In this document: one piece after another, positions 1-35,912 of the stretch | Layout: the number at the start of each line of letters is the position of its first letter | Numbering within the stretch: position 1 is the first letter of the stretch | Position numbers and translations under genes: made by a program | Assembly (NCBI GenBank): GCA_947176715.1 | Contig: CAMWRR010000002.1 | Span: forward strand, 1-35,912 | DNA: 35,912 nucleotides | Direction: 5' to 3' | Origin: an uncultured Rikenellaceae bacterium | Lineage (GTDB): Bacteria > Bacteroidota > Bacteroidia > Bacteroidales > Rikenellaceae | Notes under the pieces: generated by a model | Database searches by the model: none | Told to the model about the DNA's origin: nothing | Seen by the model: only the letters and a program-made list of their open reading frames with translations

Positions 1-411
1 CGCCCGCACGGCCCAGTAACGTTCGGCCACGGGGGCGGAGTCGACGAACGGACGCAGAGAGTAGTCGCCCTCTGAACGGAGCGATGCGCACAGCCTCTCC
101 AGCATGCCGCGCAGGGTGCGGTGGTAGTCCTCGCGCATGGCATAGGAGGCCACGAGCGACCCCTCGGGGTATAACGGATAGCTCTTGGCGCACATTATCA
201 CCGTGCGTGTCCCCGGCATGAGCAACGACGGATCGAAACGCATGTCGGCATAACGCGAGAGCCACGACATCTCCCCGTAACGGCCGCGCTCCAGCCCGTC
301 GAAGAATATGTCGCGCAACCCCGCCTCCACCGCGCCGCCCGATGCGACACCGCAGAGGTCGAAGCCCGCTTCGGATGCGGCTCTCTTTATGTTGTCACGG
401 CTCAGCGACAT
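1..411 (-). CDS. queG: Epoxyqueuosine reductase QueG, N-terminal part (runs off left edge)
   Basis: Reverse-strand translation from ATG at 411: MSLSRDNIKRAASEAGFDLCGVA...GEMSWLSRYADMRFDPSLLMPGTRTVIMCAKSYP...FVDSAPVAERYWAVRA; the DSAPVxERxxAVRA motif is typical of QueG. Not in the ORF track because it is truncated. Confidence 0.88.
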   Translation of the reverse strand, partial: MSLSRDNIKRAASEAGFDLCGVASGGAVEAGLRDIFFDGLERGRYGEMSWLSRYADMRFDPSLLMPGTRTVIMCAKSYPLYPEGSLVASYAMREDYHRTLRGMLERLCASLRSEGDYSLRPFVDSAPVAERYWAVRA

Positions 412-563
412 GACGTAACAGCGTTTACGGATAATTTATTAACTTTGCAAAAACGAACGCCACACCGGACCCGTTCCTAAGGATAGCCGCCTTTATCGGG
501 AGCTTGCCCCGGGGGGCCGTCTCTACGGTCGTTCGTAATTGCGAAGTTAAACAATAAAACGTT

Positions 564-1619
564 ATGAGCCAAGATCAACGCAACCTGTTGAAGAAGATCA
601 AACCGCGCGACATGATCTACCCCATCATCATAGGTTTAGGCGTGGTCGGCTACATGATATACCGCGACTTCGACCCCGAACTGTTCTCCTACTTCTCCTT
701 CTCGGCCAAGACGTTTCTATGGCTGTCGGTGGCCGTGGTGTTCATGGCCGGACGCGACATAGGCTACATAATACGCATAAAGATATTGTCCGAAGGGGCC
801 TTGACGTGGCTGCAGGCCTTTCGCGTCATAATGCTGTGGGAGTTCACCTCGGCGGTCACGCCCTCGGCCGTGGGGGGCACCAGCTTCGCCGTCATATACG
901 TGCACAAGGAGGGCATATCGGTGGGCAAAAGCTCCGCCATAGTGTTGCTCACCTCTTTCTTCGACGAGCTATATTTCATCGTCATGTTCCCCCTGATGAT
1001 AGCCCTCATAGGCTTCGACACCCTCTTCGACACAGCCGTACACGACGCCGTCACGGCCGGCATATTCGCCATAGCCCTCACGGGATATTCGCTCAAACTG
1101 GCCTATCTCGCGGTGGTATCGTACGGCCTGTTCGTCAACCCGCAAGGGCTCAGATGGCTGTTGCTCAAGATATTCCGCATAAAGCCGCTCAGGCGTTGGT
1201 ATGCGGGTGCGGTGCGCACGGGCGACGACATAGTAACAAGCTCCTACGAGCTACGCAAAAAGAATATCGCCTTCTGGTTCAAGACCATAGCTGCCACATT
1301 CCTGTCGTGGAGCTCGCGCTATCTGGTGGTCAACGCCATATTGCTCGCCTTCTTCTCCGTAGGCGACCACCTGTTGCTGTTCGCACGCCAGCTGGTGATG
1401 TGGATAATGATGTTGGTGATGCCCACCCCGGGCGGTAGCGGTTTCGCCGAATACTTCTTCAAGGAGTACCTCTCCGACTTCATACCCGTCGACCCGGCCA
1501 TAAAGCTCGGCGTGGCCGCCATGATAGCGCTGATATGGCGGCTTGTCACCTACTATCCCTATCTGGCGGTAGGCGCGATAATATTCCCGCGCTGGCTCAA
1601 ACGTAAATTCGGGGAGTAG
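564..1619 (+). CDS. UPF0104 / lysylphosphatidylglycerol synthase TM region-like integral membrane protein
   Basis: 351 aa multi-TM ORF with ...TPSAVGGTSFAVIYVHKEGISVGKSSA... and ...MPTPGGSGFAEYFF..., motifs of this family. Confidence 0.8.
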   Translation: MSQDQRNLLKKIKPRDMIYPIIIGLGVVGYMIYRDFDPELFSYFSFSAKTFLWLSVAVVFMAGRDIGYIIRIKILSEGALTWLQAFRVIMLWEFTSAVTPSAVGGTSFAVIYVHKEGISVGKSSAIVLLTSFFDELYFIVMFPLMIALIGFDTLFDTAVHDAVTAGIFAIALTGYSLKLAYLAVVSYGLFVNPQGLRWLLLKIFRIKPLRRWYAGAVRTGDDIVTSSYELRKKNIAFWFKTIAATFLSWSSRYLVVNAILLAFFSVGDHLLLFARQLVMWIMMLVMPTPGGSGFAEYFFKEYLSDFIPVDPAIKLGVAAMIALIWRLVTYYPYLAVGAIIFPRWLKRKFGE

Positions 1620-1684
1620 GCGGACGCACACCGCGGCGGACAGAAAAAGTCCGGCTCTACGACGGACCGCTTGCACTATCCGCG

Positions 1685-3559
1685 TCAAACAGATTTCGCA
1701 GGCATAGAGCTGATGCCGTATATTACCTTAGTGATCTGAAAGTTGTTAGGGGCGGCCCAATAGTCGGGCCACCGCTCTCTATATGTTTCGAGCTGTGCGT
1801 CGGGGACATATATCCTGTAATTAGCCGTATAGCTGCCGAAGCCGTCGGTGACGGGGAATACCCCGCTGCCGAGCGTGGCCGGGGTCTCGGCCGGACACAG
1901 GACGCTCTCTAACGCGAAGCATCTGTTGAACGCGTTAGCGCCTATCGACTCGAGTCGCGTACCCAAGGTTACGCTCTTCAAACCGGAACAATGGGAGAAA
2001 ACCTGCTTCTCTATCACGGTTACCGCGTCGGGAATATCTATGCTCTCCAACGCATAACAACGGATAAAGGCATTGTAGCCTATATTTTTGAGCCCCTCAG
2101 GCAATCTAACCTCACGGAGCGCTCTGCAGTCGGCGAAGGTGTTGCCCTCTATGGTCTCTACCCTGTCGCCTGCGAATATCGCCCTTTTAAGCGGAGAGGT
2201 GCCCGCGCCGCTACCGGCGAATGCAGAGATGCCCAACCGCTCTACATTAGCCGGTATGGTTATCTCCGCCATATTCGTTTGCAGGAATGCGGCATCGCCG
2301 ATAGATACGAGGCTCTCCGGCAGTGTTACCGCCTCTATGGCGCTGTTGTTGAATGCGTTGTCGCCTATCGTTACGACACCTTCGGGGATGGCGATGCTAC
2401 GTATCTCCGTGTCGCCTATGAACGCGTTCGGCACCACTGCGGTCATTGTGCCCGCATAGCCCCATCGTCCCTTGCCGGTGGCGGGGTCGTAGGAGCTGAA
2501 CTCGTCGAAGTATTCGTACTCGCCACTGAAACGCGGGGTGCCGTATCGGGTGCTCCAAGCTATCTGCCGGGTGGCGGTGTACTCTATGTATCTCACCTGT
2601 CGGACAACCAATTTGCGGATGATAGTGCGCACATCGTCCGAGACGAGTACCAGTATCACGCACTCGGGGTCGCTTACGGCCGCCGGGGTGTCGGGCGCGG
2701 ATATGGATATCTTGCACCCGGCTCTGTCCACCGTTGCCTTGTAGCCGCCGCCTGCGATGCACTCCACGGCCGTCACCGCGTTCATCGGGTCGGTCAGACG
2801 GTAGCTCACCTCTGTCGTTGTTCCGGGGCCGCAATAGAACGACAGCTCTCTGACCACCTCTTCGCCCGAGACGAACACGAGGTCGAAACTGTTGTCGTAG
2901 CACGGCAGCTCTACACGCTCGCCGTCCCGGGTCAACGTCAGCACGAGGCGACCCGGGTCGGAGACGTCTATATCGCAATAGGCGGACTCTTTGGCCCCTT
3001 CCGCCTCTTCCGGGCTTTCAGCCACCGGCCTCAACCGGTGCCATGTCTCTTTACCGTCGCAGGATATGTACCAGTAGCCGTCGTCTATATCCAGCCTCGG
3101 CGTGGCATCCGCAGGCTCGGACCGCACCGCTATGCGCTTATCGCTGTCGGTGAGCCACTGGCCGTCGAGCGTCCAGTAATATACGCCGTCGCTGTCTTGC
3201 CGTACGCCTATCACGGGAGTGGTGGCGTGGAGTCCGTCCGCTCCGTGGTATATCATGGCCGGACGGCTCTCTGCAAAGGTGATGGCGTAACCTGTCGTCT
3301 CGCCGTTTTTCACCACCGGCACGGTACCGGTCACGTAGTCGCCGCGGGTAGATGCCTCTACCATAACACGCAAAGAGGCCGCATTGGTGTTCATGCGGGC
3401 GCACCACTCCAGAGGGAGGGACATGTCGTACGACGGCGTGTCGGGAGCCTTCTCCACGTCACTCTCCGCGCTCCTGTTCCACATGGCTATCTCGTCGTAC
3501 TTGGTGCAGGAGGCTAACGACAGCAACCCTATAATGGTAAACGTAATGATCTTTCTCAT
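1685..3559 (-). CDS. Lipoprotein with BspA-like leucine-rich repeats (LRR_5 type)
   Basis: Signal/lipobox MRKIITFTIIGLLSLASC; repeated AFxNCxxLxxVxLPxxLxxIGxxAF units in the C-terminal half. Confidence 0.85.
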   Translation of the reverse strand: MRKIITFTIIGLLSLASCTKYDEIAMWNRSAESDVEKAPDTPSYDMSLPLEWCARMNTNAASLRVMVEASTRGDYVTGTVPVVKNGETTGYAITFAESRPAMIYHGADGLHATTPVIGVRQDSDGVYYWTLDGQWLTDSDKRIAVRSEPADATPRLDIDDGYWYISCDGKETWHRLRPVAESPEEAEGAKESAYCDIDVSDPGRLVLTLTRDGERVELPCYDNSFDLVFVSGEEVVRELSFYCGPGTTTEVSYRLTDPMNAVTAVECIAGGGYKATVDRAGCKISISAPDTPAAVSDPECVILVLVSDDVRTIIRKLVVRQVRYIEYTATRQIAWSTRYGTPRFSGEYEYFDEFSSYDPATGKGRWGYAGTMTAVVPNAFIGDTEIRSIAIPEGVVTIGDNAFNNSAIEAVTLPESLVSIGDAAFLQTNMAEITIPANVERLGISAFAGSGAGTSPLKRAIFAGDRVETIEGNTFADCRALREVRLPEGLKNIGYNAFIRCYALESIDIPDAVTVIEKQVFSHCSGLKSVTLGTRLESIGANAFNRCFALESVLCPAETPATLGSGVFPVTDGFGSYTANYRIYVPDAQLETYRERWPDYWAAPNNFQITKVIYGISSMPAKSV

Positions 3560-3571
3560 GGCCTATAGATG

Positions 3572-4213
3572 TTAAAAAATGATCCCCGCCCTGACTACGA
3601 AGCAACGGTTGCGCACATGTCTGTAACCCACCTTGTCGCTGCCCTCTCCGTACATCGTGTCGGTTTTGTCTATGTCTATGAATCCCATTCCGTAATCGGC
3701 CCCTATGACGAAGCGGCCCACCGCGGCATCTGCCCCGCACATAAAGCCCGTGTCGTGACGCGAGAAGCCGCCCCTTTTGCCGAATATAGGCACCGTGGTG
3801 TCGCCCGCCTTGCGTTTTCCGCCCACACCCACCGCATAATATAGCCCGGCGAAGGGTATCAGCGAGAGGTTTCGGGTTACGGCCACGGTGTAGTCTACGG
3901 CCACGGGTATCTGTATGTAGCGCATGGTGGTGCGGCTGTCGTCGAATCCGCTTATCTCATACCCCTTGCTTATGAAGCTCGCGCCGGTACGCAGATGCAA
4001 CGGCAACCGTCCGGTCAGCCTTATCCTGTCGGTGACGCCCGCTTCGTACCCGGACCTTGCAGACGACCTCAGCCCGCATGAGGTGACCCACGAGACGCAA
4101 TACCCGGCATGCCCGCCAACTATGTTGAGTCTGACGGAGTCGGCACCCTTATGTGCATAGACGCTTCCGACGGCCGATGTGCTGACAAGTAAAAACAATA
4201 TGATCCTTTTCAT
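3572..4213 (-). CDS. Outer-membrane beta-barrel (PorT-like) protein
   Basis: 213 aa with signal peptide MKRIILFLLVSTSAVGSVYA, alternating hydrophobic strands, C-terminal aromatic FVVRAGIIF; 12 nt upstream of the LRR lipoprotein. Confidence 0.7.
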   Translation of the reverse strand: MKRIILFLLVSTSAVGSVYAHKGADSVRLNIVGGHAGYCVSWVTSCGLRSSARSGYEAGVTDRIRLTGRLPLHLRTGASFISKGYEISGFDDSRTTMRYIQIPVAVDYTVAVTRNLSLIPFAGLYYAVGVGGKRKAGDTTVPIFGKRGGFSRHDTGFMCGADAAVGRFVIGADYGMGFIDIDKTDTMYGEGSDKVGYRHVRNRCFVVRAGIIF

Positions 4214-4537
4214 TCCTGATAAATCGTTACACGTTATTGCGACCGACGCAAGCCCGACATTGCATTTTGCAGAGGCGTTATCATCGTAATGTGCGGCAGT
4301 CGTCTTGTTTAAACGTTCCTTTTAACGCCATAAGCGGATAATGGAGCGTATAAAGCCGTGTGGTAACGTAAACGGAGCGGTGCAATCGTTTGACTGCGAT
4401 AAATATAGATGACAGACTTGCACAAGTGTCAGATATAATGTACATTTGTGGATGTAAACCAACGTATAAACGTTACACGAAGCCCTCCAAGACAGCCTCG
4501 CGGGAGGGTTTAAGCCGGGGGCGGTGCGCCCCTCTTT

Positions 4538-5203
4538 TCAGGCCTTTGTCCGTCCGTTTCCCGACCGGCTTCGTCTCAGCTTCTCTTTCCTGTCCAGCGC
4601 CATCTGTACGGATGGGTACATGGCTCTGAATTTGGCGAACGTATCGCGCGACAGGTCGAAGTGTCGGCAGATGTCGTTTACCGATCGCCCCCGGTTAAGC
4701 ATCGCTATAACGGCATGACGGTTCTCTATAAGTATATTGGTCTTGGTGTAGCTGCCGTGGCGACGACCCAACACCACCCCCTCGGCACGTCGCAGGGCCA
4801 ACGCCTCACGGGTGCGCATGGAGATGAGGTTGCGCTCTATCTCCGCGACAAGCCCGAAAGCGAAGCACAATACCTTGCTGTTGATGGTGTTGTCGAACGA
4901 ATAGCCCTCCTTGGTGGTGTAGAGGTTTATGCCGCGCTCCAGACATTTGCCCATAATGGCCATTATATCGGTGAGCGTTCTGCTCAGGCGCGAAATCTCC
5001 GTGACAATCAGCGTGTCGTCTTTGCCGAGAGTGCGTAACAGCGCCCCCAATTTACGGTCGCGTTCGCTCTTCCGGCCGCTGGCGACCTCAGTGACCCACC
5101 GGTTTACGACGAGTTTTCTGCTTTCGGCAAAACGCCTGATTTCATCCTGTTGGTTGGCAGGGTGTTGTCTCTCCGTGCTGACGCGTAAATAACCTATTGT
5201 CAT
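4538..5203 (-). CDS. Serine recombinase, master DNA invertase Mpi-like
   Basis: MTIGYLRVSTERQHPANQQDEIRRFAESRKL...TLIVTEISRLSRTL...NSKVLCFAFGLVAEIERNLISMRTREALALRRAEGVVLGRR; catalytic Ser and small serine recombinase architecture. Start moved to 5203 (MTIGYLR). Confidence 0.88.
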   Translation of the reverse strand: MTIGYLRVSTERQHPANQQDEIRRFAESRKLVVNRWVTEVASGRKSERDRKLGALLRTLGKDDTLIVTEISRLSRTLTDIMAIMGKCLERGINLYTTKEGYSFDNTINSKVLCFAFGLVAEIERNLISMRTREALALRRAEGVVLGRRHGSYTKTNILIENRHAVIAMLNRGRSVNDICRHFDLSRDTFAKFRAMYPSVQMALDRKEKLRRSRSGNGRTKA

Positions 5204-5349
5204 GTGTTGATTGTGTTTTAACCGGGGCAACGGCGCCCCGTACGGTAAAGGTAAGGGTTATATGCCCGGAGACGGGGGCGGAGACAGGATATGGCGGCAC
5301 GGTATCTGAAAGTTTGGGACGATACGGACGTTTTGGTCCGATTTTTAGT

Positions 5350-5357
5350 TATATTTG
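5350..5357 (+). promoter_or_regulatory. Bacteroidota-type -7 box TATATTTG upstream of recN
   Basis: TAnnTTTG match 18 nt before the recN ATG; no clear -33 element. Confidence 0.5.
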
Positions 5358-5374
5358 CCTGTTCGATTTCAGCT

Positions 5375-7033
5375 ATGATAACTACGCTTCATATAGAGAA
5401 TTACGTATTGATAGACCGTCTCGACCTCCGTTTCGAGAGCGGTCTGAACATAATAACCGGCGAGACCGGTGCAGGAAAATCGATACTGCTCGGGGCCATA
5501 GGTATGCTCACCGGTGCCCGTACCGACAGTTCGGCGGTGAAGAACGGCGCCACCACATGCGTGATAGAGGCCGAGTTCGAGGTGTCTGATTACGACCTTA
5601 AACCGCTGTTCGAGGAGTACGACCTCGACTACGACGACACCATGACGGTAAGGCGCGTGATAACGGTGCAGGGCAAGAGCCGCAGCTACATCAACGATCT
5701 GCCTGTGACGCTCGCACAGCTCAAGACCATAGGCGAGCGGCTCATCGACATCCATTCGCAACACCAGACCCTGTTGCTCGGCGACGGCGGCTTCCAGATG
5801 GACGTGGTCGATTGCGTGGCCGGTAACGACGATCTGCTCGCCGATTATCGCGAGGCTATGTCGGCGGTGAGAGCGGTGCGCGCCCGGCGCGATGCCGCCG
5901 CCGAGGAGTTGGCGCAGGCACGGCGCGACGAGGAGTTCATGCGTTACCAGTACGAACAGCTCGACGAGGCCAAGTTACAGCCGGGAGAGAAAGAGGAGCT
6001 GGAGGCTCAGGAGGCGGTGCTGGCCAACGCCACAGAGATAAAGGAGGCGTTATGGAGCTCGTGCGCGTTGCTCGACGGCGATGCGGAGGAGAACATCCTC
6101 ACCTCGCTCCGCAAGATAGAGGGCTCGTTGGAGTCCATATCGGAACATTCGCCCGAGGTGGCGGCCATAGCCGAACGTGTGTCGTCGTCGTATTACGAGC
6201 TAAAGGATATATGCGAGGAGCTGTCGTCGCTGGACGAGGAGATAGCGGCCGACCCCGCCGAGCTGGAGCGGGTGCAGTCGAGGCTGGACAAGATATACAC
6301 CCTCGAGAAGAAACACCGCGTGGAGGGGGTGGAGCCGCTGATAGAGTTGCGCGACTCGCTGGCGGCCAAGCTCTCGCTGATAGAGGGCAGCGACGAGAGT
6401 ATCGCCGAGTTGGATGCCGAGCTGGCCGCACTCACCGACAAGGCCCGCTCCATAGCCGCGGAGCTCGGCTCAAGACGTTCCGCCGTGGTGGAGCGCATAC
6501 GCGAGAATGTGTTGTCGCAGCTGGCACAGTTGGGCATGGAGGGGGCGCGTCTTACGATAGAGCTCCGCCATGTGGACGAGCTTCTGCCCAACGGCTCCGA
6601 CACCATAGAGTTTCTCTTCTCGGCCAACAAGGGGGGGCATCTCGAACGCATAGCCAAGGTGGCGTCCGGCGGCGAGATGTCGCGCCTGATGCTGGCCCTC
6701 AAATCGCTCATGGCCTCGCACCGAAGCCTGCCCACCGTCATATTCGACGAGATAGACACCGGCGTATCGGGCTCCGTGGCCGACAAGATGGGCGAGATAA
6801 TGGAGCGTCTGGGAGCCGGCAAGCAGATTATCAACATCACACACCTGCCGCAGGTGGCCGCCAAAGGTGCGCACCACTTCTACGTGTACAAGTCCGACAA
6901 AGAGGGCACCACCGTCACCGTAATAAGAAAACTAACCGACGAGGAGCGGGTAGACAAGATAGCCGAGATGCTCAGCGCCAGCCGCGTGACCGACGCCGCA
7001 AGAAGACAGGCGCGGGAGTTGCTGGGGAGGTAA
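5375..7033 (+). CDS. recN: DNA repair protein RecN
   Basis: MITTLHIENYVLIDRLDLRFESGLNIITGETGAGKSILLGAIGML (Walker A), ...KVASGGEMSRLMLALK..., VIFDEIDTGVSG (Walker B). Start set at 5375. Confidence 0.95.
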   Translation: MITTLHIENYVLIDRLDLRFESGLNIITGETGAGKSILLGAIGMLTGARTDSSAVKNGATTCVIEAEFEVSDYDLKPLFEEYDLDYDDTMTVRRVITVQGKSRSYINDLPVTLAQLKTIGERLIDIHSQHQTLLLGDGGFQMDVVDCVAGNDDLLADYREAMSAVRAVRARRDAAAEELAQARRDEEFMRYQYEQLDEAKLQPGEKEELEAQEAVLANATEIKEALWSSCALLDGDAEENILTSLRKIEGSLESISEHSPEVAAIAERVSSSYYELKDICEELSSLDEEIAADPAELERVQSRLDKIYTLEKKHRVEGVEPLIELRDSLAAKLSLIEGSDESIAELDAELAALTDKARSIAAELGSRRSAVVERIRENVLSQLAQLGMEGARLTIELRHVDELLPNGSDTIEFLFSANKGGHLERIAKVASGGEMSRLMLALKSLMASHRSLPTVIFDEIDTGVSGSVADKMGEIMERLGAGKQIINITHLPQVAAKGAHHFYVYKSDKEGTTVTVIRKLTDEERVDKIAEMLSASRVTDAARRQARELLGR

Positions 7034-7194
7034 CCGCTTTACCGTCTTCTCGACAGAGGCGACTCTCCCCTAACGGGACAACAGTCACAGGGCAACTATT
7101 CAGCCCAAAGCCGGTAAAATACATAGTGGCACGAGAGTGCGGATGGCCGCGCCTTACCTGCGGATTGCCTTATAAACAATATACGACCACACAG

Positions 7195-7291
7195 CTTAGT
7201 TTGCGGGCCTCCGTGGGGGAAGTGTTTCGGCCCACAGCGAGGCATGCCCACCGCGAGGTATGCCCACCGCGAGGTGCGGTCCGCTCGGCCA
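7195..7291. repeat. GC-rich intergenic repeat, copy 1 (hairpin plus 16-bp tandem units gcgaggYatgcccacc)
   Basis: tgcgggcctccgtggggg...cccacagcgaggcatgcccaccgcgaggtatgcccaccgcgaggtgcggtccgctcgg; related copies at 16973-17053 and 35782-35912. Confidence 0.65.
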
Positions 7292-7522
7292 CTGTATCGC
7301 ATTTCGGGGGACGAGGGGACGGCTATTGTGTTCGATGGCCCTCGCTGACACTCGGAGCGCATATCGCGACGGATATAATTTTGCCGGACGGCAATAGATT
7401 CTCTCTTTCGGTTGTATTTTCCATCCTTATTTAGTATCTTTATCACTTCGTTTCTTCGATTTTAACACATAAGTAGCTGATTCGCGTCTATTTACCGCGA
7501 TGAGGCGATAAACAGTCTGATT

Positions 7523-9202
7523 ATGGAGTTATTCAGAAATCTTCTTTTCGGCACTCCCGGTTTGTGGGGAGGCGGAGTGGCCCACTCGGTGCTGATACTC
7601 TCGTTGGTGATAGCGTTGGGCATCATATTCGGCAAGTTAAAGGTGTCGGGCATCTCCTTGGGTGTCACGGGCATCTTGTTTGTGGGTATAGCTTTCGGTT
7701 ACTTCGGCATGAACGTGGACGAGCATCTGCTCCACTTCATGAAGGAGTTCGGGCTTATATTGTTCGTCTATTCGATAGGCTTGCAGGTAGGCCCCGGCTT
7801 CTTCTCCTCTTTCCGTAAGGGGGGCGTCACTCTCAACAAGCTGGCTATCATAGTGGTTGTTCTGGGTGTTGCCGTTACCGTCGCGCTCCACTACATAACG
7901 GGCGTGTCGATGCCTACTATGGTGGGTGTCATGTCGGGTGCCGTAACCAACACGCCGGGCCTCGGTGCCGCACAACAGGCCTTCAGCGACATGCACGCCG
8001 GCGCGGATGCCCCCGAGATAGCCACCGGATATGCAGTGGCCTATCCGCTCGGTGTCATAGGTGCCATAGCCTCGTTGCTGGCCCTTCGTTACATCTTCAG
8101 GATAAACGCCCGCAAAGAGGAGGAGGCCGCAGGTGTAGACGGCGACGCAGCCGATCTGGTGAAACGTCCCGTGTCGATAGAGGTAAGCAATCAGGCCATA
8201 GACGGCAAGAATCTGGCCGCCATACACGATTTTATCCTCCGCGATTTCGTCGTGTCGCGAATATGCCATCCCGGTAGCGAGCCGGAGCTGGTGGACGCCT
8301 CTACCGTATTGCATTGCGGCGACCGCATATTAGTGGTGGCCGCCCCCAAGGACATAGAGGCGCTGGTGGCGTTGCTCGGCCACGAGGTGGAGGCCAACTG
8401 GCACATAATGTCAAAGAACATGATCTCGCGGCGCATACTGATAACCAAGCCGGAGCTCAACGGCAAACAGCTGTCGGAGCTTCGCATACGCAACACATGC
8501 GGTGTCACCATAACACGCGTCAACCGTGCCGGCATCGACCTCGTGGCGGCGGGCAACCTGCAGCTCCAGTTAGGCGACCGTGTCACCGTGGTGGGTCCGG
8601 AGCACTCGGTGGCGCAGGCCGAGAAGGTGTTCGGCAACTCGCTCAAGCGTCTGAACCACCCCAACCTCATACCCATATTCGTAGGTATAGCCTTGGGTGT
8701 GCTCTTGGGGAGCATATCGTTCTGGATACCGGGAGTGCCACAGCCGCTGAAGCTCGGTCTGGCCGGCGGACCGCTTATCGTGGCCATATTGATAGGCCGC
8801 TACGGACCGCAATATAAGCTGGTGACCTACACCACCATGAGTGCCAACCTGATGTTGCGCGAGGTGGGCATAGCGCTGTTCCTCGCCGGCGTGGGACTCG
8901 GTGCGGGCGAAGATTTCGTGCCTACGCTGATGGCGGGAGGTTACGTGTGGATAGCGTACGGCGCCGTCATAACCATACTGCCGCTCATAGTGTCTGGCAT
9001 CATAGGCAGGTCGTGCTACAAGCTCAACTACTTCACTCTGATAGGCGTGCTCTCGGGCGCCACCACCAACCCTCCGGCGTTGGCCTACTCTTCGGAACAG
9101 ACCTCTTCGGACGCTCCGTCGGTGGGTTATGCCACGGTATATCCCCTGTCGATGTTCCTCAGGGTGTTGGCGGCACAGCTTCTGATACTTATATTCGGCT
9201 AA
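7523..9202 (+). CDS. AspT/YidE-type putative transporter with central TrkA-C domains
   Basis: Duplicated membrane halves each with GxxTNTPGL/GATTNPPALAYS motifs, flanking RCK-C-like segments (LVDASTVLHCGDRILVVAAP; LQLGDRVTVVGPE). Confidence 0.87.
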   Translation: MELFRNLLFGTPGLWGGGVAHSVLILSLVIALGIIFGKLKVSGISLGVTGILFVGIAFGYFGMNVDEHLLHFMKEFGLILFVYSIGLQVGPGFFSSFRKGGVTLNKLAIIVVVLGVAVTVALHYITGVSMPTMVGVMSGAVTNTPGLGAAQQAFSDMHAGADAPEIATGYAVAYPLGVIGAIASLLALRYIFRINARKEEEAAGVDGDAADLVKRPVSIEVSNQAIDGKNLAAIHDFILRDFVVSRICHPGSEPELVDASTVLHCGDRILVVAAPKDIEALVALLGHEVEANWHIMSKNMISRRILITKPELNGKQLSELRIRNTCGVTITRVNRAGIDLVAAGNLQLQLGDRVTVVGPEHSVAQAEKVFGNSLKRLNHPNLIPIFVGIALGVLLGSISFWIPGVPQPLKLGLAGGPLIVAILIGRYGPQYKLVTYTTMSANLMLREVGIALFLAGVGLGAGEDFVPTLMAGGYVWIAYGAVITILPLIVSGIIGRSCYKLNYFTLIGVLSGATTNPPALAYSSEQTSSDAPSVGYATVYPLSMFLRVLAAQLLILIFG

Positions 9203-9213
9203 GAACAACCTCT

Positions 9214-9244
9214 TTTGGTTATTCGCCATAATATAGTAATTTTG
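9214..9244 (+). promoter_or_regulatory. Promoter TTTG-N19-TAATTTTG for the yebC-like gene
   Basis: TTTG 9214-9217, 19-nt spacer, TAATTTTG 9237-9244. Confidence 0.65.
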
Positions 9245-9287
9245 CATAGTTGAAAATGAGCGGGCGACCGCAACAAACATAAACCTT

Positions 9288-10013
9288 ATGGGAAGAGCAT
9301 TCGAATATCGCAAGGCGAGAAAACTCAAACGTTGGGGTAATATGGCCCGCACCTTCACCAAGCTGGGCAAAGAGATAGAGATAGCGGTAAAGGCGGGCGG
9401 TCCCGACCCGAGCGGCAATACCCGTCTGCGCGTGTTGATACAGAACGCCAAGGCGGCCAACATGCCCAAGGAGAACGTGGAACGCGCCATCAAACGCGCT
9501 GTCAGCAAAGATACCGCCGATTACAAGGAGATGGTCTACGAGGGCTACGGTCCCCACGGCATAGCGGTGCTCGTGGAGACGGCTACCGACAACACCACCC
9601 GTACGGTGGCCAACGTGCGCAGCTGCTTCAACAAGATGGGCGGCACGCTCGGCACGTCCGGCTCGGTGTCGTTCATGTTCGACCACAAATGCGTCTTCAA
9701 GATAGTCGCTAACGACGGTATCGACGTCGAAGAGCTCGAACTGGAGCTTATCGACTGCGGTGTGGACGAATTGTTCGTCGACGAGGGCGAGATTGTGATA
9801 TACGCCGGCTTCGAGTCGTACGGCGCTATTCAGAAATATCTGGAGGACCACTCGTTGGAGATAATCAGCGGTGAGTTCGAGCGCATACCTACCGACTACA
9901 AAGATCTCGACGAGGAGGGAAGAGCCTCTATAGAGAAGCTGGTGGAGCGTCTCGAAGAGGACGACGACGTCACCTCCGTGTACACCAACATGCGCCCCGC
10001 AGAGGAGGAGTAG
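9288..10013 (+). CDS. YebC/PmpR-family DNA-binding regulator
   Basis: MGRAFEYRKARKLKRWGNMARTFTKLGKEIEIAVKAGGPDPSGNTRLRVLIQNAKAANMPKENVERAIKRA: canonical YebC N-terminus. Confidence 0.95.
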   Translation: MGRAFEYRKARKLKRWGNMARTFTKLGKEIEIAVKAGGPDPSGNTRLRVLIQNAKAANMPKENVERAIKRAVSKDTADYKEMVYEGYGPHGIAVLVETATDNTTRTVANVRSCFNKMGGTLGTSGSVSFMFDHKCVFKIVANDGIDVEELELELIDCGVDELFVDEGEIVIYAGFESYGAIQKYLEDHSLEIISGEFERIPTDYKDLDEEGRASIEKLVERLEEDDDVTSVYTNMRPAEEE

Positions 10014-10044
10014 GTGCACCGGATTGCGTAATTGCAATCTATGA

Positions 10045-10076
10045 TTTGCATAATCAAGAAATTAGTTTTACATTTG
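10045..10076 (+). promoter_or_regulatory. Promoter TTTG-N20-TACATTTG for rpmH
   Basis: TTTG 10045-10048, TACATTTG 10069-10076; rpmH ATG at 10120. Confidence 0.7.
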
Positions 10077-10119
10077 CACCTCGAACTTCGTATAGCAAAA
10101 ATAATAAAGAGATAAAACG

Positions 10120-10275
10120 ATGAAAAGAACATTTCAGCCCTCCGTTCGCAAGAGAAGAAACAAACACGGTTTCCGTACCAGAATGGCGACTGCCAACGGT
10201 CGTCGCGTTCTTGCAGCTCGCCGTGCCAAAGGCCGCAAGAAGCTGACTGTTTCGGACGAAGTGCGTCACCGCTAA
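10120..10275 (+). CDS. rpmH: 50S ribosomal protein L34
   Basis: [51 protein letters not shown]; missing from the ORF track because of its length (51 aa). Confidence 0.98.
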
Positions 10276-10295
10276 GAGCGGTCTCCCGCAAAGAG

Positions 10296-10333
10296 AAAAA
10301 CAGGATCGTATCGGTTGCGATCCTGTTTTTTTT
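10296..10333 (+). terminator. Intrinsic terminator downstream of rpmH
   Basis: aaaaacaggatcg-tatcggttg-cgatcctgttttttttt, 13-bp stem plus U-tract. Confidence 0.9.
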
Positions 10334-10551
10334 GTATGGGGCCGCGTGTGTGGAGAGAATGAATACACCGCCTGTTTTTACGCTTTGGGGATGTTTGTGC
10401 ACATTTCTGTTATCGCTATTCCGGCAATATGCAGTTCGCAGACAGAGCTGTTTTTCGGCACATAGAGCGGATTTCGATTCCCATACGCACATATAATCTC
10501 TTATTGTACGGCATTACTCCTCATCCCCGAAACCCGATAGCGATAAAGCGC

Positions 10552-10582
10552 TTTGCCCCTTAATGCGGTTTCGCTATTTTTG
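10552..10582 (+). promoter_or_regulatory. Promoter TTTG-N19-TATTTTTG driving RNA element A
   Basis: TTTG 10552-10555, exact 19-nt spacer, TATTTTTG 10575-10582; no obvious conserved ORF directly follows. Confidence 0.7.
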
Positions 10583-10588
10583 CAGTGT

Positions 10589-10802
10589 CATGCGCGGGGC
10601 GTGTGATTACAGATAGTGTTTTCGCACCGGCCTTGAATTTTCGGCTAAGAGGAGACCGAACAACGCTTATTTTTAGGCTATGGTAAAGGCTAAGTCTATA
10701 TCATATCTATTCAAGTGTGGGGTTATCGTATCGTTTATTCTTCATGTGGTAGCTACGACCACCCGACAAGTAAACGAAATCGGCTCCACGCTTTTTCTTT
10801 TT
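10589..10802 (+). ncRNA. Putative structured RNA, element A (~212 nt), ending in stem plus U-tract
   Basis: Stem 10713-10723/10783-10793 (aagtgtggggt/gctccacgctt), inner stem tcgttta/taaacga (10731-10737/10771-10777), hairpin gtggt/accac, then TTTTTCTTTTT; paralogous to element B. Confidence 0.55.
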
Positions 10803-10844
10803 ACAAGCCCTCCGTCCGGAGCCGGGAGATAAAAACAGATTGCG

Positions 10845-10934
10845 ATGAAGAGAGTGCCGATATTGCTCCTTGCGTTGGCGTTTATGGCAGGGAACGGGCG
10901 AGTAGGGCTTACAGAAAAACCTGTCACGGCATAA
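10845..10934 (+). CDS. Small ORF, hydrophobic signal-like peptide (29 aa)
   Basis: MKRVPILLLALAFMAGNGRVGLTEKPVTA*; begins 22 nt after element A's ggagcc 3' strand. Could be a gene remnant. Confidence 0.3.
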   Translation: MKRVPILLLALAFMAGNGRVGLTEKPVTA

Positions 10935-11062
10935 ACGGTCATTGCGAACGACTGCTTCTTAGGCAATGTAAATTAATCATTCCGACGTATCAATATTGGT
11001 TTTTAGTGAATAAAAACGGACATTTGTAATCACAATACCCCGAGTGTGTTAAAAACATTTTT

Positions 11063-11070
11063 TATCTTTG
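11063..11070 (+). promoter_or_regulatory. -7 box TATCTTTG upstream of RNA element B
   Basis: TAnnTTTG match; no clear -33. Confidence 0.5.
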
Positions 11071-11076
11071 TGGAGC

Positions 11077-11301
11077 CGGGGTACCGGCCTACATATTCAA
11101 GATGAAAGTGTTTTGCTTTTGTCCCGCAAGGAGATCTGGTAAATTTTCTGAAACACGGGATAACACGACACTCTTCGCCTCGTATAGTCTGTATATAACA
11201 AATATACATGCTTACAGGTGTGGGGTATTGTTTTATTTGTGTTTCGGGCATACCAGAGCCTCCTTGCGAATAAAACCAACGACTCCACACTTTCTTTTTA
11301 C
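11077..11301 (+). ncRNA. Putative structured RNA, element B (~222 nt), ending in stem plus U-tract
   Basis: Stem 11216-11226/11282-11292 (aggtgtggggt/actccacactt), inner stem gttttatt/aataaaac (11230-11237/11269-11276, one unpaired-base ambiguity), then TTTCTTTTT; paralogous to element A. Confidence 0.55.
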
Positions 11302-11339
11302 ACCTGTATGTCCCGAGGAGTCGGGGACGATGTGGTCCT

Positions 11340-12338
11340 ATGGAGGTTGTTCTGCGGGTCGGTCCTGTCATTGCGGCTGTGCTTGCCGGTGCGGCTACGT
11401 GGTTGTCGTCAGGCCGTTCGGGTTACTTCGCCCGGTACTCCCCTACCGATGGCGAGGAGTACGGGAGGAGTCGTCTGAGGCGGACCTTTGCTGTAATGAT
11501 AGCCGTGTCGATATGCGGCACCGCGCTAGCCGTAGCGTGGGACTCCGGGTGCTTCCCGTCGGTATTGTCGGCTCTCGTGTCGGTCGGCGCCCTCGTCACG
11601 CTATGGCGTCGGCACGCAATAAGGAGGCATCTGGCCAATACCGTCGCCGCCGCCTTGGCACGCAACGTAAGGGAGACGGAGCGGCTACTCGTCGACGGGC
11701 GGTTGCGATTCGGATTCGTCCGCTACGAGAGCTGTTACCGCACCGTGTTACGCTCATTTCTCGATGCCGGCCCACTCTCGCGAAAAGAGACCGCCATACT
11801 CGATATGATGGCGTTGATGGACCGCACCTCGGCTCGCTCAGCGGCAGACGAGGCGGCGCTCGAACGGCTGTCTGCCGGGATGCCTTATGCCGAGGAGCAC
11901 GATACGGTCGACTCGCTGCTACGTGTCACCGGGGCCTACCTGTCGCCCGGGATATGCTCGGAGCTGGCCGCCCTTAAAGCCTCGTATTTCGAGACGGACG
12001 AGCTGTGGCCCATAGCCTTGTCGGATGCCGTCACCGAGGGCCGACCGTGCTATTACAGACACAGGGTCGCCGTCGTGCCCGTGGCCTTATGCGACGGCAG
12101 ACGTACGGCGGATGCCGACAGTGCCGAGGTGGCCGACCTGTATATATTCAACGACGCTATGGAGACGGTGGCCAAGAGCCGCAGAAGATTCATCCTGTCG
12201 GAGATGATAGCCGTGAAACAGACCGGAGCCTCATGCCTGTCGATAATATTCAGAAAATCAAACGAACCGTTGGTGATAGTCAGCGAGGAGGCGGCGGTGA
12301 TACGTGTTGTGGTGGAGAGGTTGCGTCACAGAAAGTGA
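11340..12338 (+). CDS. Hypothetical membrane protein (N-terminal TM helices, soluble C-terminal domain)
   Basis: 332 aa ORF with hydrophobic segments VGPVIAAVLAGAATWL, TFAVMIAVSICGTALAVAW, VLSALVSVGALVTLW; no family recognised. Confidence 0.65.
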   Translation: MEVVLRVGPVIAAVLAGAATWLSSGRSGYFARYSPTDGEEYGRSRLRRTFAVMIAVSICGTALAVAWDSGCFPSVLSALVSVGALVTLWRRHAIRRHLANTVAAALARNVRETERLLVDGRLRFGFVRYESCYRTVLRSFLDAGPLSRKETAILDMMALMDRTSARSAADEAALERLSAGMPYAEEHDTVDSLLRVTGAYLSPGICSELAALKASYFETDELWPIALSDAVTEGRPCYYRHRVAVVPVALCDGRRTADADSAEVADLYIFNDAMETVAKSRRRFILSEMIAVKQTGASCLSIIFRKSNEPLVIVSEEAAVIRVVVERLRHRK

Positions 12339-12561
12339 CCGCACTCGATACGTGAGTCCGACGGCCTTTTTAACGTATAGCGGCCATAATGCCGGCAAGG
12401 ACGAATATTTCGGTGAAAGTGTTCTGTAACAGGAACGGAGTCTTGACGAGAATCGCAACTATCCTGAAATCATACGCTTCAAGCGAGCAACGTTCATAGC
12501 GTGTCGCTTGCGGCTCTCTGTGCGGGAGAGCGTCCGCCATCTGCGGCTGATGCCTCAGGGG

Positions 12562-13311
12562 TCAGAGACTCTTAGTCCTGCAGGACAACCTCCACGGCCC
12601 GGCATTGGGCAAGGTATCACAAGAGAGGTTAACCGCAGTGACCGTAGTGCAGTTGAGCGATATCATCAATCTGCTGGCGGAGGCTATGCCGTGGGTGGTG
12701 TCGACTATGGAGCCTAACAACGCCCGTACCATGCGCGGGTAGCCGAGCGCCAACCCGGTCATACGGTCCACTCTGGCAGGAGACATCAGCCTTACCTCGG
12801 ATTTTACATGTTCGTACACCGCATCCGCCGGCACATCCATGCCCGCCCTGTTTATTACGCGCAAGGCGTCGAGCATCTGCAGAAACTCGTATGTGTTGTC
12901 GTTAATGGGCAACGACTGTACTACGAAACGAAACGTCATGCCGCCGCGTGAGACGGCTCCGCGCTTCTTAGACACGGCCACCGTCACATTTTTGCCGTAA
13001 CCGTCGACAATGCCAGCCGATGCCAGATAAGAACGTCCCGTAAGATACCCTATACGTCCGCCCTTATCGTCGAAAAGGCAGTCGCGTATCATATTCTCCG
13101 GATGCAACGGGTTGCCGGAGCCTTTGGCGTACACCCCTTTGGAGAGCTTCGCCACAAGACCCTGTTCCGCCATTACCGACAGCACACGCGATACCTGAGA
13201 GGAGTTGAACTCGTGCGCAACATTGAAATCGTCCACACGAAACACCTCGCCGTCATCCATTCCGCGCAGGAATATCAACAACCGGGAGTTTATCTCTTCT
13301 TTCAGGTTCAT
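12562..13311 (-). CDS. AbiEi/DUF6088-like protein with N-terminal winged-helix
   Basis: LLIFLRGMDDGEVFRVDDFNVAHEFNSSQVSRVLSVMAEQGLVAKLSKGVYAK..., then GRIGYLTGRSYLASAGI...; resembles AbiEi-type antitoxin regulators. Confidence 0.6.
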   Translation of the reverse strand: MNLKEEINSRLLIFLRGMDDGEVFRVDDFNVAHEFNSSQVSRVLSVMAEQGLVAKLSKGVYAKGSGNPLHPENMIRDCLFDDKGGRIGYLTGRSYLASAGIVDGYGKNVTVAVSKKRGAVSRGGMTFRFVVQSLPINDNTYEFLQMLDALRVINRAGMDVPADAVYEHVKSEVRLMSPARVDRMTGLALGYPRMVRALLGSIVDTTHGIASASRLMISLNCTTVTAVNLSCDTLPNAGPWRLSCRTKSL

Positions 13312-13434
13312 CTATCTTTCGCCTCTATACTATCAGGAAATTCATATTCTAACCTCATGGCAGCTATCGCTCAAAGGGCCGTGACAATACGGTCAAAGCG
13401 ACAGGCCGCACCCTGGCCCCTGTACACGACAGCG

Positions 13435-15657
13435 TTACAGCAACGAGAACGCCGCCGTCATGCCCGCCACCACTATGGCGACCATACTCATGAGCTTGAT
13501 GAGGATATTGAGCGAGGGGCCCGAGGTATCCTTGAACGGGTCGCCCACGGTATCGCCTACGATGGCGGCCTTGTGGGCCTCGCTGCCCTTGCCGCCGAAA
13601 GCGCCCTCCTCTATATACTTCTTGGCATTGTCCCACGCGCCTCCGGAGTTGGCCATGAACACCGCCAGCACGAAACCGGCCGACAGACCGCCCACCAACA
13701 GGCCCATGACACCGGCCACACCGAACACCACGCCGGTAACCACCGGTATAAGTATAGCTATGGCGGAGGGGAATATCATCTCGTGTTGCGCCCCTTTGGT
13801 CGATATCTCTACGCAACGGGCGTAATCGGGGGTAGCCTCACCTGTGAGTATGCCCTTTATGTCCCTGAACTGACGGCGCACCTCGTCGACCATCTTACCG
13901 GCGGCGCGTCCCACGGCGTTCATCGTAAGACCGCAGAAGACGAAGGCCATCATGGCACCTATGAACATGCCCACCAGCACCTTGTAGTTCATGAGCGTGA
14001 CATCGAACCACGACATGAAATCGGCTATGGTGGCGTCGTGCACAACCTGTTTGGTGAGACCGCCCTCGGGAACGACGGCCAAGGTGGTTATCTCCTTGCC
14101 GGCGTCGAGAAGGCGTATGATACCTATCTTGATCTCCTCTATGTACGAGGCGAGCAGAGCCAGTGCCGTAAGCGCGGCCGACCCTATGGCGAACCCTTTG
14201 CCTGTGGCGGCCGTGGTGTTGCCCAGTGCGTCGAGGGCATCCGTACGTTCGCGCACGACAGGGTCGAGACCGGCCATCTGCGCGTTGCCGCCCGCATTAT
14301 CGGCGATAGGGCCGTAAGCGTCGGTAGCCAATGTTATGCCGAGCGTGGAGAGCATACCCACCGCCGCTATGCCTATGCCGTATAGCCCCATGCCTATATT
14401 GGACGGGTTGAAGCCCGAGGCGAACAGGAACGAGAGCGTTATGCCGGCCACCACGGCTATCACCGGAACGGCCGTAGAGAGCATACCGGTGCCGATGCCT
14501 TTGATAATGACTGTGGCGGGACCTGTCTCGGCGCTCTCCGAGATATTCTGCGTAGGTTTGTACGAATGCGAGGTGTAACGCTCCGTAGACTGACCTATGA
14601 CGATGCCCACCACGAGCCCAACTATTACCGAGAACGACACGCCGAGCCAGTTGGCCATTCCGAGCGCGTACATGACACCGAACGTGGCCGCCGCTATGAG
14701 CACGGAGCTGACATTGACGCCTAACCCCAGCGAACCTAGCAACATACGCATGGTGGCCCCCTCCTTGGTGCGCACAAGGAATATGCCTATCACCGAGAGG
14801 ACTATGCCTACCGAGGCTATTATCATGGGTGCGAGCACGGCCTTCATCTGCATGTCGGGATTGAGCACGAATGCGGATGCGCCCAATGCGGCGGTAGCCA
14901 GTATGGAGCCGCAATAGCTCTCGTAGAGGTCGGCACCCATACCTGCCACGTCACCTACGTTGTCGCCAACGTTGTCGGCTATGGTAGCGGGATTGCGCGG
15001 GTCGTCCTCGGGGATGCCCGCCTCCACCTTACCAACAAGGTCGGCGCCTACGTCGGCGGCTTTGGTGTATATGCCGCCGCCCACACGCGCGAAGAGCGCC
15101 TGAGTGGAGGCACCCATGCCGAACGTCAGCATGGTGGTGGTGATGGTGACCATCTTCTCGGCCTCGCTTATGCCGTCGACGAACCGGTTGAGGACCACGA
15201 ACCATATAGATATGTCGAGGAGCCCGAGCCCTACTACCACCAACCCCATGACGGCACCGCTACGGAAAGCCACGCGAAGACCGGCGTTGAGCGACTCCGA
15301 GGCCGCATACGCCGTACGTGCCGAGGCATAAGTGGCCGTGCGCATGCCTATGTAGCCGGCCAGCCCCGAGAAGAAGCCGCCGGTCAGGAATGCCGCAGGC
15401 ACCCAGCTGTTCTGCAGATTGAAAAAGGCGAGAAGAGCGAAAAGGAGGCACAGGGCCAGAAAGAACCACACCACCACCTTATATTGCTGACGCAGATAAC
15501 TCATCGCGCCCACACGCACATGACCGGCTATCTCGGCCATACGCTCGGTGCCCTCGCTCACCTTCATCATGCCTTTGAAGAAATAACGCGCGAAACACAA
15601 CGCGACCAAAGAGGCCGCGGGCACCATCCAGAACAAAACAGGAATGTTCATAGCCAC
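13435..15657 (-). CDS. hppA: Membrane-bound ion-translocating pyrophosphatase
   Basis: GGGIYTKAADVGADLVGKVEAGIPEDDPRNPATIADNVGDNVGDVAGMGADLYESY and TDAYGPIADNAGGNAQMAGLDPVVRERTDALDALGNTTAATGKGFAIGSAALTALAL. Confidence 0.97.
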   Translation of the reverse strand: MAMNIPVLFWMVPAASLVALCFARYFFKGMMKVSEGTERMAEIAGHVRVGAMSYLRQQYKVVVWFFLALCLLFALLAFFNLQNSWVPAAFLTGGFFSGLAGYIGMRTATYASARTAYAASESLNAGLRVAFRSGAVMGLVVVGLGLLDISIWFVVLNRFVDGISEAEKMVTITTTMLTFGMGASTQALFARVGGGIYTKAADVGADLVGKVEAGIPEDDPRNPATIADNVGDNVGDVAGMGADLYESYCGSILATAALGASAFVLNPDMQMKAVLAPMIIASVGIVLSVIGIFLVRTKEGATMRMLLGSLGLGVNVSSVLIAAATFGVMYALGMANWLGVSFSVIVGLVVGIVIGQSTERYTSHSYKPTQNISESAETGPATVIIKGIGTGMLSTAVPVIAVVAGITLSFLFASGFNPSNIGMGLYGIGIAAVGMLSTLGITLATDAYGPIADNAGGNAQMAGLDPVVRERTDALDALGNTTAATGKGFAIGSAALTALALLASYIEEIKIGIIRLLDAGKEITTLAVVPEGGLTKQVVHDATIADFMSWFDVTLMNYKVLVGMFIGAMMAFVFCGLTMNAVGRAAGKMVDEVRRQFRDIKGILTGEATPDYARCVEISTKGAQHEMIFPSAIAILIPVVTGVVFGVAGVMGLLVGGLSAGFVLAVFMANSGGAWDNAKKYIEEGAFGGKGSEAHKAAIVGDTVGDPFKDTSGPSLNILIKLMSMVAIVVAGMTAAFSLL

Positions 15658-15734
15658 AAAGTATTACTAAATTACAACATCGTTTTTCGGGGGACGGCTC
15701 GCATTAACCAGCCGTGCCACCCGTCCGTTTCCGA

Positions 15735-16100
15735 CTAAGATCGGTCACCGTCGAACTTTTCGATGCTTTTCAATATCAATATATTGCGTCCGATAGAATC
15801 GAAATAACGCAACGGACAGAATATGCTTTTGAAGCTCTCCGACAGAACTATCGCCGCCAGCCCGCCGACAAACGCACCGAGCGCATACGTAGGGGCTATC
15901 AAATAGACGGCCAAAACCATTATGGGCACAACCTTTATTATCGTAGTGTTGATGGCATAGACCCGCTTGAAACGACGGTATCGTCTCTCCAACAACGCGA
16001 TATGGGCTTTCACCGCCTCCTTGTCCTTGAGATGTCCGGCGAGGTGGTTCTCCTCCTCTTTGGAGTAGAACTTGTATTGACCTAACAGGAACTCTATCAT
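15735..16100 (-). CDS. Hypothetical small membrane protein
   Basis: MIEFLLGQYKFYSKEEENHLAGHLKDKEAVKAHIALLERRYRRFKRVYAINTTIIKVVPIMVLAVYLIAPTYALGAFVGGLAAIVLSESF...; start set to 16100. Confidence 0.6.
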   Translation of the reverse strand: MIEFLLGQYKFYSKEEENHLAGHLKDKEAVKAHIALLERRYRRFKRVYAINTTIIKVVPIMVLAVYLIAPTYALGAFVGGLAAIVLSESFKSIFCPLRYFDSIGRNILILKSIEKFDGDRS

Positions 16101-16110
16101 AGTCTTACCG

Positions 16111-16722
16111 TCAGAAACGCCATCCCAAGGCCACCTGCCATGTGCCGTTCTTGCCGTCCACGCCATCAATCAGACGGTTGAGCGTCCATTGGTCTACCAC
16201 TCCGCTCGTGTCGGTATAGGTATAATCGTCCTTAACCATGTCGAGGAAGCCGAAATTGTAGTTTACACCGACATTGAGGCCGAACTTGAACTGATATCCC
16301 AGCCCGGCGATACCGCCCATGTCCCATTTGCGGAACATATCCTTTACGCGCACCTTGGTGCCGCCCACCTTGACCTTGCCGTTGATACGCGCCGAGAACT
16401 GAGGCCCCAGATAGGTGTGGAACCCGGCTACGATGGGGATTTTGGCCACGATGGGGAAGTTGAAGTAACCCACACGCAATTTGGCGTTATCGACCTTGGC
16501 ACCCTGTTGCGAATAGAGCGCACCCACCTCTATGCCGAACGAACGGGAGATGTTGTAACCGGCAAAAAGACCTCCGGTCAACCCCAGCTTGGAGTCTGCC
16601 CGCGAACGCGTTATCTTGGATGCGTTGAAACCTATGCGCGGACCCCAGCCGAAACCGACCTGAGCCTCGGCCGAAGCCGCCGCCGTTATAACAAATGCCA
16701 TTATCAGCAATATCTTTTTCAT
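16111..16722 (-). CDS. PorT-family outer membrane beta-barrel protein
   Basis: MKKILLIMAFVITAAASAEAQVGFGWGPRIGFNASKI...GGLFAGYNISRSFGIEVGALYSQQGAK...WQVALGWRF; start moved to 16722. Confidence 0.85.
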   Translation of the reverse strand: MKKILLIMAFVITAAASAEAQVGFGWGPRIGFNASKITRSRADSKLGLTGGLFAGYNISRSFGIEVGALYSQQGAKVDNAKLRVGYFNFPIVAKIPIVAGFHTYLGPQFSARINGKVKVGGTKVRVKDMFRKWDMGGIAGLGYQFKFGLNVGVNYNFGFLDMVKDDYTYTDTSGVVDQWTLNRLIDGVDGKNGTWQVALGWRF

Positions 16723-16972
16723 AATCACGCTATTTGTCGTTATTTGGATCTGCATGGAGATAATCGAGCCGAAAGCAACCGCAAACCTGTACGGGCATTG
16801 CTTGCCGCAAGTTTATCCTAATGTAAAGATAGGAAATTTTGTTGTCGCATCAAATTTTTATTTCCGAGGCGCATTTTCATACATCAGGCCGCATATTGCT
16901 TTGACTGTCTACCGAATATGCGTGTTTGCAGAATAATAAGTCCGATATTGCAACGACATCAAAGTTTCGGTC

Positions 16973-17053
16973 GGCTTGGCGGATAGCGGACCGCACCTTA
17001 CGGCAGGCAGAAATTCCGCCACACTAAGCCCCGCAGGAGAGAGCCGCCAAGCC
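16973..17053. repeat. Intergenic repeat copy 3, bounded by 10-bp perfect inverted repeat
   Basis: ggcttggcgg (16973-16982) / ccgccaagcc (17044-17053); contains agcggaccgcacct (16985-16998), a 14-bp exact reverse complement of 7272-7285. Confidence 0.5.
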
Positions 17054-17252
17054 ATTCCGACGGGTTTATTCGCGCGCTTTTCCGCACATCGCATCGCCGT
17101 GGAAACGATGAGACCGAACTGCAATAACAAAGAAGACACGACACCTATAATAAAAACCAGACACAACCGACCCGATATTTCCGGATGCCTCACAAAATAT
17201 GTCGAGAAAAACGAATAGTATACCTATATTTGTAACAGGCAAAACCAGAAAC

Positions 17253-17502
17253 ATGGCACGACAGACAGCCATAAAGATATTCGAGGAGCGACGGGTGCGC
17301 ACCGTTTGGGACGACGAAAAGGAGGTGTGGTACTTCTCCGTGGTAGACGTGGTATCGGTGCTGACAGACAGCATCGACTCACGCAAATACTGGAACAAGC
17401 TCAAACAGAGGCTCAAAGAGGAGGGAAATGAAACGGTGACAAATTGTCACCAGTTGAAAATGCCCGCCGCCGACGGCAAGATGCGCCTCACGGACGTGGC
17501 CT
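17253..17502 (+). pseudogene. Truncated Bro-N (BRO-family N-terminal) gene remnant
   Basis: MARQTAIKIFEERRVRTVWDDEKEVWYFSVVDVVSVLTDSIDSRKYWNKLKQRLKEEGNETVTNCHQLKMPAADGKMRLTDVA, then reads into a terminator and antisense tRNA. -7 box TATATTTG at 17225-17232. Confidence 0.7.
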
Positions 17503-17509
17503 ATACCGC

Positions 17510-17546
17510 AAAAAACGAGAGGCCCGGTAAAAGACCTCTCGTTTTT
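17510..17546. terminator. Bidirectional intrinsic terminator between Bro-N remnant and tRNA-Leu(UAG)
   Basis: aaaaacgagagg-cccggtaaaaga-cctctcgttttt, 12-bp stem. Confidence 0.88.
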
Positions 17547-17548
17547 CG

Positions 17549-17630
17549 TGCGGATGAAGGGACTCGAACCCCCACGGCTTGCGCCACCAGATCCTAAGTC
17601 TGGCGTGGCTACCAATTACACCACATCCGC
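17549..17630 (-). tRNA. tRNA-Leu (anticodon UAG), CCA not encoded
   Basis: Reverse complement GCGGATGTGGTGTAATTGGTAGCCACGCCAGACTTAGGATCTGGTGGCGCAAGCCGTGGGGGTTCGAGTCCCTTCATCCGCA; anticodon stem CCAGA/TCTGG, loop CTTAGGA, long variable arm. Confidence 0.95.
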
Positions 17631-17696
17631 AACGGTCATGCGTAAACTCATCCTGACAATCGAAAAGATTCGTCAGACAGCTACGTTTATCCATTG

Positions 17697-17728
17697 CAAA
17701 GATAGACTATTTTTCGTTCCCGTGCAAA
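17697..17728 (-). promoter_or_regulatory. Promoter TTTG-N20-TATCTTTG for tRNA-Leu(UAG)
   Basis: Plus-strand caaagata 17697-17704 and caaa 17725-17728. Confidence 0.65.
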
Positions 17729-17753
17729 TCGGGGAGTTAATCCCGTCGGCAAC

Positions 17754-18596
17754 CTACCTGTCGGCCCGCCGTAACCGCCGTCTTGTCGCCGCCGCCTTGA
17801 AAAGTCGCGCCATAACGTAGAGTGCCACGAGCACTATTACCGACGATGCCCCCGGCGGAAGCTGGGTGCGGTAGCTGACGAAAAGACCCGTTACGAGACC
17901 CGTTACGGCCACCGCCACGGCACCTGCGGTTATGTGACCGAAGCGTCGTGCCACCGAGGCCGACACGAGCGGCGGAATGGTGAAGAGCGACACTAAAAGC
18001 ATCACCCCCACAAGGCGTATGGTGATGACCACGGAGGCGGCCACCACGGCCAACATCACGGCATCGACCACCGCCACCCTTATCTTCTGAGTCTTGGCGA
18101 ATCCGGCGTCGAATGCCACGAAGATTATATTTCGGCCCCACAACCCGAACAGAAGCACCAAAACCGCGGCCAACGCGGCGCTCCACCACAACAGGGGTGT
18201 GGTGATGGTGAGTATCGACCCGAACAGGAAGCTCATGAGGTTGGGGGTGTATCCGGGGGTCAGGAATATGAATACTATGCCGACAGCCATACCCAAGGCC
18301 CACAGCACCCCTATGGCGGAGTCTTCGCGTACCTTTCCGGCGGCAATGAAACGCTCCAGCCCCAACGCCGACGCCACGGAGAATAGCAACGCCCCCAAAA
18401 GCGGGTCGAAACCGAAATAGCAGGCCATACCTATGCCGCCGAAAGAGGCGTGGGTGATGCCTCCGCTGAGGAACACCAACCGCCGGGCCACTATGTAGCT
18501 GCCCGTTATGCCGCACACTATGCCGCATAACAGAGATGCCGTCAGCGCGTTCTGCAGAAAGGCGAAACGCGATATGTCGGATATGAAATCAATCAC
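17754..18596 (-). CDS. ABC-3 family metal (Zn/Mn-type) ABC transporter permease
   Basis: FLQNALTASLLCGIVCGITGSYIVARRLVFLSGGITHASFGGIGMACYFG...; GTG start proposed at 18596 (VIDFISDISRF). Confidence 0.88.
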   Translation of the reverse strand: MIDFISDISRFAFLQNALTASLLCGIVCGITGSYIVARRLVFLSGGITHASFGGIGMACYFGFDPLLGALLFSVASALGLERFIAAGKVREDSAIGVLWALGMAVGIVFIFLTPGYTPNLMSFLFGSILTITTPLLWWSAALAAVLVLLFGLWGRNIIFVAFDAGFAKTQKIRVAVVDAVMLAVVAASVVITIRLVGVMLLVSLFTIPPLVSASVARRFGHITAGAVAVAVTGLVTGLFVSYRTQLPPGASSVIVLVALYVMARLFKAAATRRRLRRADR

Positions 18597-18623
18597 TTCA
18601 AGCCGGGTTGGATAAGTATAAAT

Positions 18624-18661
18624 GGCCGCCCCGGAAGAGCGCATATCTCTCCGGGGCGGCC
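18624..18661. other. Strong GC-rich hairpin (12-bp perfect stem)
   Basis: ggccgccccgga (18624-18635) / tccggggcggcc (18650-18661), without a U-tract. Confidence 0.8.
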
Positions 18662-18672
18662 GCAATGCCGCA

Positions 18673-18858
18673 TTATGCCGACATGTCGTCGGAAAGCGTA
18701 AACCCGTCGTCGGAGAACAGATCGTGCAACAGATCGTCTATCATGGCGAGTTGATGATCGCCCTGACATACCGCCCTGAGCATCAGTTCGTCGTCGCCGG
18801 CATACACCGTTACGGGTTCGTCATGTTTTTTACCGGAGGAGAGTTCGACCATAGGCAA
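18673..18858 (-). CDS. Small acidic hypothetical protein (61 aa)
   Basis: MPMVELSSGKKHDEPVTVYAGDDELMLRAVCQGDHQLAMIDDLLHDLFSDDGFTLSDDMSA; fits the gap between two same-strand genes. Confidence 0.4.
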   Translation of the reverse strand: MPMVELSSGKKHDEPVTVYAGDDELMLRAVCQGDHQLAMIDDLLHDLFSDDGFTLSDDMSA

Positions 18859-18920
18859 ATGATTTTATTCCGGCCGGTTTCGACCGGGTGTTTGCAGATA
18901 GAACGCTTATTGCGGATGTT

Positions 18921-20243
18921 TTATTGTATCTTCCTCAACTCTTTGGCCAATTCCCATATCCGTTTGCGGTAGCTTCCGCCTATGGTCTTGTCTATGCGCG
19001 AGGGATATACGCCGTTTGTGAGCAACACCGCGTAGAGGTCTAACGACGGATCGCACCAGAAATAGGTGCCTGTGAAGCCCGTGTGGCCGTATGACGAGGC
19101 GCTGTAAGGCTCCGTCTTAAGCCTGTCGAAGCCGAGACCGCGGTTGACACGGCTCGACGGCGACATCTGTTCGGAGGTGAACAGGCGCAACACCTCGGGC
19201 TTTATTATCTGCATGCCGTTCCATCTGCCGCCGGCAAGAAACATCTGGCACAGCGAGGCTACGTCGAGTCCGTCGGCGAAAAGGCCTGCATTGCCGCACA
19301 CCCCGCCGAGCGATGCGCTCATCTCGTCGTGTACGTATCCGCGCACCGTGTCGTGGCGCATGAGCAGGTCGTATTCGGTGGGGGCTATTCTGCTTATGTC
19401 GCTCCACTCCAACGGCTTGTAGCCTATGTTGTTCAGCCCCATGCGCCGGTATATGGAGCCTGCGAATCGGTCGAGACTCTCACCGCTGAGCTCCTCTACG
19501 GCCTGTTGCAACAGGTAGAAGTTGAGACAGCTGTAACGGTAACGGCCGCGTCGTTCGGGTTGATAGGAGGCCACCACCGCCGAGTCTATGGCCGAGAGCA
19601 GAGTGGGACGCACCCATAACCCGGGCGATACGCCGAAGATGGTTGTGCTGTCGGGCGTGAGGCTGACGTAACGATCGTCGTAGACGAACGTGTCGACCAC
19701 GTATGTGGAGGCGTCAACCGCCACCGTGTGCAACGAGTCGCGTTTGGTACTCAGTAGCCTGACCGAGTCGGCCACAGGCCTGCACGTCAGCTCGCACACG
19801 TATATCACCGGCTTCATTCCCGAGGTGTGACGCAGAAGGTCGCGCACCGTTATGTCGGCCACTGGGGTATCGCCGTAGCGCGGGACAACGGCACCCAGCC
19901 TGTCGGAGAGCTTTATGCGCCCCTCGCCGTAGAGGGTCATAACGGCCAGAGTGGTGGACATCACTTTGGTGACGGAGGCCAGGTCGTAGAGGTCCGTCTC
20001 GGTGACCCTGTGCCCGCCGCTGTAATCGAACGAGCCTACGGCCGTGGAGTATATGACACCGTTTTTACCGCCTATCACCAACTGCCCGCCGGGGAAATAT
20101 CGCCCGGCCACGCCTTGCATGAGGTAGTTCTCTATCTTGCGTTCGGTGGCTTTGCGCAGTGCCGCCGGATCGGCAGGGTCGGCGGCCCGAACGGAGCATA
20201 CCGCAAGAAGAGACAGAATAAGAATGGATACGTAGGACTTCAT
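18921..20243 (-). CDS. Secreted class C beta-lactamase-fold serine hydrolase
   Basis: MKSYVSILILSLLAVCSVRA signal; YDLASVTKVMSTTLAVMTL (SxxK) and YSCLNFYLL; GFDRLKTEPYSASSYGHTGFTGTYFWCDP. -7 box on minus strand at 20267-20274 (caaagata). Confidence 0.9.
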   Translation of the reverse strand: MKSYVSILILSLLAVCSVRAADPADPAALRKATERKIENYLMQGVAGRYFPGGQLVIGGKNGVIYSTAVGSFDYSGGHRVTETDLYDLASVTKVMSTTLAVMTLYGEGRIKLSDRLGAVVPRYGDTPVADITVRDLLRHTSGMKPVIYVCELTCRPVADSVRLLSTKRDSLHTVAVDASTYVVDTFVYDDRYVSLTPDSTTIFGVSPGLWVRPTLLSAIDSAVVASYQPERRGRYRYSCLNFYLLQQAVEELSGESLDRFAGSIYRRMGLNNIGYKPLEWSDISRIAPTEYDLLMRHDTVRGYVHDEMSASLGGVCGNAGLFADGLDVASLCQMFLAGGRWNGMQIIKPEVLRLFTSEQMSPSSRVNRGLGFDRLKTEPYSASSYGHTGFTGTYFWCDPSLDLYAVLLTNGVYPSRIDKTIGGSYRKRIWELAKELRKIQ

Positions 20244-20290
20244 GTCAAACAAAAACGTTTGGAGTGCAAAGATACCCAATTATACGTGAC

Positions 20291-20356
20291 TTTGCATACG
20301 GAGAGGACATTTTTAATATATGTAAAAATTGAATTTGCATACCATAATTTGCATAC
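20291..20356. repeat. Three direct copies of TTTGCATAC in the divergent intergenic region
   Basis: 20291-20299, 20334-20342, 20348-20356; the last two share AATTTGCATAC. Third copy overlaps a -33 TTTG with TATCTTTA at 20372-20379. Confidence 0.7.
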
Positions 20357-20473
20357 TCGGGATAAAATACCTATCTTTAGAAATCGTTTCGGGGGCCGTA
20401 GCTGCTAAGACGAGAGCGGCGCCGGACATATTACGGCATGTGCTCCGGACGATCTCCAAACAATGATTGCGAC

Positions 20474-21481
20474 ATGAGTTTCAGAATAGACGAATCCGCA
20501 CGCGTGGCGGTGATAGGTTACGGCAGCTGGGCCACTGCGCTCGTTAAGATGTTGCTCGAGAACGAGCCTGTCGTGGGCTGGCACATACGCAACGCCGAGG
20601 TAGCCGACCACATACGCGAGCACGGCAACAACCCCAAATACCTAAGCGGCGTGCATTTCGACACCGGCAAATTACGGATATCGGGAGACATCGACGAGAC
20701 GGTCTCATGGGCCGACATAGTGGTGCTGGCCACTCCGTCGGCGTTTCTCGGCAAGACACTGGAGCCGCTTACGGTATCGCTGGAGGACAAATTCGTGCTC
20801 TCGGCCATCAAGGGCATAATACCGGAGAGCTACGTCACCGTAGCCGAGTATGTCAACGAACATTACGGCCTCCCGTTCGACCGCATAGGCATCATAACAG
20901 GCCCCTGTCATGCCGAGGAGGTGGCGCTGGAGCGTCTCTCCTATCTCAATCTGGTCTGCAAGAGCGAGGACAACGCCCGCATGCTGGCCGCCAAGTTCTC
21001 GACACCTTATATAAACACCAACACGGCCACCGACATATACGGCACCGAGTATGCCGCCGTACTCAAGAACATATACGCCATAGCCGTGGGGATATGCCAC
21101 GGACTGGGTTACGGCGACAACTTCCAGAGCGTGCTCATAGCCAACGCGGCCCGGGAGATGAACCACTTCCTCGAGAGCACCTATCCGTCGGAACGCGACA
21201 CCGACACCTCCGCCTATCTGGGCGACCTGCTGGTGACATCCTATTCGCAGTTCAGCCGCAACCGCAGCTTCGGCATGATGATAGGCAAGGGCTACTCGGT
21301 ACGCAGCGCGCAGATAGAGATGAACATGGTTGCGGAGGGCTATTACGCCTCCTATTGCATAGACCAGATCAACCGTTAGCGCAAGGTGGTGATGCCGATA
21401 GCCGACACCGTTTACAGAATACTATACATGAAGAAGCCCGCCGCCGCCGAGATAAGGACCCTTACGGGCAAGTTGAGGTAA
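20474..21481 (+). pseudogene. gpsA: Glycerol-3-phosphate dehydrogenase GpsA, interrupted by an in-frame TAG (21377-21379)
   Basis: MSFRIDESARVAVIGYGSWATALVKML...ITGPCHAEEVALERLSYL...AAVLKNIYAIAVGICHGLGYGDNFQ...; after TAG the same frame continues RKVVMPIADTVYRILYMKKPAAAEIRTLTGKLR*. May still be functional. Confidence 0.8.
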
Positions 21482-21527
21482 GGCCCGGTATTTGCTGTCG
21501 TCGATTCGGAAAACAAATAATAGCATA

Positions 21528-22892
21528 ATGATGACAAAGGTAAGAATATCGTTGGACAGAATAACGCAATTCGTGTCCAAGAAAGACATAGCGACCCTTG
21601 TGCCCCTTATGGAGAGATGCAACCGCACCGTTCATAAAGGCGACGGCAGAGGCAGCGATTTTCTCGGCTGGGTCAACCTCCCCTCGTCCATAGGCAAGAA
21701 ACAGATTGCCGACATAACGGAGTGCGCCGACGCGTTGCGTGCCATCTCGGAGGTGGTGATAGTGATAGGCATAGGCGGCTCCTATCTCGGCGCCAAGGCC
21801 GTAATGGAGGCTCTAACCCCCTCATTCGCGGCGTTCGACAGCCGCAAGGGGCAGCCGTTGGTGCTCTTCGCAGGCCATAACATCAGCGAGGATTACATGG
21901 CCGAGCTGCTCGCCTTCATAAAGGAACGCTCCTTCTCGCTGATAGTCATATCCAAGTCGGGGACCACTACCGAGCCGGCCATAGCGTTCCGTCTGCTCAG
22001 GGAGGAGCTCGAGAAGAGATACGGGCGTCGCGAGGCGGCATCGCGCATAGTGGCGGTGACCGACAGCTCGCGCGGGGCGTTGCGCACGTTATGCGACAAG
22101 GAGGGCTACAAAAGCTACGTCATACCCGACAACGTAGGGGGGCGTTTCTCCGTACTCACCCCGGTAGGGCTTCTGCCCCTCGCCGTGGCAGGCATCGACA
22201 TAGCCCGTCTGGTCAAAGGGGCCGCGGCAATGGAGAAAGCGACCGCCGAGGAGGTATCTTTCGAGGAGAATCCGGCAATGCAATATGCGGCGGCACGTTA
22301 CGCCCTCTACACCAAGCTGGGCAAGAAGGTGGAGCTGTTGGTATCGTTCGAGCCCAAGCTGCAATACTTTGCCGAGTGGTGGAAGCAGCTATACGGCGAG
22401 AGCGAGGGCAAGGAGGGCAAGGGCATCATGCCCCACAGCGCGGTATTCACCACCGACCTGCACTCAATGGGCCAGTACATACAACAGGGCGAGCGTATCA
22501 TGTTCGAGACGGTGATAAGCGTAGGCAAGCCGTCGGGACGCGTCGTCATAAAGAGCGACAAGGCCAACCTCGACGGTCTCAACTTCCTGGCAGGCAAACG
22601 GCTATGCGAGGTCAACCGCATGGCTGAGCTGGGCACCATGCTCGCACACGTAGACGGCGGCGTACCCAACATCGCCATAGAGATAGACACCATAAACGCC
22701 GAGACCGTAGGTATGTTGCTATACATGTTCGAGAAAGCCGTAGCCATCAGCGGGTATGCCATCGACATAAACCCGTTCGACCAGCCGGGCGTGGAAGAAT
22801 ACAAACGAAACATGTTCGCCCTCCTCAACAAACCCGGCTACGAAGAAGAAGGCGAAAAACTCAAAAAAAGAATCTCCGCAGGGGGGGCATAG
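21528..22892 (+). CDS. pgi: Glucose-6-phosphate isomerase
   Basis: VIVIGIGGSYLGAKAVMEAL; ISKSGTTTEPAIAFRLL; GGRFSVLTPVGLLPLAVAGID; NPFDQPGVEEYKRNMFALL. Confidence 0.97.
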   Translation: MMTKVRISLDRITQFVSKKDIATLVPLMERCNRTVHKGDGRGSDFLGWVNLPSSIGKKQIADITECADALRAISEVVIVIGIGGSYLGAKAVMEALTPSFAAFDSRKGQPLVLFAGHNISEDYMAELLAFIKERSFSLIVISKSGTTTEPAIAFRLLREELEKRYGRREAASRIVAVTDSSRGALRTLCDKEGYKSYVIPDNVGGRFSVLTPVGLLPLAVAGIDIARLVKGAAAMEKATAEEVSFEENPAMQYAAARYALYTKLGKKVELLVSFEPKLQYFAEWWKQLYGESEGKEGKGIMPHSAVFTTDLHSMGQYIQQGERIMFETVISVGKPSGRVVIKSDKANLDGLNFLAGKRLCEVNRMAELGTMLAHVDGGVPNIAIEIDTINAETVGMLLYMFEKAVAISGYAIDINPFDQPGVEEYKRNMFALLNKPGYEEEGEKLKKRISAGGA

Positions 22893-22902
22893 CCCCCTTT
22901 TT
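22881..22902 (+). terminator. Intrinsic terminator overlapping the pgi stop codon
   Basis: ggggggcatagccccctttttg. Confidence 0.7.
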
Positions 22903-23087
22903 GAATCAACTTTATATGCCGGTGAATCCATTGCATGTTAGTGAAAACGGCATGTCCGGTGTGTCGATTGAACAGTGGAGGGTGACTGCGTAAGGGCATG
23001 AGACAAATGCCTTTTGAATAATAACGGCATATTCGACATCAAATCGATTGTGTGAGACATAGAGGCTGACAAGAATAGAAAATATTC

Positions 23088-23095
23088 TACATTTG
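23088..23095 (+). promoter_or_regulatory. -7 box TACATTTG upstream of the uptake operon
   Basis: TAnnTTTG 19 nt upstream of ATG 23114. Confidence 0.55.
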
Positions 23096-23113
23096 CATCG
23101 GAAATACTTTACG

Positions 23114-24244
23114 ATGAAAAAGATTCTCTTCCCGTTAATATCGTTGCTTGTCGGTTGCGGCTCACCGACGACGGAACATCGCGGCGCACAAACCACCGAG
23201 ATAACTCACGCGAGAGGTTTCACATTAGAGACATTCGACGGCTACACCGTAGCGCGCGTACGCGACCCGTGGGACACCACGCGCACCCTCCACACCTACG
23301 TACTGGTGCCCAAGAAAGCGCCGTTACCGGAGTCGTTGCCCGACGGCGACCTGATACGCACCCCTGTCGAAAAGGCGGCCGTGGCGAGCGGCGTACACTG
23401 CACTCTGCTCGAGGCCGTCGGTTGCGGCGATGCGGTGCGTGCGGTCTGCCAGCCCGAGTATATCTCGCACCGGTTCGTAAAGGAGGGCATCGAAGCCGGC
23501 ACCGTCGCCGACATAGGGGCACCCTCGCAGATAGACGTAGAGCGGCTCATCGGCTCCGGTGCCGAGCTAATAGTGATGTCGCCTTTCGAGGGTGTAAGCT
23601 ACGGCGCGGTAGAGAAGAGCGGCATACCTATAGTGGAGTGCGCCTCGTATATGGAGACCGAGCCGTTGGGACAGACCGAATGGCTCAAGTTCCACGCCGC
23701 ATTCTACGGACGTCTGCCCGAAGCCGACTCCCTGTTCCGGTGCATAGAGGCGCGCTATAACGCCGTACGCGACACGGCCTCCGCGGCGTCTTCGCATCCC
23801 GTGTTGCTCGCCGAGAGACGCGTAGGGCAGGTATGGTATGTCCCCGGCGGAGGCAGCTATGCGGCCAACCTTTACCGCGACGCCGGCACCGTATGGCCGT
23901 GGAGCGACAACGACTCCGCCGGCTCCCTCTCCCTCGGATTCGAGCAGGTGGTAGACCGGGCCGCCGATGCCGACGTATGGCTGATAAGATACCACGACCC
24001 GTCGTCGACCCTCACCTACGATGACCTCAGAGACGAATATCCCCTGTACGAGTTGTTCAAACCTTTCGGCAAGAGGAAGATATTCACATGCAACACGGCC
24101 GTCACCCCATACTACGAGACAGCCATCGTCAACCCCGACAAGGTGTTGTCCGACATAGTCAGGATAGCCCACCCCGAGCTGTTGACCGACACCCGGCTAT
24201 ACTATTACTCCCCCATGCCTGAAGACAACGCCTCGAGACACTGA
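23114..24244 (+). CDS. Substrate-binding lipoprotein of an iron/heme/cobalamin-type ABC importer (BtuF/FepB fold)
   Basis: MKKILFPLISLLVGCGS lipobox; IGAPSQIDVERLIGSGAELIVMSPFEG...; followed by FecCD permease and ATPase. Confidence 0.87.
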   Translation: MKKILFPLISLLVGCGSPTTEHRGAQTTEITHARGFTLETFDGYTVARVRDPWDTTRTLHTYVLVPKKAPLPESLPDGDLIRTPVEKAAVASGVHCTLLEAVGCGDAVRAVCQPEYISHRFVKEGIEAGTVADIGAPSQIDVERLIGSGAELIVMSPFEGVSYGAVEKSGIPIVECASYMETEPLGQTEWLKFHAAFYGRLPEADSLFRCIEARYNAVRDTASAASSHPVLLAERRVGQVWYVPGGGSYAANLYRDAGTVWPWSDNDSAGSLSLGFEQVVDRAADADVWLIRYHDPSSTLTYDDLRDEYPLYELFKPFGKRKIFTCNTAVTPYYETAIVNPDKVLSDIVRIAHPELLTDTRLYYYSPMPEDNASRH

Positions 24245-24257
24245 CATCCTAAACCGC

Positions 24258-25286
24258 ATGAGACACTATCGCCTCTTCATCCCGCTTCTGTACATCGCTC
24301 TGGCATGCGTCATAATAGCCCTCGCTACAATATGTATGACCACGGGCGCCATAGACATACCCCCCTCGCAGGTGTGGGCCGCGCTCACCGGTGGCCATGT
24401 CGACAACCGCGTGTGGAGCGTCATTGTGACCCAGTCGCGTCTGCCCCAGACCGTAACGGCGCTCATGGCCGGAGCCGCGCTGGCGTGCGGAGGATTGCTC
24501 TTGCAGACACTCTTTGCCAATCCGCTCGCCGACCCCTCCATATTGGGTGTCAGCTCCGGTGCCGGATTGGGTGTGGCGGCGGTGATGCTCGCATCGGGCG
24601 GGGCCGTAGGGTCGCTCGCGGGGACTCTCTCTACGGTGGCGGGGGCAATGGTCGGGGCGATGGCCGTGCTGGCGTTGATAATAGCCCTGTCGACGGTGGT
24701 GCGTAGCAACGTAATGCTGTTGGTGGTGGGGCTGATGATAGGATATATGGCCTCCTCGGCGGTGTCGCTATTCAGCTTCATGGGGGCCGCCGAGAGCGTC
24801 AAGTCGTTTTCGGTGTGGGGCATGGGCGACTTCGGCGGCGTATCGCTCGCCCGTCTGCCCTACTTCGTGGCCATAACCGCGGCGGGCCTGCTATGGGCGC
24901 TACTCATGATGAAACCCATGAACGCCATGCTCTTGGGCGAGAGCTATTGCCGCAATCTCGGGGTGAATCTGAAGAAGCTGAGAGTGTCGGTGTTGTTATC
25001 CACAGGGTTGCTCACGGCTGTGGTGACGGCATTCTGCGGCCCCGTCTCGTTCATTGGGCTGGCCGTGCCTCACATGGCCCGTCTGCTTACGGGCACCTCC
25101 GACCACAGGGTGCTGATGCCGGTGGTGATGTTGCTCGGGGCGGCGGTGGCGCTTGCATGCAATCTGCTCACCACGGTGTTCGGAGAGGGTAATCTTTTGC
25201 CCCTCAATGTGGTGACACCGTTGCTTGGGGCCCCCGTCATAATATACGTCATAGTCAACAAACGCAAGATAGCCTATTTCAACTGA
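24258..25286 (+). CDS. FecCD-family ABC transporter permease
   Basis: RLPQTVTALMAGAALACGGLLLQTLFANPLADPSILGVSSGAGLG; FCGPVSFIGLAVPHMARLLTGTSDHRVLMP. Confidence 0.95.
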   Translation: MRHYRLFIPLLYIALACVIIALATICMTTGAIDIPPSQVWAALTGGHVDNRVWSVIVTQSRLPQTVTALMAGAALACGGLLLQTLFANPLADPSILGVSSGAGLGVAAVMLASGGAVGSLAGTLSTVAGAMVGAMAVLALIIALSTVVRSNVMLLVVGLMIGYMASSAVSLFSFMGAAESVKSFSVWGMGDFGGVSLARLPYFVAITAAGLLWALLMMKPMNAMLLGESYCRNLGVNLKKLRVSVLLSTGLLTAVVTAFCGPVSFIGLAVPHMARLLTGTSDHRVLMPVVMLLGAAVALACNLLTTVFGEGNLLPLNVVTPLLGAPVIIYVIVNKRKIAYFN

Positions 25287-26077
25287 TGGACAAGAGCGAG
25301 AAAATACGCCCCTGTGCGGTGGAGTGCCGCGACCTGTCGATAGGTCACCGCGACGGCAGACCGTTGTTCCGCCACCTCGACTTAGTGTTGCCTAAAGGCG
25401 AGGTGACCTCGCTTCTCGGGGTCAACGGCTCAGGTAAATCGACGCTCATAAAGACCATCTGCGGCTTCATACCGCCCGTCGGAGGCGAGATATCGATAGC
25501 GGGGCGACGCTCCTGCGAATATTCGCGCGAGGAGATGGCCCGCACCGTGGGCGTGGTGCTCACCGAGCGGGGGGCCGAGGGGGGGCTTACCGTCTACGAG
25601 ACCGTATCTTTGGGCCGTTACCCCTACACCGACTTCCTCGGACGCATGAAAGCCGAGGACATAGCCGCCGTAGAGCAGGCTCTGGAGGAGGTGGGCATAG
25701 CCAACAAACGCGACTGTCACCTCTCGCGCATGAGCGACGGCGAACGGCAGAAGGTAATGATAGCCAAAGCCATAGCTCAGAACTGCCCCATCGTGGTGCT
25801 CGACGAACCGACCGCCTTTCTCGACGTCGCGGCCCGCATAAGGACCATGGAGCTGTTACGCAAGATATCGCGCGAGGGCGACCGTGCCATACTCATCTCC
25901 ACGCACGACCTCGACCTGGCCCTGCGCATGAGCGACAATCTGTGGATAATGTCGCCGGATACGGGCGTGATACAAGGCCCCGTCGCCGAGGTGGTGGAGC
26001 GCGGCGGACTTCGCTACATTCTCGGAGACGACATGGAGACGGGCAGGTATGCAAGCCTCTACGACACGCGACGCTAA
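25286..26077 (+). CDS. ABC transporter ATP-binding protein (FepC/BtuD-like)
   Basis: LLGVNGSGKSTLIKTICGF (Walker A), LSRMSDGERQKVMIAKAIAQ (signature), IVVLDEPTAFLDV (Walker B); overlaps permease stop (TGATG). Confidence 0.95.
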   Translation: MDKSEKIRPCAVECRDLSIGHRDGRPLFRHLDLVLPKGEVTSLLGVNGSGKSTLIKTICGFIPPVGGEISIAGRRSCEYSREEMARTVGVVLTERGAEGGLTVYETVSLGRYPYTDFLGRMKAEDIAAVEQALEEVGIANKRDCHLSRMSDGERQKVMIAKAIAQNCPIVVLDEPTAFLDVAARIRTMELLRKISREGDRAILISTHDLDLALRMSDNLWIMSPDTGVIQGPVAEVVERGGLRYILGDDMETGRYASLYDTRR

Positions 26078-26287
26078 AAGGTCGCTTCGGATGCCGTACG
26101 GGCGACAAGGTTAGGACAGAGAGCCATCGAGACCCGCACTGCCGCATCAAATCACGTTTCCGTCGGGCGGCGACGAACAATTTTATCAAAAAGATGTCAA
26201 ACCGGAAAAATGATTTCCGAAAGTGAGCGAAAGCCCCTGTACGGCACAAAATTGTCGTGTCGGAGTATCAAATGACGCAAAAAGATT

Positions 26288-26295
26288 TACCTTTG
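26288..26295 (+). promoter_or_regulatory. -7 box TACCTTTG upstream of leuS
   Basis: TAnnTTTG match; implies a leader of about 110 nt. Confidence 0.5.
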
Positions 26296-26359
26296 CGTAT
26301 CGATTGTGCCCGACAGGTCGGAATGTATTGTATCGGCCCGTCGTGTCGTATATGTTTGT

Positions 26360-26398
26360 GTCGGTGTGTTCTTACGGCAGAGGGCGTAACGCACCGAC
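26360..26398 (+). promoter_or_regulatory. Stable hairpin in the leuS leader, ending 16 nt before the start codon
   Basis: gtcggtgtgtt ... aacgcaccgac, about 11 bp including wobble, with inner ttacg/cgtaa alternative. Confidence 0.5.
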
Positions 26399-26413
26399 GG
26401 AAAAATTCACGAT

Positions 26414-29179
26414 ATGGAATACGATTTCAGAGAGATAGAGGCCAAATGGCAGAAACGTTGGAGAGAAGAGGGCACCTATAAGGTCACCGAGGAGAAGGGC
26501 AAGCCCAAGTTCTACGTCCTCGACATGTTTCCCTACCCCTCGGGAGCGGGTCTGCACGTGGGCCATCCGCTCGGTTACATAGCCTCGGACATCTACTCGC
26601 GCTACAAGCGTCAGAAAGGGTTCAACGTGTTGCATCCCATGGGCTACGATGCGTTCGGTCTGCCCGCCGAGCAGTACGCCATACAGACGGGCCAGCACCC
26701 CGAGAAGACCACCACCGACAACATAAACCGCTATCGCCAGCAGCTCGACAAGATAGGCTTCTCGTTCGACTGGAGCCGCGAGATACGCACCTGCGACAGA
26801 GGCTACTACAAATGGACCCAGTGGGCCTTCGAGAAGATGTTCGGCCACTACTACGACAACGCCGCGGGCAAGGCCGAGCCGATAGAGAAGCTCATAAAAC
26901 GTTTCGAGGAGCGGGGCACCGAGGGGCTCGACGCCGCATGCACGCAACAGCTACGCTTCACCGCCGGAGAGTGGCGCGATATGGATGCCCACGCCAAGGA
27001 GAGGACGCTCGAGAACTATCGTCTGGCATTCCGCGCCGCCACTATGGTCAACTGGTGCGCCGAGCTGGGCACGGTGCTGGCCAACGACGAGGTCAAGGAC
27101 GGCCTGTCGGTCAGGGGCGGCTATCCCGTGGAGCAACGCCTCATGCAACAGTGGCTCCTGAGGGTGACGGCATACGCCGAAAGGCTTTTGGAGGGACTCG
27201 ACACACTCCAGTGGAGCGAATCGCTCAAAGAGATACAGCGTAACTGGATAGGCAAGTCGACCGGGGCGCAGATGTTCTTCCCCATAGAGGGCCACGACGA
27301 CAAGAAATTAGAGATATTCACCACCCGCGCCGACACCGTATTCGGCGTCACATTCATGGTGATGGCTCCCGAGCACGCGTGGGCCCGCGAGATAGCCTCG
27401 CCCGAACAACTGCCCGCCGTCGAGGAGTACATATCGCAGAGCAAGAAACGCTCCGAACGCGAGCGCATGGCCGACACCAAGAGGGTGAGCGGCGTATTCA
27501 CCGGGGCCTACTGCCTCAACCCGTTCAACGGCACGAGGATACCCATATACCTGAGCGACTACGTGCTTGCCGGCTACGGCACCGGGGCCATCATGGCGGT
27601 GCCCGCGCACGACAGCCGCGACTGGGCTTTCGCACGTCATTTCAATCTGCCTATAATACCGGTGGTTGCCGGCGGCGACCTCGACGTATCGTCATACGAC
27701 GCCAAAGAGGGCAAGATGATAAACTCGGAGTTCCTCGACGGGCTCGATGTCAAGGAGGCCATCCCCGCCATGCTCGAGGAGGTGGAGAGGCGCGGCATAG
27801 GTGCCAAGAAGGTCAACTACCGTCTGCGCGACGCTATCTTCTCGCGCCAGAGATACTGGGGCGAGCCTTTCCCCGTCTATTACGTGGACGGCATACCCCA
27901 CCTCGTACCCGAAGACAAACTGCCGCTGGAGCTTCCGCCCATCGACAACTTCGGACCCACAGCCGACGGAGAGCCGCCGCTGGCACGCGTCGAAGGGTGG
28001 CACACGGCCGAGGGGTACCCCTACGAGCTTAGCACCATGCCGGGCTTCGCAGGGTCGTCGGCATACTACCTCCGCTACATGGACCCGCACAACGACAAGG
28101 CGCTCGTGAGCCGTCAGGCGAACGAATACTGGCGTAACGTCGACCTCTACGTCGGCGGCATAGAGCACGCCACGGGCCACCTCATCTACTCCCGCTTCTG
28201 GAACAAGTTCCTCTACGACTTGGGCTACGTATGCGAGGCCGAGCCGTTCAAGAAGCTCGTCAATCAGGGGATGATACAGGGCCGCTCGTCGTTCGTGTAC
28301 AGGATAAAGAACACCGACACCTTCGTATCGGCCTCTCTCAAAGAGGAATACGACACACAGGAGATACACGTGGATGTCAACATTGTACGTAACGACATAC
28401 TCGACATAGAGGCTTTCCGGGCATGGCGCGACGAGTTCAAAAACTCGGAGTTCATATTGGAGGATGGCAAATACGTCTGCGGCTGGGCCGTGGAGAAGAT
28501 GTCCAAGTCGATGTTCAACGTGGTCAACCCCGACAACATAATAGAGCGTTACGGCGCCGACACCCTCCGTGTCTACGAGATGTTCCTCGGCCCGCTCGAA
28601 CAGTCGAAGCCGTGGGACACCAACGGCATAGACGGCGTGCACAAATTCCTGCGCAAATTCTGGAGGCTCTATTTCGCCGCCGACGGCACACTACTGGCCG
28701 ACGACAGCGAAGCCTCGCCCGAGGCGCTCAAGACGCTTCACAAGACTATAAAAAAGGTGAGCGAAGACATCGAGAACTTCTCGTTCAACACCTCGGTGAG
28801 CGCCTTTATGATATGCGTCAACGAGCTGGGCGACGCCGCATGCCGTTCGCGCAAGGTGCTGGAGCCGCTCGTGGCTCTGATATGCCCGTTCGCCCCCCAC
28901 ATAGCGGAGGAGATATGGGAGGCGCTCGGCATGAAAGGCAGCGCGTGCGACGCTCCGTTCCCAGTGTTCGACCCTAAATATCTGGTGGAGGAGAGCTTCG
29001 AGTATCCGGTGTCGTTCAACGGCAAGATGCGTTTCAAGAAGAGGCTGTCGCTCTCTGCGAGCCAAGAGGAGGCGGAGAGAGAGCTGCTTGCCGACCCTGC
29101 GACGCAGAGATACCTCGACGGCAAGGAGCCGAAGAAGATAGTATTCGTAAAAGGCAAGATAATCAACATCGTACACTGA
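26414..29179 (+). CDS. leuS: Leucyl-tRNA synthetase
   Basis: [24 protein letters not shown]...[22 protein letters not shown] (HIGH) and [15 protein letters not shown] (KMSKS). Confidence 0.98.
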
Positions 29180-29250
29180 CCGCACCGCCCCTCTGTTCAG
29201 GAACGGAGGGGCCGCCGGTCCGCAAAACCGTAATTATTAAACACACAGAT

Positions 29251-30174
29251 ATGGCTAAATTAAAAATCAAACTGACCCGCAAACAGATTCTGTCAGAGGT
29301 GAGAGCCTACATAATGATAACCGTAGGATTGCTGATCTACTCTTTCGCCTGGACCAACATCATCACTCCCGCCAAATTCATCGGCGGCGGACTGCCCGGT
29401 ATAAGTACGCTTCTGGAGCTGGCCACGGGCGGGTTCCTCGACATGGGCACCTACTACTTCATCCTCAACACCATGCTGTTGATAGCCGGACTGATAATAA
29501 TAGGTCCCACTTTCGGCATAAAGACGGTATACGCCGTATGCCTCATGTCGACGGCGCTGTCGGTACTGCCGAGCATCGTACCGGCAGACTTGGTCGGTCT
29601 TCAGGACGACAAACTGCTATCCGCGGTACTGGGCGGAGCGTTGTGCGGACTCGGCATCGCCATCTGTTTCATGAACGGCGGCAGTACGGGAGGCACGGAT
29701 ATATTGGCCATGATAGTCAACAAGTTCTACAACATGAGCCTCGGCAAGTTGCTCATGCTTTTCGACATCATAATCATCGGTTGCTCCTATTTCATCTATC
29801 ATAACATATCGGCCATCATATACGGCTACATCGTGCTCGGCGTAATGGGCAACACCATAGACATGGTAATGGCGGGCAGCAGACAATCGTGCCAGCTTAT
29901 GGTCATATCCAAGAAATACGACCAGATCGCCGACCGCATCGTCAATGTCGCACACCGCGGCGTAACCGTTCTCGACGGCTCAGGCTGGTACACCAAGAAC
30001 CCGCAGAAGGTGCTTATGATATTCTGCCGCAGAAGCGAATCGACCACCATCTGCCGCATAGTCAAAGAGCAGGACTCGGACGCTTTCATATCCAATGCGG
30101 CCATATCGGGGGTATACGGTAACGGTTTCGAGAACCTCAAGCTGAAACAGCGCAACAACAAATCGGAAAATTGA
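29251..30174 (+). CDS. YitT-family membrane protein (DUF161/DUF2179)
   Basis: IITPAKFIGGGLPGISTLLELATGG; GLGIAICFMNGGSTGGTDILAMIVNKFYNMSLGKLLMLFDIIII; C-terminal DUF2179-like domain. Confidence 0.93.
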   Translation: MAKLKIKLTRKQILSEVRAYIMITVGLLIYSFAWTNIITPAKFIGGGLPGISTLLELATGGFLDMGTYYFILNTMLLIAGLIIIGPTFGIKTVYAVCLMSTALSVLPSIVPADLVGLQDDKLLSAVLGGALCGLGIAICFMNGGSTGGTDILAMIVNKFYNMSLGKLLMLFDIIIIGCSYFIYHNISAIIYGYIVLGVMGNTIDMVMAGSRQSCQLMVISKKYDQIADRIVNVAHRGVTVLDGSGWYTKNPQKVLMIFCRRSESTTICRIVKEQDSDAFISNAAISGVYGNGFENLKLKQRNNKSEN

Positions 30175-31514
30175 TGAATATTTCGAGACGCGACAAGATA
30201 TCCGTTGCGATAATAATAGTCAGCTTAGCCACCATAGTATTCACACTGCTCTACCGTTACGGTGTCTTCGGCATAGAGGTCGATTTCAACAAGCCGGTAA
30301 AGGAGCTCGAGGTGTCGGAGCCGGAGTATCTCTACGGCATACGCATCGACTCGCTCAACGTCACTACCGAGACCGTGGCGAGCGGGCAGACATTCTCGGG
30401 AATACTCGACGGATACGGGGTGGGCGGACGCGTCATAGACGAGCTGATACGCAAATGCGGCGGAGTATTCGACCTGCGTCAGTTGCGCGAGGGGAACAAA
30501 TACACCGCCTTCACGGCTATGGACAGTACCCAGAAGCTGCAATATCTTGTCTACGAAAGCTCTATCAGCGACTTCGTGACATTCTGTTTCAAGGATACGT
30601 TGGCCGTCAACGTGCAGAAAAAAGAGATAGAGACCCGTCGCCGCATGGCCTCCGCCACCATAGAGAGCTCTCTGTGGAACGCGGCCGTGGGGGCGGGAAT
30701 GAACGGCACCGTAGCTATGAACCTTGCCGACGTCTACCAGTGGAGCATCGACTTTTACGCCATACAATCCGGAGACTCGTTCAAGGTGATATACGACGAG
30801 CTCTTCATCGACGGCAAGAGCGTGGGCGTGGGCACAATATGGGGCGCCGTGTTCAATCACGGAGGCAAAGACTACTACGCCATACGCCACCAATATACCG
30901 AAAACGGCGTGGAGCAACACGGCTACTGGGACGAGACGGGGCGTTCGTTAAGGAGCGCGTTCCTCAAAGCGCCGCTAAAATATACGCGTATCAGCTCCAA
31001 ATTCTCCAACTCGAGGCTCCACCCCGTACTCCGCATACGCCGTCCGCACCACGGCGTCGACTATGCCGCCCCGCTGGGGACACCGGTACACGCCATCGCC
31101 AACGGCGTAGTCACGCACAAATATTACGAAAAGGGAGGCGGCAATGTCCTCAAGATAAAACACTCGCGCGGATATGTGTCGGGTTATCTGCACCTTAGCA
31201 AATACGCCAAAGGCATAAACGTAGGCACTCAGGTAAAACAGGGCGACCTCATAGCATACGTCGGAAGCACCGGCACATCCACCGGTCCTCACCTCGACTT
31301 CCGTATATGGAAGAACGGCACCGCGATAGACCCGCTCAAGATGACCGACGTCAAGGGCGAAGACATAAGCAGCGCCCAGCGCCCCGGCTTCGAGGAGACC
31401 AAACGGCGCATATTGGCGGAGCTGGAGGGCAAGGAGTACACTGCGCCCGCTGGCAAGGTCCCTGCCGCCAAAGGCATCATGCCCGACATATTCAGAGAGG
31501 TGAAAGGCAACTGA
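30171..31514 (+). CDS. M23-family metallopeptidase (LytM domain)
   Basis: SRLHPVLRIRRPHHGVDYAAPLGTPVHAIANGVV...GYVSGYLHLSKYAKGINVGTQVKQGDLIAYVGSTGTSTGPHLDFRIW. Confidence 0.95.
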   Translation: MMNISRRDKISVAIIIVSLATIVFTLLYRYGVFGIEVDFNKPVKELEVSEPEYLYGIRIDSLNVTTETVASGQTFSGILDGYGVGGRVIDELIRKCGGVFDLRQLREGNKYTAFTAMDSTQKLQYLVYESSISDFVTFCFKDTLAVNVQKKEIETRRRMASATIESSLWNAAVGAGMNGTVAMNLADVYQWSIDFYAIQSGDSFKVIYDELFIDGKSVGVGTIWGAVFNHGGKDYYAIRHQYTENGVEQHGYWDETGRSLRSAFLKAPLKYTRISSKFSNSRLHPVLRIRRPHHGVDYAAPLGTPVHAIANGVVTHKYYEKGGGNVLKIKHSRGYVSGYLHLSKYAKGINVGTQVKQGDLIAYVGSTGTSTGPHLDFRIWKNGTAIDPLKMTDVKGEDISSAQRPGFEETKRRILAELEGKEYTAPAGKVPAAKGIMPDIFREVKGN

Positions 31515-31515
31515 C

Positions 31516-31941
31516 ATGGACGAACGTATCGAACGTTTCCTGACCGGGCACCACGTGGCCACATTGGCTACCGTAGCACCAGACGGCTCCCCCTACTGTT
31601 GCAACATATTCTATGCCTACGACGCCGACAACTGCGCGCTCATATTCTCATCCGACACCAAGACCGCACATACGGGCCACTTCACCGCCGACGACAGAGT
31701 GGCGGCATCGGTGGTGCTGGAGTCGAAAGCGATAGGTACGCTCCGTGGCGCCCAGATGACCGGACGCATAGTACGCCCCGAGGCCGACGAGCTCGACAAA
31801 GCCCGCCGGCGTTATCTCAAAAGATTCCCCTACGCCGCCGTCATGCCGCTGGAGCTATGGATTATGAGAATAGACTTCGTGAAACATACCGACAACAGAC
31901 TGGGATTCGGGGTTAAGCTGAAGTGGTCGCGGGAGGGGTGA
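31516..31941 (+). CDS. Pyridoxamine 5'-phosphate oxidase-like / YhbP (UPF0306)-like protein
   Basis: FLTGHHVATLATVAPDGSPYCCNIFYAYDADNCALIFSSDTKTAHTGHF...TLRGAQMTGRI. Confidence 0.8.
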   Translation: MDERIERFLTGHHVATLATVAPDGSPYCCNIFYAYDADNCALIFSSDTKTAHTGHFTADDRVAASVVLESKAIGTLRGAQMTGRIVRPEADELDKARRRYLKRFPYAAVMPLELWIMRIDFVKHTDNRLGFGVKLKWSREG

Positions 31942-32082
31942 CAAAGTTTTCCGAAGGATGTTTTTATAACATGCGACAGATTTTACGTAGTTTATGCAGG
32001 TGACGGATTTCCCCACAAAAGTGTTTTTCTACAACCGAGGAGGGGAGCAATGTAACCGTTCTTACAACCGACTGACATAAAA

Positions 32083-32916
32083 ATGAAAACGGAAGAGATA
32101 AACGCACTGTTTGAACAATTTGAATCTATCGTATGTCTTTACGACGGCGTAGAGTGCTGGAGTGCAAGAGAGCTTCATTCGGTATTGGGATATACGCAAT
32201 GGCGTAACTTCATACCGGCAATAGAAAAAGCTAAAAATGCGTGCGAAAGCGCAGGGGAGCGAGTTACTGACCATTTTGCGGACGTCCGCAAAATGGTATC
32301 TCTCGGCTCTGGCTCGGAACGCGAAGTCGACGACTATATGTTGACACGTTACGCATGTTATCTGATTGCGCAGAACGGCGATCCCCGCAAGTCGCAGATA
32401 GCCTTTGCTCAGAACTACTTCGCCGTTCAGACCCGTCGCGCGGAGCTGGTACAGAAACGACTCGCCGACAACGAACGCGTACAGGCCCGCGCAAAACTGG
32501 CCGAGACAGAAAAACGCCTGTCGGGCATACTTTACGAACGAGGCATCGACAACAAAGGGTTCGCTATAATCCGCTCCAAAGGCGACAAGGCGTTGTTTCA
32601 TCTCGACACGGCTCTGTTGAAGCGCAAGCTCGGCGCTCCCGAGGGTCGTCCCTTAGCCGATTTTCTACCGACCATAAGCATCAAGGCCAAAGATTTCGCC
32701 GCCGAAATGACCTCCGTCAACGCCGAACAAAAAGACCTGCACGGCCAAAACGCGATAGAGAAAGAGCACATAGACAACAATATAGCCGTACGCGACATGT
32801 TACTGAGCCGAGGAATCGTTCCCGAACAACTACCGGCAGGAGAGGATGTGAAAAAGGTGGAACGCCGGCTCAAATCCGAAGAGAAGACTCTCACAAAAGG
32901 GAATAAGATAAAGTAA
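32083..32916 (+). CDS. dinD: DNA damage-inducible protein D (DinD) family
   Basis: [42 protein letters not shown]...[56 protein letters not shown]. Confidence 0.93.
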
Positions 32917-32938
32917 TAACACACCTGTCTGCAAAAAC

Positions 32939-32970
32939 AAAAAAGCGCAAAATATATTTTGCGCTTTTTT
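32939..32970. terminator. Bidirectional terminator between dinD and tRNA-Leu(CAG)
   Basis: aaaaaagcgcaaaatatattttgcgctttttt, near-perfect palindrome. Confidence 0.9.
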
Positions 32971-32978
32971 TACAAACG

Positions 32979-33062
32979 TGCTCAGGACAAGAATCGAACT
33001 TGCATGTCGAAATCGACACTACCTCCTGAGAGTAGCGTGTCTACCAATTCCACCACCTGAGC
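32979..33062 (-). tRNA. tRNA-Leu (anticodon CAG), CCA not encoded
   Basis: Reverse complement GCTCAGGTGGTGGAATTGGTAGACACGCTACTCTCAGGAGGTAGTGTCGATTTCGACATGCAAGTTCGATTCTTGTCCTGAGCA; anticodon loop CTCAGGA; long variable arm. Confidence 0.95.
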
Positions 33063-33107
33063 GGTTTTGCACCGCAAAGTAAGTAAAAAAAGCGTCTATT
33101 TGCAAAT

Positions 33108-33138
33108 TTTGGATTGCAAAATTTAAAAGTTATATTTG
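33108..33138 (+). promoter_or_regulatory. Promoter TTTG-N19-TATATTTG
   Basis: TTTG 33108-33111, TATATTTG 33131-33138, upstream of ATG 33163. Confidence 0.7.
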
Positions 33139-33162
33139 TCTCCCATTTAATTTAAGAAAGAT

Positions 33163-34605
33163 ATGAAACTCTCAAAAGCGACGGTTTTAACGCTCGTTGC
33201 GCTGGTAACGACTGGCGCGCTATGCGGTTGTAACAAAAACGACGGATTGGACGAGAACGCAAAAATAGAATTTGCCCCCACCTCCGACAATCTGCCCGTA
33301 TTCTTCGACTACGGAGAGAGCAAGATTCTCGCGCTCGATGTGGAGAGCATCGATGCCATAGACGGCATGGAGGCCCCCGATGGATGGAGCGTGGAGATAG
33401 TCAGGGATAACGGCCTTATAACGGCGGCAAAAGTCACCGCACCCAAGGCCGATGACGAGGATATAGACACCGACGGCGAGATAGAGCTATCGGTGGCGAA
33501 CATACTCAAAACGTCGATAAAGGTCTACACCGCCGACTACACCGATCCTTACGGCGCGCTCGTGGTATTGGAGGATTTCAATAAAGGGGCGCTGTCATAC
33601 ATCGACCGTTACGGCAGACAGCACGACAACGTATTCGCCGCCGCCAATCCGGAGATAACGATGGGCGGGTCGCTGCAGGACCTATATATAAAGGACGACA
33701 AGATATATCTTCTGGCTCAGAATGCGGCATCGGACGGCTCGCGCCTCTTCGTCTGCAACCCCAGAACCATGAAGGCGGAGGCCAAGAGCGCCCTCGACTT
33801 CAAGTCGGCCGACGGGGCCTCGGTGTGGACGCAACATATAGTAGTGGCCGACAACGGCAAGGCATACATACAATACAGCACCACCCCATACGAGACATAT
33901 TCGGGCATCAGGAGCATAGAGCTCGCCTCAATGACCGTGGCCCCCGACGACATCCCCGACACATACGGCACCATGACCGCGTACGGCGCCACCAAAGCCC
34001 GCATGACATACTCCCGCGGCAAGATATATGCGGCACGCGGTAACTCCGTGGCCGTAATAGAGCCGGAGACCGACCGAACGACACTCATACCGTTCGCCGA
34101 CCGTTGCGTCAAAGATGTGACCAAGGGCGCCGACGGCAACATATACGTGCTGACGACCGGGATAATAAAGGATGGCAAGGTCACCACTCCGGCCGTCATC
34201 TGGTCCGTAAGCCAAAGCACCGGCTCCGCGACACAGATGGCATCGTTGGGCGACATAGTGGTAAGCGAACTGTCATACTGCCCCAACAACAGCATGTCGG
34301 CATCGTTCACCTCGTCAAAGATATTCTTCATATCGGGCACCTTCGGCGACAATGAGCTATGCTCGTTCGACTACGCCACAAAGGAGGTGCGAAGCGATGT
34401 ATCGCAGGCACCCGACGGTCTGCTACCCTACGGCTATCCGGCATTCCATCCCGAAACGGGGACAGCGTACGTAGGCTACACCGACTATGTCAAAACCGAG
34501 GTGGTGAGATACTCCGACCCCGAGACCTCATTCGTGTTGCCCACGGGCCCCGTGGCAGGCATCTTCTTCCCCTACATGTTCTCCGACGACTGGACAGCAA
34601 GATAG
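33163..34605 (+). CDS. DUF5074-like beta-propeller lipoprotein
   Basis: MKLSKATVLTLVALVTTGALCGCNKND lipobox; repeated GxxxxIYVLT / GKIYAARGNSVAVIEPET blades. Confidence 0.7.
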   Translation: MKLSKATVLTLVALVTTGALCGCNKNDGLDENAKIEFAPTSDNLPVFFDYGESKILALDVESIDAIDGMEAPDGWSVEIVRDNGLITAAKVTAPKADDEDIDTDGEIELSVANILKTSIKVYTADYTDPYGALVVLEDFNKGALSYIDRYGRQHDNVFAAANPEITMGGSLQDLYIKDDKIYLLAQNAASDGSRLFVCNPRTMKAEAKSALDFKSADGASVWTQHIVVADNGKAYIQYSTTPYETYSGIRSIELASMTVAPDDIPDTYGTMTAYGATKARMTYSRGKIYAARGNSVAVIEPETDRTTLIPFADRCVKDVTKGADGNIYVLTTGIIKDGKVTTPAVIWSVSQSTGSATQMASLGDIVVSELSYCPNNSMSASFTSSKIFFISGTFGDNELCSFDYATKEVRSDVSQAPDGLLPYGYPAFHPETGTAYVGYTDYVKTEVVRYSDPETSFVLPTGPVAGIFFPYMFSDDWTAR

Positions 34606-34611
34606 CACGCC

Positions 34612-35619
34612 ATGACAGCCGAACCCACCTCTCGCAAAACGGTAGTCACCGGCGCCACGGGCATGATCGGCTCGCACCTGATATGCCGTCTGCTCGACCT
34701 CGGCTATCGCGACATAACCGTGCTGGCCAGATCGCAGTCATCGTTGGCCAAGCTGGCATCGACCATGTTGCACTTCGGCAAGAGCGACCTCTACCCCTCG
34801 CTTAAATGCAGGGTGATGCCGCTCATGTCGCTCGACAACCTCAAAGAGGCGTTCAAAGGGTGCGACCTGCTCTTCAACTGCGCGGCCGACATATCGTTCG
34901 TAGGCGGGCAGACGCAGATAACGGCCAACCGCGACATAGCCTACGCCGTGGCACAGGCGGCATTGGAGAGTGGCGTAGGCATGACGGTGCATGTAAGCTC
35001 CATAAGTACGTTACAGGGCAAAGAGGCCCCCGACACCATCGACGAAAGCTCCGTGATGGAGTCGCTTGCGGGCCGCTCGTCGTACAGTGTGAGCAAATTC
35101 TGGGCCGAGAGCGAGTTCTGGCGCGCACACGAGGCGGGACTGCCGGTGGTGATAGTCAATCCGTCGGTAGTGCTCGGAGGAGGCAGGTGGAACAGCGGGG
35201 CCATGCCGTCGTACGAACGGGCCGTACGGCGCGGTGTCCCCTCGGTAGCCGGCGGCACCACCGGATATGTGTCGGCGGAGGATGTGGCCCGGGCTATGGA
35301 GACGCTCAGCCGCACACCGTCGGCTGTCGGCGAGAGATTCGTGCTGTCGGCGGAGAATATGTCCCTCGACGAGATGTGGGCCATGATAGCCGACACCATA
35401 GGGGTGAAACGTCCCGGACGTGTGCCTGTGGCCGTAGTATCGGCGCTCCACTCCGTGTTGAGGTTCACCGAGAAGATAGGCATACGCATGAAATTGCAAT
35501 CGCCCCATCTGGAGGCGTTACTGCACCGCCACCTCTACGACGGCTCCAAGATAACGCGATACTGCCGGTTCGACTACACCCCGTTGCAGGAGGCCATACC
35601 TACGATGACAGGTTGGTAA
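34612..35619 (+). CDS. NAD-dependent epimerase/dehydratase (dihydroflavonol reductase-like)
   Basis: VVTGATGMIGSHLICRLLDLGYRDITVLARS; SSYSVSKFWAESEFW (YxxxK); VVIVNPSVVLGGGRW. Confidence 0.9.
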   Translation: MTAEPTSRKTVVTGATGMIGSHLICRLLDLGYRDITVLARSQSSLAKLASTMLHFGKSDLYPSLKCRVMPLMSLDNLKEAFKGCDLLFNCAADISFVGGQTQITANRDIAYAVAQAALESGVGMTVHVSSISTLQGKEAPDTIDESSVMESLAGRSSYSVSKFWAESEFWRAHEAGLPVVIVNPSVVLGGGRWNSGAMPSYERAVRRGVPSVAGGTTGYVSAEDVARAMETLSRTPSAVGERFVLSAENMSLDEMWAMIADTIGVKRPGRVPVAVVSALHSVLRFTEKIGIRMKLQSPHLEALLHRHLYDGSKITRYCRFDYTPLQEAIPTMTGW

Positions 35620-35781
35620 AGGGCAGATTCTTAACTTACGGGCAGTAATAAATATACTACCGGGGAAAATTCCGAAGAACCGCAATAGTGCGTAATTCAT
35701 AGACAATAGCTCTCTTTTAAAAGGGCTTGCATCCACTATGCGTCACCGAGTATCGGAAACCTGTGGAAGAGCGCGCCGAGC

Positions 35782-35912
35782 GGCGGGGACACCTCGCGGC
35801 GGGCAGAGGAGAGGCAATTAGGGCACTTTAGCGAATAACACTTAAACTACGTTACTGTCCCGTGCGGGCCTCCGGTGGGGGCGCGTTTGCCCCCCCCGCC
35901 AGGTGTGCCCGC
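35782..35912. repeat. GC-rich intergenic repeat copy 2 (runs to window edge)
   Basis: tgcgggcctccggtgggggcgcgtttgccccccccgccaggtgtgcccgc matches copy 1 at 7202 onward; cacctcgcggcgggca (35790-35805) is a reverse-complement match (15/16) to the 16-bp unit of copy 1. Confidence 0.6.

Follow-up and report, generated by a model that had tools for sequence, protein, structure and literature searches.

Comparison within and across genomes confirms that two paralogous elements, A and B, which follow each other in a 35,912-nt stretch of an uncultured Rikenellaceae bacterium (the window), are members of a real multi-copy RNA family of the Bacteroidales with a length of ~220 nt. On balance, and with moderate confidence, we read this family from its sequence features as a multi-copy, cis-acting 5' leader that carries a terminator, that is, as a transcription attenuator, which probably acts as an on/off switch of transcription in front of genes for cell-surface proteins. 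B would lead the gene that starts at 11340, and A would be a decaying copy whose own gene has been reduced to the remnant of a signal peptide.

The window belongs to a 1.75-Mb genome that comprises 245 contigs (G000). The elements are preceded on their 5' side by a permease of the Asp-Ala exchanger type, a YebC-family gene and rpmH, the last of these assigned from sequence. Both elements were found where the first-pass annotation had placed its two structured, paralogous transcription units, and each has a promoter of the Bacteroidetes type, a strongly folding body of ~215-225 nt and a U-tract (Table 1). The distance that it had given from the -7 box to the U-tract was reproduced with ~209 nt for A and ~221 nt for B, and we recovered the outer stem (AAGTGTGGGG / CTCCAC[G/A]C) as well as the two inner stems that it had described, TCGTTTA/TAAACGA and GTTTTATT/AATAAAAC. 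Folding gave z-scores of -3.5 for A and -7.9 for B, while a covariance model of the family, in whose training set both elements are included, matched A at 10599-10801 (E 2.9e-21) and B at 11091-11300 (E 1.8e-34). These z-scores and model scores, together with the blastn homologues in other genera, show that the observation is more than chance. B is predicted as a single continuous rod that runs from its 5' end to its 3' end. In A, the 5' half of the rod is incomplete and the element looks like a degenerate copy; its predicted fold is dominated by the terminator helix (P 0.96), as expected of a copy that is stuck in the off state. Judged by its sequence, the 29-codon open reading frame behind A is probably what is left of a signal-peptide gene once led by this element. 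The 332-aa protein led by B gave no Pfam family and no homologue among 30 relatives. In both elements the U-tract is followed by a hairpin, and the loop region of this hairpin (GGAGCC in A, GGAGTC in B) complements the outer stem on its 3' strand. Simple scans for promoters and terminators told nothing about A and B, because the promoter type is outside their coverage and the hairpin has too long a loop for them.

Table 1. Sequence features of elements A and B, with positions in the window.
Feature	Position	Strand	Basis
A: promoter, TTTG (10552-10555)-N19-TATTTTTG (10575-10582)	10552-10582	+	sequence; family TAnnTTTG position
A: RNA body including U-tract, degenerate	10588-10802	+	covariance model, folding
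A: terminator helix, AAGTGTGGGG (10713-10722) with CTCCACGC (10784-10791)	10713-10791	+	sequence; family covariation
A: inner stem, ATCGTTTATT (10730-10739) / AAGTAAACGAA (10768-10778)		+	sequence; enclosed by terminator helix
A: U-tract	10792-10802		
A: hairpin 3' of U-tract	10810-10828	+	sequence; family covariation z 11.8
A: GGAGCC (10818-10823), complementary to GGCTCC (10782-10787)	element A	+	sequence
29-codon ORF after A, MKRVPILLLALAFMAGNGRVGLTEKPVTA	10845-10934	+	sequence; no Pfam match
B: upstream promoter-like sequence, TTG-N20-GACATTTG, i.e. TTGGTTTTTAGTGAATAAAAACGGACATTTG	10996-11026	+	motif before arm in family
B: 5' arm, CACAATACCCC (11031-11041) + GAGTGTGTT (11042-11050)	11031-11050	+	copy-specific complementarity
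B: partners of 5' arm, GGGGTATTG (11222-11230) and GACACTC (11167-11173)		+	family z 10.6 and 5.5
B: main -7 box, TATCTTTG	11063-11070	+	sequence; family TAnnTTTG position
B: RNA body including U-tract	11077-11299	+	covariance model, folding
B: rod closing stem, GAAAGTGT (11104-11111) with ACACTTTC (11287-11294)	11104-11294	+	family covariation
B: loop-loop helix, TCTGGTA (11135-11141) with TACCAGA (11251-11257)	11135-11257	+	7 bp
B: terminator helix, GTGTGGGG (11218-11225) with CTCCACAC (11283-11290)	11218-11290	+	sequence; family covariation
B: inner stem, GTTTTATT (11230-11237) / AATAAAAC (11269-11276)		+	sequence
B: U-tract, TTTCTTTTT	11291-11299	+	sequence
B: hairpin 3' of U-tract	11310-11328	+	sequence; family covariation
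B: GGAGTCG (11317-11323) with CGACTCC (11280-11286), perfect 7-bp match	element B	+	sequence
Gene led by B, 332 aa, N-terminus hydrophobic	11340-12338	+	ORF, Pfam, homologue search

Homologues with conserved stems, on which the existence of an RNA element had been made to depend, were indeed found in related genomes, both by blastn and with the covariance model. With A as the query, blastn of relatives matched four other genera, and a homologue as the query furnished further matches, in some genomes with two copies. An exact pattern (AGTGTT-gap-GTGTGGGG-gap-CTCCACRCTTT), searched over GTDB genomes, matched at least 120 stretches; the matches listed are mostly from Rikenellaceae/Alistipes and nearly all belong to Alistipes, Tidjanibacter, Rikenella or other Bacteroidales, and several stretches per genome are common. 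The pattern matches listed and the loci found earlier amount to 129 distinct copies, of which 124 were aligned. In these 124 pattern-retrieved copies the columns of AGTGTT, GTGTGGGG and CTCCACRCTTT are invariant by construction, from which the divergent copies found with the model are exempt. The covariance model was built from 102 copies, A and B among them, and the independent evidence is therefore provided by its matches in other genomes. It detected the family in 34 of 61 relatives with 0-12 copies per genome and gave six copies in the genome of the window, where A and B are thus two of at least six and the pair is not unique. At E <= 1e-6, 63 of 247 Bacteroidales genomes and 52 of 174 genera contain the family, together with 8 further genomes of the same class beyond the order. 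A divergent subfamily (AAGCGTT...GCGTGGGCTGTTGC...CCACGCTTTTTT) has the same architecture as the main family. Directly 5' of one copy (G005; L015 8423-9010) lies a tyrosine-recombinase-like gene, and the operon led by this copy includes SPFH and zinc-ribbon genes.

In agreement with the first-pass annotation, which had recognised no RNA family, the comparison with Rfam 15 gave no match across the element, be it for A and B, for a strong copy or for ~40 divergent loci, and the family is apparently undescribed. Within the window the scan returned only two tRNAs and nothing meaningful across A and B; tRNA-Leu genes lie on the minus strand at 17549-17630 and 32979-33062 (anticodons TAG and CAG). 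The suggestion of a 6S-like identity did not survive. In Bacteroides, 6S has been reported as one of the abundant noncoding transcripts, with product RNAs (PMC7366714). A 6S RNA or a 6S paralogue would fit in size and in its rod-like fold of ~220 nt with paired ends. However, 6S is rejected for a family that is not single-copy and near-universal but has up to 12 copies in one genome, is patchy and absent from many others (0-12 copies; 63/247 genomes), and whose copies precede genes. Neither RF00013 nor 6S-Flavo RF01685 matched in the window, at A and B or, over the relatives, at the other loci, although both models are weak for this clade: RF01685 matched none of the control genomes, and with RF00013 no 6S of Bacteroidales scored above the cut-off. 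We see next to no chance for this reading.

The covariation within the family far exceeds that of shuffled and slid controls, and it supports two different folds. In an APC-corrected de novo covariation analysis the top column pairs are Watson-Crick, and single column pairs occur with all four canonical types, for example AT 50, TA 26, GC 18 and CG 12. The helices recovered are the P2b arm (9 bp), a 7-bp loop helix, P3 and a 5' hairpin. The loop helix is paired in 98.9% of the family cells and appears in matched variants such as TGTGGAA/TTCCACA, TCTGGTA/TACCAGA, TCTGACA/TGTCAGA and others. For the rod fold, 91.8% of the cells are paired, with 555 two-sided changes compared with 193 in shuffled and 90-125 in slid controls. 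The terminator fold (GUGUGGGG/CUCCACAC) is paired in 92.8% and has 197 two-sided changes, compared with 72 and 37-74, respectively. When the partners were swapped between copies, the Watson-Crick fraction of P2b fell from 0.83 to 0.45 and that of the loop helix from 0.98 to 0.76. Although the shuffled controls leave the relatedness of the copies in place, the effect size and the slid controls make chance a very unlikely source of this covariation. Rod and terminator use common strands and are largely mutually exclusive; the family has a putative terminator and a putative antiterminator fold, each with covariation support of its own. Two covarying exclusive folds and conserved unpaired segments would also be expected of a ligand-binding riboswitch, in which the conserved internal loops form the aptamer and a metabolite or an ion sets the choice between terminator and rod. 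We consider this improbable, since the rod arms and the loop helix are highly variable in sequence, and the led genes are functionally unrelated, code mostly for surface proteins and give no pointer to one metabolite.

A leader is favoured over a free sRNA by the position of most copies elsewhere, a short way in front of a gene on the same strand. With a led gene defined as a same-strand ORF of at least 100 aa that starts within 260 nt, 96 of 127 loci have such a gene, at a median of 56 nt after CTTT (IQR 52-64); the stem and U-tract, an intrinsic terminator by sequence criterion only, precede a same-strand gene in 96/127 loci. By a simple heuristic, 70 of the 96 led genes (73%) look secreted, compared with 179 of 642 other ORFs at the same loci (28%; odds ratio 7), and a lipobox-like motif is present in 38 of the 96 compared with 58 of the 642. 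A Pfam analysis of 118 downstream proteins gave BspA-type LRR (23), DUF4988 (9), BACON (8), collagen repeats (6), fimbrillin-like (3), SPFH (3) and GYF (3) domains plus many others, showing that one leader type stands before many unrelated, mostly surface, genes. Many copies before unrelated genes, a patchy distribution and tandem duplicates could alternatively reflect a mobile or recombining promoter-leader cassette that persists because it spreads or gives strong transcription, its structure serving only the element itself. This we regard as very improbable, given that compensatory changes keep the helices across order-level divergence and that the pairing with the 5' region of the led gene, described below, is conserved; an unsystematic look noticed neither terminal inverted repeats nor an associated transposase.

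The earlier proposal had left the choice between a duplicated sRNA and paired leaders. The closeness of most copies to a same-strand gene speaks for the second, and arrays without genes keep the first alive. On contig C193 of the window's genome (L196 1-1480) we found five units in an array that repeats every ~297 bp and is gene-free between the units. A promoter box is present in units two to five and a U-tract in all five; units 2 and 4 share their rod arms, as do units 3 and 5, and promoter and 3' end are alike throughout. This array counts against a pure leader. A second array, on contig C5 of another genome (G022; L200 1950-2700), has a period of ~274 bp, likewise contains promoters and U-tracts and is again gene-free between its units. 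Such arrays, the canonical promoter and U-tract that every copy owns, and the multi-copy sRNAs known from Bacteroides (PMC11697453) would be in line with stand-alone, trans-acting, FopS-like sRNAs, for which the terminated ~220-nt RNA would be the product and the nearness to genes would reflect landing sites or a secondary role. We take this as a serious rival but hold it to be fairly unlikely: most copies have a same-strand gene at a constrained distance with secreted products enriched, a pairing across the U-tract is conserved, no conserved exposed seed was identified in the family, and closely spaced tandem copies fit poorly. At two loci (L266, that is G105:C706, and G210:C817) copies of the same orientation are only 33-41 nt apart, which leaves little room for a second promoter between them; from their arrangement they could possibly be double attenuators in one transcript. 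The family may thus act as a leader in most places and as a free RNA in some. On the 3' side of the C193 array lies a 333-aa gene (L196 1826-2827) that combines an HTH region with a SocA-like Panacea (antitoxin-type) domain and may be unconnected to the array, and a YpsA/SLOG-family gene is found near the array in G022.

Two further pairings reach outside the RNA. On the 3' side, CAACUCC, just 5' of the closing stem, pairs with a GGAGUUG loop beyond the U-tract, with a value of 0.876 for partners of the same copy compared with 0.773 for swapped partners (z 11.8). Divergent copies have the equivalents GATACCC/GGGTATC, GTTCCC/GGGAAC and AGCACC/GGTGCT. Because this pairing spans the U-tract, it makes sense only in read-through transcripts, and it requires that CUCC is free of the terminator. 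On the 5' side, an arm that precedes the main promoter and consists of CAATRCCCC and then GAGTGTTGTTCG complements GGGGYATTG and CGAACARCACTC of the RNA in a copy-specific manner (z 10.6 and 5.5). In one Alistipes genome, four copies carry the variants TATTG, CATTG and TCTTG, and each arm fully matches its own copy. Among 71 independent divergent copies, nine score above the 99% level set by non-self pairs, against an expectation of 0.7 (z 5.0), an example being GCAACAACACC with GGTGTTGTTGC.

In 113 of 117 copies the main promoter box TAnnTTTG lies where it is expected, on the 3' side of the arm, and the arm is therefore absent from the RNA that starts there. Since upstream genes often end in terminators just 5' of the arm, and since the complementarity is kept where the upstream gene is divergent, the arm seemed untranscribed. 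For an untranscribed arm, copy-specific complementarity would mean RNA-DNA pairing upstream of the element's own promoter. A corresponding reading as a guide RNA or bridge RNA was set aside after a promoter-like box had been found directly 5' of the arm. Of 114 copies, 13, including B, have a promoter-like sequence (TTG-N19-21-nAnnTTTG) within 35 nt 5' of the arm, compared with 0.57 expected; by inspection, most strong-arm divergent copies have an AnnTTTG box directly 5' of the arm, and a recognisable upstream promoter is absent from most pattern-selected copies. The variable columns of the arm contain 47 G-U and 20 A-C combinations, a count uncorrected for phylogeny that favours pairing of the + strand. 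In the simplest reading of these motifs, we infer two start sites for copies with an upstream promoter, of which the upstream one would give a transcript that begins with the arm.

From the two exclusive folds we infer attenuation with the following course. In the rod, the 5' half would pair with the 3' half, so that GAAAGUGU holds ACACUUUC and CACUC holds GUGUGGGG; this would block the terminator and polymerase would read into the gene. After read-through, the freed CAACUCC would pair with the GGAGUUG loop 5' of the start codon. In the alternative fold, GUGUGGGG would pair with CUCCACAC beside the U-tract, transcription would stop and the ~220-nt RNA would be released. Transcripts from the upstream promoter would carry a 5' strand that pairs with GGGGYAUUG, making the choice of the start site a plausible input to the fold. 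Tentatively, and with more doubt than trust, we extend this to a start-site-encoded attenuation: only upstream-promoter transcripts would carry the arm that pairs with the 5' strand of the terminator, and the promoter used would decide whether the gene is read. A further point against the attenuator is that the rod, whose closing stem likewise borders the U-tract, might itself terminate. Equilibrium folding predicts the rod for the short RNA, with a mean P of 0.82 for the closing stem and 0.04 for the terminator, and the addition of the arm lowers the predicted P of the closing stem to 0.20. When arm-plus and arm-minus RNAs were compared in this way, a simple antiterminator pairing was not dominant. 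These predictions, with the rod favoured, the terminator almost absent and the arm pairing not reproduced, count against an attenuator. Given these predictions, attenuation would call for co-transcriptional folding or for a factor.

Attenuator leaders of the terminator/antiterminator type form mutually exclusive folds, one with a stem beside a U-tract, ahead of a gene. The present family has the exclusive folds, the U-tract stem and the downstream gene in common with them. It differs in that a single leader type serves many unrelated surface genes, and in its extra pairings to the hairpin behind the U-tract and to the arm before the promoter. Such promoter- and terminator-crossing pairings point to an attenuation logic that is not described in the literature we found, and start-site-encoded attenuation is possibly a new principle. 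Among known Bacteroidales RNAs, FopS and GibS, the latter a Bacteroides RNA treated alongside 6S (PMC7366714), resemble the family in having several paralogues per genome, canonical primary-sigma promoters and terminators. FopS as described from Bacteroidaceae nevertheless differs: it is a ~65-70 nt RNA whose 5' end carries the R1' seed, with which it represses susC mRNAs in trans (PMC11697453), whereas the present RNAs are ~220 nt long, doubly folded and gene-preceding. Structured 5' regions have been reported in Flavobacterium (PMC9723704) and thousands of RNA candidates in human microbiomes (PMC8040213); a fragment of the present family may sit unrecognised in candidate lists such as the latter.

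The family would be a widespread regulatory RNA of gut Bacteroidales that is missing from Rfam and tied to surface proteins of the kind that meets host and phages, namely BspA-type leucine-rich repeat proteins, BACON/DUF4988 lipoproteins and fimbrillin-like proteins. With it, the switching of surface genes in Alistipes and its relatives, in which RNA regulation is little known, becomes directly testable. DUF805 (RF03081) and DUF805b (RF02914) are, like the proposed leaders, cis-regulatory RNAs of Bacteroidetes. They differ in their length of 35-68 nt, do not match in the window and elsewhere lie only after an element, without overlap and behind only 2 of ~40 scanned copies. At these two loci, DUF805b (L209 2258-2293) and DUF805 (L263 480-545) are found once each directly 3' of the element, where two RNA devices may act in series.
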